Assembly (NCBI RefSeq): GCF_000255115.2
Contig: NC_018068.1
Span: 4,311,977 to 4,375,976 of the forward strand
Reading direction: 5' to 3'
Origin: Desulfosporosinus acidiphilus SJ4
GTDB lineage: Bacteria > Bacillota > Desulfitobacteriia > Desulfitobacteriales > Desulfitobacteriaceae
DNA: 64,000 nucleotides
Positions 1 to 64,000 of this stretch are shown here, piece after piece. The notes under the pieces were generated by a model. The model was given only the letters and a program-made list of their open reading frames with translations, did not search any database and was not told where the DNA came from. How positions within the stretch are numbered: position 1 is the first letter of the stretch; the number at the start of each line of letters is the position of its first letter. The position numbers and the translations under genes are program-made.

Positions 1-52
1 AATTAAGCGTATTTATAAGTTCAGCTAAACTTAACACACACATCTCGCAATC

Positions 53-94
53 AAAGAATCAGCCCAGCAGAATGAACGCCGGGGCTGATTCTTT
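53..94. terminator. Hairpin terminator downstream of the FTR1-like operon
   Basis: Arms at 53-65 and 82-94 are perfect 13-bp complements (AAAGAATCAGCCC and its complement) round a 16-nt loop. It lies downstream of the leftward genes ending at 238, with an A/T run on both sides, so it could end transcription in either direction. Confidence 0.7.
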
Positions 95-237
95 AGTCAA
101 TTCGTTCAGCTAACGATGAATCGCGAAACTTCGACAGGGGACCCTACCCCTATTTAACATTATTTAAAAAGAACGGCCGAGGTAAGTTTTCGAACATTAT
201 GGTTCGCTTGAATATGGTTTTTGGACTGTCGGTAATA

Positions 238-429
238 TTATACTGATGTTTCCCGTTTAAGAGAAAATGCCAAGCTAAGTGAAATGCCCAGTAAAAAAAC
301 AGCCTGCGAAACCGGGTTAGGTACCTCCCAGCTTTCAATCAGTTTGACAATGATAATCGTTAGGGTAATACCCCAGAAAATTCTCCAATCACCACAGAAA
401 AAATCAAATATCTTCTTGAAAAAAAGCAT
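238..429 (-). CDS. Small two-helix membrane protein, partner of the FTR1-like protein
   Basis: This 63-aa protein has a Phe-rich start (MLFFKKIFDFF) and two hydrophobic stretches, roughly residues 16-30 and 40-56, so it should be an integral membrane protein. Its ATG overlaps the stop codon of the upstream gene in a TGATG arrangement, and AGGAGG lies just ahead, so translation is probably coupled to the FTR1-like gene. I recognise no family. The coupling suggests an accessory subunit or stability partner for the neighbouring transporter, but that is inference from position only. Confidence 0.7.
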   Translation of the reverse strand: MLFFKKIFDFFCGDWRIFWGITLTIIIVKLIESWEVPNPVSQAVFLLGISLSLAFSLKRETSV

Positions 430-1205
430 CAGCTCTTTCCTCCTGCCATAAGTTTTGTCTTCTGCTCAATTCCATAAGGCTTTAACCACTTAATAATGAA
501 GAAACTTAAGGCCAAATAGAAAATAATCAAAACGAACAAGAACCCATCAGCATATGGCCATCGAATTCCTAACCCCTCACCGGTCCAGAAAGTACCAAAA
601 GTCACCAGCATAATCCCTACAGAAAACTTCAAGGTATTTTCCGGAATCTTCGTCAACGGCCCTCGAATTAACATTCCCAGGATCACAACCATGATTAACG
701 CCAATAAAGCTCCCTCTGCCGCTGTCCAAATCCCGCTGAGCTTATCCGCAGAAACTGTAGAACCGAAGGTAATAACAATGAATGCCACTTCCAACCCCTC
801 TAAGAGAACACTTTTATAGGAAGTAAGAAAACCAAAGCCATTAAACTTCCGAGGTTCAGCCTTCCCGTGGGCCCGAAGTTCTCGCATCCGCTCTTCATAA
901 ATTGCTGCTTCATCATGCATGGATTTCAAACCGCTATAACGAAGCAAAGCTTTTTTAAGCCATTGCATACCAAAGAGAATCAGGATAATTCCAATGACTT
1001 GTCTCAAAACCTCAATGGGAATAAACACTACTAAGGTTGAACCAAAAACAGCCACCAAAACTGCCAGGGTCAAAGCTGCTGCCCCAGCGCCCAGGAGACT
1101 GCTCCTCCAATTAATGGTCACTCCAACAACTAATACAATCGTAAGAGCTTCAACAAATTCGACCATTGAGGCTAGAAAAGACGGTAAAATTGAAGACCAG
1201 TACAT
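429..1205 (-). CDS. FTR1-like (COG4280-type) multi-pass membrane protein, possible iron/metal permease
   Basis: A 258-aa protein with about six or seven membrane segments. Two segments carry E-x-x-E motifs, EFVEALTIVLVVG near residue 17 and LEGLEVAFIVITFG near residue 135. They resemble the REGxE motifs that bind iron in FTR1-family permeases; the internal twofold similarity is visible directly. An acidic/basic cytoplasmic loop (about 95-120) separates the halves. It sits directly downstream of an Fbp-type ABC importer on the same strand, which supports a metal role. The start is ATG at 1205 with GAAAGGAG nine bases ahead; a 42-base palindrome lies immediately upstream. Substrate and direction of transport are not shown by the sequence; COG4280 proteins are generally unassigned. 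Confidence 0.75.
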   Translation of the reverse strand: MYWSSILPSFLASMVEFVEALTIVLVVGVTINWRSSLLGAGAAALTLAVLVAVFGSTLVVFIPIEVLRQVIGIILILFGMQWLKKALLRYSGLKSMHDEAAIYEERMRELRAHGKAEPRKFNGFGFLTSYKSVLLEGLEVAFIVITFGSTVSADKLSGIWTAAEGALLALIMVVILGMLIRGPLTKIPENTLKFSVGIMLVTFGTFWTGEGLGIRWPYADGFLFVLIIFYLALSFFIIKWLKPYGIEQKTKLMAGGKS

Positions 1206-1221
1206 TTCTCATTCTCCTTTC

Positions 1222-1263
1222 AGTAAGATGGCAATGTAACGTTCGTTACATTGCCATCTTACT
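1222..1263. promoter_or_regulatory. 42-bp perfect palindrome containing a TGTAA-N6-TTACA box
   Basis: Arms 1222-1241 and 1244-1263 are exact reverse complements with only TT between them. The centre, 1235-1250, is TGTAACGTTCGTTACA, a symmetrical 16-bp box of the spacing used by CRP/FNR-type regulators. It lies in the leader of the FTR1-like gene, just ahead of its ribosome site and between it and the ABC operon, so it may be an operator, an attenuating hairpin, or both. Confidence 0.65.
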
Positions 1264-1300
1264 ATATCATATCAACTGTAACAATACATTATTTTCTTGG

Positions 1301-2407
1301 TTAACTAACTTTATAATCGACGGCCGGCTCACTATCGTCCGACATTTCTCTTAGAACCCGGCATCCTTCCGCCGGAAGCCATATTTGGATAGAATCAGTT
1401 ACTTCAATTTCTTGAGTGCTCCATACCTCAAGCTGTATGTCAGGGACTTTTTCTAATGCCACTTTGTATTGCCATGTGACTCCCTGAAAGGATCTCTGAA
1501 GAACTTTAGCCTCGAGAAGGGTCCCTGGGCCCTGACTTTGCTTGTTGATGAATATATCTCCCGAGCGAATCATAACTTTAGCCTCCTGCCCCGGTAATAG
1601 CTTTCCCATAGTATAAATGTCTAGTCCCTGACAGTTGATTAAAGAATGGTCACCGCATCGTTCAATGACCCGGCCATGAAGTATATTGGAACATCCCAGG
1701 AAATTGGCAGCAAAAACCGTAGCCGGTTCACGATAGAGCCTGGTGGGGCTATCGGCTTGTTCGATTCTTCCCCGATTCAAGAGAACCACATGATCAGCCA
1801 GACTTAAAGCCTCGGCTTGGTCATGAGTAACATAAACCGTCGTAATCCCAGCCCCTCGTACAATCCTCATGATTTCCCAACGCATTTTTTCCCTTAACTG
1901 AGCATCTAAACTGGACAAGGGCTCATCCATCAGCATGATCGACGGATGAGTAACCAAGGCTCGGGCTATTGCCACCCGCTGCCGCTGTCCTCCTGACAAT
2001 TGATTTGGGTATCGTTTTTCAAAACCATTCATCTGCACGGCCTCAAGAACTTCAGCCACCTGCTCTTTGATCTTCTTAACAGGATACTTCTTTAAGCGCA
2101 GACTAAAAGCAATATTTTCAAAAACATTCATATGCGGCCAAAGCGCAAAGTCCTGGAAGACCATGCCGATATTTCGCTCTTCAGGAACCATAGTATAGCC
2201 CTTAGCAGACCAAGTCAGCTCATCATAGCGAATTTTGCCGCCGTCAATATCTGTTAAACCGGCTAAAGCATTTAAGAGAGTAGTTTTACCGCAGCCCGAA
2301 GGGCCCAGTAAAGCCACACAGCTGCCTTCAGAAATTGACAGCGAAAGCCTGTCAAGGACTAATTTGCTTCCGTAATGTTTTGTTACATCTTCAAGCACTA
2401 GGTTCAT
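1301..2407 (-). CDS. Fbp-type ABC importer, ATP-binding protein
   Basis: A 368-aa ATPase that powers uptake through the adjacent permease. Motifs in order: Walker A GPSGCGKTT (about 34-42), signature LSGGQRQRVAIARAL (about 135), Walker B IMLMDEP, and the H-loop VYVTHD. A C-terminal TOBE-like extension of about 130 residues places it in the FbpC/PotA/CysA group of importer ATPases. The start ATG at 2407 overlaps the permease stop by four bases and has AGGAGG just ahead, so the three genes form one operon. Iron is the likely cargo because of the Fbp-like partners and the FTR1-like neighbour, but other cargos of this group (thiamine, phosphonates) cannot be excluded from sequence alone. Confidence 0.88.
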   Translation of the reverse strand: MNLVLEDVTKHYGSKLVLDRLSLSISEGSCVALLGPSGCGKTTLLNALAGLTDIDGGKIRYDELTWSAKGYTMVPEERNIGMVFQDFALWPHMNVFENIAFSLRLKKYPVKKIKEQVAEVLEAVQMNGFEKRYPNQLSGGQRQRVAIARALVTHPSIMLMDEPLSSLDAQLREKMRWEIMRIVRGAGITTVYVTHDQAEALSLADHVVLLNRGRIEQADSPTRLYREPATVFAANFLGCSNILHGRVIERCGDHSLINCQGLDIYTMGKLLPGQEAKVMIRSGDIFINKQSQGPGTLLEAKVLQRSFQGVTWQYKVALEKVPDIQLEVWSTQEIEVTDSIQIWLPAEGCRVLREMSDDSEPAVDYKVS

Positions 2408-4182
2408 ATGATTACCTCCTCATTACTAAGCAGGACCGGCTCCTGGGCCAATTCCAATTCCGGGTTTTCTTCCAACCCTTTCCCTTTGCTGAAATGCTCC
2501 ATCAAATAGCGGCCAAGGCTATAGGCAGCCAGCAAGATGAATAAACCAATCACAGACAAGGCACTTCCCTTTGACCAGTGAGATTCACTAAAGTAATGCT
2601 GAATGGTTACTGAAAAGGTTGGACTCCCCGGCGGATAGAGGAGCATCGATGCCGGTAATTCGAAAATAATCTTAGTAAAGGTCATAAAAAAGGTGGAAAT
2701 GGCGGTCCCAGCTACCAAGGGAAGAATAATTTTGCGCAGGACAACGATTTCACCGGCCCCTTGCACTCGTGCAGCCTTAATCAAATTGAGAGGCAGCTGA
2801 CCCATAGCCCCTAACTGCAGTCTGATAGAGTAAGGCAAATAGGTTGCCATAAAAGCTAAGCCGAGGCAAATAGGAGTTCCATAAAGCACAAGGTTTAAAG
2901 GAATAAGCCAAACACCGTTCCAAGCAAAGACAAAAGCTGCCGCAAGGACGATACCGGGAACTGCAATAACAGACATGGTTAAAATATTGAGAAAGGAATT
3001 GGCAGCAGACTTTTTAAAGGACATCTGGTAAGCCAAAATTACACCTAAAATCATTGTCAAGACGGCTACTGCAAGGGCGTATTCCAGAGAACTTCCGAGA
3101 GCATTTATCCCTGCACTGCCAATCTTAAGCGCTTTGCTGTAATTTTCAAAGGTCCAATTGCCTAAGCTTAGTCCATTGGCCCAAACTTTCCAAAGGGAAG
3201 CAATAATAGTACTTCCAAGGGGGACGAGCAAGCTAACAGCCAAGATAAAGAATGCACCGATGGTCAGCAGCGTGCTCTTCCTTTTCACAAAAACAACTGA
3301 ATCCTTACGAGCTAAAATCGAACTGTAGTCTTTCTTGCGCATCCAAAAAAACTGAAGCAGAATCGCTCCTGCCGAAATTAAGATAACTAAAAAGGACAAA
3401 CAGGATGCTGCCGGATAATTAACCGGAGACTGACCAAGGGAAACATAAATTTGGTAAGGAAGCAACGATAATTGGGTCTGGTCCATAAGGGCAGCAGGCA
3501 GCCCGAAATCACCGAAAGCCTCGGCAAAGGCTATGGAAGCACCAGCAAGCAAGGACGGCGTCAGCAGGGGCAAAACAATTTTTTGAAAGACTTGAACACG
3601 GCTTCCGCCTGCCAAACGTCCGGCCTTAATTAAATCACTATTCACGTTTCTGATACCCTGCTGCATGCTGAAGTAGACATAGGGAAAATAGCTAAAACCC
3701 ATGATCAAGATCACGCCCCAACGAGAGAAGAACCAAAAGGACCAGCCGTTAGGCAGCTTCAGCATCTGGGCAAGAATGCCGCCATCCTGCATAAACATTA
3801 CCCAACCTTCGGCAACAATATAGGAAGGGAGGAAGAAGATCAACCAAACCAGAGCGTCTATTAAGGTACGCTTAAAACCGGACTGTTCTTGCGCAGCAAA
3901 AGCGATAAGGGTACCTAAAATTGAAGCTACAAGGGTTCCCGCAGCCCCAATAAAAATAGAGTTAAGTACCGCGTTAAGATTTTCCTTGTCAGTAAAGACT
4001 TCCTTCAAGGAAGCCAGGGAAGGCACCAAGCTCATATGCACACTATATAAATTCGGAAAAACAATTTGTAATAAGAGGGCTGATAAGGGGTAACCAATGA
4101 GGAGGGCAAGGAACGCCACGCCTAAAATATCGTAAAATGACGTTCCCAGCTTTTTTAACTCAAATTTAGTGAATAATTGCAT
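2404..4182 (-). CDS. Fbp-type ABC importer, fused double permease
   Basis: Two MetI-like permease halves are fused in one chain, typical of FbpB/AfuB. Each half carries an EAA-loop: AGRLAGGSRVQVFQKIVLP in the first and AARVQGAGEIVVLRKIILP in the second. Around twelve membrane helices are predicted by eye. I prefer the start MQLFTKFEL at 4182, preceded by AGAAGTGG, which overlaps the binding-protein gene by 17 bases. An upstream in-frame start at 4236 would overlap it by 71 bases and add a non-hydrophobic 18-residue tail. Works with the lipoprotein at 4166-5245 and the ATPase at 1301-2407. Confidence 0.85.
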   Translation of the reverse strand: MQLFTKFELKKLGTSFYDILGVAFLALLIGYPLSALLLQIVFPNLYSVHMSLVPSLASLKEVFTDKENLNAVLNSIFIGAAGTLVASILGTLIAFAAQEQSGFKRTLIDALVWLIFFLPSYIVAEGWVMFMQDGGILAQMLKLPNGWSFWFFSRWGVILIMGFSYFPYVYFSMQQGIRNVNSDLIKAGRLAGGSRVQVFQKIVLPLLTPSLLAGASIAFAEAFGDFGLPAALMDQTQLSLLPYQIYVSLGQSPVNYPAASCLSFLVILISAGAILLQFFWMRKKDYSSILARKDSVVFVKRKSTLLTIGAFFILAVSLLVPLGSTIIASLWKVWANGLSLGNWTFENYSKALKIGSAGINALGSSLEYALAVAVLTMILGVILAYQMSFKKSAANSFLNILTMSVIAVPGIVLAAAFVFAWNGVWLIPLNLVLYGTPICLGLAFMATYLPYSIRLQLGAMGQLPLNLIKAARVQGAGEIVVLRKIILPLVAGTAISTFFMTFTKIIFELPASMLLYPPGSPTFSVTIQHYFSESHWSKGSALSVIGLFILLAAYSLGRYLMEHFSKGKGLEENPELELAQEPVLLSNEEVII

Positions 4183-5245
4183 CGTTAAACCACTTCTTAA
4201 TATCATTTTCATCCTGCGCGGATTTGACAGGATCAACCTTCAGCCAATTGATGCCGTCGCTCTGACGCACAGAACTGCCCTCAACGCCGGTTATGATGGG
4301 ATTAAAATAAGAGTCGCCGCCGCCATTCTTAGGATCAAGCATCACTTTTTGTCCTTCGGGTGAAAGGACAAATTCCACAAATTGTTTAGCAGCTTCCGCA
4401 TTGGGAGCATTTTTGTTTACAGCAATGACGCCAGGTAACGTGAACACTCCCGAGGAGGGATAAATAATATCAATGGGATTGCCATCTGCTTTCGCTGCAA
4501 CCAAAGCTGAGTCTTGAATCGTGACAGCCTTTACCTGCCCGTTCAATAACGATTTAATTTCTACATCATTAGTTTCCCCCACCTTCATACCGTTGTCTTT
4601 TAATGAGGCAAAAAACTGTTTCCCCTGGGCATCGCCCATGAGATTAAGTATACCCGCGACATAAGGAAACGTAGGTCCTGAAACACTGGGATTATTCATA
4701 GCCAGGGCATTCTTAAAGGTTGGCTTAAGGAGATCATTCCAATCTTTTGGATACTCTGAACGAGGCAGCAACTTTGAATTTACACCGATGGCCGCCGCAG
4801 CTGTGACACCTGTCGGATAGTACGCTTTATCAGCAGGAACCAATGATTGCCCCAGCTGCGTCAAATTAGAGGCATCCTTCGGTGCCCAGCCCTGCATAAG
4901 CAAACCTTCGTTATCTAAAGCTTGCATGGTAGCGTCACCGTCGAACCAGGCCACATCCCAGTGAGAGTTGGACTTCTCCGCTTCAATCTTAGCCGCCAAA
5001 GGTCCGGTGGACATATCAACGAGATTAACTTTAATGCCGGTTTTAGCCTGAAAGGCCTTGGCCATAGCATCGTCGTAACCTTGGGCTGAGTAAAATACCA
5101 GTTGTTTAGATGAAACGGAGGCCGTATTGGTGGACGAAGGGCCGGCCGATACCTTGGAGGAAGTACCGCAGCCTGTCAGTGCGCTGCCTAAGACCGCAAT
5201 AGACATAAGTATAACAGACAGTTTTTTGTAACTATATCGATTCAT
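4166..5245 (-). CDS. Fbp-type ABC importer, substrate-binding lipoprotein
   Basis: A 359-aa extracellular binding protein. It begins with a lipoprotein signal (MNRYSYKK then a hydrophobic core and lipobox LTGC, Cys about 26), so it is tethered to the membrane. The body (LVFYSAQGYDDAMAKAFQ..., TGIKVNLVD) matches the type-2 periplasmic-binding fold of the AfuA/FbpA group. It is the first gene of the operon, with GAAAGGAAGG ahead of the ATG. Ferric iron is the usual ligand of this group, but I cannot verify the metal-binding tyrosines; a Tyr-Phe-Asn segment near the C-terminus is suggestive only. Upstream DNA carries twin TGTAA-N6-TTACA-like boxes. Confidence 0.85.
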   Translation of the reverse strand: MNRYSYKKLSVILMSIAVLGSALTGCGTSSKVSAGPSSTNTASVSSKQLVFYSAQGYDDAMAKAFQAKTGIKVNLVDMSTGPLAAKIEAEKSNSHWDVAWFDGDATMQALDNEGLLMQGWAPKDASNLTQLGQSLVPADKAYYPTGVTAAAAIGVNSKLLPRSEYPKDWNDLLKPTFKNALAMNNPSVSGPTFPYVAGILNLMGDAQGKQFFASLKDNGMKVGETNDVEIKSLLNGQVKAVTIQDSALVAAKADGNPIDIIYPSSGVFTLPGVIAVNKNAPNAEAAKQFVEFVLSPEGQKVMLDPKNGGGDSYFNPIITGVEGSSVRQSDGINWLKVDPVKSAQDENDIKKWFNDAIIH

Positions 5246-5410
5246 GGTTGTAACCTTCCTTTCAGTTATTATGAAATGATTACACTATAATGTGGCTAAT
5301 ATTATCTATCTTTCGTCATTGTCAAATAAATAGTTTATGTAATAATTCTTTAAGCACAAAAAACATTTATAAGTTACATAGGCATTCCTTCTTTTTACGT
5401 TTTTCACAAA

Positions 5411-5457
5411 TGTAATACCAGTTACATGGATTATAATTGAATGTGACAGGCGTTACA
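5411..5457. promoter_or_regulatory. Twin CRP/FNR-spaced boxes in the divergent fbp / cell-wall protein promoter region
   Basis: Two 16-bp dyads lie in the 470-bp divergent region: TGTAATACCAGTTACA at 5411-5426 and TGTGACAGGCGTTACA at 5442-5457. Their centres are 31 bp apart, close to three helical turns, so proteins on them would face the same side. Both match the central box of the palindrome at 1235-1250. A TTGACA-like -35 reading left lies at 5320-5325. A weaker half-matching site is at 5338-5353. The 16-bp TGTnA-N6-TTACA form fits the CRP/FNR superfamily; the actual regulator is unknown. Confidence 0.6.
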
Positions 5458-5573
5458 ATTCATTTTCTGTAAACTCAATGTTAAATTTAGGTAAATACAT
5501 CAATGCAATTCCCTGCATAAAAATAATTTGTTCATTCTCAGGAAATTCTCAGCTTTGCCTGTTAGTCTATCCA

Positions 5574-5589
5574 TGTAATTTAAGTTACC
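5574..5589. promoter_or_regulatory. Third TGTAA-N6-TTAC box ahead of the cell-wall-binding gene
   Basis: TGTAATTTAAGTTACC keeps nine of the ten half-site bases seen in the boxes at 1235, 5411 and 5442. It lies about 130 bases before the ATG at 5717, where it could act on the rightward gene. Confidence 0.45.
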
Positions 5590-5716
5590 TAACTTCTTTC
5601 AACTCAAACCCTAAAACTCTAAAAACAATCTAATAAACGAACTAGGAGGGATAGCCTATAGAATTATTAATTTTACCTGCCATCTTACTTATAATCTGAA
5701 TTTGAGGAGGATAAAA

Positions 5717-6808
5717 ATGAAGAAGAACATAAAGTTAGCCACAGCGATCACAACATGTGCCCTGCTTCTCTTTTCGTTCGCGGGAAGTGTCCAAGCAGCC
5801 CCAAAATACAATCGTTTTGCCGGACAAGACCGGTTCCAAACATCTATAGCCATCGCTCGTCAAGAATTTCAGGGACAGCAAGTGCAAAATGTTATACTTG
5901 CTTCTGCTTATAGTTTTCCGGATGCTTTGGCTGCCAGTACCTTGGCGGCAAAGCAGCAAGCCCCCATTATCCTTGTGGGTACGACAATGCACGATTCACT
6001 AGCCAGTTTGAACTTTATTAAAAGCCATATGACATCCGGGGGAACCGTCACTATTGTTGGGGGCGCCGCCGTTGTTCCCCGTAAAGTCGAAGACTGGTTG
6101 TTAAATGCTGGTTACACTGTCACTCGATTGGGCGGAACCGATCGCTTTGCCACAGATGCTCTTATTGTCAAAAGTCTCAATGTTACAACCGGCTCCCCGA
6201 TCGTCATTGCCAGCGGTTATGATTTCCCTGATGCTTTAGGTGTTGCTTCAATTGCTGCCAGCAAGGGATGGCCTATCCTGTTGAGCGGACCGAACCAGTT
6301 ACCTCAGAGTGTGAAGGATTTCGTTACCTCAGATCAACCCTCCAACATTTACATTGTCGGCGGAACATTTGTCTTACACAATTCCATTCAAACGGAACTT
6401 CAGAGCACCGCACCTAACGCCCAAATCCAAAGATTTGGCGGACAGGATCGCTTTGAGACTTTATCACAGATCTTGTATAAATTTTACCCAAATCCGACTC
6501 AGATCTATTTAGCTAACGGTTTCGATTTTGCCGATGCCCTTTCCGGCAGTACCTTAGCTGCTCAAAATAATGCACCAATCTTATTAGTTGATCCTAAAGC
6601 GGGTCATCTCCCTGCGGCAATACGGGATTATCTCATAACCCTGCATAATACCGGAGCCACTCCGCAAGTCAATGTTCTTGGAGGAACTGTTGGTCTGCCG
6701 GACTGGGTAATCGATCGAGTCAATTTACGTTTGGGTACTGGAGATACGAATACGACACCTCCTACCTCAACAACCAGCAGTGCTATACAGCTCCCAATCA
6801 GCAACTAA
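5717..6808 (+). CDS. Secreted protein with three cell-wall-binding repeat 2 (CWB2) domains
   Basis: A 363-aa exported protein. A signal peptide (MKKNIKLATAITTCALLL..., cleavage near SVQA-AP) is followed by three repeats of about 100 residues. Each starts with a R-x-G/A-G-x-D-R-F box: NRFAGQDRFQT, TRLGGTDRFAT and QRFGGQDRFET, with SFPDALAAS, DFPDALGVA and DFADALSGS further along. This is the CWB2 (PF04122) fold that attaches S-layer-type proteins of clostridia to wall polymers; three copies is the usual functional number. No separate catalytic domain is present, only a short Thr/Ser tail. I chose the ATG at 5717, six bases after GAGGAGG, over an upstream TTG at 5702. It is transcribed away from the iron importer and shares its promoter region. 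Confidence 0.9.
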   Translation: MKKNIKLATAITTCALLLFSFAGSVQAAPKYNRFAGQDRFQTSIAIARQEFQGQQVQNVILASAYSFPDALAASTLAAKQQAPIILVGTTMHDSLASLNFIKSHMTSGGTVTIVGGAAVVPRKVEDWLLNAGYTVTRLGGTDRFATDALIVKSLNVTTGSPIVIASGYDFPDALGVASIAASKGWPILLSGPNQLPQSVKDFVTSDQPSNIYIVGGTFVLHNSIQTELQSTAPNAQIQRFGGQDRFETLSQILYKFYPNPTQIYLANGFDFADALSGSTLAAQNNAPILLVDPKAGHLPAAIRDYLITLHNTGATPQVNVLGGTVGLPDWVIDRVNLRLGTGDTNTTPPTSTTSSAIQLPISN

Positions 6809-6864
6809 CCTGATGTAATCAAAAAATACAGGGCCGTTGCATAATAAGCAGATACGTTTTAATA

Positions 6865-6919
6865 AATAAAACCCTGCATAAGTGGCTGATTTAAACCACT
6901 ATTGATGCAGGGTTTTATT
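6865..6919. terminator. Bidirectional terminator between convergent genes
   Basis: Arms 6865-6879 and 6905-6919 (AATAAAACCCTGCAT and its complement) form a perfect 15-bp stem with an A/T tract on each side; a second AGTGG/CCACT stem sits inside the loop. It separates the convergent genes ending at 6808 and 6994. Confidence 0.8.
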
Positions 6920-6993
6920 TAATGGGGGTCGCTTATGCATTTTGCGCAGAACAGCCCCTTGTGCTCGTCTTCAGTTTAGTTCACCGTATACTT

Positions 6994-7692
6994 TTACCCT
7001 CGCTGGAGAAAAGGTTTAGCAAAATCTAAGAAACCAGCTGTAGTCAATACCGTCAGCGGCAGGAGTTTTCCGGCAGCTGCATTATAACTCTCTTCGCTGC
7101 AGCCATTTTCTTGTGAAACAAGCTGAAAGAAGCGAGAAGCTATTTCAGCGTTATATCTAATCCATTGAGTTGGGTGAGTAAATGATTTATAAATCCCGTT
7201 TCCCTTAACAATAAAGCAATCCAGATTATTTATGGTCCATCGTTCGAACTCTTGATGCCCGTCAAAAATCACACCCAACGCATGATGAGGCACGCACATA
7301 TCTTGCACGATGTGTAAAGCGGCACCTAAATAGAACATACCTTTTGATATATTTCGTTGAAACGCAGCAGCAGCTTTGTTGAAATAATATTGACATTCGG
7401 CATCCGCTCCCGGCCAGTGTACTCTCCCTTGTTTTTCAGGGTCGTAAAAATAATGACAAATATTCTTCCAGCCCCGATCTGCCCAAGAAAGACCTTCTTG
7501 AAGGTCATTATCATATGAGCAAAAGTAAGCAGCCACCTCATCTTTACCATCTTGTCTTAGAATATCGTAAGCTTGCTGCAAACAGTAACCATGGGTCGGG
7601 CTTGGTGCATCTAAAAAAATCTGCAGCGGACTAACCGGAGCTAACAAAACTTTTGTTACTCTGTTAAAAGTTTGTTCCGACAGTATTGGCAA
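6994..7692 (-). CDS. Zinc-dependent phospholipase C-like protein
   Basis: A 232-aa protein of the bacterial phospholipase C / alpha-toxin catalytic family (PF00882). The metal-site pattern is visible: HIVQDMCVPHHA gives His, Asp four on, and His six further, and HQEFE gives the His-x3-Glu pair; upstream THGY and HYFYDP can supply other ligands. These enzymes hydrolyse phospholipid head groups using a tri-zinc site. It lacks a visible signal peptide and the mature N-terminal Trp of secreted members, so location and activity are uncertain; many sporulating Firmicutes carry such unsecreted relatives. The start is TTG at 7692, preceded by GGGAG at eight bases. Confidence 0.8.
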   Translation of the reverse strand: MPILSEQTFNRVTKVLLAPVSPLQIFLDAPSPTHGYCLQQAYDILRQDGKDEVAAYFCSYDNDLQEGLSWADRGWKNICHYFYDPEKQGRVHWPGADAECQYYFNKAAAAFQRNISKGMFYLGAALHIVQDMCVPHHALGVIFDGHQEFERWTINNLDCFIVKGNGIYKSFTHPTQWIRYNAEIASRFFQLVSQENGCSEESYNAAAGKLLPLTVLTTAGFLDFAKPFLQRG

Positions 7693-7892
7693 CTATAGCA
7701 CTCCCATCTCTATTCAATCTCTATAATGTAACAATAAAATTTTATTCGTTTTCTGAAATAGCTATAGTCTTAAGACTATGGTTCAGTCTTTATCTTCATA
7801 TTGAAGGGTACTATATAAACCTTTAATTAACCTTAAATTTATCTTTAAAATTTGTAAAACAGAAAAAGAACATTTATAAGGATCAAGCTTAG

Positions 7893-7946
7893 AAAAAGGC
7901 CAAAAGAAAAACGAACTCCGAAAGTTCTTTCTCCTTTTGGCCTTTT
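7893..7946. terminator. Terminator downstream of the ChrB-N gene
   Basis: Arms 7893-7906 and 7933-7946 pair as AAAAAGGCCAAAAG with its complement; an inner CGAACT/AGTTC helix extends the hairpin. It follows the leftward gene ending at 7990. Confidence 0.75.
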
Positions 7947-7989
7947 TATATATTTTTAAAACAGGGCAGCGTTATAACATTATTAATTT

Positions 7990-8553
7990 TCACTCTTTAA
8001 CGATCTTTATTTCTGGCGGCGGGTCGTTCTTTTCATTTTCGAAGGTTTTACTGTTAAAATCCTCAAAACACTTCCGACATTCTTCAAGTTTCTTTTCCGT
8101 TGCCTCCCGCAGCGGCGAGACAAAAACGTCTCTAAATTTTACCTTTTCAAACCAGGATAGAAGTTTTTCCAGTTCTTCCTCATTCTCTTCGGCTTCGGCA
8201 AAGGTAAAGTTTTTTCGCTCTAGTTCTTTATTTATTTCAGAAAAATAATCATTACATTTATCAATGATTTCCTCATATTCAATTTCTCTCGCTTTATTAA
8301 AGCGGGAGATCATGGCCTTTTCATAGTTTTCTTCCATAGCAATGGTCTGCATCAAGAGAACTTCTCCATGATTCTCGCTGATATTCGAAGCGACTGTTGC
8401 CAACGCTGTATAATTCTCATCGTTCATTGGCAGCAGCCATAACGATTGATGAATATTGACGGCCCCTAACTTTTTCAGGCTTCTCCAAGTACCTACTCTT
8501 AATCTTGATGGCTCTGACGGCAAATTGTAACTCATGATAAGCCATTTCAGCAA
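7990..8553 (-). CDS. ChrB N-terminal-domain protein
   Basis: The N-terminus LLKWLIMSYNLPSEPSRLRV and RSLKKLGAVNIHQSLWLLP match the winged ChrB N-terminal domain, linked in proteobacteria to chromate-responsive control. The remaining 110 residues are charged and probably helical (Glu/Lys-rich), with a CRKCF pair. The C-terminal Cys-rich enzymatic part of full ChrB is absent. The best start is TTG at 8553, seven bases after AAGGAGGA; the longer in-frame ATG at 8613 has no ribosome site. No ChrA transporter is nearby, but an MFS carrier is divergent from it at 8841, so it may regulate that gene; this is inference. A decayed copy of its 3' end lies at 32034-32090. Confidence 0.78.
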   Translation of the reverse strand: MLKWLIMSYNLPSEPSRLRVGTWRSLKKLGAVNIHQSLWLLPMNDENYTALATVASNISENHGEVLLMQTIAMEENYEKAMISRFNKAREIEYEEIIDKCNDYFSEINKELERKNFTFAEAEENEEELEKLLSWFEKVKFRDVFVSPLREATEKKLEECRKCFEDFNSKTFENEKNDPPPEIKIVKE

Positions 8554-8840
8554 AATATCATCCTCCTTGAGCCGCTTTGTCACTATTTCTTCACTCGGGA
8601 ACTTTTCGATCATAATGAATCCAGCTTAAAGGTTCTACAAGTATTCTCTATTTCCTTTTATTATTCATCCATCTTAGAGTTGAATTTTGCCCAAGTTCTC
8701 TTTAGAAATCCACAGATCACAGAAAATTTCAGCAATCAATGGATTAAAAAATCTCAATCATTTTTAATCTTACTTTAATATAGGTGGCTCATTTGAAGGG
8801 CATATTAAATTCATCTAAAATACCCAAGGAGGAATTTCCT

Positions 8841-10052
8841 TTGAATTTAATAAATTCGAGCAGAGCCGATGGGATTGGACTAACGCGCAAACAAAAAATA
8901 GCTCTCTTTTTTTCAACCCTATTTGTATTTGCTAATATCTATAGCCCACAGCCGATTCTTCCCTCTTTAACTCAAGTTTATCATCAACCGCCTCAAACAG
9001 TCAGCTTAATAATATCTTTACCCTTAATTTTAATTGCTTTATTTTCTCTTCTTTACGGATGCGTTTCAGACCGATATGGACGATGGACAGTTATGCGTTG
9101 GAGTACCGTGGGATTAATCATTCCAACGTTATTGTTGACTATAGCGCCAAATTTTAGAGTTTTGCTCCTTTTACGTGCTTTACAGGGACTTTTGTTGCCA
9201 GGGTACATGACGACCGTTATTTCTTATGTTAATGATATTTTCCTGCCAACGGAACGTGGTGCGGGTATGGGGATTTTTGCCGCTGCATCTGCCATAGCGG
9301 GACCGCTTGGCAGAATCGAGATAGGTACATTTAGCCAGTTCTTAGATTGGAAAGCCGGCTTCTTCAGTGCCGCTTTCGACACATTAATAGCATGGATTCT
9401 TATTGACAGAATCCTGCCCAACGAACTGAATCCAGCTGCAAACCTCTCCTTAGCTGTCAGTGACTCGGCTCCCAAAGAAAACTTCAAAAATACTCTTAAC
9501 TCCTTTTATGATCACCTGCGTAACCGCCATTTGCTGGGAGCCTATCTAGTAGGTGCGGCAATGCATGCCAGTTTTATAAGTGTGTTAACGTATTTGCCAT
9601 TTAGGCTGAGCAAAGCACCCTACTGCTTAAATCCCTCACAAATAAGCCTCATCTATGTGCTTTATTTACTGGGAGCTGTGGCAGCTCCGCGAGCCGGCCG
9701 TTTATCCGATTCCATCGGGCGGCGTTTCGTTCTCGCTTTAGCACTATCTCTGATGCTTATAGGGCTATGGATTACGATATCATCATCCCTAATCCTTATC
9801 CTTACCGGTATCACCCTAACAATTTTGGGACTTTTTTCGGTACAATCTACGGCTACTTCATTAATTGGGGATTGGGCCAAAAAAAACCGAGGAACAGCAA
9901 CATCCTTGTACACATTCTTTTATTATATCGGTGCCGGAATAGGAACCTCTGTCAATGCTATTATTTGGATTCAAGCATCCTGGACCGGTATCATCATTGT
10001 CTGTATTTTTTCTCTGTTAATAGCTCTCTTATCCGTTGCTTTTCTTTGTTAA
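8841..10052 (+). CDS. MFS transporter (DHA1-like)
   Basis: A 403-aa major facilitator with about 12 membrane helices. The loop motif A is clear, GCVSDRYGRWTVMR after helix 2, and recurs weakly as GRLSDSIGRRFVLA in the second half. IYSPQPILPSL in helix 1 is typical of the YnfM/arabinose-efflux-like exporters. The start is TTG at 8841, eight bases after AAGGAGGAA; a GTG at 8784 would add 19 residues without a ribosome site. It is divergent from the ChrB-N gene. Cargo cannot be told from sequence; a drug, metabolite or metal-oxyanion exporter are all possible. Confidence 0.85.
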   Translation: MNLINSSRADGIGLTRKQKIALFFSTLFVFANIYSPQPILPSLTQVYHQPPQTVSLIISLPLILIALFSLLYGCVSDRYGRWTVMRWSTVGLIIPTLLLTIAPNFRVLLLLRALQGLLLPGYMTTVISYVNDIFLPTERGAGMGIFAAASAIAGPLGRIEIGTFSQFLDWKAGFFSAAFDTLIAWILIDRILPNELNPAANLSLAVSDSAPKENFKNTLNSFYDHLRNRHLLGAYLVGAAMHASFISVLTYLPFRLSKAPYCLNPSQISLIYVLYLLGAVAAPRAGRLSDSIGRRFVLALALSLMLIGLWITISSSLILILTGITLTILGLFSVQSTATSLIGDWAKKNRGTATSLYTFFYYIGAGIGTSVNAIIWIQASWTGIIIVCIFSLLIALLSVAFLC

Positions 10053-10224
10053 AATCTCTTCTGTAAAATAAACTACCATCCTTAGAAGCAGCCAATCTTT
10101 ACGGACTTAAAGCGAGATGGAGAAAGTTCTGCAGCAGCTGCAGGAATAATCGAGGTTTAACCTTATGAAAATTGGGAATTCTAATTGTGTGGATTATAAA
10201 AAATCCGGGGAGGCTTAAAGTTTT

Positions 10225-12144
10225 ATGTGCGGTATTTGTGGGCAGTTTGGCCCAGCTAAATATATCGATGTTCCTCGGCTCAAACAAATGACACGGGCGA
10301 TGAAGCATAGAGGCCCCGATCAGGAAGCCTATTATGTTTCACCGACTCTTGCCTTCGGATTTCGCCGGTTAGCTATTGTGGATATAAAGGGAGGACAGCA
10401 GCCCTTATCGAACGAAGATAAGCGTATCCGCATTATCTTTAATGGTGAAATCTATAATTACAAGGAACTACGAGAGCATCTGATCAGCCACGGACATTCC
10501 TTACAGCAGGCGGGTGATGGTGAGGTTCTGGCACACCTTTATGAGGAATATGGTTTAGATTTCCCCTCTAAATTAAGAGGAACTTTCGCCATTGCGCTTT
10601 GGGACGAGCGGCTTCGCCGCTTGTTACTCGTTCGCGATCGTTTAGGTGTAAAACCCTTATATGTCCGCTATAATTCCGAAAGTTTAGCATTTGCTTCAGA
10701 ACTTGGAGCCCTGCTCATCGGAGCGGAGAAACCGGCTATTAATTTTCAAGCTTTGGATCAATACTTAAGTTATCGGTATGTTCCGGCACCTAATACAATT
10801 TTCAGGGGTATTTATAAAGTTCCGCCGGGCACAACGTTATTGGTGACCTTTAAAAAAGGCGAACTTCAAGTACGAACGAAAACCTTTTGGCTGGTCCCAA
10901 GCGTAAAAAAAGAAATTTCATTAAAAGAGGCGAGTGAGCTCGTCCACACCACCTTAAAGGAAGCCCTGCAAATTCGTTGGCCTGATGAAGTCCCGGCAGC
11001 CTATTATTTCAGCGGCGGTTTGGATTCGAGCGGCTTGATCGCTATGCACCAGAGTCTCTATCATGAGCGGGCACGAACTTACGCTATTGGATTTGAACGT
11101 CCTCATCACACGCGGGATTTTCGTTATTATTCGGAATTAGATCAAGCTCGGAATGCAGCCAGAGTTTTACAGACGCAGCATTGCGAAAGGGTTGTCCCTT
11201 TTGCTGAGGTTCAGCAGCGCCTTGGGCGAATCTTAACCGCCATGGATGAGCCAATTGCCGATCCAACAGCAATTCCTCTCTATTTCCTTAGTGAATTCGC
11301 CTCCTCGCGAGGAGAAAAGGTCGTCTTTTCAGGAGAAGGTGCCGATGAGTTATTTGGCGGGTACAGCACCTATCTTGAGCCGTCAAACTTCCGCCGCTAC
11401 CATCAGCTTCCAGGTTGGACTCGAAACATTCTGGAACATACTTTCCCTCAAAAGACAGAACGCTTCTCCCTCTCACTGAGCGAGCGTTACTTTGGAGTTG
11501 GAGGACTTATGCGTTTCTCGCAAAAACAATCCCTATATTCCGGAAAAATGCTTTCCGCACTAGCAGAAGAAAAATCCTATTTTCCGACCCAACACCTTCT
11601 GGAAGACGAAATACTGTCTGAGGAGGAACGAATGCTGCAATTTGATATGTGTTCATGGCTGCCGGAAAATACCCTGATGAAATCGGATAAGATGACCATG
11701 CAGCACGGTTTGGAAATACGGCTGCCCTATTTGGATCATGAACTCGTTGAATTGGGCATGAGTTTTCCACTTCCCTACAAAGTCACTCCCAAGGAAAGCA
11801 AGGTTGTCTTGCGCAGGGCATTGGCAGGCTTCTTACCTGAAGAAGTGGTAACCCTGCCGAAAAATGGGTTCCCTGTACCTCTTACAGCCTGGTTAATGGA
11901 CGAACTGAAACCAGAAGTAAAGAACGTTTTATTAGACCCTGGAGCCCGCCTGCGGGAATTTCTCCTGCCGCAGCAAATTGAAAAGATGCTTCAAGCTGAT
12001 TCTTCCCATTCGTCACGCCTCATTTGGGCGCTCTACGTATTGGAAGTGTACCTAACTTTCTGGCAGCAAGCACAAATTAACGTCTGTACCAGACCGAGTG
12101 CAGAAAAAAATAGAATCCCCAAACTAGGGGGAGGGTCAATTTGA
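10225..12144 (+). CDS. asnB: Asparagine synthetase (glutamine-hydrolysing)
   Basis: A 639-aa class II glutamine amidotransferase fused to an asparagine synthetase domain; it makes amide groups from glutamine using ATP. After the initiator Met, Cys2 of MCGICGQFG is the catalytic nucleophile, followed by the GATase signatures RGPD (about 32) and FNGEIYNY (about 74). The ATP-pyrophosphatase loop is YYFSGGLDSSGL (about 264) and FSGEGADELFGGY follows. ATG has GGGGAGG ahead. Its stop TGA overlaps a TTG start (TTGA) of a truncated downstream reading frame, implying it was the first gene of a coupled pair. Many such proteins modify cell-wall or exopolysaccharide precursors instead of making free asparagine. 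Confidence 0.9.
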   Translation: MCGICGQFGPAKYIDVPRLKQMTRAMKHRGPDQEAYYVSPTLAFGFRRLAIVDIKGGQQPLSNEDKRIRIIFNGEIYNYKELREHLISHGHSLQQAGDGEVLAHLYEEYGLDFPSKLRGTFAIALWDERLRRLLLVRDRLGVKPLYVRYNSESLAFASELGALLIGAEKPAINFQALDQYLSYRYVPAPNTIFRGIYKVPPGTTLLVTFKKGELQVRTKTFWLVPSVKKEISLKEASELVHTTLKEALQIRWPDEVPAAYYFSGGLDSSGLIAMHQSLYHERARTYAIGFERPHHTRDFRYYSELDQARNAARVLQTQHCERVVPFAEVQQRLGRILTAMDEPIADPTAIPLYFLSEFASSRGEKVVFSGEGADELFGGYSTYLEPSNFRRYHQLPGWTRNILEHTFPQKTERFSLSLSERYFGVGGLMRFSQKQSLYSGKMLSALAEEKSYFPTQHLLEDEILSEEERMLQFDMCSWLPENTLMKSDKMTMQHGLEIRLPYLDHELVELGMSFPLPYKVTPKESKVVLRRALAGFLPEEVVTLPKNGFPVPLTAWLMDELKPEVKNVLLDPGARLREFLLPQQIEKMLQADSSHSSRLIWALYVLEVYLTFWQQAQINVCTRPSAEKNRIPKLGGGSI

Positions 12145-12278
12145 GAGTTCCTTCATTCAAGTTAGCGGTTCGAATACCTGTTCCTTATTATAATAAAGCG
12201 GCAGTTACCATGACTGAGTTCTCCTCTAAGATCGCATTCTACTCTCTCGTGCATTGGACAAAAATCCAACTTCAATAA
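12141..12278 (+). pseudogene. 5' stump of a gene once coupled to asnB
   Basis: A reading frame opens at TTG 12141, overlapping the asnB stop as TTGA, with GGGGGAGGG just ahead, an excellent coupled start. It encodes 45 residues (MRVPSFKLAVRIPVPYYNK...) and then runs antisense through the amidase fragment before stopping at 12276-12278. The last 20 or so residues therefore come from junk sequence. I read it as the broken 5' end of a downstream gene whose identity I do not recognise. Confidence 0.5.
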
Positions 12279-12426
12279 TGACTGCCGGTATTTTGATTTG
12301 GTTAAGCAGATAATAATCACCAACCTTGGCCGTTCGTTTATTATCGGGTTGAAGTTTTATCAACTGGCTCTGAATTTTCTCCGCCAAAGCTTTGCCAGGC
12401 ACCGAATCTTCACTGTAGTAACCCAT
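12226..12426 (-). pseudogene. 3' fragment of an N-acetylmuramoyl-L-alanine amidase (CwlD type)
   Basis: The 66-residue frame matches only the C-terminal part of Amidase_3 enzymes: KALAEKIQSQLIKLQP, then KVGDYYLLNQIKIPAVIIEV and GFLSNARE, where the Glu is a catalytic zinc ligand region. The N-terminal half with the first His and Glu ligands is missing and the end is cut short. The reading frame is thus a remnant. It abuts the truncated frame that starts at 12141, so a deletion joined the two. Confidence 0.72.
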
Positions 12427-12512
12427 ACTTTTACTTTCCTCAATCCTTGATACTTTGGCCGTTTATATTGATTGTATTTTATCTAAGATCTATAGTATGT
12501 GATTCAATAGAA

Positions 12513-13295
12513 CTAATCCTCCAACTGTTGGACATCCCTGAGTGTCACCGATAAATAAACGACAAATATGACTATGAGTATCGTTAATACCGCCACGACA
12601 ATCCCATCACCATATCCCAGACCCGTAATGCCCTTTGGTTTTCCAAACCAGTCTGCAAAGGAGGCACCAAGAGGACGGGTCATAATATAGGCAAACCAGA
12701 ATGCAAATATCTCGTTCAGACCAAACAAAAAATAACCCACTGCAGGAAGCACGAACAATACGATGAATAGGATTCCTGAAGCCAAGTAGCCAAGGTTTAA
12801 AGTCATTGCAGTCATATCCCCCGTGGCAGTTCCCATGGCAAACGTTGCAAGTACAGCAGCCCAATAAAACACCTCACGTCGACGTGTATAGATGCTATGG
12901 ATAGATAACGTCTTTTCCACCTTGTACCAAGTCGCAAATACCACGGTCAAAATAATGGCAAAGGCGATGGTGGACGCATAATACGGAACACCTAAAACGA
13001 TATGTATGACATCGGCAACCATTGTTCCAAAGATAGCCACCATGACCACGAGAAGCCAATATATCCATGCCACATATTTGCGAGCTGAAAATTGTAAGAT
13101 TAGTGCGATAAAGAATCCTACTGCCCCCAAGATTACAGCCACATATGGATTGATATTATTGACCAGGTAATCAGATGTCGATTCGCCCATGGCGGTAGTC
13201 AGCAGTTTGACAATCCAAAAGTATATCGTGATTTCTGGAACCTTCATTAAGAACTGTTTCTCTCTATTTCTGGTAACGGATATAGATTGATTCAT
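12513..13295 (-). CDS. COG4705-like membrane protein with four W-x9-G-x4-D repeats (paralogue 1)
   Basis: A 260-aa integral membrane protein with about eight helices. It contains four repeats with identical spacing of Trp, Gly and Asp: W27-G37-D42, W80-G90-D95, W145-G155-D160 and W200-G210-D215. Between repeats 2 and 3 runs a conserved polar loop, EKTLSIHSIYTRRREVFYW. The family is usually annotated only as a conserved membrane protein. Four in-membrane acids of equal register suggest a transporter or channel with pseudo-fourfold symmetry, but that is inference. A paralogue lies at 16897-17787. The start ATG at 13295 has a weak ribosome site (AAGGGAACG region upstream). Confidence 0.8.
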   Translation of the reverse strand: MNQSISVTRNREKQFLMKVPEITIYFWIVKLLTTAMGESTSDYLVNNINPYVAVILGAVGFFIALILQFSARKYVAWIYWLLVVMVAIFGTMVADVIHIVLGVPYYASTIAFAIILTVVFATWYKVEKTLSIHSIYTRRREVFYWAAVLATFAMGTATGDMTAMTLNLGYLASGILFIVLFVLPAVGYFLFGLNEIFAFWFAYIMTRPLGASFADWFGKPKGITGLGYGDGIVVAVLTILIVIFVVYLSVTLRDVQQLED

Positions 13296-13396
13296 TGGAT
13301 ATAATCGTTCCCTTCATATAAATTCTGTCACCCTGAAATTTTTCTTTAAGGATTGGATATTATTTTTTGGCTCTGTCACAACAGATGGTTGAAAAT

Positions 13397-14293
13397 CTAA
13401 TATTTTTTCGCAACAATGATATTCACTTCTGTTTCGATGCTGTCCCATACTTTTATTTTGTTTTCATACATTTCAATGCGTTTTGCTTTCCGCTCGTTTA
13501 CTAAATCGATATATCGGTTCGCTAGTTGCTTTATAGCTTCACTGTTATCATTATTCAATACAGAAATTGCCAAATCAATATAACTACAATAAAAGTTGTC
13601 AATAATTAGTCGCGAAAAATCATCGGATTGTGGATTATCCGGACAACCGCTTATTGTAATCTTTTTATGCTGGATGTCGGTGAAACCAATATCTTTCAAG
13701 AGTTTCTTCGTTTCATCATCAGAATGTTTATGTTTGTTAAATCGCTCGGCCTTTATGTTATTATTCTCGTCAATAATTTGAAGTGCCAGCAGAATGTAAA
13801 GTTCCTCCTGAGACATTGGAATCACTTCTAACTGACTCTCAATATTTTCAACGTATTCTCCTACATCCATAACGACAATATATCCGCCATGTTTCAAGAG
13901 TCTATATTGTTCTTGAAAGAAAGATGTATTTTCTACATGTTGTGCGACTGTGTATGAAGTTGTAATATCAAAACTCTCGTTAGGAAATGGCGTATTACAG
14001 GCATCACATACATTGTAGGCAATATTGTAGTGATTCTTGGCGTCTGTTTCAATGCAAAAATCAATATAGCCACTGTCCAAATCAATTCCTTCAACCTGTA
14101 AATCCCCGCCAAACCAGTCGCAGACACATCTTGTAAATGAACCTGGACCGCATCCCAAGTCAAGCAACTTCATGCCACATCGTATAGGCAAGGCTTCTAA
14201 ATATAATCTTGAAAATCTGACGTTAAAGCGAAAATCGCGAATTTTAATTAATGTCTCAATTCCAAAAATATTTTTAGACCAAACTGTATTCAT
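13397..14293 (-). CDS. Class I SAM-dependent methyltransferase
   Basis: A 298-aa methyltransferase. Motif I LLDLGCGPGSFTR (about 38-50) binds S-adenosylmethionine, the acidic residue follows at VEGIDLDSGYIDF, and DACNTPFPNESFDITTSY is the Methyltransf_11-type motif. The C-terminal 120 residues are specific to this subfamily and mostly charged. The substrate is not identifiable; the fold suits small molecules or quinone-type acceptors. GGAG lies nine bases ahead of the ATG. The genes on either side face the same way but with gaps of about 100 bases, so it may be transcribed alone. Confidence 0.85.
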   Translation of the reverse strand: MNTVWSKNIFGIETLIKIRDFRFNVRFSRLYLEALPIRCGMKLLDLGCGPGSFTRCVCDWFGGDLQVEGIDLDSGYIDFCIETDAKNHYNIAYNVCDACNTPFPNESFDITTSYTVAQHVENTSFFQEQYRLLKHGGYIVVMDVGEYVENIESQLEVIPMSQEELYILLALQIIDENNNIKAERFNKHKHSDDETKKLLKDIGFTDIQHKKITISGCPDNPQSDDFSRLIIDNFYCSYIDLAISVLNNDNSEAIKQLANRYIDLVNERKAKRIEMYENKIKVWDSIETEVNIIVAKKY

Positions 14294-14403
14294 TCAAAAA
14301 ACTCCAATATTAATGATTTCAGGAATTCTTTTCGCAGAGAATCTTCTCATCCTAAGATTAACATATGTTTATTAAAAGAAACTTAAAAAATGGTTATCAT
14401 TGC

Positions 14404-15057
14404 TCAACTGCCCTTCATTCTCATCAAGAAGCGAAAGGGTTCCTTTTCCTCACCGTTATAGATGTCTAGTTTAGCTACATTTCTTTCGTGATATATTTTT
14501 CCATATCTATCCGCCTGATTGTCACAAACATAAGCATAATCATAATTGTTCGGTAAAACCCAGCCCATAAAGATGTAGGAATGAGCAGGGTCACCCAGGC
14601 TGCAATTATTCTGATCCATCGTAAAACAGATGTCACCGGGCTGCAGATTTTTGTATGCGGAGCTGCGTGTCCAACCTCTATGCTCCAGTTGATTAATGAG
14701 TCCTCTGGTATTACAGGTAGTGTCGGGTAACTTAACTCCATTTTGCCTCAGTGCTTCAGCAACAAAGTAAACGCATGCATTCCTATACTGCCCATTGTTT
14801 AGCTGCAATGCCCTTTTTATTACTTTCTGCCGATTGGCTTCTTTAGATAGATAGTCATATAGTTTTTTATTTAAATAAACTTCAGGAGCGTTTATTTTTA
14901 GTGATTTGTTAACCTGAATCTTGTTTATAACTTTCGGAGCTTGAGTATTACCTGGAGTCGATACGGGTATAACGCTGTGAATCTCTTTATGTGGTAAAAG
15001 CAGAATTAAAGCAATTATCATACTTCCCCCTATGAGGATCAAATATTGCTTCTTCAT
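14404..15057 (-). CDS. Membrane-anchored NlpC/P60- or CHAP-like putative peptidase
   Basis: A 217-aa protein with an N-terminal signal anchor (MKKQYLILIGGSMIIALILL). The C-terminal domain has an ordered Cys then His pattern, NACVYFVAEALRQNG (Cys about 94) and PAHSYIFMGW (His about 159), with NLQPGDICF between them. The arrangement resembles NlpC/P60 or CHAP cysteine peptidases that cut cell-wall peptides. It lies 13 bases after the DedA-PAP2 gene and has AGGAGG ahead of its ATG, so the two are co-transcribed. The family match is by pattern only and a non-enzymatic role is possible. Confidence 0.6.
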   Translation of the reverse strand: MKKQYLILIGGSMIIALILLLPHKEIHSVIPVSTPGNTQAPKVINKIQVNKSLKINAPEVYLNKKLYDYLSKEANRQKVIKRALQLNNGQYRNACVYFVAEALRQNGVKLPDTTCNTRGLINQLEHRGWTRSSAYKNLQPGDICFTMDQNNCSLGDPAHSYIFMGWVLPNNYDYAYVCDNQADRYGKIYHERNVAKLDIYNGEEKEPFRFLMRMKGS

Positions 15058-15070
15058 AGGAAATACCTCC

Positions 15071-16279
15071 TCAATCGAATCTCTTCAGTAAAAGAAGATT
15101 TAATTTAATTTTCCGTGTTTTATTGCCCGGCATATTCCTGTATAGCAAGAACTCATAAAGGAATACACAAATATATGTCCACAGGCCGCTGACTGTTAAA
15201 GCTGTGACCATGGCGCTTGGTGTATGAATCCGCAGATAAACAGGACTTAGTCCTAAGAAGAATACTAGCAGAACCCCTGCGATCAGAATCCAAAGCCGAC
15301 TGTACCAGGATTCTTTTCGTGCTAAAACATAGCTAAGAACTGCGTAAAATGATAAGCTGCCCAGTAAAAAACCAGTGTTTGGAGCTTGAAAGGGTATAAT
15401 GTTTTCAAAGATACTTACGTTCTCACCCCGGAAAATGAATCGAAAAAAATAATCAACCAAAGTTCCTCCGCCCCAAGCAAGACTAAGGGGAAGAACATGA
15501 ATCCATTGCTTAGTTTTATACCAATAGCCAAATAACGCAACTAAAAAGACACTTAATATCACAATATGAGTACTCAAAGCATTAATTTGCTGCATTGAGT
15601 AGATCATCCAGAGTGGAGAAGCCAGTTCCAGACCGGAAGCCACCATGTGATCAAATTCAGCAACGTCGTTCGTCACAAAATCTTGAATTAGACTCATTAA
15701 AAAAACAAAAAGTCCTACAAATGTTACAGAGCCTATAATAATTAATAATCGCAGCTTACCTAACGAACGATAATTACTGGTTAGACGCAAAAACTCCCCA
15801 GACAGCCAAGCTCCCCATCGTTCATGATTCTTATACAACCGATAAAATATTATAAAGAGAACAGCTGCAATTACTCCAAGTAGGATAGAATAACGATGGA
15901 TGATCGGAAGAATAGTGTTCCATTGACTGCCCAAAGTCCTTCCCAGCAGGATAAATACACTTGCCCAGGAAATGGCCCCGAGATAGGAATATAGTGCAAA
16001 ATCCCGATAATTTAAGCGGCTTAAACCGGCAATATAGCCAGACAGATGACGTACTCCAGGAATAAAATATCCTGCCGTCAGAAGTTTACCACCATGTTGA
16101 TGGTACCAACTAAGCACCTTTTCCAAGCGCTGACTTCCCGCATGTTTTCTTAGGTATACCAATACGTTTGCTTCGAAAAATCGTCCCAGAAAATAAGCAA
16201 TAGTAATCCCTGTTATACTTCCGATAGCTGATGAAATAATTGCTAAAATTCTGCGCCTTATCAAATTACAGATTAGCAA
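15071..16279 (-). CDS. DedA-PAP2 fusion protein, N-terminally truncated and with degenerate phosphatase motifs
   Basis: The 402-aa frame joins a DedA (SNARE-associated) domain, residues about 15-165, to a PAP2 phosphatase-like domain, about 175-390. DedA proteins move undecaprenyl phosphate or phospholipids across the membrane; PAP2 enzymes remove phosphate from polyprenyl pyrophosphate. Two defects are visible. The DedA part starts at GSITGITIAYFLGRFFE and lacks about 50 residues that the intact DedA at 43741 has, with a stop in frame upstream. In the PAP2 part the PSGH motif is replaced by LGSLSF and the last motif reads SPVYLRIHTPSAM, losing the Arg and the final Asp. It starts at TTG with no good ribosome site. 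It may be a decaying gene or a transport-only remnant. Confidence 0.68.
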   Translation of the reverse strand: MLICNLIRRRILAIISSAIGSITGITIAYFLGRFFEANVLVYLRKHAGSQRLEKVLSWYHQHGGKLLTAGYFIPGVRHLSGYIAGLSRLNYRDFALYSYLGAISWASVFILLGRTLGSQWNTILPIIHRYSILLGVIAAVLFIIFYRLYKNHERWGAWLSGEFLRLTSNYRSLGKLRLLIIIGSVTFVGLFVFLMSLIQDFVTNDVAEFDHMVASGLELASPLWMIYSMQQINALSTHIVILSVFLVALFGYWYKTKQWIHVLPLSLAWGGGTLVDYFFRFIFRGENVSIFENIIPFQAPNTGFLLGSLSFYAVLSYVLARKESWYSRLWILIAGVLLVFFLGLSPVYLRIHTPSAMVTALTVSGLWTYICVFLYEFLLYRNMPGNKTRKIKLNLLLLKRFD

Positions 16280-16390
16280 CGGTCTCTTTGTTTAAAATCT
16301 CCTCTTTTATTAAGATAGTTTTTTGTCCGATAATCACGAACATGCATAATATGACGAAAAAGCTCATTAATAACACTAGTTTATCCTAAC

Positions 16391-16493
16391 AAGATTAAAA
16401 GACCATGAAAATATTATTTAATAACTATTCGAATCCTTTTGAAGTCAGATGGAAAAGCGAGGCTAAAGCATTTGTTGCTAAAGCCTCGTTTTT
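16391..16493. repeat. Intergenic repeat, copy A, ending in a terminator-like hairpin
   Basis: The segment starts AAGATTAAAAGACCATGAAA and ends in a CGAGGCT...AGCCTCG hairpin (16458-16488) followed by TTTTT. It aligns along its whole length with copy B at 19281-19387, including the internal TTTTGAAGTCA block and an inner AGCA/TGCT helix. The two copies differ at scattered bases, so the duplication is not recent. Confidence 0.7.
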
Positions 16494-16896
16494 ACTCTGT
16501 AATTCAGCTCACTATTAAATAATTCGCCGCCTTCAGTCGAATCTTAATAATTAATCATCGTGTTCCTTATTTACTAAACCACTAGTAACCAAAACAATGA
16601 AATGCACAGATTCGCGAAACGCTATCTGGTTATATGCCATTGGCCGCAAATGCCGCACACGATATTTCCTCCTTATTTCTTGCACCACGATTATTATTGC
16701 CTTTCTTTAACCAAATTACATGAAAAATTGATTAAAAATATGAGCTAAGGCATTGCAGTCTTTAAAAATTTAATCAAATTGGAAAGGACTGAATGAACTC
16801 TTCATTCAGTCCGCTTTTATAACCATAATTATAAGCATTGGCTTCCCCATTTAAATCCCATTCCTTCGCTTGTGCTCTCAAAAATGAAAAATTTAT
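16494..16896. other. Gene-free stretch between repeat A and the COG4705 paralogue
   Basis: AT-rich and without a gene. It contains the asnB-start relic at 16622-16660 and, at about 16780-16820, a GGACTGAATGAA/TTCATTCAGTCC hairpin with a T-rich flank that probably terminates the gene ending at 16897. Confidence 0.5.
16622..16660 (-). pseudogene. Relic of an asnB-type gene start
   Basis: On the minus strand AAGGAGGAAATATC is followed by a GTG that opens MCGICGQWHITR and then a stop. The first seven residues equal the start of the asnB at 10225, including the catalytic Cys2, and the ribosome site is intact. Nothing further of an amidotransferase follows, so this is a stump left by deletion. Confidence 0.55.
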
Positions 16897-17787
16897 TCAA
16901 TCAGAAACGAGGTTATCTGTTTGCTCTGTTTCATTTAATTCGGAACTTGTTACATAACCGATATTCTCACCAATAGCAATAAGGTTCTGATCTCTCTTTG
17001 TTATAGTTAGGAAAATTACAATGCTCAATATTGCGATGAGAAATATTGAACTGGTATCAATTGTTCCTAAAGAAAGTCCTCCGGCACTTCGAGATTGTGA
17101 AAGAAAATCGCCCAAAGATGCCCCAAGAGGACGGGTTAATATATAAGCGATCCAGAATGCAAGAACTGAATTAATCTTCAAGCGATAGAAAGTAAATGTT
17201 ACTACCCCTATTAAACCAGCAAACATAAGGGCTGATTTCCAATAACCTAAATTAAGCTGCTCTGCTATAAGATCGCCCGCCGCAGTCCCCAAGGCAAACG
17301 TAAATAGAATTGCTGACCAATAAAAGGCCTCTCTTTTAGTTGTGTAGATAGAATGAATTGATAATGTCTTTTCATTGGCATACCAAACAACAAAAGTTGC
17401 GATGAGAGCCACAGAAAACACGATAGTCGTTATTTCTAAAGGTACTCCAAAATGGTCCACAAGGTTATCGGTTATTAGTGTGCCGACAACACTAATTAGA
17501 ACAACTAAAAGCCAGTATACACTTGGCACGTATTTTCTTAGCTTAAACTGAAAGAATAAAGTAATCATCAAAAGAACGCTCATTATAAATGTTGTAATAG
17601 TTAACCCTAAATTTAGGTTTGAGTTCAAAAAATCAGCGGCTGTTTCACCGACTGTTGTTGCCAAAACCTTGATCACCCAAAAGAAAATGGTAATTTCAGG
17701 AACTTTATTCAGCGTCTTTCTTATGGGATGAGAGGATTTTACTTCATTGAAATTTATTTTATCGTTGATAAATCCATTAGTCTTCAT
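16897..17787 (-). CDS. COG4705-like membrane protein with four W-x9-G-x4-D repeats (paralogue 2)
   Basis: This protein, 296 aa from the preferred ATG at 17787 (AAAGGGG ahead), is a paralogue of 12513-13295. The same four units appear: FWVIKVLATTVGETAAD, YWLLVVLISVVGTLITD, YWSAILFTFALGTAAGD and FWIAYILTRPLGASLGD, each Trp, ten to Gly, five to Asp. The central loop EKTLSIHSIYTTKREAFYW is nearly identical in the two. A longer, polar N-terminus (about 30 residues) and acidic C-tail distinguish it. A further in-frame TTG at 17850 has AAGGAG ahead but sits inside a strong hairpin. Function unknown; see the paralogue. Confidence 0.8.
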   Translation of the reverse strand: MKTNGFINDKINFNEVKSSHPIRKTLNKVPEITIFFWVIKVLATTVGETAADFLNSNLNLGLTITTFIMSVLLMITLFFQFKLRKYVPSVYWLLVVLISVVGTLITDNLVDHFGVPLEITTIVFSVALIATFVVWYANEKTLSIHSIYTTKREAFYWSAILFTFALGTAAGDLIAEQLNLGYWKSALMFAGLIGVVTFTFYRLKINSVLAFWIAYILTRPLGASLGDFLSQSRSAGGLSLGTIDTSSIFLIAILSIVIFLTITKRDQNLIAIGENIGYVTSSELNETEQTDNLVSD

Positions 17788-17831
17788 AGACAAAGCCCCT
17801 TTGTATGTATTTTTTTCTATTCTACCCAAAT

Positions 17832-17868
17832 AATTAAGGAGATAATCCAATTGATTATCTCCTTAATT
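17832..17868. repeat. 15-bp inverted repeat overlapping an alternative start
   Basis: AATTAAGGAGATAAT at 17832-17846 and its exact complement at 17854-17868 flank a 7-base loop. It lies between the M15 peptidase gene and the COG4705 paralogue, both leftward. It may act as terminator for the first, or hide the AAGGAG that precedes the TTG at 17850. Confidence 0.55.
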
Positions 17869-17956
17869 TCGAGGTACCTTTTACAATATTTAACTAAGTA
17901 ATTCATCTCATTTTACAACATAATCTTGGCAACGAGGTTAAAAATTATTGTTATAG

Positions 17957-18784
17957 TTACCTAGAAGGTCTTCTCCCATTTTGAAGGTCCTCAGTAGTCA
18001 ATCCAAAGGTGTATTGATAATGCGGATAATCCACTATGGCTTTAAAGGTTCCACCCCATTCTAGCCCGCCCTGTCCCCCTAAATGTCCCATTAAGATATA
18101 TAGGTTTTGATCATTGGAAATTTGGTTGTTTACAAAAGGTGCAGCGTCAAATGCCAGGCCCCAATTATGATAGGAATCTCCGGCTCTGGCATTACTTACA
18201 ATTGGACCAGGCATTGTTCTTCCTTGAGCATATAGCCTGTCTGACTCGTCCCAGCTTCTAAACCCAGTGGTAATGCGGACGTCTAAGTTATGGGCTCTTG
18301 TTAAATTCAGAAATTCACTAGCGAGAGAAGCGACGTAAGGATCAAGTGAACTTAAAGATGTAGAGCTTGGTCGGGTTTCAAACTTGTCCGCCGAGTGGGG
18401 AGCAAATAGACTTATCCGGGTTCTTGGGTTTACTACTCCTTCTTGAACGAGCGCATGATCGCGCTGGAACCTAAGTACCGCCTCGGTGGTTTTATGACCA
18501 AACCACCCATCAGGAGTTCCTGAATTATAGCCTAAAGAATTTAACTTAACTTGTATCATTTTTACCCTGTCGATCAAGCTAGCCCATGTGGCAGGACCAA
18601 CAATACCATTCCGAGGTAACCTAATATCATCTTGATAATTCTTGACTACGTCTTCAGTTTTTCGATCGAAAAGATAATCTATTACAAAGCTATTATAGTT
18701 TTTACCTAAACCGTTTAAATTCATCTCAAGCCTTTTTACATACGGACCTTGAGAACCTAGTCTTAAGGTTGGTAAGTTTGCCAT
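17957..18784 (-). CDS. M15-type peptidoglycan endopeptidase with two PG-binding domains
   Basis: A 275-aa protein. Residues about 5-70 and 72-130 are two PG_binding_1 repeats (LRLGSQGPYVKRLEMNL..., QVKLNSLGYNSGTPDGWFG). The C-terminal half is a zinc D-Ala-D-Ala carboxypeptidase/L,D-endopeptidase of the VanY/phage-endolysin M15 group: SYHNWGLAFD supplies His and Asp ligands, and EWGG...DYPHYQ the catalytic acid and third His. It cuts wall peptides. No signal peptide is present, so it may be released in the mother cell during sporulation, act in the spore, or be a phage-derived lysin. AAAGGTG lies ahead of the ATG and a 9-bp palindrome sits in the leader. Confidence 0.85.
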   Translation of the reverse strand: MANLPTLRLGSQGPYVKRLEMNLNGLGKNYNSFVIDYLFDRKTEDVVKNYQDDIRLPRNGIVGPATWASLIDRVKMIQVKLNSLGYNSGTPDGWFGHKTTEAVLRFQRDHALVQEGVVNPRTRISLFAPHSADKFETRPSSTSLSSLDPYVASLASEFLNLTRAHNLDVRITTGFRSWDESDRLYAQGRTMPGPIVSNARAGDSYHNWGLAFDAAPFVNNQISNDQNLYILMGHLGGQGGLEWGGTFKAIVDYPHYQYTFGLTTEDLQNGRRPSR

Positions 18785-18801
18785 TTATAAAACACCTTTC
18801 T

Positions 18802-18826
18802 CATAGTATTTCTATTTAATACTATG
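18802..18826. promoter_or_regulatory. Palindrome in the leader of the M15 peptidase gene
   Basis: CATAGTATT at 18802-18810 and AATACTATG at 18818-18826 are perfect 9-bp complements with a 7-base spacer, located 18-42 bases ahead of the ATG. Possible operator or leader hairpin. Confidence 0.4.
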
Positions 18827-19141
18827 CGGAAGAAGCCGAAACGTTCAAATTTGCCGCGTCCCAAAGTAGAGTGCGTTTAACTTAGATATTGAGGAATCGT
18901 TTATGTCAGGTGAAAAGGGTTTTAAATGCACCTCATAGATTTTTACGGTTGTCAACTACCTTAGTTATTATTGTATCTAATTATTTCATACCCTTCATTA
19001 ACCCAAGATTAAAAGTCCTACTATTTCTTTTAACTTTAATCCTTATTTAATCATCTTATAGGAACAACTAAATCTACTATGTTAAGATATTTCAGGTTCA
19101 TTGAAGAACATTAAAAATCTGAAAAATTAAATTTTTGTTGG
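18827..19141. other. AT-rich gene-free stretch
   Basis: I see no reading frame with a ribosome site, no hairpin of note and no recognisable relic here. It separates the M15 gene from the transposase remnant. Confidence 0.5.
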
Positions 19142-19288
19142 GCTGACGGCCACTATATTGTTAGAGAACGAATGATCGCTGGTAAGCCAATCGTTGAGAA
19201 GGCACTCTCTCATCCTAGGCGATTCCGATCCGTCCGCGATTACCTTGAAGTCAAGGAAGTTATCATTGGCGACGGGGAAAAAGATTAA
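19142..19288 (+). pseudogene. Fragment of an IS1634-type transposase
   Basis: An open frame of 48 residues without a start, ADGHYIVRERMIAGKPIVEK... and HPRRFRSVRDYLEVKEVIIG, followed by a stop at 19286-19288. The wording resembles the internal segment of IS1634-family transposases that precedes the conserved RYVVC.N region. No other part of the element or its ends is visible. Repeat copy B begins exactly at its stop. Confidence 0.5.
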
Positions 19289-19387
19289 AAGACCATGAAA
19301 ATTTTATTTTCTTATTCATAACTATTCCAGTCTTTTGAAGTCATAAGAAAACGAGGCTAAAGCATTTATTGCTCAAGCCTCGTTTAT
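19281..19387. repeat. Intergenic repeat, copy B, ending in a terminator-like hairpin
   Basis: Second copy of the element at 16391-16493: same AAGATTAAAAGACCATGAAA opening, same TTTTGAAGTCA core and the same CGAGGCT...AGCCTCG hairpin (19352-19382). It lies about 115 bases ahead of the UbiA operon, so its hairpin may insulate that operon from upstream transcription. Confidence 0.7.
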
Positions 19388-19503
19388 TTATCCATTATTA
19401 ATTACAATTTAATCCTCTCTTAATGTTTAAACTTTAGACTGATTAAAAGAATTCGTCCGCGAATCAGGTCCAACAAAAATTTCGGGAGGAAAATATAGGT
19501 GTA

Positions 19504-20376
19504 ATGAATTTTCTAAAATTATTGCGGCCTCATCAATGGATTAAGAATAGTTTTGTTTTGCTGGGTATAATGTTTTCTAAACAATGGGACCTGGCAACTT
19601 TATTTCTTGCCTTTGTTACTTTTGGAGCCTTTTGTTGTATCGCGAGCAGCATCTACGTCTTTAATGATTTACTGGATATTGAGGCTGACCGCCAGCATCC
19701 TACAAAAAAAACGCGGCCGCTCGCGAGCAGGTTGATTTCCCCTCGAAGCGGCTGGATGATTGCGGGCGGACTGGTTTTAACAGCCTTGTTGCTTGCTGCA
19801 GTTTCGGGACCATGGGTCGTGTTGTTTATTGTTATGTATGCAGCGTTAAATATCGCTTACACACTTCGCTTAAAACAAGTTGCCGTTCTGGATGTGTTTA
19901 TTATTTCCGCGGGTTTCATGCTGCGTATTCTTGCCGGAACAATCGGTCTCGGCATTGCTCCCTCCTCTTGGCTATTGCTCTGTGGATTTATGCTCTCCCT
20001 CTTCCTGGGCTTTGCCAAGCGTCGGGCTGAATTTTTTACTCTTGAGAACAGTGGGTTGTCCGAGACCAAAAATCAAACGCGACAGGTTCTAAGAGACTAT
20101 AGCCCCATGATGATTGACCAGTTTATGGCAGTCAGTTCCGCCTGCACCATTCTATGCTATGGTCTTTATACCGTTAATTCAGAAACGGTCGCTCGATACG
20201 GCACTACAGCCTTAATCTATACGTTACCTTTCGTGGTTTATGGTGTTTTTCGTTATATCTTTCTATTACATCGACGCGGTAAGGGTAACGACACCGCACT
20301 TGATCTCTATTCAGACCCCCACTTATTAGTAACTGTTTTAATCTGGGGACTAGTAACTGTAGTGATCATAGCATGA
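19504..20376 (+). CDS. UbiA-family phosphoribosyl transferase, decaprenyl-phosphate phosphoribosyltransferase-like
   Basis: A 290-aa membrane prenyl-group transferase with about nine helices. The first Asp motif is NDLLDIEADRQHPTKKTRPL (about 59-78), the form with RQHPTKKxRP typical of the DPPR synthase branch (mycobacterial Rv3806c) rather than quinone enzymes. That enzyme joins 5-phosphoribosyl pyrophosphate to a polyprenyl phosphate at the cytoplasmic face. Context is decisive: DprE1- and DprE2-like genes follow in the same operon. ATG at 19504 is 14 bases after GGGAGG, rather far. It overlaps the next gene by four bases (ATGA). The lipid is probably undecaprenyl in this organism; that is inference. 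Confidence 0.85.
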   Translation: MNFLKLLRPHQWIKNSFVLLGIMFSKQWDLATLFLAFVTFGAFCCIASSIYVFNDLLDIEADRQHPTKKTRPLASRLISPRSGWMIAGGLVLTALLLAAVSGPWVVLFIVMYAALNIAYTLRLKQVAVLDVFIISAGFMLRILAGTIGLGIAPSSWLLLCGFMLSLFLGFAKRRAEFFTLENSGLSETKNQTRQVLRDYSPMMIDQFMAVSSACTILCYGLYTVNSETVARYGTTALIYTLPFVVYGVFRYIFLLHRRGKGNDTALDLYSDPHLLVTVLIWGLVTVVIIA

Positions 20377-21344
20377 TCATATCAGGGTTAAGCAAACGAA
20401 AATTAAGCAGCATTGTCCTCTTCTTCGTTTTGGTGCTGGCGGGTTGTCTGATCTTTGCCCAATGGAGTAATAGAGAAAACTATTTCTCTGCTGTTCAAAC
20501 CATCGGTATGACATGGCTTTGTTTACTTCTTATACTTTCACTTCTAAATTATCTTCTTCGGATTATTCGCTGGCAAAACTACCTTAGATTCCTTGGTGCA
20601 AATCTGCCCGTTACTTTGAGTGCTTTGATTTACGTAGCAGGTTTTGCCCTTACGATGACACCTGGCAAAACGGGAGAATTGTATCGCGGTGTTTTTCTTA
20701 AGACTTATGGCGTAACCTATACCAACAGCACTGCAGTTTTTGTAAGCGAGCGCATTTCCGATTTATCGGCAATTCTTCTGCTGACACTACTGGGCACATT
20801 CCACCAACTCCACTGGTTTATGATAATTTCGGTGATAATCGTCGCTGCGATTATCAGCCTGTTTTTATCGTTACACACTAAATTCCCTCTCAAATTCCTT
20901 GGCAATTTATCCAGACTTATACATCTTTCATCCAAAACAGGACGGCGTTGGCTAACACTTCTCAAAGAAGCGCGGCGCTGTCATAGTCCGCGTATCCTAA
21001 TCAGTGCAACGTTTTTATCACTTCTAGCCTGGTCCTCTGAAGCATTTGCTTTTTATCTTCTTCTTTACAAATTAGGGTTCAGTGCGGGTCTGCTTTTTGC
21101 CTTTTCTGTATATGCTCTCGCAACATTAGCTGGGGCAATAAGTTTTCTGCCGGGAGGTCTCGGCGGTACAGAGGCAGCGATGGCCGGTTTACTTCTTATG
21201 AATGGCATGCCTGGAACACAGGCCATTGCGGCGACTGTTATTATTCGCTTGACCACTTTATGGTTTGCCGTATTTTTAGGTGTGATAGCTTTAGTCCTTG
21301 GCAAGCGAGTGCTAGTTTCCGGCACTGAAGAGCAAGGCAACTAA
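20373..21344 (+). CDS. Flippase-like membrane protein (LPG_synthase_TM family)
   Basis: A 323-aa protein with about eight membrane helices of the lysylphosphatidylglycerol-synthase transmembrane type (PF03706, UPF0104). The diagnostic parts are LRIIRWQNYLRFLG, MTPGKTGELYRG near residue 95 and FLPGGLGGTEAAMAGLL near residue 265. In MprF-like and related proteins this fold carries lipids across the membrane. Its start overlaps the UbiA stop, so it belongs to the same unit. I infer that it may flip the polyprenyl-linked pentose made by its neighbours, in the place of the GtrA-type protein (Rv3789) found beside mycobacterial dprE1. It lacks the soluble lysyl-transferase domain. Confidence 0.82.
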   Translation: MIISGLSKRKLSSIVLFFVLVLAGCLIFAQWSNRENYFSAVQTIGMTWLCLLLILSLLNYLLRIIRWQNYLRFLGANLPVTLSALIYVAGFALTMTPGKTGELYRGVFLKTYGVTYTNSTAVFVSERISDLSAILLLTLLGTFHQLHWFMIISVIIVAAIISLFLSLHTKFPLKFLGNLSRLIHLSSKTGRRWLTLLKEARRCHSPRILISATFLSLLAWSSEAFAFYLLLYKLGFSAGLLFAFSVYALATLAGAISFLPGGLGGTEAAMAGLLLMNGMPGTQAIAATVIIRLTTLWFAVFLGVIALVLGKRVLVSGTEEQGN

Positions 21345-21380
21345 TTCAATAAAATTATTAAAAAGGATGGTATAAAACAA

Positions 21381-22673
21381 ATGGATCTTTCCTGGAATCG
21401 ATTCCCTCGCTTAAAGCATCGTGAGGTCTTTAACTTATCTGAAGGTTTTGTCAGCTTACCACGGACTGAGTCATTCTGCCTCCCTTACGGAAACGGCCGT
21501 AGTTATGGTGATGTCTGTCTCAATGAAAATGGAGTGCTGCTGAATACACGAAAATTAAATCATTTTATTGACTTTGACCAAACAACGGGCCGCCTGCGTT
21601 GTGAAGCCGGGGTTTTGCTAAAGGAAATTCTCGAATTGGTTGTACCGAAAAATTGGTTTTTACCCGTAACGCCTGGGACCCAGTTTATTACAATTGGCGG
21701 AGCTATCGCCAATGATGTACATGGCAAAAATCATCACTGTGCCGGCTCCTTCGGAAACCACGTGATCCGTCTGGAATTACTGCGTTCTGATGGACAGCGA
21801 ATTGTCTGCAGCATGGAGAAGGCCAAAGATTGGTTCACGGCAACCATTGGCGGCTTAGGACTGACAGGCCTGATTACTTGGGCGGAGATACAGCTGATCC
21901 CCGTGAATAACCCCTGGATATTAGCTCAATCCCGACGCTTTTCCAGCCTGGATGAATTTTGGGAGATTAATAGCGAGGCCGAGCATCGCTGGCCTTATAC
22001 TGTTTCCTGGTATGACTGCCTCTCGGCAGGACGCGGCCAAGGCCGGGGTGTGTATATATCGGGGCAGCACGCGGCTGAGACAGATAAGTTCCCCCCACGC
22101 CACCCTAAGTCGCTGCGCTTCCCATTTGACCCGTCATTTTCGTTAATTAATCCTGTCAGTCTGAGACTGATTAATACTGTTTATTACCATAAACCGATCA
22201 AGGATATGCCGGCATTATCTCATTACGAGCCCTTTTTTTATCCCCTTGACGGAGTGCTTGATTGGAATCGTATCTATGGGAAAAAAGGATTTTTCCAATA
22301 TCAATGCATTCTGCCGCCGGAGGACGCTCAGGACGGAATAAAAGCCATGTCGAAAAAGATTGCTGCCAGCGGACAAGGTTCGTTCCTTGCCGTTCTAAAA
22401 ACTTTTGGAAATATACCTTCGAGAGGTTTAATGTCCTTTGCTCGCCCGGGCGTCACACTAGCTCTGGATTTCCCCAATCATGGTCAAACAACGCTGCGTC
22501 TATTCAAAGAATTAGACGCCATTGTGTCTGAAGCTCAAGGTGTTCTTAATCCTTCGAAAGATGCACGCATGTCGGCTAAAATGTTCAAGAGCGGTTTTCC
22601 GCGGTGGGAACATTTTGCCGACTTCATTGATCCAAAATTCTCATCCAGTTTTTGGAGGAGAGTCACACAATGA
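21381..22673 (+). CDS. dprE1: DprE1-like FAD-dependent polyprenylphosphoryl-ribose 2-oxidase
   Basis: A 430-aa oxidoreductase of the vanillyl-alcohol-oxidase fold with an ALO-type C-terminal part. RSYGDVCLN (about 41) and GGAIANDVHGKNHHCAGSFGN (about 112) form the FAD site, and match DprE1, including the His of HGKNHH. The catalytic-site Lys is kept in NPSKDARMS. In mycobacteria DprE1 oxidises C2 of decaprenylphosphoryl-ribose, with DprE2 reducing it to the arabinose epimer. At the position of the Cys targeted by benzothiazinones (mycobacterial ICVDFP) this protein reads LALDFP, so Ala. No signal peptide. AAGGATGG precedes the ATG; the stop overlaps dprE2 (ATGA). Confidence 0.9.
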   Translation: MDLSWNRFPRLKHREVFNLSEGFVSLPRTESFCLPYGNGRSYGDVCLNENGVLLNTRKLNHFIDFDQTTGRLRCEAGVLLKEILELVVPKNWFLPVTPGTQFITIGGAIANDVHGKNHHCAGSFGNHVIRLELLRSDGQRIVCSMEKAKDWFTATIGGLGLTGLITWAEIQLIPVNNPWILAQSRRFSSLDEFWEINSEAEHRWPYTVSWYDCLSAGRGQGRGVYISGQHAAETDKFPPRHPKSLRFPFDPSFSLINPVSLRLINTVYYHKPIKDMPALSHYEPFFYPLDGVLDWNRIYGKKGFFQYQCILPPEDAQDGIKAMSKKIAASGQGSFLAVLKTFGNIPSRGLMSFARPGVTLALDFPNHGQTTLRLFKELDAIVSEAQGVLNPSKDARMSAKMFKSGFPRWEHFADFIDPKFSSSFWRRVTQ

Positions 22674-23425
22674 GTAAGCGGCAGAGAATTGTTATATTTG
22701 GCGCTACATCGGCAATAGCAGGCGCATGTGCCCGCCAATGGGCGAAGCAAGGCAACAGCATTTTTCTGGTAGGACGCAGTCAAGAAAAGCTGATGGCGCT
22801 TCTCAACGATCTTCGGCAAAACGTTTCTTTTGAACAAACGATCGAAGGGGTAATAGCCGATTTAAACGAATTCAGGCTCCATGAAACTCTCCTTTCACAA
22901 GCGGAACAAGTCCTCGGAGGAATAGATATAGTACTCATCGCTCATGGAACTCTACCGGACCAACAGGCCTGCCAACAGTCCGTGGATTTGACTATGCAAG
23001 AGATTCGCACCAATGCCCTGAGTGTCATCGCCTTACTCATTATCTTAGCTAATCGTTTGGAGACGCAAGGAAACGGCACTTTAGCCGTGATAACTTCGGT
23101 TGCCGGGGATCGCGGTCGAGGGAGCAATTATGTGTATGGTTCTGCCAAAGGCATGGTTACCCTCTTTTTGCAAGGTCTTCGCAACCGCCTTGTCTGGCGG
23201 GGAGTCAATGTTATCACTATTAAACCCGGCTTCGTGGACACACCGATGACCGCTCATTTTGCCAAGAAGGGTGTCTTATGGTCAAAGCCTGATCATATCG
23301 CTGTCGGTATTGTAACAGGCATTGCCAAAAAAAGGAATGTTGTCTATTTACCAAATCTCTGGCGTTGGATCATGCTCATTATCCAGCACATACCCGAAAG
23401 TATTTTTAAAAGACTAAATCTCTGA
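22670..23425 (+). CDS. dprE2: DprE2-like short-chain reductase
   Basis: A 251-aa SDR enzyme. The dinucleotide loop is IVIFGATSAIAGACARQW (about 7-24), and the catalytic Ser and Tyr-x3-Lys appear as TSVAGDRGRG and YVYGSAKG. KPGFVDTPMT is the usual downstream motif. As the partner of DprE1 it would reduce the 2-keto intermediate with NAD(P)H, completing epimerisation of polyprenyl-phospho-ribose to the arabino form. The start is ATG 22670 inside the dprE1 stop with TTTGGAGGAG ahead, so it is translationally coupled; an earlier TTG at 22652 lies inside dprE1 and has no ribosome site. The C-terminal WRWIMLIIQHIPESIFKRL is amphipathic and may touch the membrane. Confidence 0.87.
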   Translation: MSKRQRIVIFGATSAIAGACARQWAKQGNSIFLVGRSQEKLMALLNDLRQNVSFEQTIEGVIADLNEFRLHETLLSQAEQVLGGIDIVLIAHGTLPDQQACQQSVDLTMQEIRTNALSVIALLIILANRLETQGNGTLAVITSVAGDRGRGSNYVYGSAKGMVTLFLQGLRNRLVWRGVNVITIKPGFVDTPMTAHFAKKGVLWSKPDHIAVGIVTGIAKKRNVVYLPNLWRWIMLIIQHIPESIFKRLNL

Positions 23426-23479
23426 GGATAATGTCCGAAAACATCTTGAAATGGCTCCATCAAATATGAAGGTGAAAGA

Positions 23480-25168
23480 ATGAATAATAGCCGAGTCTTG
23501 AGAATCAATGGAAAAAGATACAAATTGAATTTGAAACGTTTTCTTTTGACAGCATTAATCTTTTTTACAATATTAGGCACAATAGCTGCCACATTAATTC
23601 AGCGGATTAATAATTATGACCCAGTGACTCCCATTAACCTCTCAAAAGAAACGGCCAGGCAATTTATTCAGCTATTAGATTCTACAAAACAATACCATGT
23701 TTCTTCTAATGCTTCAGACAACACTCAGCCCATCTACGCTCTTGGCAATAATGGAATAATTAAGAAGATACTGGTCAACGCACGAAAAGTCAGCAAAACG
23801 AACCAAATCTATGTATTTAGAACACCATATCAAAACGGCCGCTATTCCATTACCCTGCCGCCGGAATCCTTAAGCAACGGGCCGCAGGTCAATGATTCAG
23901 CACTGACTATGGCGTATCCTTTTATGTTTTATGTCAGCTCCTTTAATGGACAACCCCAGTCTATTAATGCCTATAACTTGCAGAACAACAAAAAAAATAT
24001 ATTTACGTTTTCCAACGTTGTCAAAAACGCAAATATCCTACCTATTAACAAAAACCAGGTAAAAGTACGATTGGTTGAGAATGCCGGAAAGACGGCGAAT
24101 GTTTTTCTTACTATTAATAAGAATACTGTTTTCAGCAGTTCGCCTAATGACTTGCAATATATGGCCCCTCCCTCCGATAACACGTCACCCTTTATTCGAT
24201 TGGTCGAAGGGGTAAAGCAGATCATGGGCAATAGCACAGTGGCCTTTTTAGAAAACACCTGGTATCAAACTAAAGACAATTTTACAAGTCTATTTTACTC
24301 AGTAAAGAACAGGAAGCAACAAAGTAACCCAATCCGTGCCGAAGACATCGCAGCAGCCATTCCTCAAAAGCCTGCCTTGCCAATCGTTCCAGACAACAGC
24401 CCGCCTCTGGTAAAGTCAATAGTCTATCCGGATCCCTCTCGCTCATATATTAAAGCGAGCTTAGTGAAAATTAACCCGAAGCTGGTCGATTTTCATCTAA
24501 CAGCTGGTACAGAAGACCCTGTCTCGGTTACGGGCATTCATGGAACCGGTATGATACCTTGGTCAGTACAGCGACAGAATAATCTGATAGCAGACTTTAA
24601 TGCTGGCTTTCAAGCTAGAGATGGAGTCTATGGCTTCATGGTCAACAATCAGGTCTATCAGCTGCCAAAAAAAGGACTGGCAACCTTTTGCATCTATAAA
24701 GATGGGAAAATTGATATCGGCTCTTGGGGTAAGGAAATAAGTTCTACAACCAATATGATTTCCCTGAGACAAAACCTGCCAATGTTGATAGACAACGGTA
24801 AGCTAAATCCACTTATTTCTGATCAGGCAAAATGGGGCGCAACAGTTAATAATGCTGTCCGGGTGTGGCGCTCTGGCATCGGGATTGACGGACAAGGGCA
24901 AATTATTTATGCCGCCGGTAATAATCTCACAGCTGAAACCCTAGCCCATGCTTTACTTAGTGCCGGAAGCATCAGGGCGATGGAGCTTGATATAAACAGC
25001 TATTGGGTTACGTTTAATTTCCTGCATCATACTTCCGGCAGCAGCAATGGTTCGTTGGTTGGAACAAAGCTCGACCCCTCTATGACTAGATCACCCTACC
25101 GCTATTTATCGCCTGACACAAGAGACTTTTTTTATCTAACTCTTAAAACGCCTGCACATCCATCTTAA
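23480..25168 (+). CDS. Phosphodiester glycosidase (NAGPA-like) with long extracellular N-terminal region
   Basis: A 562-aa protein with a single N-terminal membrane anchor (about 20-42) and a large outside part. The final 240 residues are a PF09992 phosphodiester glycosidase domain: DFNAGFQARDGVYGFMVN, VRVWRSGIGIDGQGQIIYAA and AMELDINSYWVTF, the last holding the conserved Asp. Family members remove sugars linked through phosphodiesters (the human 'uncovering enzyme', exopolysaccharide proteins of bacteria). The middle 300 residues match nothing I know. It ends the UbiA-dprE operon, 54 bases after dprE2, and could act outside on a phosphodiester-linked pentose polymer; this is inference. A second family member is at 41003-41968. 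Confidence 0.8.
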   Translation: MNNSRVLRINGKRYKLNLKRFLLTALIFFTILGTIAATLIQRINNYDPVTPINLSKETARQFIQLLDSTKQYHVSSNASDNTQPIYALGNNGIIKKILVNARKVSKTNQIYVFRTPYQNGRYSITLPPESLSNGPQVNDSALTMAYPFMFYVSSFNGQPQSINAYNLQNNKKNIFTFSNVVKNANILPINKNQVKVRLVENAGKTANVFLTINKNTVFSSSPNDLQYMAPPSDNTSPFIRLVEGVKQIMGNSTVAFLENTWYQTKDNFTSLFYSVKNRKQQSNPIRAEDIAAAIPQKPALPIVPDNSPPLVKSIVYPDPSRSYIKASLVKINPKLVDFHLTAGTEDPVSVTGIHGTGMIPWSVQRQNNLIADFNAGFQARDGVYGFMVNNQVYQLPKKGLATFCIYKDGKIDIGSWGKEISSTTNMISLRQNLPMLIDNGKLNPLISDQAKWGATVNNAVRVWRSGIGIDGQGQIIYAAGNNLTAETLAHALLSAGSIRAMELDINSYWVTFNFLHHTSGSSNGSLVGTKLDPSMTRSPYRYLSPDTRDFFYLTLKTPAHPS

Positions 25169-25183
25169 GAATAAGGAGATAAT

Positions 25184-26203
25184 TCATTGATTGATTTTTA
25201 CATCCACATTGAACCCTGGCAGCAAAAAACCATCACTATTGTTAAATGAAATATCAACTGGAACATCCGTCTCTCCGTTATTCACAACAGCCTTATCTGA
25301 AATTCTAATGACTTTTCCTTTAATTGTTTTTGATTTGTCTGCCTGAGGAATTATGTCTACATCTGCACTCATCTTCACGCTTTTTATGAATTCTTCCGGA
25401 ATATTTGCTTCGACAATTAAACTGTCCAAATTTAATAAACTTAGAACTTTTTTATCTGAGCTAACTATATCTCCAGGCACATATCCTATGTCATAAACGA
25501 TCCCATGATTGACATTGGAGATAATATCACTGCCTTTGATATAGGACTTATTCAGTTTGTCCTTCATTGCGGCCAAATCTGATTCTAAAATCGCCAGATC
25601 GCTTTTCTTGGAATCAACAGTCTGTTGTTTCTCATATTTCAGAGTATCAATTGACGATTTGATATCCTCAACATCGTTTCTCTTCGCATCAACTGTTTTT
25701 TTAGATTGATCAAGGTCATATTTGGAAATACCCCCTGACTTGAAAAGCGTTTGCTGCGCAGCATATTCCGACTGTACTTGATTATATAAATCTTGGGCAT
25801 TTTTCAAATCGTTAAGGAGCTTTTGCAAATCAGGAGCATTACTAGTGTTCAAATAATCATTTTGAATTTCTTCGATATCATGGCTTTCGGAACTTATGCT
25901 CATTTCCTTGCTTTTAATCTGATCTTCAAACTCTGTCAAATTTAAAGTTACCAATGAATCCTGATTCTTTACCTTTTGCCCCTCTACAACATCTATTGTT
26001 TTAACAGCAGCAGGAAAATCAACCGTGATATTCTTGATATCCACGGCTTTTACAACGCCAAACCCATCGACTGTTTTCGTTGATTTCACAGTTCCGCTAT
26101 TGACTGTTACGCTTTTGGCCGCATTATTGGTACCGCATCCGGAAACTGACATAGTCAAGGCCACGACAAGAGCTAATATTATTCTTCGTTTTATTGTTGA
26201 CAC
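25184..26203 (-). CDS. MacA/HlyD-type efflux adaptor lipoprotein
   Basis: A 339-aa membrane-fusion adaptor. It starts at GTG with a lipoprotein signal (lipobox VSGC, Cys about 23). A biotinyl-lipoyl-like half-site (VVEGQKVKNQDSLVTLN) comes near residue 75, then a long helical hairpin with Lys/Glu-rich heptads (about 90-220) and a barrel region closing with VPVDISFNNSDGFLLPGFNV. It overlaps the upstream ATPase gene by 13 bases and pairs with the permease at 26916. In Gram-positive organisms such adaptors link an FtsX-type exporter to the wall side. Cargo unknown. Confidence 0.85.
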   Translation of the reverse strand: MSTIKRRIILALVVALTMSVSGCGTNNAAKSVTVNSGTVKSTKTVDGFGVVKAVDIKNITVDFPAAVKTIDVVEGQKVKNQDSLVTLNLTEFEDQIKSKEMSISSESHDIEEIQNDYLNTSNAPDLQKLLNDLKNAQDLYNQVQSEYAAQQTLFKSGGISKYDLDQSKKTVDAKRNDVEDIKSSIDTLKYEKQQTVDSKKSDLAILESDLAAMKDKLNKSYIKGSDIISNVNHGIVYDIGYVPGDIVSSDKKVLSLLNLDSLIVEANIPEEFIKSVKMSADVDIIPQADKSKTIKGKVIRISDKAVVNNGETDVPVDISFNNSDGFLLPGFNVDVKINQ

Positions 26204-26868
26204 ACCCTTCCATCGAGCAAATTAATCGTTCTATTCCCGTATTCTGCTGATTCACTTGAATGGGTAACCTGAATGATTGTCTTAGACTTTTCTAAATTAA
26301 TTCTTTTAAGCAACCTCATAACTTCTATTCCTGTTTTACTGTCCAAGTTCCCTATCGGTTCATCCGCTAAGATAATCTCAGGATCATTAATTAAGGCTCT
26401 GGCTATAGCTACCCTCTGCTGCTGCCCGCCGGAGAGTTCTCTCGGTGTGTGATTTTTTCTATCGGCAAGTCCAATCAACTCAAGAAGCTCTTTTAAACGT
26501 TCGTGATATTTTTTGGCCTTTTTCCCGTCTAATAAGATGGGCAATAATACATTTTCTTCGACACTAAGATTTGGAACTAGATTGTAAAACTGAAAAACAA
26601 ACCCTAAATCTCTTCGTCTCATGGCACTCTCTGCTTTATCCGACATGCTTGATAGCTCTTTGTCATTAATTTTTATACTGCCGGAAGTGGGTCTATCAAG
26701 TCCGCCTAACAGATAAAGCAGTGTGCTTTTGCCTGAACCTGAAGGCCCCATGATCGATACGAATTCGCCCTTATTAATAGAAATATTGATGTCTTTTAAA
26801 ATCTCAACATTTAAGGTTCCCATGGTATAAGCCTTGAATAAATTCTGCGTAACAATGACCTGATTCAT
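26191..26868 (-). CDS. MacB/LolD-type ABC exporter ATPase
   Basis: A 225-aa ATPase: Walker A GPSGSGKSTL (about 41), Q-loop VFQFYNLVPNLSVEENV, signature LSGGQQQRVAIARAL (about 143), Walker B IILADEPIGNLDS and H-loop IQVTHSSESAEYG. The LDS after Walker B is typical of LolD/MacB mechanotransmission systems. It lies between permease (26916) and adaptor (25184); AGGGAGG precedes the ATG. Together the three would form a MacAB-like exporter. The overlap with the adaptor gene shows a single operon. Confidence 0.9.
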   Translation of the reverse strand: MNQVIVTQNLFKAYTMGTLNVEILKDINISINKGEFVSIMGPSGSGKSTLLYLLGGLDRPTSGSIKINDKELSSMSDKAESAMRRRDLGFVFQFYNLVPNLSVEENVLLPILLDGKKAKKYHERLKELLELIGLADRKNHTPRELSGGQQQRVAIARALINDPEIILADEPIGNLDSKTGIEVMRLLKRINLEKSKTIIQVTHSSESAEYGNRTINLLDGRVCQQ

Positions 26869-26915
26869 ATTTCCCTCCCTAATGCAGCTATTTAAATTAA
26901 TAGGGTGACTTATGG

Positions 26916-29426
26916 TTATTCAAATTTAATAGACTGAATAATGCTATTTTTGGAAGCCTTTAAAGCGGGGCTTACAGAAGCAATAACTGCAACAGCGAAG
27001 CTGACAATAATTGATGCAGCCATATAACTTAAGGAGTATTGCATGACAATCCTCATACTGATCGCTTGCAAAATATACGTCATATTATTTGCCAGGAGTA
27101 TTCCGGCAAGGACTCCTGTGATGCCTCCCAAAATCCCCACTGTTGCAGATTCAATTAATATCATTTTCATCATTTGGAGTTTATTCATGCCCACAGACCT
27201 CAAAATTCCCAATGAACGTCTTCTCGAAATAAAACCGATAATGAAGTTATTGAAAATCCCAATAAGCCCGATAAACATAGCCAACACCAAGAAGCCCGTC
27301 AATATGCTAAGAATTGGATTTATCTTATGCAAAATACCCGCCTGCTCTTCTTGCCTTGTTTGTATACTGAAATGATATTGACCGTAGTCGTTTTTAATGG
27401 CATTTTCCACATCACGTGGATTTTTAGAAGTCTTGACAAGAATTTTTGCATTATATTGCCCACCGGTATCCGCTTGAAAGTATTTCTCAGAAACCAAAGC
27501 GATATCGCCAAAGCTCTCTGCGGTATTATAAAAGCCAATGACCGTATAGGGAATAGACCCTTTATCTTCGGACATTTTCAAGTCAAGTACGTCGCCTATC
27601 TTCAGATTAAATTTGTCACGCAACGTATACGTCAGCAGGATGCTTCTTTCCGATTCCAATTGCTTCAGCTCATCTGTGAGGTTCATATCTGAATCAATTC
27701 TCATATAATCTAAATGTTTTGTGATATCTATCCCAGCGATAGTTCCAATACTTCCATTTTTATTCGTAATTTTTATATCGTCCTTCTCAAAATACCTGTA
27801 CACACCGGTTACGCCATCAACGCTATAAAGTAAGTGTTCAAGGTTTTTATCCACATTATTATCCATCTTTTCGATTAATACATCGAATTTCTGGTAATCA
27901 ACGTAAATACTGACCAGCTGTTTTGATAAAGAACTGCAAAAGGTGTTGACCATCAAGAGGCTTGCTCCCCCGATAATCAGAAGGGATAAACTTGTCATCA
28001 TGCTTTTATTGTCCCGCAGGTTTTTTAAAGCAAGAGTCCCTATATTTCCAAATACCAAGGTATAGATCCCTTCCGTTAGTTTAATAAACCATGCGATTAG
28101 ATACGGAACCAGCAAAAAAATTCCGGCTATCGAGATAACAAGGCAAGCAGTATCCGCAACGATGGCCATTTTCCCGAAGGCGAACTTTGGCACGACAATG
28201 GACGTCGTAAGGAAAAGCAAGCCTAGTACGACATTGATTAGTTTCTTGTCTTTTACTTTTTCAATTGAATTTAAGACAATATCCTTGACAGGAATTCTTG
28301 AAACCTGAATGATAGGCAAGAGAGAACTGAATAGACATAGGATAAAGGCGAAAATTAAGGTGCTTAGCAATAAGAGCGGATTGACCTGAACAGAAACGCC
28401 GGCACCTTGGGCAAAACCGCTTGAGATGGCGGATGACATTAAGTAAAGTAATCCTATCCCCACTCCACAGCCAAGCAAACCTCCAATAGCACCATATAAG
28501 GCGCTTTCGAGAAGAAGGATAAAATTCGTTGTTCTTCTCGTAGCTCCAATGCTGCGTAACGTTCCGATAACAGGCAGCCTCTCTGCGATGATCACTTTAA
28601 ATGAAGAATAAATGATAAACATGCACATAAAGGTTACGATGGCAACAACTAATTTAAACGGGGTAATGATCTGATTCGTCAGACTGGCGATCTGCTCCGG
28701 TGAAAATGCTTCCTTTACATCGTATTTGTTGTACACTTGAGAAAGAGAATTAATCACTTGCGGCAAATCAGCTGATTTTTTTACTTTGACGTAGGCGCAA
28801 TTAACCTTGCCTTCCTCCGAATATAACTTTCCGAGAACATCTTTGGGCACAATAGCATTAAGGCCTTTGCTTTCATCAGTAAAAATTCCTACCGGATTTG
28901 CAATACCACATATTAAAAACCTCTGTTTATTGGAATTGATCATTATATCCAGGGTATCCCCTGCTCTTAAGCCATACTTCAAGGCCGTATTTTGGCTGAT
29001 AATAATTTTTTTGCCTGCGAAAGAATTTAAATGATAGGTTGCTGCAAAGGAAATAGGGTTCCACCTTTGAAGATCTTCTAAAGTGATTCCTTCAAGGTTA
29101 ATAGCAACAGATTGTTCATTGATCATTGGTTTGTAATTAGCAGATTCATTAATAGCACCAATAACGTACTGGGTTTGGTCATTACAATCTTGAGCGTATC
29201 TTAGACTAAAAAACTGCGAAGGAGATTTCATAGTTGCTTTGACAATTATGTCTGATGTCCCAGTGGACAATCTTAGCATTTCATCATACATTTTAGATAT
29301 TGATGCAGCAAAAGCATTTGATGAAAAGAAGAGTCCCGAAGAAATCAGTATCGATAAAATAATTAATAACGTTCGGGATTTCTTTTCACTGATATTTTTC
29401 AGCACAAATTTAAAAATCAGACCCAA
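26916..29426 (-). CDS. FtsX/MacB-type ABC permease, two FtsX domains
   Basis: An 836-aa permease. The first FtsX-type four-helix set begins at FKFVLKNISEKKSRTLLIIL and is followed by a large outside domain, with GTLRSIGATRRTTNFILLLE in the loop after its middle helices. A second set ends the protein, with LGILRSVGMNKLQMMKMILIE before the last helices; these are the characteristic FtsX motifs. Such proteins lack classical substrate channels and work as mechanotransmitters. The likely start is TTG at 29426, five bases after GGGAGGTG; an ATG at 29441 overlaps that ribosome site. A 43-codon frame with a strong ribosome site lies just upstream (29487-29618). Confidence 0.85.
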   Translation of the reverse strand: MGLIFKFVLKNISEKKSRTLLIILSILISSGLFFSSNAFAASISKMYDEMLRLSTGTSDIIVKATMKSPSQFFSLRYAQDCNDQTQYVIGAINESANYKPMINEQSVAINLEGITLEDLQRWNPISFAATYHLNSFAGKKIIISQNTALKYGLRAGDTLDIMINSNKQRFLICGIANPVGIFTDESKGLNAIVPKDVLGKLYSEEGKVNCAYVKVKKSADLPQVINSLSQVYNKYDVKEAFSPEQIASLTNQIITPFKLVVAIVTFMCMFIIYSSFKVIIAERLPVIGTLRSIGATRRTTNFILLLESALYGAIGGLLGCGVGIGLLYLMSSAISSGFAQGAGVSVQVNPLLLLSTLIFAFILCLFSSLLPIIQVSRIPVKDIVLNSIEKVKDKKLINVVLGLLFLTTSIVVPKFAFGKMAIVADTACLVISIAGIFLLVPYLIAWFIKLTEGIYTLVFGNIGTLALKNLRDNKSMMTSLSLLIIGGASLLMVNTFCSSLSKQLVSIYVDYQKFDVLIEKMDNNVDKNLEHLLYSVDGVTGVYRYFEKDDIKITNKNGSIGTIAGIDITKHLDYMRIDSDMNLTDELKQLESERSILLTYTLRDKFNLKIGDVLDLKMSEDKGSIPYTVIGFYNTAESFGDIALVSEKYFQADTGGQYNAKILVKTSKNPRDVENAIKNDYGQYHFSIQTRQEEQAGILHKINPILSILTGFLVLAMFIGLIGIFNNFIIGFISRRRSLGILRSVGMNKLQMMKMILIESATVGILGGITGVLAGILLANNMTYILQAISMRIVMQYSLSYMAASIIVSFAVAVIASVSPALKASKNSIIQSIKFE

Positions 29427-29486
29427 GTTTTCACCTCCCATTTTGGGCCGCGGTTGGCCTCTTTCGATGAAACTCTATTTAACCGC

Positions 29487-29618
29487 TCAATATATACTAC
29501 AGGATAGGAATAACTTGCTAATAAAGAAGAGATAAACTTTTAATAAACCAAAAATAAACCAGAAATAAACAAGTGCTCGGACGGCAACGTCCAGTGTGAT
29601 GCTGGATTTAGTCATCAT
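29487..29618 (-). CDS. Possible small membrane peptide ahead of the exporter operon
   Basis: A 43-codon frame starting ATG at 29618, seven bases after AAGGAGA, an ideal spacing. It encodes MMTKSSITLDVAVRAL and then a very hydrophobic stretch (VYFWFIFGLLKVYLFFI). The gap to the exporter start is about 60 bases. It is too short for family assignment. It could be a leader peptide controlling the exporter, a small subunit, or chance. Confidence 0.4.
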   Translation of the reverse strand: MMTKSSITLDVAVRALVYFWFIFGLLKVYLFFISKLFLSCSIY

Positions 29619-30065
29619 TAACTCATCTCCTTACAAAAGCCCAACAAGCCAAGGTGGCGCGGATATCGAAGTTATCAATTTAATCACCGTTATGTCGGGT
29701 CTTCTCAATCGTTGCAGATGAACAAGAAGATACTCACAATAGAAGTAGATTCAATCAATTGCAATCTATTGTTTTCGACGGACTTTGTTATAAAAAAACT
29801 AGGCGCTCATCTTAAAGCACCTAGTTTATCTTTATATATTAATTTTCGCTATGGCAATAAATAAATCTGTGTTTTGGGTAATCTTTAAAAATCCAAATGA
29901 CGATATCGGCGTCAACTGGATGGTCACTGCAAAAAGTCGAAGCCATGGCACTATCCATTAGGGTAATAGCAGCAAAAAAATTTTAAGTATTTGCGAAAGC
30001 CCCTCGGTAGAAATATAAAAAAAACTATAAGTGATGATTCATCAATAGTTTAAAGAATTATACAC
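29619..30065. other. Gene-free stretch between exporter and uppP
   Basis: Contains a terminator-like hairpin at 29796-29827 and a 39-codon leftward frame at 29839-29958 (MDSAMASTFCSDHPVDADI...) whose codon use looks coding-like but which has no ribosome site; it could be a remnant. Nothing else is recognisable. Confidence 0.4.
29796..29827. terminator. Hairpin with AAACTAGG / CCTAGTTT arms
   Basis: AAACTAGG at 29796-29803 pairs with CCTAGTTT at 29820-29827, with inner GCT/AGC pairs. An A-rich run before and T-rich run after it suit termination in either direction. Confidence 0.55.
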
Positions 30066-30887
30066 TCAAATAAAATGAGATAGCAAAATTAAAGCACCTA
30101 CAATCCAGCAATAATAAGCAAAAGGCTTCATGGCATTAATCTCTTTCCTCTTAAACCAATGCATTAAAATTGTTACAGCAATATAGGCAAATAATCCAGC
30201 AAACAGACCGCCGATTAGGGAATTAACGAATAAACCATGGGAACTGTGTTTAATCAGCTTTGGAACTTCTAGTATGCCGGCTCCGGCAATGATAGGAGTG
30301 GCTAACAACATAGAAAAGCGTGCGGACTCCTCGTGTTTAAGTCCCATCCAAAATCCTGCTGTCATACTTGCTCCGGAACGAGAAAAGCCTGGAACCAAAG
30401 CCAAAGCTTGAAATAAGCCGACGACTGCCGCCTGCCCGTAAGATAAGTCATTGATGCTTTTCGTGCCTCGCTTCTTCATTTTTTCACCAAAAAATAATAA
30501 CAGACCATTAATAATTAGAAAGATGGCGGCTGTTGTCACATTGCTGAACATATTGGTAATATGTTTTTCTAAAACAAACCCGATCAAAGCTGCCGGAATC
30601 GTCCCAACCAGAAGTAACAAAAGCAAACGTAATGAAACCTCTTTGCCGGAATTAATAATTGAACGGATTATTCTCATCCAGTCGTCCCGGAAAAAGATCA
30701 ATAAGGCCAGTGCAGTACCAAGATGAAGCATAACTACGAAAGGTAAAAAATTCATCTTTAAGAACTCAGGATTAAGATTCCAGTGAAAGACATAAGGGGT
30801 AAACACATTATGAGCCACACTGCTAATCGGAAACAACTCAGTGATACCTTGGACAATAGCAATAATAATCGTTTGTAATAAAGTCAT
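30066..30887 (-). CDS. uppP: Undecaprenyl-diphosphatase UppP (BacA)
   Basis: A 273-aa membrane enzyme with about eight helices that returns undecaprenyl pyrophosphate to the monophosphate carrier used for wall synthesis. The two signature segments are GITELFPISSVAH (about 14-26; the first Glu is catalytic) and PGFSRSGAS (about 165-173; Arg and Ser). The usual last residue of the first motif, Thr-Ala-His, is here Val-Ala-His. Loss of one carrier step usually gives bacitracin sensitivity. It stands alone, with a weak, distant ribosome site (GGGAGG 13 bases ahead). A BcrC-like enzyme at 47249 would provide the same activity. Confidence 0.92.
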   Translation of the reverse strand: MTLLQTIIIAIVQGITELFPISSVAHNVFTPYVFHWNLNPEFLKMNFLPFVVMLHLGTALALLIFFRDDWMRIIRSIINSGKEVSLRLLLLLLVGTIPAALIGFVLEKHITNMFSNVTTAAIFLIINGLLLFFGEKMKKRGTKSINDLSYGQAAVVGLFQALALVPGFSRSGASMTAGFWMGLKHEESARFSMLLATPIIAGAGILEVPKLIKHSSHGLFVNSLIGGLFAGLFAYIAVTILMHWFKRKEINAMKPFAYYCWIVGALILLSHFI

Positions 30888-31049
30888 TACTTGAGCTAGC
30901 CTCCCTATCTATTAATGTTCAGGCTATTAGCCTTCCCTATTAATTATAATATTACATAAGAGGGAATGCTTGTCTATCTCTGTTAAATCGGTGTTAAAAT
31001 TCGATAAAGATCTCAATTCACCAAGCCAGGCATAATAACAAAAACATCC

Positions 31050-31695
31050 TTAAGCGGCGTGTTCATTCTGGACATCTCTCCGAGTAACAGTCAGGTAACC
31101 GACAATGGCAACGATTATAATAGGATATTTTCAGACCGCTTCTTTCATAGTCCACAGTCATCTGGTTTAATAGCTCATCAAAATATTCTTTGCAATTGAC
31201 TTTTTGAAAATAAAAAGGAAGATGCCCCGTATCCAATTTCGAAAAGAGAAACAAACGATCGACTAAGACATCCATTTCGCAAGCTTTTTTGTAAATAATA
31301 TCATAATAGCGTTGTTGCTTTTCCGGGGTATTGGCAAAGCTGTCCTTGAGTCCCTTAACATATCCTTTAATCGCCGTTAAAGGAGTTCTTAAATCATGTG
31401 AAATTCCTGCAACAAGTTCTTTGCGATCTTCTTCATATTTAAGCTGCGCCTGAATGGATTGATGCAGTCTGGCCCTCATTTCATCAAAATTTGATATCGC
31501 AGATCCGAATTCATCCCTATTCTCATATTTAATCTCAAAATCAAGATTACCGTTTTTAATTTGTTCTGCTCCATAATTAAGCATATCAAGGGGAACAATA
31601 ATTTTTTTAAATATTTTTGCAGAAATAATGCCATTTGTTACAGAAATAATGAGAATTGATAAAACAAAAACAATGGTGATATAGACACCCAGAAC
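31050..31695 (-). pseudogene. Relic of a sensor histidine kinase
   Basis: The frame retains a membrane helix (VYITIVFVLSILIISVTNG), HAMP region (KIFKKIIVPLDMLNYGAEQI) and the phosphoacceptor helix GISHDLRTPLTAIKGYVKGL. It has lost everything before the helix (in-frame TAG at 31696-31698) and the ATP-binding domain: near 31105 the frame shifts, and in the other frame TVTRRDVQN continues the expected sequence to a stop at 31050. The longest intact piece is 31063-31584, 173 residues. Similar kinases normally control bacitracin-type exporters such as the one at 25184-29426; its response regulator is missing. Confidence 0.8.
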
Positions 31696-31848
31696 CTATC
31701 GTAAATAATTATTGGAAATGTCAGCGAGTTCGTATGAAATTAGATTAAAGTTTGATTAAAAATATCTCAGCACCAAGAGATAGTACACTCCACATCAATC
31801 GACTTTCTAAGACTAGGATTAATTAAAAATACTTTATCAGCAAAGAGG

Positions 31849-31882
31849 AAAACAGCCTTGGTTCAAGGACCAAGGCTGTTTT
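31849..31882. terminator. Strong terminator hairpin
   Basis: AAAACAGCCTTGGT at 31849-31862 pairs perfectly with 31869-31882, 6-base loop, A/T runs both sides. It is an orphan, lying between the kinase relic and the chrB relic. Confidence 0.75.
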
Positions 31883-32033
31883 ATGACTCGTCTTCAGTTT
31901 CGTGCATGGTATATTTTGACTATGTTCAATCGTTATCTCCATATTGAAGCGAACTAAATAAACCTTATATTAACTTTGTAAGGAGCAAGATATAAAAGGC
32001 AAAGTAACAGATAACTTTATTAATTTTCCTTAT

Positions 32034-32090
32034 TTAATGATTTTAATTTCAGGCGTGGGTCGCTCTTTTCATTTTCAAAGGTTTTACTTA
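32034..32090 (-). pseudogene. Decayed 3' end of a ChrB-N paralogue
   Basis: The segment aligns with the 3' end of the gene at 7990-8553: KTFENEK-DPP-EIKI is readable with one base missing. Similarity also covers part of the flank, from CATATTGAAG near 31953 onward matching 7796 onward. A duplicated ChrB-like region has been deleted down to its tail. Confidence 0.6.
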
Positions 32091-32154
32091 ATCTTTTTCT
32101 ATAGGTTTTGTTCTAATAAATCGCTTCTATAATTGTTCGTTCTCTTTAAATCAG

Positions 32155-34809
32155 TTAGAGGCTGCGCATCTCCTCAATCGCCGGTCGGTGAAATAGACGA
32201 TTTGTACCGAAAATCGCAGCTGCCGTGGAAGAAATGGCTGCCGCCGCCAATAATACCAGATAGCCCCAAGGTATAGAGAGAACCTCAGGCGGAGGGTCGA
32301 AAACTCCCGTTAGCACCTTGACCAACATTTCAGCCACCCCGAAACCCAATATGATACCTAAAAGGCTGCCCCCCGTCAAGATAACAAGGCCTTCACTCCA
32401 AACAAATGCCCCGAGCTGTCTCTTCTTTGCTCCCAAAGCGGCGAGTACAGCCAAGGTCCGCCGCCGTTCGGCCAGACCGAGAGCTAAAATCAGCCCCGTC
32501 GAGGCTGCAGCCAACAGAACGGCAAACCCCAATTCCAGCCGCGTAAGCCCATGAAGATCCACGGCTGTCAAGCCTGAACTGATAGTACGCTGAGTGGAAT
32601 TAATATCAGTCACTTTGGCGCCGGCCAATGTACTCACCACAGCTTTTGCCTGGGAAGCAAGAGCCTCAGGATTACCCTTCGCCCGCATTAAGACAATTTC
32701 TGAGGCGTCCGATCCGGTTTGCTGCCCAATATAATTCCTATTGGCCACCAAAAACGAGTCTTTCGGTGCCGTGGGAAACTCCCGGACAATCCCGATCAAA
32801 TGAAACGGTACTATATGATACTGATGGTCTTTAATATTCTGGAGACGAAGATTGATTTTATCCCCGAGTTTAAGTTGGTAATCTTTTACCGTTTCTTCCG
32901 AGACCAAAACACCGTCCGGTTGTTTTGCTAACTCCGCCAAGACTCCCCGGGCGTTGCCTCCGGCAAAATAGGCATTGGCGATATTCGTTGCTTGGCCGAT
33001 AGTTTGCGGATCAATACCGTACATATCCTGTAAATCGTTGCCCACATAGACCAACCGATGCTGCATCGGCTGGATAGCGGCAACCCCGGGCAACGCTTTT
33101 AATTCTCTGAATCGCGTACTGGGGGCGGACATTATTGAACCGCTAACGGTTACATCAGCACCATTCGTCAATTCAGCATCAACATGAGACTGGGCATTGT
33201 ATGTGGTATTGAAAACCGCCGTTGATACGGCAAAGGATACCGCTAACGCTACTAAGATAATCCCGCGGACAATGAGTAATCTTTGCCGGGATAAGGATGA
33301 TGACACCACTCCGGAAAGCTCACGGGCAACAGGATTAAGCAGCCGGGCCAGTAACTTGCGTCCTCCGGACATCCATCCTTCCAAAAAGCGAGTCGAAAAT
33401 AAAACTGCACCAAGCCAAAAACACAAGGGAGCCACAAAGGCTTCATAATTTACCGATGTTGTAGTGATCCCTTCCGGAGCCAGGACAACCTGATAACCTG
33501 TACTAGCTGTTCGCCAAAACTCAACCCCGGAGATAACCAATAAAACAACATCCAAATAGACTTTCTGCCATAGAGCTTTGCGCCCTCGGCCTACAGTCGC
33601 TTGCGCCGACACTACTGTGGAATGGTGTATCTCTTTCCAAGCAGGATATAGGATGGCAGCGATGGCTAAGACGAAACCCATGAGAGATGCACTTACTGTC
33701 CAGAACAGAGAACTCTTACCTATTAGTTCATTTCCCGGCATGAACATCCTATGAATTCCAAGGGTCAGAACATTACCGAGTACCACACCTCCGAGCGCCA
33801 CAATCAGAGCTTCAATAGCCTCCAGCCCTATAATGGTCTGCACAGAGGCTCCTCTTATCCTTAGCAACGCTTGTTCCTTGCGCCGCCGATTTGTTCCTGA
33901 TGATGCAATAGCCATAGTTAGCAGAACTGCCAGAATAGCTCCCGGCAAACCTAAAAACAAAAAGAGTACGTTGCCATAAGCTGCATCCGCTTGAACACTC
34001 CCGAGACGGGTCGCCAGAATATCCCCTACGATGCCCCGGCCGGCAATTCTGGCTTCCAGATTGTGCGCCAATTGCTGCACAAATTGATTGGCAGCAGCGG
34101 GATCAGCCGGTAAAGCATGGCTAATTCGGACGTGAAATTGGGCATGTACGGAATCAGGCCGCACCGCAGCCTGCGGTCCAAAAATTCTCTGCCACTGAGC
34201 CTCGGGAAGCAGAAGTACATTATCCGGGGGAGCCTGTGGCGCTGCTCCCGCCGGTAACCCAATGGCTTGAAAGAGGGAATCTGCGTTAGGGAGATCCACA
34301 ACGCCATCCACAATTACCTCACTGGGAGGCAGCCCTACTCTTTCAATGGTCACCCGGTCACCCGGCTTGACATGTAAGTTGGCTGCTGTTTGCTGGGCAA
34401 CAAGCACACCTTGACTCGACCCTACGAGCTGCCGAAATTCCAGGGGAAAGTTAGCACGGTAGGCTGCACTGATTCCCAGTACTTTACCTGGTCCTGTTGT
34501 CTGCACAGTCCCACCGGTATTGGCGATTAATCCCTTGACATCAGCATATCCAACTTGCTCTAAAGTTGTATAAGGCGTTGCCTTACCGATAGCCGCTTTA
34601 ACGGCATTGGCATCCGAAGGATGGGAAAGTTGAATTTGCCAGTCTGCAGGAACTTCCTGAACAGCTCGCTGGGTCATCGAAGCACCGGCAGAAGCGATAA
34701 ATGCTCCCAGAGAGGCCAGCAAGGCAACAGTAAGCGCAACACCGCTGATAGAGCCCAGCAAACGTCCTTGACGATAGGTTAAAATTCCTTTAAACCATGT
34801 TCTCAACAT
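32155..34809 (-). CDS. FtsX-type ABC exporter permease (large)
   Basis: An 884-aa permease with an N-terminal helix (LTVALLASLGAFIASAGASM), a large outside domain, a central block of helices (about 275-490) and a C-terminal FtsX set carrying LAVLAALGAKKRQLGAFVWSE before the last helices. It is the third member of a lipoprotein - ATPase - ATPase - permease operon. GGAGG lies seven bases before the ATG and the start overlaps the ATPase stop by seven bases. The two-ATPase, one-permease layout is unusual. Cargo unknown; a cell-envelope or lipid role fits the neighbouring two-component system. Confidence 0.85.
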   Translation of the reverse strand: MLRTWFKGILTYRQGRLLGSISGVALTVALLASLGAFIASAGASMTQRAVQEVPADWQIQLSHPSDANAVKAAIGKATPYTTLEQVGYADVKGLIANTGGTVQTTGPGKVLGISAAYRANFPLEFRQLVGSSQGVLVAQQTAANLHVKPGDRVTIERVGLPPSEVIVDGVVDLPNADSLFQAIGLPAGAAPQAPPDNVLLLPEAQWQRIFGPQAAVRPDSVHAQFHVRISHALPADPAAANQFVQQLAHNLEARIAGRGIVGDILATRLGSVQADAAYGNVLFLFLGLPGAILAVLLTMAIASSGTNRRRKEQALLRIRGASVQTIIGLEAIEALIVALGGVVLGNVLTLGIHRMFMPGNELIGKSSLFWTVSASLMGFVLAIAAILYPAWKEIHHSTVVSAQATVGRGRKALWQKVYLDVVLLVISGVEFWRTASTGYQVVLAPEGITTTSVNYEAFVAPLCFWLGAVLFSTRFLEGWMSGGRKLLARLLNPVARELSGVVSSSLSRQRLLIVRGIILVALAVSFAVSTAVFNTTYNAQSHVDAELTNGADVTVSGSIMSAPSTRFRELKALPGVAAIQPMQHRLVYVGNDLQDMYGIDPQTIGQATNIANAYFAGGNARGVLAELAKQPDGVLVSEETVKDYQLKLGDKINLRLQNIKDHQYHIVPFHLIGIVREFPTAPKDSFLVANRNYIGQQTGSDASEIVLMRAKGNPEALASQAKAVVSTLAGAKVTDINSTQRTISSGLTAVDLHGLTRLELGFAVLLAAASTGLILALGLAERRRTLAVLAALGAKKRQLGAFVWSEGLVILTGGSLLGIILGFGVAEMLVKVLTGVFDPPPEVLSIPWGYLVLLAAAAISSTAAAIFGTNRLFHRPAIEEMRSL

Positions 34810-35468
34810 GTAACTACCTCCATAACACCGTGCTGCATCTGCCAGATTGTGTTCATCCGCTCGGCAATAGCCTGATCATGAGTTGCTACTACCAAGGCTG
34901 TATCTGACCCTTCCAGTGAGTCAAGCAGTACATCAAACAAATGCTGGGCTGTGGGATGATCCAACTGACCCGTTGGTTCATCAGCCAGAATAAGCTGCGG
35001 CCTGGAGGCTAAGGCCCGGGCCACCGCAACGCGCTGGGCCTGACCGCCGGAAAGTTCCTCAGGAAGCTTATCGGCAATGATATTCAGCCTCATTCTATTC
35101 AGAGTTTCTAAGGCAGTTTTGCGAGCTTTGATCGCTTCTATTTGTCCCAAAAGCAGCGGCAGTTCAACATTTTCCACCACGGTCAGCGGGGGCAGTAAAC
35201 TCTGCATCTGAAAAATGAAACTGATCTTTTGCGGGCGAAGGTTCGCCCAACTTCCTAGTCCCGGCCAGGAGATATTCCCTGAGCTGGGATGATCCAACCC
35301 TCCCATCAGATGCAGCAAGGTGGACTTGCCGCTGCCGGAAGGGCCTACCAGAGCAATTCGATCCCCTGGTTTTACAGAACAAGTTGCCGACACTAAAGCA
35401 GTCTCCTCTACATCTCCGCGATAATAAATCTTACTAATCTTTTGCATTTCAACGAGGGACTCAATCAT
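34803..35468 (-). CDS. ABC exporter ATPase 2 (LolD/MacB type)
   Basis: A 221-aa ATPase: Walker A GPSGSGKSTLLHL (about 39), Q-loop FIFQMQSLLPPLTVVENV, signature LSGGQAQRVAVARAL (about 139), Walker B LILADEPTGQLDH, H-loop VVATHDQAIAE. The ATG at 35468 has GGGAGG at the right distance and overlaps the stop of the first ATPase by eight bases; an in-frame codon at 35531 would overlap it by 71. Pairs with the permease at 32155. It differs clearly from ATPase 1, so the transporter probably works with a heterodimer. Confidence 0.88.
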   Translation of the reverse strand: MIESLVEMQKISKIYYRGDVEETALVSATCSVKPGDRIALVGPSGSGKSTLLHLMGGLDHPSSGNISWPGLGSWANLRPQKISFIFQMQSLLPPLTVVENVELPLLLGQIEAIKARKTALETLNRMRLNIIADKLPEELSGGQAQRVAVARALASRPQLILADEPTGQLDHPTAQHLFDVLLDSLEGSDTALVVATHDQAIAERMNTIWQMQHGVMEVVTC

Positions 35469-36126
35469 ACTTAACAATCCTCCCGTCAAATACCCTGAGA
35501 ATACGATTAGCGTGAGCTGCCAATGCTTCACTGTGGGTTGCTATGATTGCAGCACCGCCGTTCCGGCGGTAATTTTCGAAGAGATCCAGAATCTTTTTCT
35601 CCGTCTCTGCATCCACTTCACCCGTCGGCTCATCAGCCATGAGTACCTTCGGGCTGTTGGCAAGGGCTACCGCCAGAGCAGCTCTGGCAAGTTCCCCGCC
35701 TGAAATCCGGGTAGGGCGGGCCTCCCGCCGTTTATCTAAACCAACCTGCTTCAAGAGCTCTGTCAGACGTTCTTCATCGACCTTATGTCCCAATTGCATT
35801 TGCAAGCGAATATTCTCTTCCACCGACAGGTGATTGAACAGATTTCCTGACTGAAGTACAATTCCTATCTCTTGAGCACGAATAGCAGCTCGTTCTGCTT
35901 CCGGTCTTCGGGTAATACGTTTGCCTAATAATTCCACATATCCACCGTCCGGTTCATCCAACCCGGCCAGACAAGCCATTAAGGTCGATTTTCCGCTCCC
36001 CGAAGGTCCCATCACAGCCACGATTTCGCCGGAATCCACATGGATATTTGCTCCGCGTAAGGCCAAAGTTTCTTCCTCTCCGGTATGATAAAAGCGATAG
36101 AGATCAAACGCGTCAATGATTCCCAT
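35461..36126 (-). CDS. ABC exporter ATPase 1 (LolD/MacB type)
   Basis: A 221-aa ATPase: Walker A GPSGSGKSTLMACL (about 38), Q-loop IVLQSGNLFNHLSVEENI, signature ISGGELARAALAVAL (about 138; Ile for Leu and Glu for Gln in the usual LSGGQ), Walker B VLMADEPTGEVDAE, H-loop IIATHSEAL. The start is ATG 36126, only one base after the lipoprotein stop, with GGAGG overlapping the end of that gene. The signature change hints that this site is less active, as in asymmetric ABC dimers. Confidence 0.87.
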   Translation of the reverse strand: MGIIDAFDLYRFYHTGEEETLALRGANIHVDSGEIVAVMGPSGSGKSTLMACLAGLDEPDGGYVELLGKRITRRPEAERAAIRAQEIGIVLQSGNLFNHLSVEENIRLQMQLGHKVDEERLTELLKQVGLDKRREARPTRISGGELARAALAVALANSPKVLMADEPTGEVDAETEKKILDLFENYRRNGGAAIIATHSEALAAHANRILRVFDGRIVKYD

Positions 36127-36127
36127 A

Positions 36128-36799
36128 TTACCTCCACGTAAAGCTTGCAGACATCCGATTCCACTGGTCCACATTATCAGCACCCAGCGGTGCCCAAAGG
36201 GTTAAAGTTGCCAGCTTGCCATTTTTATAAAAGAGATACCGATTGTTCTCCAATCTTACCTGCTTGCCGGTTACCGGATCGGGTACGGAGTTCGAGTCAT
36301 AAGCAATTAAAACAGCCTGGCCGCCGGATAAATTTACTTGTTTTACACGTTTAATAGTGACGGCCCTTCCTGTTTTCTGCAGTTCCGCCGCCTGATTCTT
36401 ATTCGCGCTCGTCACAGTAGGTTGGGAAGATACTTGGCTGACGGCAACCTGCACACCATTTAACTTATCCTGGAATATAACATCACTGCCCTTAATCGTG
36501 CGCCCCCATCCTTCCGGCACGACAAGATCATACCCGCCCGAAGCAGAAGTATAGTTTACAAAGGCTTGAGTATCCGGAATATCACCTGTCGGATTTTTTT
36601 CCGGTGCCACAGCTTTTTCCGAGCTTGATCCTGTCACAGCAGCCGTTTGCGACGGCTGGGTTGTCCCGATGTTATTTGCAGACGACATGGCTTTGGGGGC
36701 CATGTGTGGAGCCGGCGAACTATTCGTTCCGCAGCCGCCGAGTAACGCAGTCATCGAAATCGTAGTAACAACAATGACCAATCCTATTGATTTAGACAT
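36128..36799 (-). CDS. Exporter-linked lipoprotein
   Basis: A 223-aa lipoprotein: hydrophobic signal then lipobox LLGGC (Cys about 23), a Ser/Thr/Ala/Pro linker, and a folded domain of about 130 residues (YDLVVPEGWGRTIKGSDVIF, VAVSQVSSQ, ITLWAPLGADNVDQW near the end). It resembles the PsbP/LpqN-like 'lipoprotein with a single beta-rich domain' but I cannot name a family with certainty. AGGAGG is five bases before the ATG at 36799. First gene of the exporter operon and downstream of the kinase, so it may be its sensor or cargo-handling subunit. Confidence 0.75.
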   Translation of the reverse strand: MSKSIGLVIVVTTISMTALLGGCGTNSSPAPHMAPKAMSSANNIGTTQPSQTAAVTGSSSEKAVAPEKNPTGDIPDTQAFVNYTSASGGYDLVVPEGWGRTIKGSDVIFQDKLNGVQVAVSQVSSQPTVTSANKNQAAELQKTGRAVTIKRVKQVNLSGGQAVLIAYDSNSVPDPVTGKQVRLENNRYLFYKNGKLATLTLWAPLGADNVDQWNRMSASFTWR

Positions 36800-37030
36800 A
36801 TGTACCTCCTTGCTTCTCGATTGTTCTCCATGTTTTACCATTGCTAACATCGTCTCCTTTCAGCTTTAATGTATCATTGCAAGATTAAAGAATAATGAAC
36901 GAAGGATTTAAAATCTATAAAGAAAAAACTGGACTCCGATTGGAATCCAGCTAAATAATAGGGTGAATCAATAACAACGAAGACATGAATGCTCTTTACC
37001 CATTTGCAATACTTAATGATGAAAATCTGC

Positions 37031-38443
37031 TCATAGTGTGACCACCGTATTGTAAGGAAGGTCCACGCAAAACCGCGCCCCACGGGGTTCCAGGTTTTCT
37101 GCCCAAATCCTTCCTCCATGAGCTTGAACAATCCTTCTGGCAATACTTAACCCAAGCCCATGTCCCGGAATTTCGCGAGAACGGGCCTCATCAACCCTAT
37201 AGAATCGGTCGAAGATCAATTCCAGAGCATCAGGCGGAAAACCGGGCCCATTATCTTCAATAACAATCCTTACGTTATTTTCGATCTTCTGCAAATATAT
37301 CCCAATCAACCCGCCTGACGGTACATATTTGCCGGCATTCTCCAGAATGATTCTGATAAGTTGTTTAAGATAGAGAACATCTCCCTTCAACTCGATATCC
37401 GGAAGCAGGTCATATTTAACAGTATAGGAGCGCAGAAAAGGCAAATCTCTGGCGCTTTCAATAATAAGCTCACTTAAATTAAGAGGAACCAAATTCAGAT
37501 ACAGCTCTTCCCGAGCCAAGGTCAAAAGATTTTCCACTAATTTCGTCATCATCTTTGTCTCTTCAATCACAGCGGTGGCAGAATCACGTACAATGAGAGG
37601 ATCCTCGGCTCCCCAGCGCTGTAAAATATCTGCATGCCCGCGGATGACCATCAACGGCGTGCGCAGTTCATGAGAAGCATTGGCTACAAATTGCTTTTGC
37701 TGTTGAAACGAAGTTTCTAACCTCTGCAGCATATGATTGAAATTCTGTCCTAACAAATCAAGTTCATCCCCGCTTCCCCGCAGCGGCAGACGCCGGTTAA
37801 GATCATTAGCTGTCAAAAGCGAAATCTCCCGATTCAGCTCAGCCAATGGGGTCAGTACCTTTCGGGATAAAAACAATCCTCCGAGAGAAGCCAACAGTAA
37901 AGCAGAACCGCCAAGCCACAGTAACTGGCGCAAAAGCACAGTTTCGGCGAGTTCCACATCTTCCAAATCAGCAACACCTTGAAGCGTACCAATGAGTTTC
38001 CCGCCGGACATAATCGGCCGAGCTATATAATAGACATCTTTACCGTCAAGGTTCCTCACTTCTGGGTCAGCCTGTTGCTCGATGGGCAGCTGAACCTGAA
38101 CATTACCTCTCTTCTGAACCACCTTGCCTTGCAAGGAAGTCAGTTGTATTGTCACACCTTTGGGGACATTGTCATTTAAAGCCTCAGGATCATGAATATC
38201 TCCCGCCTGCCCATCCGTGGAATCATCCAGTGTACCGAGCACACGAGAAACAGTCGTCTCAAGCACTTGCTTTTTTTCTTTATGTAAATCCTGGCTGTTA
38301 CCCCAATATGTAATTGTCGAGAGAATAAACACCGTCAAAAGAAGCAGGAGAATATACCAGAGTGTTATCTTCCAGGCCAAACCCCATTTAAATCCAGGCA
38401 GCCGGAATTTCCCAATCGACCTAGTCTTCGGCTCGCAGGACAT
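37031..38443 (-). CDS. Sensor histidine kinase
   Basis: A 470-aa kinase: helix about 25-45, an outside sensor domain (about 50-165), second helix (about 168-190), HAMP (KVLTPLAELNREISLLTAND), phosphoacceptor box NASHELRTPLMVIRGHADIL with His about 256, then ATP-binding N box RIILENAGKYV, G1 DNGPGFP and G2 GHGLGLSIA. It has the layout of ArlS/CpxA-like kinases. Its start overlaps the response regulator stop by 23 bases, so the pair is co-transcribed with, or just upstream of, the exporter operon at 32155-36799. The signal is unknown; envelope stress is likely. Confidence 0.92.
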   Translation of the reverse strand: MSCEPKTRSIGKFRLPGFKWGLAWKITLWYILLLLLTVFILSTITYWGNSQDLHKEKKQVLETTVSRVLGTLDDSTDGQAGDIHDPEALNDNVPKGVTIQLTSLQGKVVQKRGNVQVQLPIEQQADPEVRNLDGKDVYYIARPIMSGGKLIGTLQGVADLEDVELAETVLLRQLLWLGGSALLLASLGGLFLSRKVLTPLAELNREISLLTANDLNRRLPLRGSGDELDLLGQNFNHMLQRLETSFQQQKQFVANASHELRTPLMVIRGHADILQRWGAEDPLIVRDSATAVIEETKMMTKLVENLLTLAREELYLNLVPLNLSELIIESARDLPFLRSYTVKYDLLPDIELKGDVLYLKQLIRIILENAGKYVPSGGLIGIYLQKIENNVRIVIEDNGPGFPPDALELIFDRFYRVDEARSREIPGHGLGLSIARRIVQAHGGRIWAENLEPRGARFCVDLPYNTVVTL

Positions 38444-39116
38444 AGCCCACTCCCCTCACCGTATGAAAGTAATGAACTCCAAAGCGTTCGTCAATCTTGC
38501 CGCGTAAAAAGCGCACATATACATCAACGGCATTCGATTCCCCATAAAAATCGAACCCCCAAACGTTTTCCAGAATATGCTCCCGTGACAAAACTCGGTT
38601 CGGATGCTCTAAAAACATGGTCAATAGTTCAAATTCCTTTTTGGTCAAACTAATTTCCTCACCTCGAAAATAAACTTGATAGGCTTGGGTATCAAGTTCA
38701 AGTTCCCGAAAGGTTAATTGGCCTAAATTTTTCTTAACCGGCGGATTTTTACGCCGTAATACGGCGCGAATCCGAGCCATTAATTCATCCATGGCAAAAG
38801 GTTTTGTCAAATAATCATCGGCGCCAATATCCAAACCAAAGACTTTATCCTGAACTTCATCTTTCGCAGTCAAGAGCAGAATTGGGGTATCTTTGCGTGC
38901 TCGTATTTGTTTGCAAATTTCATAGCCATTGAGAAAAGGCAGCATAAGGTCCAAAAGGATGACATCCCATTCCTGCGTTAAGGCCATATCAAGCCCCATC
39001 CTTCCCTCCGCTGCCAATACAACACTATGTCCATGATGTTCTAATTCCAACGCTATGACTTTAGCAATAGCACGGTCATCTTCAACTAATAATACTTTGA
39101 GAATTGTTTCCTGCAT
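38421..39116 (-). CDS. OmpR-family response regulator
   Basis: A 231-aa regulator. The receiver domain shows VEDD (acidic pocket), VILLDLMLPFLNG with the phosphorylated Asp, and TKPF Lys; the winged-helix domain follows, with LTKKEFELLTMFLEHPNRVLS and NAVDVYVRFLRGKID. The best start is MQETILKVLLVEDD at ATG 39116; longer frames extend 12 residues without a fitting ribosome site. AAGGAGG lies about 12 bases upstream. Partner kinase overlaps at 38443; the likely targets are the exporter operon and itself. Confidence 0.92.
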   Translation of the reverse strand: MQETILKVLLVEDDRAIAKVIALELEHHGHSVVLAAEGRMGLDMALTQEWDVILLDLMLPFLNGYEICKQIRARKDTPILLLTAKDEVQDKVFGLDIGADDYLTKPFAMDELMARIRAVLRRKNPPVKKNLGQLTFRELELDTQAYQVYFRGEEISLTKKEFELLTMFLEHPNRVLSREHILENVWGFDFYGESNAVDVYVRFLRGKIDERFGVHYFHTVRGVGYVLRAED

Positions 39117-39371
39117 GATTTTCGACAGCCTCCTTCGTATCACCATCTCCATATCGCACTATCGGACTTCAGCTTTTAATTTCTAAGCTAAGGCGTACTG
39201 GGATCTATTTCAAATTCTCAACCCAACCATTAATTTATCATTAAGCGGATTAGAATCCAATATTCAATATTAAAAGACAAATACATTATCCCCTTGGTTT
39301 ACAAAGAACTTGCTTCCGTCCAAGGGTTCAAAGGAGGCAATGCCGCAGCCCTGAACCCCAGACGTAGCAAA

Positions 39372-39572
39372 TTATGCTAGATGGTCAATCTTGTTCCCCA
39401 AATGGCTTGGACTTGGCATATTGGCCGGCTTAGCCGATGAAGATCGAGCTTCAGCTATCCGCTCACTCATGCTTTCCTTCGCTTCTTCGCTGGCACCTGT
39501 TCTCACTGCAACATTTTGGTTAACCATTGCCATTCTGGGCAACATACTGTTACTGCTGATTCCTGTAATCAT
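39372..39572 (-). CDS. Small hypothetical protein (66 aa)
   Basis: The ATG at 39572 is preceded by AAAGGAGGTGAATT, one of the strongest ribosome sites in the window. The product is polar: MITGISSNSMLPRMAMVN, then ASEEAKESMSERIAEARSSS and a Pro/Ser/His tail. No membrane segment or known domain. An opposite-strand hydrophobic frame covers the same DNA but has no ribosome site. It lies between the secreted-protein pair and the two-component system, on the same strand. Function unknown. Confidence 0.6.
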   Translation of the reverse strand: MITGISSNSMLPRMAMVNQNVAVRTGASEEAKESMSERIAEARSSSAKPANMPSPSHLGNKIDHLA

Positions 39573-39593
39573 ATAATTCACCTCCTTTCAGAC

Positions 39594-39629
39594 TTAGTCT
39601 TAGTCTTAGTCTTAGTCTTAATCTTAATC
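39594..39629. repeat. Hexamer tandem repeat TTAGTC/TTAATC
   Basis: Four TTAGTC units (39594-39617) are followed by two TTAATC units (39618-39629). The last part can pair with AAGATTAAGACT at 39645-39656, which contains the stop codon of the gene at 39649, giving a terminator-like hairpin. Confidence 0.7.
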
Positions 39630-39648
39630 CTTTAACATTAAAGAAAGA

Positions 39649-40917
39649 TTAAGACTGAAGCGGCTGTAACTCTACCAAAGTCGAGTTCCCTTGCTTGGTC
39701 AATTGAATGAGCTCAGCCCCATCTGACGAGATGTAATTGTCATCTCCGTGCAATTTAACCTCACTCAAATGACCTGCAGTTTCAATATAGGCGGTCCGCT
39801 GATCATAAGCTATCAGTTGTCCTTTGGCACCAATTAGAGTATTCGTATTACTGTTAAAAGGAATCGCACCTTCCCATTCTGTGGTCAGTGAGGGTCTGCT
39901 CGCCATGTGAGTGAGGTCAGGTGTAGTTTTAACCTTAATCAACTGCTTATTTTGTACCTCTCCGATATACACTTTTCCATCTTTTATACCTAGTATTCGT
40001 TCATTGTTATTTTCAGAAATGACTTGCCGTTTGCTGCCGTCAAGCGCAATAACGCGGTGAACTCCGCCTTCGTCACTATCCAGAAAAAGCGTTCCATACC
40101 GGTCTGAGGCCGCCATATTGTCAATGGTCTCTCCCGATCTGCTTAAGGTACGAACGTTTTTCATCACGTCGATTTCCAAAAGCAATTCTTTCGACACACC
40201 TTTTACCGTTAGGTACATCAAATTAGTGGACGTGGAGACAACTAAGTTTTCGATTTTACCTCCGGCAGGGAACGAGTTTATTGTTTGATTAAAGCGATCG
40301 TCAGGTGCAGTGGTCTCATCGCTATTGGGGAGATCCAGGGAATAGAGCTCAGTGATTTGCGGATTTCCATATTGCTTTTCAAGATGAGGCGCCCCGGATA
40401 TCTCTTTTGTAACGGTTTGGGGAACTTCCCGGGCGATCTTTTGATTGGGATCTTCTGTTTTCGGTATGAGCTGGGTGGAACCAGACGTTGGAGCCGGTAC
40501 TTGAATCGTTCTTTTGGGAGAGTAAACGGTCCTATAAGTTACCGAATGAGGGTTTTTCTTAGCATAGAAATACAGTAACATGTTGCGGTCCGGCAGCCAT
40601 TGATATATGAGAACACCTAAACCTTTATCATGACTTGGCGGTGCTTTCTGAAAGACTACTTTATTTTGTTTGAGATTAAAAACTTTCAAGGTACCGTTTT
40701 CCATATAAGCGACATAATCCTTAGCATAGGAAACCTTAATATTTGTAAGATCGGCGGCAGGGATAGTGGCTTTAATCTGAGTCGTTATCGGTTGGGCAGT
40801 GACCCCAGGCGGTGATAAAACGTTTTGGACTTGGTTATTTAAAATAGAATAACCGCCAAATTGCAGTAATACGGAAGTGAATGTCCAAACAAAAAAAGTA
40901 CGTAATCTTTTCTTCAT
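39649..40917 (-). CDS. Secreted beta-propeller-like protein of unknown function
   Basis: A 422-aa protein with an N-terminal signal or anchor (MKKRLRTFFVWTFTSVLLQF), a Pro/Thr linker and repeating short beta segments such as KVSYAKDYVAYMENGTLKVF, MLLYFYAKK, RYGTLFLDSDEGG and TNTLIGAKGQLIAYD, which resemble blades of a YncE/PQQ-type propeller. I recognise no family and no catalytic motif. It lies 85 bases downstream of a phosphodiester glycosidase gene on the same strand and may help bind or organise the same surface polymer. A hairpin follows its stop. Confidence 0.6.
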   Translation of the reverse strand: MKKRLRTFFVWTFTSVLLQFGGYSILNNQVQNVLSPPGVTAQPITTQIKATIPAADLTNIKVSYAKDYVAYMENGTLKVFNLKQNKVVFQKAPPSHDKGLGVLIYQWLPDRNMLLYFYAKKNPHSVTYRTVYSPKRTIQVPAPTSGSTQLIPKTEDPNQKIAREVPQTVTKEISGAPHLEKQYGNPQITELYSLDLPNSDETTAPDDRFNQTINSFPAGGKIENLVVSTSTNLMYLTVKGVSKELLLEIDVMKNVRTLSRSGETIDNMAASDRYGTLFLDSDEGGVHRVIALDGSKRQVISENNNERILGIKDGKVYIGEVQNKQLIKVKTTPDLTHMASRPSLTTEWEGAIPFNSNTNTLIGAKGQLIAYDQRTAYIETAGHLSEVKLHGDDNYISSDGAELIQLTKQGNSTLVELQPLQS

Positions 40918-41002
40918 CCCAGATTTCTCCTTTATATTTTGCAGAGACGACCTTAACGTTATCAGGCCAAGTCTTCCTGAATAAATTAGCTGAAAGCAAA
41001 CC

Positions 41003-41968
41003 CTAAGGAGTTACGACAAAGGCAGTAGGAATATAGCGTTCCCCGAAAATATCCCAGAGCTTGTTCTCAACTTGTCCATTATAGACAAGTTCTGATGAAG
41101 AGCCGCCGTCAAGGTTAACAGCATTGACGGCATGATAATTTTCGAAAACATTCATCAGGTCCCGTAAGGTTGCTCCAATACTCCAAGTTGGCTGTCTGCC
41201 GTCAATAACCACAAAAATCACCGTTCCATCAGCCATCTGCCCAATTCCTGTGCGAGGCGCAATCCCCCAGCCACCATCCCCTGAAATGACAGGATTTCCA
41301 TCGACAATTAAATTCGGTCCGAAGGTAACCGCTTCAAGGATATGTTTCTGAGCTACTTGTGCTGCAGTCAAATTTCCGATAATCAATTTGCCTTGATCAT
41401 TAAACCCCACAATATTAACCGCCTGATTGCCCACATTGTTGTGGACTATTTTTCCATTTTGCACGGTGAGCCCGTCTGGAAATGCTCCATTTCCTTTGCC
41501 ATTAGGATCGTAGAATCCCCCCGCATTAATACCGGCAACTGCTCCCGTATCCTTTACAAGATCGCTGACTCTTTCACCCGTTACGCCAATCTCTTTAGTA
41601 ACCGCTGCCTTCACGCGCTTCGGGTCTTTAATGAGCATTACTTTCCCTTTGAAGCTTGGACCTTGAATATCTTCAATGGTAATACCGGAACTGGCATCAG
41701 CCATTACTTTTTTACGCCCAATGCTTTGACTGCTGCTAACTCCTTGGGCATCATTCTGATTCATAATTCGGTCGATTTCTGCTTGGGAGAGAAATGCCTT
41801 GACAACCTGAGGATGACGGGAAGTATAAACTGAACCAACTGCCATTACTTTTAGCGCCTGAAAAGGACCCCAGAACAAAACAAACGGAGCTAAGATCATA
41901 AGAAGGATGAGGTTATAGGCTAAAAATGTAATAATTACTTTCACTCGAATTCTGCGTTTTCTTTTCAT
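41003..41968 (-). CDS. Phosphodiester glycosidase family protein (PF09992, EpsL/NAGPA-like)
   Basis: A 321-aa protein with one N-terminal membrane anchor (about 8-32). The body is a complete PF09992 domain: AVAGINAGGFYDPNGKGNG (about 145), APRTGIGQMADGTVIFVVID and AVNLDGGSSSELVYNG with the conserved Asp and Gly run. Family members act on sugar-phosphodiesters, including wall polymer and exopolysaccharide decorations. It is more typical of the family than the operon-end homologue at 23480 and carries the NLDGGSSS motif that one lacks. AAGGGGAAG precedes the ATG. Confidence 0.85.
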   Translation of the reverse strand: MKRKRRIRVKVIITFLAYNLILLMILAPFVLFWGPFQALKVMAVGSVYTSRHPQVVKAFLSQAEIDRIMNQNDAQGVSSSQSIGRKKVMADASSGITIEDIQGPSFKGKVMLIKDPKRVKAAVTKEIGVTGERVSDLVKDTGAVAGINAGGFYDPNGKGNGAFPDGLTVQNGKIVHNNVGNQAVNIVGFNDQGKLIIGNLTAAQVAQKHILEAVTFGPNLIVDGNPVISGDGGWGIAPRTGIGQMADGTVIFVVIDGRQPTWSIGATLRDLMNVFENYHAVNAVNLDGGSSSELVYNGQVENKLWDIFGERYIPTAFVVTP

Positions 41969-42074
41969 GTAAGAAAGTCTTCCCCTTTTCTAAACTAAAT
42001 CACTGAGAACTGCTCAAATCCAAAGGCTATGCTATTTTACCACTCAAAGATTAAAGCAAGATGAAAAATGACGA

Positions 42075-42110
42075 AAAAAGACCGCCCATGGCTCTAATGG
42101 GCAGTCTTTC
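42075..42110. terminator. Terminator between PF09992 gene and MacB-like permease
   Basis: AAAGAC-GCCCAT arms (from 42077) pair with ATGGGC-GTCTTT (to 42109), one mismatch, 7-base loop; flanked by A and T tracts. It separates transcription of 42169-43386 from the leftward gene at 41968. Confidence 0.7.
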
Positions 42111-42168
42111 TTACTACCGATACGACAGGAACAACCCTGTCGGATTTCATGGATCATAATAATTTAGC

Positions 42169-43386
42169 TTACTCGAACCTTAAAGCATCAATCGGATCCA
42201 TTGAGGCAGCTTTCCGTGCGGGGAATACGCCGAAAATAATACCAATAGCGGCGGAAAAACCAAAGGCTACCAATACAGAAGATAATGAAATACTGGTGCT
42301 CATCTTCAGCGCCGTTCCTATCAAAAAAGAGCCTGCGGAGCCAAGAACAACGCCGATGCCTCCGCCCAAAACACTTAGTACAATAGCTTCGATGAGAAAT
42401 TGCAATAAAATATCACTGTGCTTTGCTCCGATGGCCTTACGAATCCCTATCTCCCGGGTTCGTTCCGTCACTGAAACTAACATGATATTCATAATGCCAA
42501 TTCCTCCAACCAAGAGAGAAATACCTGCAATTCCGCCGAGGAGCATGGTTAGAGTTTGGGTTACCCCTTGCATGGAAGCCAAAACATCCGCCTGATTCTG
42601 AATGGTGAAATCATCCGCTTCGCCATCTTTAATTTTATGAGCTTTGCGCATGTCTAAGGTGATTTCATTTTGTGCAGTTTGCATTAAATCCGGGGAGGCA
42701 GCCGAAACCAAGATGCTGCGTAAGTTTTTCCTTCCGACTAAACGCTCCTGAACAGTTGTGATCGGCGCAAGAATCATATCATCACTGCTTTGAAAGCCCG
42801 TTGACCCAGTACTGGTTGTCACTCCAATGACTTGAAAAGGCACGCCGTTGATCTTGATGTTCTTGCCAATGATATCGGCGTTGGGGTCCCCCATAAGATC
42901 GTTGACTACATTCGGCCCCAGGACAGCAACCCTGGCATATCTATCCACATCGTTTTTGGTAAGAAATCGGCCTCTGGCCATGGTGACGTTTTTAATTAAT
43001 TGATAACTCTCATTGGTTCCGCTAATTTGAGTTGAGGTGTTTCCGGCACCCAACACCACCTGATAATCATTATCCGTATAGGGGGCTGCCGCTTTCACAG
43101 CCGCATCTAATTTGATCTTATCGATATCACTTATTGTCAGAGTCGTTAAACTACCGGCTCCCCCGTGGACTCCTCCGAAGTTAGTTCGTGCAGGACTAAC
43201 GGTAATAAGATTCGAACCAAGTCCCTGAATTTGCGAGGTGATTTGTGCCGTTGCACCATTACCGATGCCGACCATGGCTATGACAGCCGCTACCCCGATA
43301 ATCATCCCCAGCATTGTCAAAGCCGACCTAAGTTTATTGGCCCGCAAAGCCCTGAGTGAAATCCTAATACTTTCCAAAAAGTTCAA
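42169..43386 (-). CDS. MacB-type ABC permease, without adjacent ATPase
   Basis: A 405-aa permease: helix with LRALRANKLRSALTMLGMI near the start, a MacB_PCD outside domain (about 50-255) and three C-terminal helices of FtsX type, with TREIGIRKAIGAKHSDILLQ preceding the last ones. These act with an ATPase and usually an adaptor. Here no ATPase or adaptor is adjacent, which is odd; it may use one of the other ATPases or have lost its partners. It starts at TTG, about ten bases after AAGGAGGAG. Confidence 0.85.
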   Translation of the reverse strand: MNFLESIRISLRALRANKLRSALTMLGMIIGVAAVIAMVGIGNGATAQITSQIQGLGSNLITVSPARTNFGGVHGGAGSLTTLTISDIDKIKLDAAVKAAAPYTDNDYQVVLGAGNTSTQISGTNESYQLIKNVTMARGRFLTKNDVDRYARVAVLGPNVVNDLMGDPNADIIGKNIKINGVPFQVIGVTTSTGSTGFQSSDDMILAPITTVQERLVGRKNLRSILVSAASPDLMQTAQNEITLDMRKAHKIKDGEADDFTIQNQADVLASMQGVTQTLTMLLGGIAGISLLVGGIGIMNIMLVSVTERTREIGIRKAIGAKHSDILLQFLIEAIVLSVLGGGIGVVLGSAGSFLIGTALKMSTSISLSSVLVAFGFSAAIGIIFGVFPARKAASMDPIDALRFE

Positions 43387-43740
43387 CCCTACTACTCCTC
43401 CTTCACCTATCGATGTCCCTACATAACCTTACTATTAATGTCTTAAAAACAGCTTAAAAAATAAAGTTTTATCTCCCCTGGCCACTGATAATAAGGCCCC
43501 ATTACTTATGAAAAAAGTATTAATTCAGGGAAAAATTCTAAGAAAAATTAAAGGTTGGTACTTTATCATGGGGATGATCAAGGTAATCGAATATAAATTT
43601 GCCTTACAGATTTTAGAGATTTGAAACTTGTTATTCAAAATTTGTGGCGACGGCAAATTCTTTTTAGGGAGGTGAAGACGATACCATAGGACATTTGTCA
43701 TTTTTAAAGAGTCTAAGAAATTGAATATAGGAGAATCAAA
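43387..43740. other. Gene-free divergent region
   Basis: AT-rich region between the leftward MacB-like permease and the rightward DedA gene. It holds an AGGGAGG followed at once by a five-codon frame (GTG to TAG near 43670), possibly meaningless. No operator or hairpin stands out. Confidence 0.4.
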
Positions 43741-44361
43741 GTGGAAACTATTCTATCCCACCTTGGGCAATTTGTTGTCAGTGTTATTTCTCTGTTCGGT
43801 TATCTGGGAGTTTTTCTGGCCATGGCCATTGAAAGTGCCTGCATTCCCCTACCCAGTGAGATCATTCTTCCTTTCACCGGTTATATGGTCTTTTTGGGCC
43901 GGTTCACTCTCTGGCAAGCAACCCTGGCTGCTACCTTAGGCAACCTCTTTGGAGCACTTATTGCCTATTATATCGGACTATGGGGAGGCCGACCGTTCAT
44001 CAAGAAGTTTGGACGCTATATTTTTATCCGTGAGCGAGAATTGTCCAACACCGAAAAATTATTTGAACGACGCGGCGAATTAACCGTATTTATTGGCAGG
44101 CTCTTGCCTGTAGTACGAACCTTTATCTCCCTGCCCGCAGGCATCGCAAGAATGAACGCTTTCAAAATGGCTGTTTACACTGTCGCCGGAGCTCTGCCCT
44201 GGTGCCTAATGCTTATTATTACCGGCCAGAAACTGGGGGAAAATTGGAATACCCTTAAACCACTGTTTCATCGCCTTGATTTAATCGTCGCTCTTCTAAT
44301 TTTGATGCTGGTTGGTTTCTGGATTATCCGCAAGAGAAAATCACTAAAGTCTAAAAAATAG
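43741..44361 (+). CDS. DedA family membrane protein
   Basis: A 206-aa protein of the DedA/SNARE-associated family, which includes undecaprenyl-phosphate and phospholipid translocases. Key features: ESACIPLPSEIILPFTGYM (about 31-49) with the conserved Glu and Pro, GNLFGALIAYYIGLWGGRPF, and FIGRLLPVVRTFISLPAGIARM (about 119-140) with the Arg pair in the re-entrant region. It starts at GTG, eight bases after TAGGAG. Unlike the DedA-PAP2 frame at 15071, this copy has the complete N-terminal region, so it is the intact member in this window. Confidence 0.9.
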   Translation: METILSHLGQFVVSVISLFGYLGVFLAMAIESACIPLPSEIILPFTGYMVFLGRFTLWQATLAATLGNLFGALIAYYIGLWGGRPFIKKFGRYIFIRERELSNTEKLFERRGELTVFIGRLLPVVRTFISLPAGIARMNAFKMAVYTVAGALPWCLMLIITGQKLGENWNTLKPLFHRLDLIVALLILMLVGFWIIRKRKSLKSKK

Positions 44362-44514
44362 ACAGTGGCGAATTTAATGATCACAATACTCTCACACTCT
44401 GAACATAACAGATCAATTTTCCTTAGTGAACTAGTTTAGCATAAGCTGAACAGCGGGGCTTCGGTGAGAATCTCAAGATTGAATCAATTTAAGCTAATAA
44501 CTGGAGGCATATAA

Positions 44515-45393
44515 ATGAACAAAAAAACTATGGCCATGGCTGCAAGTCTAGCCATCGGCGGATCTCTGCTTTTTGGAGCAGTGTTAACAAACGCTTCGCA
44601 ATTATCCGGCTATGAAACCTATAAAAATGCTGTAAAGGATACGAAAAATCTCCAAAATGAAACCGTCGATTTAAAAGCTTCCCTTACGGATAATGGCGAG
44701 AGCTTGCTAAACGTTACTTCGAATCTGAAACTTAATGAGAGCGCTAATGCCATGAGTAAAGTAACTACTATAACTTCGGGTAATACCACCCAAACTGAAA
44801 GCAGTTATGAACAAGACGGAAAACGAATCACTAAAAACAGTAATAGTGATCAATATTATGTAAGAGACGACAGCCATTCTACCTCTAACTCTATAAAAGA
44901 AAGTCAAAATCCCGTGGTTGAACAGAGTATGGAAGTTGTGGCCGATACCTTGGCCGGAAGCATGCAAAATAAAGTAAATACTACTGCCAACCCAGATGGA
45001 ACTAAAACCGTCGCTATCAACCTAGGGGAAAATGATGTAACACCTCTCGTCAATGCCTTAACCTCGTTAGTCTTCACGGCAGAAAATCACAGAGGTTCCT
45101 TTCATCACGAAAGCAATGATTCCAATAACACCAAAGATTTAAAGGACGCGATTCCTCAGCTGCAAAGCAATATCAAAGTTGTCAGCGTTACTTCTACAGG
45201 GAGTATCAATAAAGACGATATTATTACAGACCAGACTGCAAAGATCGAGGTATCAGGCACAGATGCTCAGGGTACTCAGCATGATCTGATCTTTAATCTT
45301 AATTTGAATCTGTCCAATATCAACAGCACGACTCCTGATAAAATTGATTTAACAGGAAAGCAAGTAACAACCATGTCATTTCACAAAGAGTAA
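44515..45393 (+). CDS. Secreted protein of unknown function
   Basis: A 292-aa exported protein: signal sequence of about 27 residues (AASLAIGGSLLFGAVLTNA-SQ), then Ser/Thr/Asn-rich beta-like strands with long alternating polar and hydrophobic patterns. No Cys, no catalytic motif and no recognisable domain. ATG follows CTGGAGGC at eight bases. It is followed by the ABC-2 exporter at 45578, 184 bases on, and preceded by a DedA gene. It could be a surface protein exported or sensed by that system, but the proximity is the only support. Confidence 0.6.
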   Translation: MNKKTMAMAASLAIGGSLLFGAVLTNASQLSGYETYKNAVKDTKNLQNETVDLKASLTDNGESLLNVTSNLKLNESANAMSKVTTITSGNTTQTESSYEQDGKRITKNSNSDQYYVRDDSHSTSNSIKESQNPVVEQSMEVVADTLAGSMQNKVNTTANPDGTKTVAINLGENDVTPLVNALTSLVFTAENHRGSFHHESNDSNNTKDLKDAIPQLQSNIKVVSVTSTGSINKDDIITDQTAKIEVSGTDAQGTQHDLIFNLNLNLSNINSTTPDKIDLTGKQVTTMSFHKE

Positions 45394-45515
45394 CTCACCA
45401 TCAGGTTATAAAGAAAACTTAGCTGGCGCCAAGCCTCCGGCGAGAGCGGCAGCTAAGTTGCACGGATGCTAGAAGACGAAGACATTGTCTTCGCTGAAAG
45501 TATAAAAAAAATGCC

Positions 45516-45548
45516 AGAAAATGAGCAATCTTAATTTGCTCATTTTCT
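45516..45548. terminator. Terminator hairpin ahead of the ABC-2 exporter
   Basis: AGAAAATGAGCAA at 45516-45528 pairs perfectly with 45536-45548; an A-rich run precedes it. It is the last of three successive hairpins in 45418-45548, the others being CTTAGCTG.../...CAGCTAAG and CGAAGAC ATT GTCTTCG. Confidence 0.7.
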
Positions 45549-45577
45549 GATAAATTAACAAAAAACGGGTGAAGCTA

Positions 45578-46306
45578 GTGGAAAAGGTATTAGAAGTGGC
45601 TGGGCTCACGAAGATTTACAAGAATGGACGCGGAGTGAAGGATATTACCTTTGACGTTTGCACAGGTGATATCTTCGGCTTTTTAGGTCCCAATGGGGCA
45701 GGCAAAACCACTGTCATGAAAGGGATTACAGGGTTAAATACTCTTCAAAAGGGGCATGTTAAAATATTAGGGTATAATTTGGACTCCCAGTTTGAAAACG
45801 CCATGAGAAATGTCGGTGCAATTATTGAAACCGCTGATGTTTATGAATATATGAGTGCTTATGAAAACCTAAAATTCATTGCACGTTTCCATCAAACTAT
45901 TCATGAAGAAGATATCGATAACATTCTTGAATTGGTGAATCTGACAAGCTATAAACAAGAAAAGGCAAGTAAATTTTCCCTGGGCATGAAACAAAGGCTG
46001 GCCCTTGCCAGAGCTTTACTGCCAAATCCTAAGCTGATAATTCTAGACGAACCCACCAATGGCTTGGATATTGAAGGTACGGTCCAAATGCGGAATCTCA
46101 TCAAGGAACTCGCCGCAAAAAGAAAAATGACCTTCTTCATATCGAGTCATTTAGTCCATGAAATTGAACTTATGTGCAACAAAGTTGCCATCATTCATGA
46201 AGGAAGACTTGTCAATAACGGCGTATCCATCGAGAGCATTAAAGAATCCTATCAGTCTTTAGAGGACTTCTATTTGAATCAGGTGACGGAAGGAGGAATG
46301 GTCTGA
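45578..46306 (+). CDS. ABC-2 type exporter, ATP-binding protein
   Basis: A 242-aa ATPase of the bacitracin/lantibiotic-exporter group (BcrA/CcmA-like): Walker A GPNGAGKTTVMK (about 36), Q-loop AIIETADVYEYMSAYENL, signature FSLGMKQRLALARAL (about 134, SLGMK in place of SGGQ as in this subfamily), Walker B LIILDEPTNGLD, and H-loop FISSHLVHE. Start GTG 45578 (GGGTGA ahead) is preferred over GTG 45569. Its stop overlaps the permease start. The short C-terminal tail is typical of exporters that confer peptide-antibiotic resistance or carry small cargo. Confidence 0.88.
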   Translation: MEKVLEVAGLTKIYKNGRGVKDITFDVCTGDIFGFLGPNGAGKTTVMKGITGLNTLQKGHVKILGYNLDSQFENAMRNVGAIIETADVYEYMSAYENLKFIARFHQTIHEEDIDNILELVNLTSYKQEKASKFSLGMKQRLALARALLPNPKLIILDEPTNGLDIEGTVQMRNLIKELAAKRKMTFFISSHLVHEIELMCNKVAIIHEGRLVNNGVSIESIKESYQSLEDFYLNQVTEGGMV

Positions 46307-47049
46307 TGGATAGTCTAAGGGCAAATGTCATTAACGAAGTTCGAAAATTATTCCTAAAGAAAAAGGCAGTGGTATTCCTGGTAATTATGGCTATAATAAG
46401 CTTTTTAACAGCCTTCTTTATAGCAAACATTCAAGCCAAACTCATTTTTATTGCTGTCAATTCCTTCAGCTATCCCTTAATGCTTTTAGCCATCTTTACA
46501 AATATTCTTCTGCCTCTCTTTGTTTTTATGACAGCCTCAGATTTATTTTCCGGCGAAGTCGCAGACAGAACGCTAAAGCTGGTTCTAACCATGCCGGTAA
46601 GCCGTTTCAAGATCTATCTCTCGAAAATACTGGCTGTCAGCATTTATGTCATTTTCAATTTCTTCTTAATCTTTCTTGTTTCCATGGCCTCTGCCTTTTT
46701 CTTAAAAATTACTGTCACCAGTATCACAAGTGTTGTCGTTGGCTACTTAACCGACATTATTCCGGCGCTTATTTTAGTTATTTTTGCCTCATTTATTGCC
46801 CAATTTTTTCGCAGCGGGAGTACGGCTCTCATCAGCTCGATCTTCATCTTTATTGGCATTAAAGCTTTGTCCCTCTTTAACACCTTGTTAAATAACAACA
46901 TTTTTACGACCTATTTGAATTGGTACTCACTGTGGCTTCCCAATGGAACAAATCTTTTAAGAGGGCTAAACTTGCTCCTGCTCCTCTTGGCTTACGGAAT
47001 TATCTTCTTCACTGGCGGATATTACTTATTTGACAAAAAAGAAATATAA
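46306..47049 (+). CDS. ABC-2 type exporter permease
   Basis: A 247-aa permease with six membrane helices: about 18-36, 50-75, 100-125, 140-165, 175-195 and 220-240. The segment DLFSGEVADRTLKLVLTMPVSR, between helices 2 and 3, matches the ABC-2 consensus that couples to the ATPase. ATG overlaps the ATPase stop by one base (TGATG), so the pair is co-translated. Cargo cannot be read from sequence. The tract after it (47071-47140) is extremely T-rich. Confidence 0.85.
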   Translation: MDSLRANVINEVRKLFLKKKAVVFLVIMAIISFLTAFFIANIQAKLIFIAVNSFSYPLMLLAIFTNILLPLFVFMTASDLFSGEVADRTLKLVLTMPVSRFKIYLSKILAVSIYVIFNFFLIFLVSMASAFFLKITVTSITSVVVGYLTDIIPALILVIFASFIAQFFRSGSTALISSIFIFIGIKALSLFNTLLNNNIFTTYLNWYSLWLPNGTNLLRGLNLLLLLLAYGIIFFTGGYYLFDKKEI

Positions 47050-47070
47050 ACTGCTGAACCTAGTTATCCG

Positions 47071-47140
47071 TTTTTTTATTTCGTTTTTTTCCTTTTTGTT
47101 TTTTATAATGTTTTTTATTTTACTTTTTTAATCTGTTTTT
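47071..47140 (+). other. Very T-rich tract
   Basis: Within 47071-47140 nearly all bases are T, broken by single A, C or G residues, as runs of five to seven T. It begins about 20 bases after the ABC-2 permease stop and may end transcription without a strong hairpin, or add a bent AT-rich boundary before the PAP2 gene. Confidence 0.4.
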
Positions 47141-47248
47141 AATGTTTATGTTGTAACATACTGCCTAACGCAAAAATACAGGCATACGCTTCTGACAAAG
47201 AAAAGAAGAACAACCAATCCTGTAATATCTTAAGGAGGAACCAATTTA

Positions 47249-47845
47249 ATGAACTCATTTGACCTGCAAGGATACCATCTGTTAAACCAATTTGCCGGGC
47301 ATCACGCAATACTTGATAAGATGTTTTCTTTTTTCGCCCAGTACTCCCTTGAGCTTTATATCGTCCTCTTTATTATCGCCTGGTTTTCCATGCCAAAATC
47401 CGAAATTAAGCAGCGGCATGCCTTACTGATAATGGGACTATCCGGTGTTTTAGGACTCATCGTCAACGTCCTGATATCCCACGTTTACTTCCGTCCACGC
47501 CCTTTTACCGTGCTTCAGAAAGGGACATTTACTCAGCTTATTCCCCATAGTGCCGACGCGTCCTTTCCAAGCGATCATACCACCGGAAGCTTTGGCTTCG
47601 CTGCCGCATCCTGGGGAAAGGCACCCCGCTGGATTACCATCAGCTTTACTATTTTAGCCATCCTAAATGCGGTCGGCCGCGTGTATGTCGGAGTGCATTG
47701 GCCAACCGATGTCATTGCCGGAATGGTCATTGGTACTCTCTGCAGCAGATTGCTCTGGAAGTTCAGTTCAATCTTTCAACCAATCACAGATTTTGGGCTG
47801 CGCCTATTCCATTATGGAGCCATGGAACAGAATGCTCTTAAATAG
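47249..47845 (+). CDS. PAP2-family undecaprenyl-diphosphatase (BcrC-like)
   Basis: A 198-aa membrane phosphatase with all three catalytic motifs: SHVYFRPRPF (K/RxxxxxRP), SFPSDHTTGS (PSxH) and GRVYVGVHWPTDV (SRxxxxxHxxxD). BcrC-type enzymes remove a phosphate from undecaprenyl pyrophosphate outside the membrane, and confer bacitracin tolerance. Strong AAGGAGG at nine bases before the ATG. It could alternatively dephosphorylate other polyprenyl phosphates; the DprE-like operon at 19504-25168 needs such a step (Rv3807c in mycobacteria), although this gene is 22 kb away. Confidence 0.88.
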   Translation: MNSFDLQGYHLLNQFAGHHAILDKMFSFFAQYSLELYIVLFIIAWFSMPKSEIKQRHALLIMGLSGVLGLIVNVLISHVYFRPRPFTVLQKGTFTQLIPHSADASFPSDHTTGSFGFAAASWGKAPRWITISFTILAILNAVGRVYVGVHWPTDVIAGMVIGTLCSRLLWKFSSIFQPITDFGLRLFHYGAMEQNALK

Positions 47846-47913
47846 TCTGGAACCAATACAGCGAATTATATTTCATCAGATTCAATAATAACTCGAATTT
47901 ATTAAATACGGAA

Positions 47914-47947
47914 AAAGGCCCTGTGCACTTAGTTGCACAGGGCCTTT
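47914..47947. terminator. Terminator between convergent PAP2 and chemoreceptor genes
   Basis: AAAGGCCCTGTGCA at 47914-47927 and its exact complement at 47934-47947 form a 14-bp stem with a six-base loop; it serves both sides of the convergent pair. Confidence 0.8.
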
Positions 47948-47960
47948 AAGCAGAAAAATA

Positions 47961-49691
47961 CTAAAATTTAAACATGCTAATAGCTTCTTGAAGATTTTGG
48001 GCCAACACGGTTAACGTCTGGCTTGATGCTGAAATCTGCTCCATAGAAGCCATTTGCTCCTCTGCGGATGCAGAAACTATCAAAGATTGGTGGGAAGTTT
48101 TTTGACTGATAACGCCGACAACCTCAATCGACGACTCAATGCTCTTTTCGCCACTCAGAATTTCCTGAATCGAAAGGGAAATTCCTTGGATAAGAGGTGA
48201 TACCTCGTTGACGAGCTCAGCTATTTTTTCAAAAGCATCTCCTGCTTTACGTACAGTTTCAACACCGGCTTGGACATTTGCTGCTCCGGAACTCATAGCA
48301 CTGACCGCATGATCAATATTGATTTGATTTTCCTGGATTAAGAATGCAACCTCTTCAGCCGCTTTTTGGGATTGTTCCGCTAACTTTTTCACTTCTTCGG
48401 CGACAACCGCAAACCCACGTCCTTGCTCTCCGGCGCGAGCCGCCTCAATTGCCGCATTAAGTGCCAACAAGTTTGTTTGTTCCGCAATGGCACTGATCAC
48501 AGCAATAATATCTCTAATTTTCCCTGAACTGGTTGCTACTACACCAACTGCCTGGTTGACCACTTCCGTCCCTTGCCCGACTCTGTTCACCTGCTCAACT
48601 GCTGTTAGTACTGCTCTCTGCCCCTCCACTACTGCCGAGGAAGTTCTTTGCATAAGTCTATCGACATTGCTGCTATTCTCTGAAACCTCATGCACACCGG
48701 CAGACACGTTCTTGATATCTGTAGATGTTTCATCGATAGCTGCAGTTAGTTTCTTGCCATCCTTGGTCACATCTGCCATCGCCGTTGCTATTTGATTTGA
48801 AGCCGCTGTGCTTTCCTCAGTGATTGCCAGCAGCTCTTCGGAGGATGCGGCAACTTTCTCAGAGGACTCAGCAACCTCAGTCACCAGACTACGCAGATTC
48901 TGGGCCATTTTGTTAAACGCTCTAGTCAAGCGTCCAACCTCATCATTGGACCTTCTTTTGAGATTTTCAATCAGCAAATTGCCGTTTGCAATCTGTTCTA
49001 TCTGAACGATGGCTTCATTCAAGGAGTTCGAAATAAAACTTGCAATTAGGATGCCCAATGCAATAGAGATCCCCAAAGCTGCTATTGACAATACAAATAT
49101 TGTTCGGATTGCGCTTGATATATCTGCTTCGTTCTGTGAATAAACATTCGCCGCATCTTTCATTTCATAGTTTGATATATCCATGAGGGGGTTGTTGGTA
49201 GAATTCAGGTATGGAAATGCTGTATTTAAATAGTACAGATAGGCGCCATCTTTTGACTCCGAAGATTGTGCATCCGAGATGTACATGTTAATGGCAGCCT
49301 GTTGGGATCTTTCATAGAGCGCAAGGGATTGTCTAATTTCCGCAATTTTGGCCTTCTCGTAGGCGTCTGTCTGTCGTGACGCCAGATCATTCAGGTCTGC
49401 CTCAAAATTTGAATTACGACTTTTGATATCTTTTAAAAGGTCCTCTTTAGTTATAATTGATGGCCCCTGTAAAAGCATTAACGTTGAAGCTTCTCCTGCT
49501 CGGAGCTGGTTGCGCATATCATAATTATCCTTCGCCTTAAACATGTAGCTATTATACATAAGGACTAAGTCCCTATTTGATTTTTCGTTATAATAGTAAC
49601 CTGCGAAGCCGAGTCCTCCCATAAAGATTGCCATGATGACAATCAGCGCAAAAATTTTAGTTCTAATCTGCCGATTTAAAAACCAGTTCAT
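47961..49691 (-). CDS. Methyl-accepting chemotaxis protein with a four-helix-bundle sensor
   Basis: A 576-aa receptor. Helix about 10-32, an extracytoplasmic region of about 160 residues that is helical (4HB_MCP type, [20 protein letters not shown]), helix about 195-218, HAMP about 220-270, then the MCP signalling domain with its hairpin tip [20 protein letters not shown] and [16 protein letters not shown]. It senses small molecules and controls CheA. The first gene upstream, 50040, is another receptor, but 300 bases separate them. Confidence 0.92.
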
Positions 49692-49893
49692 ATTGATTCT
49701 CCTTTTATTCTATTTCTTTAATCACCATTACTATTATTTTTACATCATATTTTTAGCTAAACAATTATCCCCTAAGGATAATATTTATCCTCAAAAACAG
49801 TAGCACGGTTATCCCTATGGGATAATGAATTTTGCAATCTTCTGCACTTATTCCGTTATGGAATCATAGAAGAGTTTATGGAAAAGAATATAC

Positions 49894-49945
49894 AGACTCT
49901 ATGGATCAAACAGTTGATAAAATGTTTAACCATAGAGTCTTTTTC
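49894..49945. terminator. Hairpin followed by TTTTT between the two chemoreceptor genes
   Basis: AGACTCTATGG at 49894-49904 and its complement at 49930-49940 close a 25-base loop. A run of T after 49940 is on the plus strand, although both adjoining genes are leftward; no plus-strand gene precedes it. Confidence 0.55.
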
Positions 49946-50039
49946 TGTACAACTGATATTAACTTCTTGTTATAGTTAAGTATTTCTTTAGGCCCATCTC
50001 CTTCAATTTCTTGCCAAACCCAGAGATTATTTTAGCAAC

Positions 50040-51728
50040 CTAGATTGTAAAACTATTAACGTTTTTCTCCAAATCTTGAATCATTGAACTCAATCCTTTA
50101 CTGGCTGAGTTAATCTGTTCAAGGGAAGCAACTTGCTCTTCCACTGCCGCAGATACAGTTTGGGTTTGATCCGCAGTATCTTGACTAATACGTTCAATTT
50201 CTTGAATAGAAGAGGCAATTTGTCCGGTACCGCTCGCAACTTCTTGGGTTGTTGATGATATTTCTTGTATCTGACTCGATATTTGCTGGACAAGTTCTGT
50301 AATCTCCAAAAATGACTTTCCTGCCAGATCAACGATATTTATGCCTTCAAGGACATCATTCACTTCATCATTCATGGCACTTACGGCCTTTTGAATATTT
50401 ACTCCATTTTCCTGGATCAAAGCTGAAATCTGTTGAGCCGCTTCTTTCGACTGCTCGGCGAGTTTTCTAACCTCATCCGCAACCACCGCAAATCCTTTCC
50501 CATGTTGCCCTGCCCGTGCCGCTTCAATCGCTGCGTTCAGGGCAAGCAGATTTGTTTGCTCTGTTATACCCGTAATTACATTGATTATTTTATTAACCTG
50601 GTCAGAACTCTCTTCCAACTTTTGAACACACTGTTGTACTAACTCCGTCTTGTTATGAATGCTATCCATTTGAGCGATGACTTTATTAATTGCCTCTTGA
50701 CCGTTATCCGTTGTTTGAGCGGTTTGAACCGTTAATAAGGAAATATCATTACTCGAAGCGGCAACTTGCTGCGTGCTGGCTGACAACTGCTCAATTGCAC
50801 TTACGGTATCAGCTATAGCACTAACCTGTTTTTCGGAACCGCTGGAAACTTTCTCAATAGCAGCAGCTATTTGAGATGATGCCAGAGCACTTTGCTCGGT
50901 AATGGCTGACATCTCATCAGAAGATTTAGCGACGTTTACAGAGGATTCCTGGACACTTCGTACTAAATGTCTTAGGTTATTCGTCATAACGTGGAATGAA
51001 CTGCTTAATTGGCCAAATTCATCATGTTCGTTTGCCTGTTGTATTTCTAAGGATAAATCCCCTTTGGCAACTTGCTCTGCCGAATCCATGATTCGATGCA
51101 AACGTCTTAGAGTTTTTGTGACGATAAACCAAATCAATAAGGCCGATAACAAGAGTTCAAGGATAATAAACATAATTACTTTTGTCGTGAGCTGCGATAT
51201 AAAACTATCAATGGTTGAACTGGGTACACCAATGAATAACATCCCTATGATATTCCCTTGTTGATCCTTAATGGGTTCATAAATCGTTTGATTCTTTACA
51301 CCAACGACAATTGCTTCGCCGGTATAGGTTTTCCCCTCTTTAAGGGTCGCTTGCTCAACTGCAGGCGAAACCTTAGTCCCCACTGCTCGAGAACCATCAG
51401 CATTTTTTACATTTGTAGCAACCCTTATATTTCCTTGAAAAATGGTGACATTGTCATGGGCCAATTTTCCAATTTGATCAACAATGTCAGTACTGTTTAA
51501 AATACTCTCGCCTTTATACAATTTGTTATCTTTAATGGCCCACTCCCCTGGAAATAACTTATCAATCATATATTTAGACATCGCAAGATCTGATGGCAAC
51601 TTTTCTTGCGCTACAGTTACCATGCCATTGCGAAAGGTTTCAACTGCAAATAGCGTAATCACTGATGTCGATACAAGTACTAATGTCACAATAATGACAA
51701 TCAGTTTTGCTTTGATGCTAAATTTCAT
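50040..51728 (-). CDS. Methyl-accepting chemotaxis protein with a single Cache sensor domain
   Basis: A 562-aa receptor. Helix about 8-30, outside region about 35-185 with the sCache-like elements [26 protein letters not shown] and [17 protein letters not shown], then helix about 185-210, HAMP and MCP signalling domain ([36 protein letters not shown]). Single Cache domains of this form usually bind small organic acids or related ligands. Weak spacing between this gene and its neighbours indicates its own promoter. Confidence 0.92.
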
Positions 51729-52014
51729 GGACTCGCCTTCTTTCTCAAAGTGTTCAGGTTAGCGCTATCTTTAGATTTTATGGAATTTATGTTAAGATTT
51801 CATTAACATCCATTATAGTCAATGCCGCGATTCATGAATAGGACCAAAGGTCTCAAATAATCGTGCCATTGGCACAAATTTCATAAACCGTAGTAATTAA
51901 ATGCTATAGAGAACTCAATTCCATACTAAAGTGGACTCATTCAGCTGAAACCGACCTCGTGGCTTTGTTGACGATCGTCTGCCGTGAAAGTTTTTTCATT
52001 GAGCCTCATAGTTG
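51729..52014. other. Gene-free region upstream of the chemoreceptor
   Basis: AT-rich at first, then a mixed-composition stretch (51930-52000) that contains no reading frame with a ribosome site. No recognisable promoter or repeat other than the hairpin that follows. Confidence 0.4.
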
Positions 52015-52071
52015 GGGATAAACTAACATGCCGTTCAAAATAACGATTTGAACGGCATGTTAGTTTATCCC
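52015..52071. repeat. 25-bp perfect inverted repeat
   Basis: Arms 52015-52039 and 52047-52071 are exact complements with a 7-base loop (ATAACGA). It lies between the leftward ABC-F gene (ending 52138) and the leftward chemoreceptor, so it probably terminates the former, though neither flank has a long T run. Its perfection is notable. Confidence 0.7.
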
Positions 52072-52137
52072 TATTTAATTCAACAGTTAACCTCATCTAA
52101 ATACTGCCCTGGCACAAGGTTGTCTTTGTAACAATGA

Positions 52138-53694
52138 TTAAACGATTTTAGTCGTCCACTCTTCTAAGTTCCACACATCCGTCACCCAATCCTCATAGAA
52201 ATCAGGTTCGTGGGAAACAACAAGCACAGTTCCGCGATAATTCATGATCGCTTTCTTCAACTCTGCTTTCGCTTCCACATCCAGATGATTCGTCGGTTCG
52301 TCCAGAACCAGCCAGTTCACATCTTTGAGCATCAGCTTGCATAACCGCACTTTAGCGTTTTCTCCCCCGCTCAAAACCATCATCTTACTGGCAATATGCT
52401 CGCTGGTTAAACCGCACCGAGCCAGGGCTCCTCGAACTTCGGCATTGGCCATACTGGGATATTCATCCCAAACCTCTTCTAAAGCCGTTTTCTCATTCTT
52501 CCGGCTTGATTCCTGCTCGAAATAACCTGGATACAGATAGTCGCCCAATTCTACTGCTCCGGAAATCGGCTCAATATAGCCCAAAAGGGTCTTGAGCAGC
52601 GTAGATTTTCCTAAACCATTAACTCCCCGAATCGCCACTTTCTGGCCTCTCTCCAAAGCCAAATTTAAGGGACGGGTCAAAGGCTCATCATAACCCAGAA
52701 CAATCTCTTGAGCCGTGAAAATCATTTTCCCCGGTGCCCGGGCTTCGCGAAACTTAAAGGTGGGAGTAATTTTCTCCTTAGGTTTCTCGATCAATTCCAT
52801 TCTGTCCAACTGCTTCTGCCGGCTCTTAGCCCGACCCGTGGTGGAGATTCTTGCCTTATTGCGGGCAATAAAATCCTCCAGACGGTCGACTTCTTTTTGC
52901 TGTTTGTCATAAGCCTTAAGCTCTTGCTGTTTGCGTGTTTCAGCCAACTGGACAAATTCCTCATAATTCCCTGTATAGCGAGTCAAATTAGCATTCTCTA
53001 CATGATAAATCACATTAATCACGGCGTTTAAGAAAGGAACATCATGGGAAACCAAAATAAAAGCATTTTCATAATTAATGAGATAACGTTTCAGCCACTC
53101 GATATGCTCAGCATCCAAAAAGTTCGTCGGTTCATCCAGAATCAGAATCGTAGGATTCTGCAGCAGGAGTTTCGTCAGCAGTACCTTGGTTCTCTGCCCT
53201 CCGCTTAAGTCTGTGACATCTTTATCGAGGCCGATTTCCCCTAAGCCCAAACCATTGGCGACTTCTTCAATTTTAGCATCCAGCATATAAAAACCATTAT
53301 GCTCCAAGATGCTTTGAATTTCTCCCACATCGTCCAAAAGTTTATTCATCTCTTCTTCAGAAGCGCTTCCCATGCGGTCATATAAGGTCATAATCTCCGC
53401 TTCCAAATCAAACATTCCTTGAAAGGCTTCTTTCAGAACATCCCGGATGGTTTTCCCTTTGCTCAAAACCGAATGCTGATCTAAATATCCAACCGTCACT
53501 CGATTCGACCATTCGACCTTCCCTTTATCAGGCATGAGTTTCCCAATGATAATATCTAAAAAGGTAGACTTTCCTTCTCCGTTGGCCCCCACTAAACCCA
53601 CGTGTTCCCCTTTTAACAAGCGAAAACTGACATCTTCCAAAATTTTGCGTCCACCAAATCCATGGCTCACGTTTTCAACATTTAATACGCTCAT
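52138..53694 (-). CDS. ABC-F ATPase (YkpA/YbiT-like)
   Basis: A 518-aa soluble protein with two ATPase domains. Domain 1: GANGEGKSTFLDI (Glu in place of Ser/Cys after N in the usual GxxGSGKS), LSGGQRTKVLLTKLL, LILDEPTNFLD. Domain 2: GVNGLGKSTLL, LSGGENAKVRLCKLM and LVLDEPTNHLD. The linker of about 70 residues is helical (ETRKQQELKAYDKQQKEVDR). ABC-F proteins act on stalled or antibiotic-bound ribosomes; they have no membrane domain. A 51-aa basic protein and a second ABC-F gene lie directly upstream on the same strand, making a short cluster. Confidence 0.92.
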   Translation of the reverse strand: MSVLNVENVSHGFGGRKILEDVSFRLLKGEHVGLVGANGEGKSTFLDIIIGKLMPDKGKVEWSNRVTVGYLDQHSVLSKGKTIRDVLKEAFQGMFDLEAEIMTLYDRMGSASEEEMNKLLDDVGEIQSILEHNGFYMLDAKIEEVANGLGLGEIGLDKDVTDLSGGQRTKVLLTKLLLQNPTILILDEPTNFLDAEHIEWLKRYLINYENAFILVSHDVPFLNAVINVIYHVENANLTRYTGNYEEFVQLAETRKQQELKAYDKQQKEVDRLEDFIARNKARISTTGRAKSRQKQLDRMELIEKPKEKITPTFKFREARAPGKMIFTAQEIVLGYDEPLTRPLNLALERGQKVAIRGVNGLGKSTLLKTLLGYIEPISGAVELGDYLYPGYFEQESSRKNEKTALEEVWDEYPSMANAEVRGALARCGLTSEHIASKMMVLSGGENAKVRLCKLMLKDVNWLVLDEPTNHLDVEAKAELKKAIMNYRGTVLVVSHEPDFYEDWVTDVWNLEEWTTKIV

Positions 53695-53712
53695 TGACCG
53701 TTTCTTCTCTCC

Positions 53713-53868
53713 TTACTTATCAAACATGCCTCCGGCTTTTCGCCGCTTAATACCCTTACGGGTTTCACCGATCTTTTGGGTGGACTTAACCGGCCCTCCC
53801 TGTTGAGAACTCTTCATTTTTTTATCCGCAAGAATCTTTTTCATCTGGGCAATTGTCTTATCATCCAT
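53713..53868 (-). CDS. 51-aa basic protein between two ABC-F genes
   Basis: A short gene with a good start: ATG at 53868 preceded by GAGGGGATAG. The product is Lys/Arg-rich and Gly-poor at first, MDDKTIAQMKKILADKKMKS, then GGPVKSTQKIGETRKGIKRR and a final GGMFDK. The reading frame lies exactly in the gap between the two ABC-F genes with 18-22 bases on each side, so it is likely real. It resembles a small ribosome- or RNA-binding protein, but I recognise no family. Confidence 0.65.
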   Translation of the reverse strand: MDDKTIAQMKKILADKKMKSSQQGGPVKSTQKIGETRKGIKRRKAGGMFDK

Positions 53869-53890
53869 AGAGCTATCCCCTCAAGTTTAG

Positions 53891-55879
53891 TTATTGCTTC
53901 TTATTTTGAGCAATCTTTTCGGCTAATTCATTTAAATAGGTCCAGCGCTCGATGAGTTCATCGAGATGTCGTTCTAATTCTTCTTGATGCTTTGCCAACT
54001 CATTTAGTTTGCCAAAATCACTGCCTGCCTCATTCATTTTTTGTGAATTCGTCTGCAATTCTTCTTCAACCTGGGCAATCTGAGCATCAATTTGAGCAAA
54101 TTCCTGCTGCTCCTTAAAGGTCATTTTCAGGGGCCGTTCCTTTTTCCTGTCAGCTTCTTGATTTTCTGCCTGACCTCTCATGCCGGAAGGACTTGAGGAT
54201 TTGTTGCCGCTTTGACCGGATTTGGAAATCGCTGCGCGCAGAGTTGCTTGCTGAGCCGCCTGAGCCTCCTCCTGAGCTGCTGCATAGAGCTGCTCGCGAT
54301 AATCTGAATAGTTTCCCACATATTGACGAATCGTTCCTTCCCCTTCAAAGGAGAAGATCTTTTCCGTCACCCGATCAAGAAAATAACGGTCATGGGAAAC
54401 GGCGACCACAGCTCCCGGAAAGTCATCCAGATAATTTTCCAACACCGTCAAAGTCTGAATGTCCAAATCATTGGTGGGTTCATCCAATAAAAGAACATTC
54501 GGAGCCCCCATTAAAACTTTCAAAAGATAGAGCCTGCGCTTTTCCCCGCCGGAAAGCTTGCTGATAGGCGTCCACTGGGAAGACGGGGGAAATAGAAAGC
54601 GCTCCAACATTTGCGAGGCTGTCAAAACTCCGCCGTCCCCCGTGGGAATCACTTCTGCTATCTCTTTTATTTCCTCAATAACACGATTTTCCGGATTCAA
54701 GGCCGTGTTTTCCTGAGCAAAATACCCTAGTTTAACCGTAGATCCCACATCGATACTGCCTTGATCCGGAGACAAACGCCCCGCCAGGATATTCAAGAGC
54801 GTGGATTTACCGCTCCCATTCGGTCCGATAATCCCCACCCGGTCATTTCTCAGCAGCACATAACTGAAATCTTTAATCACCATTCCCCGGTCCGGAAACC
54901 CTTTTTGTACAGCACTGCATTCTAAAACCTTTTTTCCTAAACGTGAAGCCACGGCCGACATTTCCAAACGTTCGCTGTTCTCAAAAGGCTTATCAGCTTG
55001 AAGTTTTTCAAACCGCTCGATTCTGGCCTTCTGCTTTGTTGAACGGGCCTGAGCCCCCCGGCGCATCCAGGCCAGTTCATTGCGCAAAAGATTTTGGCGT
55101 TTTTTCTCACTTGCCTCCGCCTGTTCCTCCCGTTCAACCTTTAATTCCAGAAAGCGGCTGTAATTCCCGGGATACGGGTATAATTTGCCGCGATCAATTT
55201 CCAAGACACGGCCCACAACCCGGTCAAGAAAATAACGATCATGGGTAACCATAATTAAGGCGCCCTTGCGCTTATTTAAATATTGTTCCAGCCAATCCAC
55301 GGTGTCATTGTCAATATGGTTCGTCGGTTCATCCAGAACCAGAATATCTGCGGGATTAATCAGCGCACTGGCTAAAGCGATGCGTTTTCTTTGTCCCCCT
55401 GACAAGGTTCCCACCACCAGATCAAACTTAGCAATTCCTAATTTCGTAAGAATTGTTTTAGCTTCGTTCTCCAGCTGCCAGGCATCAAGTTCGTCCATCC
55501 GCTGACCGAGAGTTATCACGGTTTTCTGCAAACCGGAATTCTCCGGTTGATTGTTTAATTTCTCCAGGGCGCTTTCATACTCCCTCAGCAAGTTCATGAC
55601 AGGAGAATTCCCTCTGAAGACCTGCTGCAGAACCGTCGCACTATCTTCAAACTCAGGATTTTGGGGTAAGAACTCTAAGTGTACATTGCTGCCCATCGTA
55701 ATACTGCCTTGATCCGGTTTCTCAACTCCTGCCAGGATCTTGAGCAGGGTAGATTTGCCCGTACCGTTTACCCCAATAATTCCGATCTTTTCCCCTTCAT
55801 CAATTCCAAAGGAAATCTCTTTGAAAAGAATCTTATCGCTATAACTTTTAGTTAAATTTTCAACAGTCATGATATTCAT
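53891..55879 (-). CDS. ABC-F ATPase with C-terminal coiled coil (Uup-like)
   Basis: A 662-aa protein. Domain 1: GVNGTGKSTLLKIL, LSGGQRKRIALASAL, LVLDEPTNHID. Domain 2: GPNGSGKSTLLNIL, LSGGEKRRLYLLKVL, LLLDEPTNDLD. A Lys/Glu-rich C-terminal region of about 75 residues (FAQIDAQIAQVEEELQTNSQ...) forms a coiled coil like that of Uup, which binds DNA or ribosomes. A Ser/Gly-rich linker (GQSGNKSSSPSGMRGQ) precedes it. Located with the ABC-F at 52138 and the small basic protein. Involved in protection or quality control of translation, inferred from family. Confidence 0.92.
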   Translation of the reverse strand: MNIMTVENLTKSYSDKILFKEISFGIDEGEKIGIIGVNGTGKSTLLKILAGVEKPDQGSITMGSNVHLEFLPQNPEFEDSATVLQQVFRGNSPVMNLLREYESALEKLNNQPENSGLQKTVITLGQRMDELDAWQLENEAKTILTKLGIAKFDLVVGTLSGGQRKRIALASALINPADILVLDEPTNHIDNDTVDWLEQYLNKRKGALIMVTHDRYFLDRVVGRVLEIDRGKLYPYPGNYSRFLELKVEREEQAEASEKKRQNLLRNELAWMRRGAQARSTKQKARIERFEKLQADKPFENSERLEMSAVASRLGKKVLECSAVQKGFPDRGMVIKDFSYVLLRNDRVGIIGPNGSGKSTLLNILAGRLSPDQGSIDVGSTVKLGYFAQENTALNPENRVIEEIKEIAEVIPTGDGGVLTASQMLERFLFPPSSQWTPISKLSGGEKRRLYLLKVLMGAPNVLLLDEPTNDLDIQTLTVLENYLDDFPGAVVAVSHDRYFLDRVTEKIFSFEGEGTIRQYVGNYSDYREQLYAAAQEEAQAAQQATLRAAISKSGQSGNKSSSPSGMRGQAENQEADRKKERPLKMTFKEQQEFAQIDAQIAQVEEELQTNSQKMNEAGSDFGKLNELAKHQEELERHLDELIERWTYLNELAEKIAQNKKQ

Positions 55880-55952
55880 GTGATTTGTTCCTCCAAATAC
55901 CTCATATTATATCATGCTTTGACAAAGGATTCTTCAGAGAAACCTATAAAGA

Positions 55953-56001
55953 AAAAAGTCCTATAGCGATGTCAATCCATGGCATCGCTATAGGACTTTT
56001 T
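55953..56001. terminator. 19-bp perfect terminator between ABC-F and desulfidase-like genes
   Basis: Arms 55953-55971 and 55983-56001 are exact complements, starting with AAAAAGTCC and ending with GGACTTTTT. Both flanks are A/T-rich, so it can stop the gene ending at 56067 and work in either direction. Confidence 0.85.
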
Positions 56002-56066
56002 CTAAGAGATTTACTTCTGCAGGTCAGAACTTAAGTTACCCCATAAACCTCGTGCAACCGCCATTA

Positions 56067-57350
56067 TTATCCGACTTTCTTATTGACCATAATATCTAAA
56101 ATGATCCGATCGACTTCTTGGGTGCCCTGAGCTGCGAGACGACCGAGATTGGCAATCGTTTGTTCGGCCGTTTTTTCTATAATACCATCTGTGGACTGGA
56201 TGGCAATCCCCTTAATCGCCATAACGGCCGACTGAACCGCAGTGCTCGTGCACGTTGACAGTTTTAAGGCACATCCAGCTTTTGCCCCGTCGCAGAACAT
56301 TCCGGCCACATTACCCTGCATGTTTTGAATGGCTGTCTGGATTTCTTGCTTACCGCCGCCAAGCAAATAGGTAATACCACAGCTCGCACCTGTTCCCGAT
56401 GCTGTAGCCCCACATAAGGCCGAGAGCCGGCCGATTTTTGTTTTAATATAAATTGCAATGAGATTGCTCAACGTTACTGCCCGTATTAATGGTTCATGAG
56501 CCGCCCCCAATTTTTCCCCGACAGCCACAACCGGCAAGGTTGCAGAAATCCCCTGATTACCGCTGCCCGAATTGCTCATAACAGGCAAAGGACAGCCAGA
56601 CATTCTGGCATCGGAGGCACCGGCCGTCAAAGCCATGGCTTGAGTGATCAAGTCATCCGCAAAAATCCCCTTCTGGACACTTTCCTTGATCGTTTTACCC
56701 ACTCTTAAACCATACTCGTTAAGTAATCCCTCTAAGCCAATCGTTTTATTAAGTTCGATTGCCTTCCTGATGATGGACAAATCCTCAATACTGACATTCT
56801 GCACAAAATCCCAGATAGAATCAATTGATAAAAATGAGTATTGACTCTCCTCATGCTCGTCAGCCTTATCTTCCGCAAATGTATCAAGAACTGTTTTGCC
56901 GTCAACTTCGATGAGAGCAACCCGTGTATGTTCATCAGCAACGATAACCTTGGCGTATGACTCCTGTGCCGTAATAGTTACTTCTATATATAGTTTCTTC
57001 GGGGTCTCAGCAACCTCGACAGCTATTAATTTTTCCGCAATCATTTTCTTGGCTTTCTCAACATCAAGCGCAGTCAATCCCGTTAAGACTTCCAGTCCTT
57101 TTCTATAATCCCCGGCAATCACCCCCAGGGCGGCAGCAAGATTCACTCCACTTCCCTCAATGCCGGGAATGGTTACAGCCATGGCGTTCTTTATGACATT
57201 AGTACTTGCAAGGACCTTGACGGAAGTGACTTCTCCCCGGACATAACTTTTGGCTAAAGCGGCAGCATAGGCAATCGCCATAGGCTCAGTACAACCTAAG
57301 GAAACTACGAGTTCCTTCTCCAATAATCCTAAAAATTCAGCATATTGCAC
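56067..57350 (-). CDS. L-cysteine desulfidase-like protein (UPF0597/CyuA family)
   Basis: A 427-aa protein of the UPF0597/CyuA family (PF03313-like fold, related to the alpha subunit of iron-sulfur serine dehydratases). Cys residues at SLGCTEPMAIAYAAA (about 19), GASCGITYLLGG and GAKAGCALKLSTC are the likely ligands of a 4Fe-4S cluster. These enzymes break down L-cysteine to pyruvate, ammonia and sulfide, or act on serine. It starts at GTG, preceded by TAGGGATAT. The element at 57459 inserted 109 bases upstream of this start, possibly separating it from an original promoter. Confidence 0.85.
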   Translation of the reverse strand: MQYAEFLGLLEKELVVSLGCTEPMAIAYAAALAKSYVRGEVTSVKVLASTNVIKNAMAVTIPGIEGSGVNLAAALGVIAGDYRKGLEVLTGLTALDVEKAKKMIAEKLIAVEVAETPKKLYIEVTITAQESYAKVIVADEHTRVALIEVDGKTVLDTFAEDKADEHEESQYSFLSIDSIWDFVQNVSIEDLSIIRKAIELNKTIGLEGLLNEYGLRVGKTIKESVQKGIFADDLITQAMALTAGASDARMSGCPLPVMSNSGSGNQGISATLPVVAVGEKLGAAHEPLIRAVTLSNLIAIYIKTKIGRLSALCGATASGTGASCGITYLLGGGKQEIQTAIQNMQGNVAGMFCDGAKAGCALKLSTCTSTAVQSAVMAIKGIAIQSTDGIIEKTAEQTIANLGRLAAQGTQEVDRIILDIMVNKKVG

Positions 57351-57463
57351 TATTATATCCCTACTTTCTTAGTAACTAAGCGCATTTTATGTATTCTTCC
57401 AATTATGAAAAAACTCCTCTATTTGACGTATATAGTTTTTTTCAGCCTTGAATAATTTAGGGA

Positions 57464-58090
57464 TTACTGAACAGTCCCCATATTTTTAGTTTCTAGGCAA
57501 CAAACAAAATCTCCCAACTCGAAAAAAGGCGTTTCCCAAAAAAGGTACAAAAGATCCCGGAGGCGCTTCCCCAGGTTCATGATGATGAACTGTAAGCCAA
57601 TGACCGTCTCACTCGTTTCTTTGAGACGTACCATTATTCGACCTAGTCCATAACGACGTTTTCCTTCACCGAATTTCGCCTCGACTGCATTTCTTAGGCC
57701 TGCCTCTTGTTTCTCTAGCCGCCTTTGTTCTAAATGCTCTTTTTTATCCTTCGAGGGTCGACCTAGTTTGGGCCCGTTAAGCCGAATGCCATGTAACTTG
57801 CAGTACTGCAGGTTGTCTCGGTTCCGATATATTTTATCGGCAATCACGGATTCAGGATAGTTTCCATGGCGCTCCTTATAGGTTTCTACCGAATCAATCA
57901 GGGTGGTGCCCTCATTAAAGGCTTCCCAACTCAACTTCTCGATCCAAGCAAATCCGTTGACGATACTTATGGCAACTTTCGCTCCAAATTCTGTGGCTGC
58001 TGTTTTTTTACCCCTCACAATCGGGCGAACATGCGGTTGGCTAATGCTCACGATACGCTCTTCTATAGTGTGGACTCGTTTGTCATACAT
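57464..58090 (-). pseudogene. Transposase, C-terminal part (frame 2)
   Basis: A 208-codon frame (MYDKRVHTIEERIVSISQPHVRPIVRGKK...) containing the catalytic core of the DDE transposase. It continues the sequence of the preceding frame after a -1 shift, and its start is inside that frame. The DDE-type end motifs LRNAVEAKFGEGKRRYGLGR and a hydrophobic tail are present. Whether the split is a mutation or translational recoding is not known. Confidence 0.7.
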
Positions 58091-59013
58091 GGTTTTTGCT
58101 GTTCAAAGAGTGTTTGTATGGTTTCTAAGTCTTTTTGCTGCCGTTTACTGAGTCCTTCTGGGTACTTGGCTGATAGTTTCAAGACGATCTGAAGGTCTCT
58201 TGTAACGAAGCTCAGCTGTTTCCGAATGGCCTTGCGGATTTCACGACTTCTGGGTTTCCGATTCTTTTCTAACTTCAGATAGAGTTTACGTGCCTTTTGT
58301 CGATAGGTTCTTGGCTTGAGCTCTTTCCCTATTTGATTCTCATGCAAGGTGTCCACCATGGCCTCTAACTTTTCCCGTGCGTCATTTAGTAGAGAAAAAT
58401 CCGTGGGATATTTCACATCGGCCGGGGTGCATGTGGCATCCAAAATGAGTTTTCCGTGGTTTTGTTGGGGTGGTTGCTCACTGCTTGCTTGATCTTCACG
58501 ACGATTGTCGTCTGTACAACCTGAACTTGGTGGGGGAGTGTTTTGATCTTTATGATCTTCAGTTTCCGTCTTTGTTTCTCCCTTACATAAGGCTTCGTTC
58601 AGTTCAGCAATTACCTTAGCGTCGAGGCGTTTCCGAAAATGGACCATACTCGATGAATCGAACGGTGGAGTGGTTTGAAATTCCTCCAGCCCGATGAAGT
58701 ATTGCAAATAGGGGTTTTCCATGATTTGTTGGACGGTTTCTTCGTCGGAAAATCCACACTTTTCTTTGATGATGAGGGCACCCAATGCGACACGAACTGG
58801 TTTCGCAACATTTCCAGTATGCTTTGGGAAATGAGAAGCATATCGCTCTTCAACAACGTTCCAGGGAATCAAATCGGCCATCTTGACCCAACGGTTATTC
58901 GCATCAAGTTTGCCGCCTGCAAAAAATCTGAAGTCTTCGAGTAAGCTAATTTGACCTGTAGGTTTTCGGTACATTTTCGTCCCCCATCTGCAAGGTTTTT
59001 CGACCATATTCAT
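58063..59013 (-). pseudogene. Transposase, N-terminal part (frame 1)
   Basis: A 316-codon frame beginning MNMVEKPCRWGTKMYRKPTG, with AAAGGATG six bases ahead. It contains the DUF772-like segment EKCGFSDEETVQQIMENPYL and a Pro/Gln/Asp-rich insert, KLILDATCTPADVKYPTD with the first catalytic Asp, and stops at KPCMTNESTL. Reading QQK then shifting back one base at the AAAAA run gives QQKTMYDKRV, the expected joined protein. So the full transposase needs a -1 frameshift near 58092. Confidence 0.72.
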
Positions 59014-59200
59014 CCTTTATCTTGCTTTATTATACCACGAAAATGGCCTTAGTTCCTACTCCCATGCAGGTTTCGAGGTTATTCAGTAATCCCTAATTTA
59101 AATATACCAGCATTAATAGATTCAATTAACTTGGGAAGGCTATCCCAAGGTTCAAAATTCAAAAGACTCTCAGATAATATAGCTTAGGAGGTATTTTGCC

Positions 59201-59437
59201 ATGTTATGTGCTGAAGTATCGATTTACCCACAGAAAACAAACAGTCCCGGCCAGGTTATTAACAATTCAATTAATTCTTTGTCCAATGAAAACATCCAGT
59301 ACAAAGTCGGTTCCCTTAGCACTCACATTGATGGAAATGATGAGCAAGTATGGAATGGTATCAAGAAGGTTTTTGATGCTGCCAAAACATCCGGTGAAGT
59401 CAGTATGGTGGTAACTATCTCTAATACCGCCCATTAA
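59201..59437 (+). CDS. Thiamine-binding-type small protein (MTH1187/YqgV, PF01910)
   Basis: A 78-aa protein with the features of the MTH1187-like thiamine-binding family: start EVSIYPQK, middle IDGNDEQVWNGIKKVFDAAK and end EVSMVVTISN. Members form small ferredoxin-like domains that bind thiamine or its precursors. TAGGAGG is eight bases before the ATG. The insertion sequence ends 106 bases upstream, and an AACTTGGGA/TCCCAAGGTT hairpin lies between at 59129-59150, so any original promoter further left has been displaced. Confidence 0.8.
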   Translation: MLCAEVSIYPQKTNSPGQVINNSINSLSNENIQYKVGSLSTHIDGNDEQVWNGIKKVFDAAKTSGEVSMVVTISNTAH

Positions 59438-59446
59438 TATTATCTA

Positions 59447-59572
59447 GGCCGAAGCCCTCTATTCCAGAAAAGAAACTACGCAGCGGAGGGAGACACTGCC
59501 CCTACCGAAGAAAGAGAGAGGGTAACTCCCACTTATAGAATGCGAGTCTTAGTGAAAATAAAGCTTTAGGCC
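59447..59572 (+). ncRNA. Unexplained structured RNA candidate
   Basis: A GC-richer segment that folds into a closed branched structure. P1: 59447-59455 (GGCCGAAGC) with 59563-59572 (GCTTTAGGCC). P2: CTC at 59457-59459 with GAG at 59544-59546, and ATTC at 59461-59464 with GAAT at 59538-59541. Inside are a GCAG/CTGC hairpin and a GGG/CCC hairpin. It starts ten bases after the thiamine-binding gene. I compared it by eye with common riboswitch motifs and found none that fit; strand is unproven. Confidence 0.45.
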
Positions 59573-59667
59573 ACTATTTTGTGTTATACTAATACTATAA
59601 GGCTCAAAAGATACTATCATAAAAGTACCACAATACTCAATTACTATAGACTATATTTAATATAGCT

Positions 59668-59792
59668 GCGACAATGGCAAACCCTGCGAAAGCAGGGGAC
59701 GCAAAGCCACAGATCCTCTACTTAAGGTAAGGATGGCTGGGTTACCGAACAGTTATTTTTGTCGCTGTATTAAAAAGATATGGCGATTTTTT
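59668..59792 (+). promoter_or_regulatory. c-di-GMP-I (GEMM-I) riboswitch with terminator, likely ON switch
   Basis: The aptamer contains GGCAAACC, a GAAA-tetraloop stem (CCTGCGAAAGCAGG), GACGCAAAGCC and GGCTGGGTTACCGAA, the conserved GEMM-I elements. P1 is GCGACAA (59668-59674) with TTGTCGC (59759-59765). Directly after, TCGCTGTAT (59762-59770) pairs with ATATGGCGA (59778-59786) followed by six T, a terminator. The terminator needs TCGC that P1 also uses, so ligand-stabilised P1 should prevent termination. G at the ligand-contact position (first G of GGCAAACC) agrees with c-di-GMP rather than cGAMP. Confidence 0.92.
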
Positions 59793-59850
59793 ATTTCGTC
59801 TTTCGATCAAAATCTTATGAAAGTCTTCAGTATAAAGGAGGGAAATGCAA

Positions 59851-60027
59851 ATGGATTTAGCAGTTACAGCGTCTATCATGAGCCAAGGCCAAGTTCAAAA
59901 CCAAGCATCTGTTTCAGTACTAAAAAAAGTCATGGACACCGCTAAAATGGAAGGTAATGCACTAGTACAGATGATGGAACGGTCATTGAACCCGAATCTT
60001 GGTGGCAACCTTGATGTGAAAGCCTAA
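59851..60027 (+). CDS. YjfB-family putative motility protein
   Basis: A 58-aa protein beginning MDLAVTASIMSQGQVQNQAS and continuing VSVLKKVMDTAKMEGNALVQ, the pattern of the YjfB family (PF14070), small proteins linked to motility. ATG at 59851 is eight bases after AGGAGGGAA; the upstream ATG at 59845 lies too close to it. The c-di-GMP riboswitch in its leader puts it under second-messenger control, consistent with a role in the motile/sessile choice. A 26-bp perfect hairpin terminates it. Confidence 0.85.
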   Translation: MDLAVTASIMSQGQVQNQASVSVLKKVMDTAKMEGNALVQMMERSLNPNLGGNLDVKA

Positions 60028-60043
60028 AGGAAAGTACTTATTT

Positions 60044-60098
60044 CAATCAACGTCAAAAGCGTCGGAATAACTTATTCCGACGCTTTTGACGTTGATTG
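60044..60098. terminator. 26-bp perfect hairpin after the YjfB gene
   Basis: Arms 60044-60069 and 60073-60098 are exact complements with a 3-base loop. A TCTTATTTT run follows at 60099-60107. It works as terminator of the riboswitch operon, and faces a fragment gene on the other strand. The length and perfection are far above what termination needs. Confidence 0.8.
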
Positions 60099-60100
60099 TC

Positions 60101-60193
60101 TTATTTTGTTAAGATAGCATCTTCTTGAGCTTGAGTTATAGTCCCTGCTGTGACTAGCTTATCTAAAGCTGTCTTTAAGTCGTTAAGTTGCGC
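60101..60193 (-). pseudogene. 3' fragment of an unidentified small-protein gene
   Basis: The minus strand reads AQLNDLKTALDKLVTAGTIT and QAQEDAILTK before a stop at 60101-60103; an in-frame stop lies directly upstream at about 60194. The wording resembles the helical tails of small Firmicute proteins, including DUF2680-type repeats, so it is read as a decayed 3' end. No ribosome site or start is present. Confidence 0.5.
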
Positions 60194-60215
60194 CTATCGA
60201 ATTCAATCGGATAGT

Positions 60216-61265
60216 TCAAGATTCCTTCTTGTAAATTAGTTCATGACTTGTGTTGGAAATCCATGTTTCACCGCTAAAATCTCTCCCTTTGATGACTACT
60301 CTATTTTTATAAACATTTACCACGAGACCCTCACTTTTATTAGATAACTTCTTGCCATTAACATCAATTGGCATTGCCACGGATGAATCGTTGACCATAT
60401 AAAACGGACCTTTCGCAATCTCCCGACCCAGCTCTAACTGCCAATGAGTGTGTCCGCTGAAAAAAATTACTTCCGGGTAGTGCCCTAACAACGTTTTTAA
60501 TTGATCCCGCTGAATAACATAACCCTGTATCGAACGATACCAGCTACAGGTGGTATTATTGGGAAACGGTTGATGTAAGAAAACAAACATTGGTTTATGG
60601 GGTGAATAGTTTTCTTTAAGTTTTGCCCGAAGCCAAGCTAATTGATTGGCGGAAAGATAAGCCTTGTCTTTATATTCTTTTCCGCTCATTGCCGACTTTT
60701 CCGAACCAAGAAAGATAAAATGATAGCCAGATATATATTTGTCATAGTATACGTTTGGTTGACCAGTTAAACTTAAGAACCGCTTGATAGCTAACTGTTC
60801 TGTTTCACCATTTGGAAAGGTTTTCGGACTCCATCCGTTTGTTTTCTTGCTTCTAAAAGCATTATAAAATTCGTGGTTCCCAATCGTATAGTAAAATCTA
60901 ATGTTCTTTCCTTTAGTCGTTATAAAGTTATGGAATACATTATAGTCCTGTAAATTTCCATTTCCTAAGTCGCCGTTAATGATGATATTGTTGATATTCA
61001 AATGTTCTTTCATGTCGTAAAGCATCTTAGAAAATTTGGTCTTTGCCAACTTGTCGCTGGCTTGAACGTGAATATCACTAACAACTCCAAACTGCAATAG
61101 TGGCTGATCTCTTAAATTTGTCGCTGAAGCCTTGATCGGGGGGGTAATTATATTAGAATCCGTAGGAATTGTCTGTTGAACAGTTGAAGGTTTAATAGGA
61201 AGTATGATGCAAATATTTATCAGCATAAATAGCAACTGAACTTTTATATTTTTTCTTTCTGCCAA
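60216..61265 (-). CDS. Calcineurin-like metallophosphoesterase, exported
   Basis: A 349-aa protein with an N-terminal hydrophobic export signal (about 8-24). The dinuclear metal motifs appear in order: VVSDIHVQ (Asp-x-His), NGDLGNGN (Gly-Asp), GNHEFYN (Gly-Asn-His), FVFLHQPFP and FSGHTHWQ (Gly-His-x-His). This is the calcineurin-like phosphoesterase family (Metallophos). Substrates range from nucleotides to phosphodiesters of wall polymers; the exported form favours the outside of the cell. It is opposite in direction to the polysaccharide deacetylase at 61551. Confidence 0.88.
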   Translation of the reverse strand: MAERKNIKVQLLFMLINICIILPIKPSTVQQTIPTDSNIITPPIKASATNLRDQPLLQFGVVSDIHVQASDKLAKTKFSKMLYDMKEHLNINNIIINGDLGNGNLQDYNVFHNFITTKGKNIRFYYTIGNHEFYNAFRSKKTNGWSPKTFPNGETEQLAIKRFLSLTGQPNVYYDKYISGYHFIFLGSEKSAMSGKEYKDKAYLSANQLAWLRAKLKENYSPHKPMFVFLHQPFPNNTTCSWYRSIQGYVIQRDQLKTLLGHYPEVIFFSGHTHWQLELGREIAKGPFYMVNDSSVAMPIDVNGKKLSNKSEGLVVNVYKNRVVIKGRDFSGETWISNTSHELIYKKES

Positions 61266-61430
61266 AACTTATCCTCCATAATTAAATCTCTGGTTAGTTT
61301 GGCTTGAAACCTAAGTTAATAACCATTTTTATAAAAACTTGGCTGGCCCCCGCAGGCACTGTCTTCGCACCAATTAGCCCTTCTTTTAGTATTTAACTGA
61401 AAGTAATAATTTCTGATTGTACAAAAAACA

Positions 61431-61464
61431 GCCCCCTTCGTGATTTCAAAAATGGTCGGGGGGC
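61431..61464. repeat. GCCCCC/GGGGGC hairpin in the divergent region
   Basis: GCCCCC at 61431-61436 pairs with GGGGGC at 61459-61464, with an inner ATTT/AAAT helix. It is 87 bases before the deacetylase ATG, in the region between two divergent genes, and may be a leader structure. Confidence 0.45.
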
Positions 61465-61550
61465 AATCGTATCTATGTTATATAAATGCATAAAGTTATC
61501 AAACAGTCGTTATCCTATTAACAAATAAATTCTAAGGCAGGCACAACTAC

Positions 61551-62405
61551 ATGAACCTAAAATTCAAGCTATTTCTCGCTAGCCTCTGTACTCTAGTTTT
61601 AATCATCGTCTCATTTGCTGTCAAATGCCCTGCAGCAAATGATTATTTACCGGGAGATTCCCTAAAATCAAACTCTAGTAAACCTCTGGTTTCCCCCGCA
61701 CCCCCATCTTTAGCTGTTGTAAATCAAGCTGAACCAAAAATGACTACATTTCCCAAAGCTGGTATACCTGTACTTATGTATCATTCCATCAAAACCCTTC
61801 CGGGCAACTCATTGGGCGTTCCAGTAAAACAATTCACCGAAGAAATAACGTGGCTTCACAATAAAGGCTATCATTCCATAACAACTGACGAACTGTATCA
61901 AACATTAGCAAATAAAGCTCCTATTCCGGAAAAGCCAATATTACTCACATTTGACGATGGTTATAGCGATAATTACACTTCAGCCTGGCCGATTCTACAA
62001 AAAAGTGGTTTCAGAGCAACCTTTTTTATTGTTACGAACTCAGTAGGTCAAGGAATGATGAGTTGGGACCAACTTAGCGACTTGGTGAAACAAGGAAATT
62101 CTATTGGCAGCCATACCGTTCACCATTTAGATTTATCGAAGCTTTCTTATAATAAACAAGAAAATGAACTTATAAGTTCAAAGGAAGCTCTGGAAAATCA
62201 TCTTGGTATTAAGGTACAAGCCCTTTGCTTTCCCTCAGGAAAATTCAACAAAACAACCCTGGAATTGATGGCAAAAACAGGATATCAATTAGGGTTTACT
62301 ACTAAGCAAGGAAGGGTTCATTCAGGAGATGACTTATTGACATTGCGCCGCGAACGGATTTATGGAGGGATGCCTCTGCCTTCTTTTCAGAAACTTTTTC
62401 CTTAG
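61551..62405 (+). CDS. Polysaccharide deacetylase (NodB fold), secreted
   Basis: A 284-aa protein with signal region (about 5-25), a linker, and a NodB domain. LMYHSIKT (about 73), LTFDDGYSDNYT with the catalytic Asp-Asp pair, FFIVTNSVGQGMMSWDQLSD, and SHTVHHLDLSKLS with the metal-binding His pair. Family members deacetylate peptidoglycan, chitin-like or exopolysaccharide N-acetyl sugars. Ribosome site is weak (TAAGGCAGG region), ATG at 61551. It fits the surface-polysaccharide content of the window. A second copy is not seen here. Confidence 0.87.
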   Translation: MNLKFKLFLASLCTLVLIIVSFAVKCPAANDYLPGDSLKSNSSKPLVSPAPPSLAVVNQAEPKMTTFPKAGIPVLMYHSIKTLPGNSLGVPVKQFTEEITWLHNKGYHSITTDELYQTLANKAPIPEKPILLTFDDGYSDNYTSAWPILQKSGFRATFFIVTNSVGQGMMSWDQLSDLVKQGNSIGSHTVHHLDLSKLSYNKQENELISSKEALENHLGIKVQALCFPSGKFNKTTLELMAKTGYQLGFTTKQGRVHSGDDLLTLRRERIYGGMPLPSFQKLFP

Positions 62406-62524
62406 TATTATCCAAGATCAATAAATCAAGCCAACATCCTTTACGAATTTCGGCCATTATTTTTGTTCCTCTTACTACTTAGTGATAAAATTAACAGAAA
62501 ACAGTCAGAGAGAGGTTGAAGAAT

Positions 62525-62998
62525 ATGCCTGATGAGCGCAAATACGTTAAAGATTATGCAAAAAGGCTGCAACGAGTTATAGTTGATTATGAACATACCA
62601 TTGCAGAGCACCTAAACGAGGATTATCTGAAACAAACAAAGTGGCAAGATAAGCTGGCTGATCGGATTGCAGCGTTTGGCGGTAGCTGGAGCTTCATCAT
62701 TATGTTTGCTACTTTTTTATCTGCCTGGATACTTATCAATACGTTAAATATCCTAGGCCATTTTGATCCTCCGCCCTTTATATTGCTCAATCTTATCCTA
62801 TCCTTTATTGCTGCATTTCAGGCTCCAATCATCATGATGAGCCAAAACCGACAGACCGCTCGTGATAAACGAGAGTCTATCATAGATTTTGCAATTAATT
62901 ATAAGGCGGAACTCGAAGTTGATGACATACAAGAACATCTCCATAGAATTGAAAGTGAAATGGCCCAGATAAAACTATTGTTACAATCTCAAAGATAG
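62525..62998 (+). CDS. DUF1003 membrane protein
   Basis: A 157-aa protein from the preferred ATG at 62525 (AGAGAGG nine bases ahead). It has a charged N-terminus, then two membrane helices in the DUF1003 core: DRIAAFGGSWSFIIMFATFL and FDPPPFILLNLILSFIAAFQ with the conserved QAPIIMMSQNRQ. The C-terminus is a coiled-coil-like helix (EVDDIQEHLHRIESEMAQIK). The family is widespread but its function is unknown; links to magnesium and cyclic nucleotide signalling have been suggested for some members. The TTG at 62516 is nine bases upstream of the ATG and less plausible. Confidence 0.8.
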   Translation: MPDERKYVKDYAKRLQRVIVDYEHTIAEHLNEDYLKQTKWQDKLADRIAAFGGSWSFIIMFATFLSAWILINTLNILGHFDPPPFILLNLILSFIAAFQAPIIMMSQNRQTARDKRESIIDFAINYKAELEVDDIQEHLHRIESEMAQIKLLLQSQR

Positions 62999-63096
62999 AC
63001 TGCAATGCAGCGAATGCATGTAAACTATTTCATTTATAATATGCTATTATTAATTTATAATGTCTTATTGATTTAAAACTATTGAAAGGACATTGT

Positions 63097-63813
63097 ATGC
63101 ACATAGTTATTCTAGTCATCATAGTCTTAGCCGCATCAATATTACAGGCAGGAACCGGATTTGGATTTTCAATTATGGCTACTCCGTTTTTACTGTTAAT
63201 ATTTGAGTCACACGACGCAATCCAGTTGAATATAATACTTTCTCTTTTGATATCTCTTCTTATGACCTTTAAAATACGAAATGAAATTAATAAAGAGAGC
63301 CTAAAACGATTGGTAAAAGGATGTTTAATTGGAATCTTACCCGGCCTTTTGCTTTTTATCTTTCTTGATATGCGTCCTTTAAAAATATTTGTTAGTGTTC
63401 TGATCCTCGTATCTACGGGTCTATTAGCAGCTAAAGTTACTGTCAAGCAAAGTAACCCAAAAGAATTATTAACAGGAGTATTATCGGGCTTTCTAACCAC
63501 AAGTTTAGGTATGCCAGGCCCCCCCTTATTGATTTATTTTGCGGGGGCAAAGGTCGATAAATCAACTCTTCGCAGTACAACGTTAGCTTATTATGTATTC
63601 GTATATTCTATTAGCCTCTTGCTTCAGTTCTCAATGTATCGTATCTCAAAAGGCGTATGGATTTCGGCTTTATGGGGGTTACCGTTTACATTATTAGGAA
63701 TTTATCTGGGCCAATGGTTATTTTCAAGACTTAATCAACAACTGTTTCAAAAAATAATATATACTTTGCTATTCTTTACAGGCATATATTTGTTAGTTAC
63801 CACTTTGTTTTAG
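63097..63813 (+). CDS. TauE/SafE-family anion exporter
   Basis: A 238-aa membrane protein from ATG 63097 (AAAGGA six bases ahead). About seven or eight helices. The N-terminal AGTGFGFSIMATPFLLLIF (about 18-36) and the second-half GFLTTSLGMPGPPLLIYF (about 133-150) are the paired, inverted signatures of the family that exports sulfite, organosulfonates or similar anions. Conserved 'stay' residues are intact. The exact cargo is not readable; nearby sulfur-related function (the desulfidase-like enzyme) is 6 kb away. Confidence 0.86.
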   Translation: MHIVILVIIVLAASILQAGTGFGFSIMATPFLLLIFESHDAIQLNIILSLLISLLMTFKIRNEINKESLKRLVKGCLIGILPGLLLFIFLDMRPLKIFVSVLILVSTGLLAAKVTVKQSNPKELLTGVLSGFLTTSLGMPGPPLLIYFAGAKVDKSTLRSTTLAYYVFVYSISLLLQFSMYRISKGVWISALWGLPFTLLGIYLGQWLFSRLNQQLFQKIIYTLLFFTGIYLLVTTLF

Positions 63814-63838
63814 CAAGCTTAATACATTGAATAACTGG

Positions 63839-63865
63839 CGGGATAGCTAATGCTATCTCGTTTCT
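63839..63865 (+). terminator. Terminator after the TauE-like gene
   Basis: CGGGATAGC at 63839-63847 pairs with GCTATCTCG at 63852-63860 (one G-U pair), loop TAAT, then a TTTCT run. Confidence 0.65.
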
Positions 63866-63919
63866 ATTAGGAGGTTACATTTGAATTATCCTATTCAAAT
63901 TATTTTTTTCACATAATTA

Positions 63920-63949
63920 TTGACATGAATAAATATAATATGGTAGAAT
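63920..63949 (+). promoter_or_regulatory. Sigma-A-like promoter for a gene beyond the window
   Basis: TTGACA at 63920-63925, 18-base spacer, then TAGAAT at 63944-63949. It points rightwards towards the window edge. Confidence 0.55.
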
Positions 63950-64000
63950 ATTTATTTTTAATTTTCAACGTTTCATGATATACTTAAGAGGTACTCTGAA

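What the first reader, a model, noticed from the sequence alone, without database searches (positions are those of the whole stretch)
19504..25168. DprE1/DprE2-type polyprenyl-phospho-pentose operon in a Firmicute
Seen: five same-strand genes, two of the junctions overlapping by ATGA, encoding a UbiA enzyme with the DPPR-synthase motif, a flippase-like protein, a close DprE1 match, an SDR placed like DprE2, and a phosphodiester glycosidase. Known: in mycobacteria DPPR synthase, a phosphatase, DprE1 and DprE2 make decaprenyl-phospho-arabinofuranose, the only known arabinose donor for their wall. Inference: this bacterium makes a polyprenyl-linked arabinofuranose (or similar) and exports it through the flippase-like protein to decorate a surface polymer. 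No mycolic-acid-type genes are near, so the acceptor is unknown.
Basis: partly seen in the sequence, partly recalled or inferred. Interest (0 to 1): 0.78.

Follow-up and report, generated by a model that had tools for sequence, protein, structure and literature searches.

The report
Arabinose-lipid operon with unusual partner enzyme
An acid-loving Desulfosporosinus carries the gene set that mycobacteria use to make the lipid-linked sugar arabinofuranose, and the fifth gene, an outward-facing "phosphodiester glycosidase" that turns out to travel with these genes in many unrelated bacteria, may be a previously unrecognised enzyme that uses this lipid-linked sugar.

Summary
In detail: five same-strand genes (19504-25168, two ATGA overlaps) encode a DPPR synthase, a PF03706 flippase-like protein, DprE1 and DprE2 homologues and a membrane-anchored NAGPA-fold protein. 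The host is a Desulfosporosinus, very probably D. acidiphilus. A DPPRS-DprE1-DprE2 set outside mycobacteria is not new (Kelly 2024, PMC11127046). The unexpected part is the fifth gene. A specific subfamily of phosphodiester glycosidases (NAGPA) is the fourth member of a conserved module. Of 79 subfamily loci, 36 hold DprE1 within the fetched stretch, in at least three gene orders, in Bacillota and Actinomycetota. Of 27 genomes whose NAGPA locus lacked it, 23 have DprE1 elsewhere. In 396 Bacillota genomes it occurs in three, all among the five with DprE1. DprE1 loci without NAGPA mostly carry a multi-membrane-span, GT-C-like protein; NAGPA loci have none recognised. All 44 homologues examined have an N-terminal membrane anchor predicted to place the enzyme outside. 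I infer that the NAGPA protein uses exported polyprenyl-P-arabinofuranose, most likely as a non-GT-C transferase. A recycling hydrolase or an arabinan-trimming enzyme is not excluded. Product sugar, acceptor, 5'-phosphatase and all activities are untested. New variant of a known kind.

The parts
19504..20376 (+). UbiA-family polyprenyl-phosphate phosphoribosyltransferase (DPPR synthase homologue)
   Evidence: NCBIfam NF008977 258.9 bits, over cut-off; aligns with solved DPPRS 8j8j
19663..19689 (+). NDLLDIEAD motif (N54-D62) of the DPPR synthase active site
   Evidence: aligned to the same motif in 8j8j
20373..20376 (+). ATGA start/stop overlap, UbiA/flippase-like
   Evidence: sequence read
20373..21344 (+). 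PF03706 flippase-like membrane protein, proposed polyprenyl-P-pentose flippase
   Evidence: PF03706 167 bits; same family sits in a second, distant DprE locus L027
21381..22673 (+). DprE1 homologue (FAD oxidase); H114, K340, R297, Y299 and K393 match Mtb H132, K367, R325, Y327 and K418; A361 at the Mtb C387 position
22670..22673 (+). ATGA start/stop overlap, DprE1/DprE2
   Evidence: sequence read
22670..23425 (+). DprE2 homologue (SDR reductase, VYGSAK catalytic motif), 251 aa
   Evidence: best PDB match DprE2 21gq_C; NF053786 167 bits
23480..25168 (+). Membrane-anchored NAGPA-fold protein, proposed to use polyprenyl-P-arabinofuranose on the outer face
   Evidence: PF09992; AlphaFold model pLDDT 84.9; conserved linkage to DprE1
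23531..23611 (+). N-terminal transmembrane helix (residues 18-44), predicted N-in/C-out
   Evidence: model helix 18-44; hydropathy and positive-inside in 43 of 44 homologues
24392..25150 (+). NAGPA catalytic domain (residues 305-557), with R464 and D504 conserved and LDINSYW in place of LDGGSS
   Evidence: VIA-align Z 17.1 to guinea-pig NAGPA 6pku, 19.9 to 3ohg; motif comparison with five paralogues

Best explanation
The operon makes and uses a polyprenyl-phosphate-linked D-pentofuranose, most likely D-arabinofuranose. [quoted passage not shown] Step 2: an unlinked phosphatase removes the 5'-phosphate (candidates in this genome: two DUF212/divergent-PAP2 proteins and one YqeG-like HAD). Step 3: DprE1 oxidises and DprE2 re-reduces C2, giving polyprenyl-P-arabinofuranose. 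Step 4: the PF03706 protein flips it outward. Step 5: the membrane-anchored NAGPA-fold protein, outside the membrane, breaks the sugar-1-phosphodiester bond and passes the arabinofuranose to a surface acceptor, so acting as the terminal transferase in place of a GT-C enzyme. Shown here: gene content, conserved residues, fold, predicted topology, and conserved linkage of the NAGPA subfamily with DPPRS/DprE1/DprE2. Inferred: every enzymatic step, the sugar, the flippase assignment, and transfer rather than hydrolysis. My sub-estimates: polyprenyl-P-arabinofuranose is made 0.9; the NAGPA protein acts on that product or its derivative 0.75; it is a transferase about 0.5.
For: Homology and active-site conservation of proteins 1, 3 and 4. 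NAGPA linkage: 36 of 79 subfamily loci hold DprE1 and 41 hold UbiA or DprE1, in at least three gene orders with unrelated flanking genes. 23 of 27 genomes with an unlinked NAGPA still have DprE1, against 6 of 119 in a class-level sample around Conexibacter. Bacillota: NAGPA subfamily in 3 of 396 genomes, all three among the 5 with DprE1 (hypergeometric 1e-6, 2e-4 by genus). NAGPA-associated DprE1s need at least 3 label changes on well-supported branches of the DprE1 tree. Complementarity: the DprE1 loci without NAGPA in Bacillota and in that class sample carry a multi-TM GT-C-like ORF (L026, L027 PMT_2, L121 WsfD-like, L122), while no GT-C was recognised within 8 kb of the NAGPA loci, whose multi-TM neighbours were mostly identified as Amt, MFS or PF03706. 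No Emb (PF04602) in 37 genomes while C. glutamicum rings. Topology: 44 of 44 with an N-terminal hydrophobic segment, 43 N-in. Chemistry: characterised NAGPA releases a sugar from a sugar-1-phosphodiester (PMC12419801, PMC12024695), and polyprenyl-P-arabinofuranose is such a bond.
Against: No activity has been tested. Characterised NAGPA enzymes are hydrolases. Six NAGPA genomes show no DprE1 (G442, G443, G563, G564, G568, G576), although they are MAGs that may be incomplete, and one of them (L041) is 57% identical to the window protein over its best segment. Some DprE1 loci have neither NAGPA nor a recognised GT-C (L132, L137). The GT-C labels rest mainly on transmembrane counts and weak profile hits, and one 14-TM ORF near a NAGPA locus (L034:4129-5868) has no Pfam match. 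The NAGPA sample is the best 80 of 531 candidates. Unlinked GT-C enzymes elsewhere in these genomes were not surveyed beyond Emb.
Confidence: 0.5

Rival explanations
1. The NAGPA protein is a recycling or overflow hydrolase: it cleaves surplus polyprenyl-P-arabinofuranose outside the membrane, freeing polyprenyl phosphate, while an unlinked GT-C enzyme decorates the acceptor.
For: Characterised members are hydrolases. Blocking use of DPPRS products traps decaprenyl phosphate and is toxic in Corynebacterineae (PMC3937683, abstract), so a relief valve would have value. The module has no dedicated GT-C, so an unlinked one is conceivable.
Against: GT-C-like neighbours occur at DprE1 loci that lack NAGPA and were not recognised at those that have it, which suggests replacement rather than addition. 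No Emb-type enzyme in 37 genomes. A pathway permanently tied to destruction of its product looks wasteful.
Confidence: 0.22
2. The NAGPA protein is a glycosidase that trims or remodels an arabinofuranose-containing surface polymer, or removes a sugar-phosphate from a teichoic-acid-like polymer, after another enzyme has built it.
For: Bacterial NAGPA-domain proteins are often cell-surface proteins. At another DprE1 locus (L121) the neighbour is DUF2961, which I recall as the GH172 D-arabinofuranosidase family, so hydrolases can accompany this pathway.
Against: Does not explain why GT-C-like genes go missing where NAGPA is present. None of 20 module genomes carries a detectable DUF2961 (but no control rang, so weak).
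Confidence: 0.15
3. The lipid-linked product is another pentofuranose (ribofuranose or a different epimer); DprE1/DprE2 here act on a related substrate.
For: DprE1 and DprE2 score below the NCBIfam equivalog cut-offs. Kelly 2024 (PMC11127046) shows that epimerases diversify the pentofuranose.
Against: Conserved equivalents of Mtb H132, K367, R325, Y327 and K418; the best PDB match for both proteins is the mycobacterial pair; DprE1/E2 homologues mark Araf-containing glycans in Kelly 2024.
Confidence: 0.1

Closest known systems
Mycobacterial decaprenyl-phospho-arabinofuranose pathway (Rv3806c, Rv3807c, DprE1, DprE2, Rv3789, Emb/Aft GT-C enzymes)
   Same: Homologous DPPR synthase, DprE1 and DprE2 with conserved catalytic residues
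   Different: No linked phosphatase, a different flippase family (PF03706 instead of the Rv3789 type), no Emb, NAGPA-fold protein instead; DprE1 and DprE2 below the equivalog cut-offs
Three-component pentofuranose systems (Kelly et al. 2024, PMC11127046) and the P. aeruginosa type IV pilin arabinosylation system cited there
   Same: PPPRS makes polyprenyl-P-Rib, epimerases diversify it, a flippase exports it, transfer happens outside the membrane
   Different: No GT-C in or near the operon, no fused HAD phosphatase domain, PF03706 instead of MATE or the Rv3789 type, NAGPA-fold protein as partner
NAGPA / DUF2233 phosphodiester glycosidases (mannose-6-phosphate uncovering enzyme, 3ohg, 6pki)
   Same: Same fold (Z 16-20); N-[AG]-G-F, Arg464 and Asp504 kept
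   Different: LDINSYW replaces LDGGSS, C-terminal RYLxPDxRDFF extension, beta-rich N-terminal domain (residues 50-224) and membrane anchor, genetic partner is DprE1; C. glutamicum has no NAGPA at all

Membership tests
Mycobacterial-type polyprenyl-P-arabinofuranose synthesis | DPPR synthase over curated cut-off, with NDxxDxxxD | tested here: met
   NF008977 258.9 vs 234 bits; motif aligned
Mycobacterial-type polyprenyl-P-arabinofuranose synthesis | DprE1 over NCBIfam equivalog cut-off | tested here: not met
   324 vs 500 bits, so a homologue, not a member of the mycobacterial equivalog
Mycobacterial-type polyprenyl-P-arabinofuranose synthesis | DprE1 residues at Mtb H132, R325, Y327, K367 and K418 | tested here: met
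   H114, R297, Y299, K340, K393
Mycobacterial-type polyprenyl-P-arabinofuranose synthesis | DprE2 over NCBIfam equivalog cut-off | tested here: not met
   167 vs 250 bits; still best PDB match is DprE2
Mycobacterial-type polyprenyl-P-arabinofuranose synthesis | Linked 5'-phosphatase | tested here: not met
   none in the operon; unlinked DUF212 and HAD candidates in the genome
Mycobacterial-type polyprenyl-P-arabinofuranose synthesis | Product is polyprenyl-P-arabinofuranose | not testable with these tools
   needs biochemistry
Three-component pentofuranose system (Kelly 2024) | GT-C transferase in the cluster | tested here: not met
   none in the operon and none recognised within 8 kb
Three-component pentofuranose system (Kelly 2024) | Linked lipid-sugar flippase | tested here: inconclusive
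   PF03706 flippase-like protein in the operon, a different family; activity unknown
NAGPA / DUF2233 phosphodiester glycosidase | PF09992 over gathering score and NAGPA fold | tested here: met
   37.6 vs 25 bits; Z 17.1 to 6pku
NAGPA / DUF2233 phosphodiester glycosidase | LDGGxS motif of ordinary members | tested here: not met
   LDINSYW instead, conserved across the DprE-linked subfamily
NAGPA / DUF2233 phosphodiester glycosidase | Hydrolysis of sugar-1-phosphodiesters | not testable with these tools
   needs an assay

The most novel reading that the evidence does not exclude
A NAGPA-fold subfamily is a new, non-GT-C class of extracytoplasmic glycosyltransferase that uses polyprenyl-phospho-D-arabinofuranose, and it defines a compact DPPRS-DprE1-DprE2-NAGPA arabinosylation module spread over Bacillota, Actinomycetota (Solirubrobacterales and others) and possibly Chloroflexota.
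Probability: 0.45. Interest if true: 0.85.

Novelty: new variant of a known kind. Interest (0 to 1): 0.62.

Why it matters
All enzymes known to me that use polyprenyl-P-pentofuranose donors are GT-C membrane proteins. A one-span enzyme with a soluble outer domain doing that job would be easier to express and crystallise, would add a catalytic solution for polyprenyl-P-sugar use, and would point to undescribed arabinofuranose-containing envelopes in acid-environment bacteria and in a large group of actinobacteria. Even if the protein is a hydrolase, a conserved partner acting on the product of the DprE1 pathway (a tuberculosis drug target) is new to the literature I could search.

Tried and rejected
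Considered 'ordinary UbiA/SDR/FAD oxidoreductase neighbours without a shared pathway': rejected by the DPPRS equivalog match, the DprE1/DprE2 best PDB hits and the conserved order. Considered chance adjacency of NAGPA: rejected by several gene orders in several groups and genome-level co-occurrence. Looked for a GT-C within 8 kb of NAGPA loci: none recognised. Looked for DUF2961 in 20 module genomes: none, but no control rang, so uninformative. Looked for NAGPA or the module on plasmids: NAGPA none; DprE1 in 64 plasmids, mostly rhizobia, and the loci examined had no NAGPA. phmmer of the NAGPA protein against PDB found nothing, so fold comparison was needed. The paper library holds no text linking phosphodiester glycosidases with DprE1 or arabinofuranose that I could find; Das 2013 on DUF2233 was not held, so catalytic residues were judged by conservation only. 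Sigma-70 and terminator scans were near background.
Full report
Setting. The window lies in a 4,991,181-base, 3-contig genome. D. acidiphilus is reported to grow at about pH 3.6-5.5 and D. acididurans at 3.8-7.0.

Observation. The five genes are real, on one strand, with two ATGA overlaps, flanked on both sides by opposite-strand genes. Gene 1 passes the curated DPPR synthase cut-off; genes 3 and 4 have mycobacterial DprE1 and DprE2 as best PDB matches but stay below the curated equivalog scores. Residues corresponding to Mtb H132, R325, Y327, K367 and K418 are kept, while C387, the benzothiazinone target (known biology, recalled), is alanine. Gene 2 is PF03706. Gene 5 is PF09992 with an N-terminal membrane segment.

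Distribution of the pathway. DprE1 is rare in Bacillota: 5 of 398 genomes. In the genus it was found only in the window genome, G014 (D. acididurans) and G021 among 25 genomes. Two distant Bacillota have the core genes with other partners: L027 has UbiA-DprE1-DprE2-PF03706-DUF212-PMT_2, a complete set with a candidate phosphatase and a GT-C; L026 has UbiA-PF03706-DprE1-DprE2-GT2-O-antigen-ligase-like, with a 502-aa multi-span protein upstream carrying a DD motif, typical of GT-C enzymes. Recurrence of PF03706 in these loci supports, without proving, a flippase role.

The fifth gene. A motif-based scan of named genomes with the NAGPA alignment gave 531 candidates; the best 79 loci were read. 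DprE1 lies in 36 of them and UbiA or DprE1 in 41. Orders include UbiA-(flippase)-DprE1-DprE2-NAGPA, NAGPA-DprE1-DprE2-UbiA, and NAGPA divergent from UbiA-DprE1-DprE2. The only gene families shared by most of these loci are UbiA, DprE1, DprE2 and NAGPA; the other neighbours are unrelated (ammonium transporter, Lon, two-component systems, glucoamylase). In 27 genomes whose NAGPA locus showed no DprE1, 23 have DprE1 elsewhere (two of these genomes also have a linked copy), against 6 of 119 in a sample of the class to which Conexibacter belongs (Thermoleophilia). In Bacillota the subfamily occurs in 3 of 396 genomes, all with DprE1.

Sampling in the other direction. DprE1 loci found without reference to NAGPA: in Bacillota the window, G014 and G402 have NAGPA, while G216 and G302 have GT-C-like genes. 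In the class sample G431, G445 and G560 have NAGPA adjacent, G491 and G545 have multi-span GT-C-like ORFs instead (G491 also a DUF2961 protein), and G529 has a broken, lone DprE1. On the DprE1 tree the NAGPA association changes at least three times on well-supported branches, and L026 (GT-C-like) is sister to the Desulfosporosinus/Acididesulfobacillus NAGPA clade. Gram-negative plasmid loci have a larger UbiA gene, GtrA in several cases, multi-span ORFs in several cases, and no NAGPA. I read this as exchange of the terminal enzyme. Weak points: the GT-C labels rest on span counts and weak profile hits, and L132 and L137 have neither partner (in the tree they were nevertheless grouped with the rows lacking NAGPA).

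Structure. The AlphaFold model (pLDDT 84.9) gives a membrane helix (18-44), a beta-rich domain (50-224) that resembles propeller blades only loosely (Z below 10), and a NAGPA domain (about 293-557) matching 3ohg (Z 19.9, rmsd 3.8, 228 aligned) and vertebrate NAGPA 6pku (Z 17.1, rmsd 3.8, 217 aligned). Compared with the five other NAGPA proteins of this genome, N-[AG]-G-F, Arg464 and Asp504 are kept, but LDGGSS becomes LDINSYW and a C-terminal RYLxPDxRDFF is added. All 44 aligned homologues have an N-terminal hydrophobic segment, 43 predicted N-in/C-out.

Mechanism. Characterised NAGPA releases a sugar from a sugar-1-phosphodiester (PMC12419801, PMC12024695); polyprenyl-P-arabinofuranose is chemically such a bond. 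An outward-facing NAGPA protein tied to the genes that make this donor, in loci where no GT-C is recognised, is most simply the enzyme that consumes it. Whether it transfers to an acceptor or to water cannot be decided here. I prefer transfer because GT-C-like genes tend to appear where NAGPA is absent; recycling is the main rival, and PMC3937683 (blocked use traps decaprenyl phosphate; abstract) shows why a cell might need it.

Missing pieces. No phosphatase is linked in the window. In L035-L038 the UbiA gene is followed by a HAD phosphatase (PF00702/PF09419), overlapping by four bases in several copies; L027 has DUF212. The window genome has two DUF212 and one YqeG-like HAD protein. The acceptor is unknown; Acididesulfobacillus, a close relative, is a monoderm, so lipopolysaccharide is unlikely.

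Ecology, as a lead only. Named cultured Bacillota with the NAGPA-linked operon are acid-tolerant or acidophilic (D. acididurans, A. acetoxydans, CEB3, and very probably D. acidiphilus). In A. acetoxydans the NAGPA gene is split by an IS66 element. No test against non-acidophiles with proper sampling was made.

Novelty. The donor pathway is known, and DprE1/E2 systems outside mycobacteria are published (PMC11127046). I found no paper in the held library that links NAGPA-type enzymes with it. New variant of a known kind.

Noticed in passing
L032:6571-10969 (Acididesulfobacillus acetoxydans): The operon's NAGPA gene is interrupted by an IS66-family element; the flippase-like gene is also absent there. 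The sister strain CEB3 (L031) has an uninterrupted NAGPA gene but no UbiA match in the stretch.
   Followed up: partly
window 21381-22673: DprE1 has alanine (A361) at the position of Mtb Cys387, which benzothiazinones modify covalently; predicted insensitive to that covalent mode.
   Followed up: no
window 15071-16279 (-): DedA/UptA-like (VTT) N-terminal region followed by a C-terminal membrane region that looks, by eye, like a degenerate PAP2 domain, a few genes upstream of the operon on the other strand.
   Followed up: no
L035:14490-14996 and equivalents in L037, L038: UbiA overlaps by four bases a HAD-family phosphatase, a good candidate for the missing 5'-phosphatase of the pathway.
   Followed up: partly
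L121:4283-10354 (G491): DprE1-DprE2 next to a DUF2961 protein and a WsfD-like GT-C candidate on the opposite strand.
   Followed up: partly
L090, L091, L094, L099, L104: Several actinobacterial MAGs carry two tandem NAGPA-LDIN genes away from DprE1, although DprE1 is present elsewhere in the genome.
   Followed up: partly
window 41003-41968 (-): A second, ordinary NAGPA protein (LDGGSS type); the genome has six NAGPA proteins in all.
   Followed up: partly
L137:9248-10468 (Flammeovirgaceae plasmid): UbiA-DprE1-DprE2 followed by a 406-aa protein with a signal-like N-terminus that is neither NAGPA nor GT-C by Pfam; possibly yet another partner.
   Followed up: no
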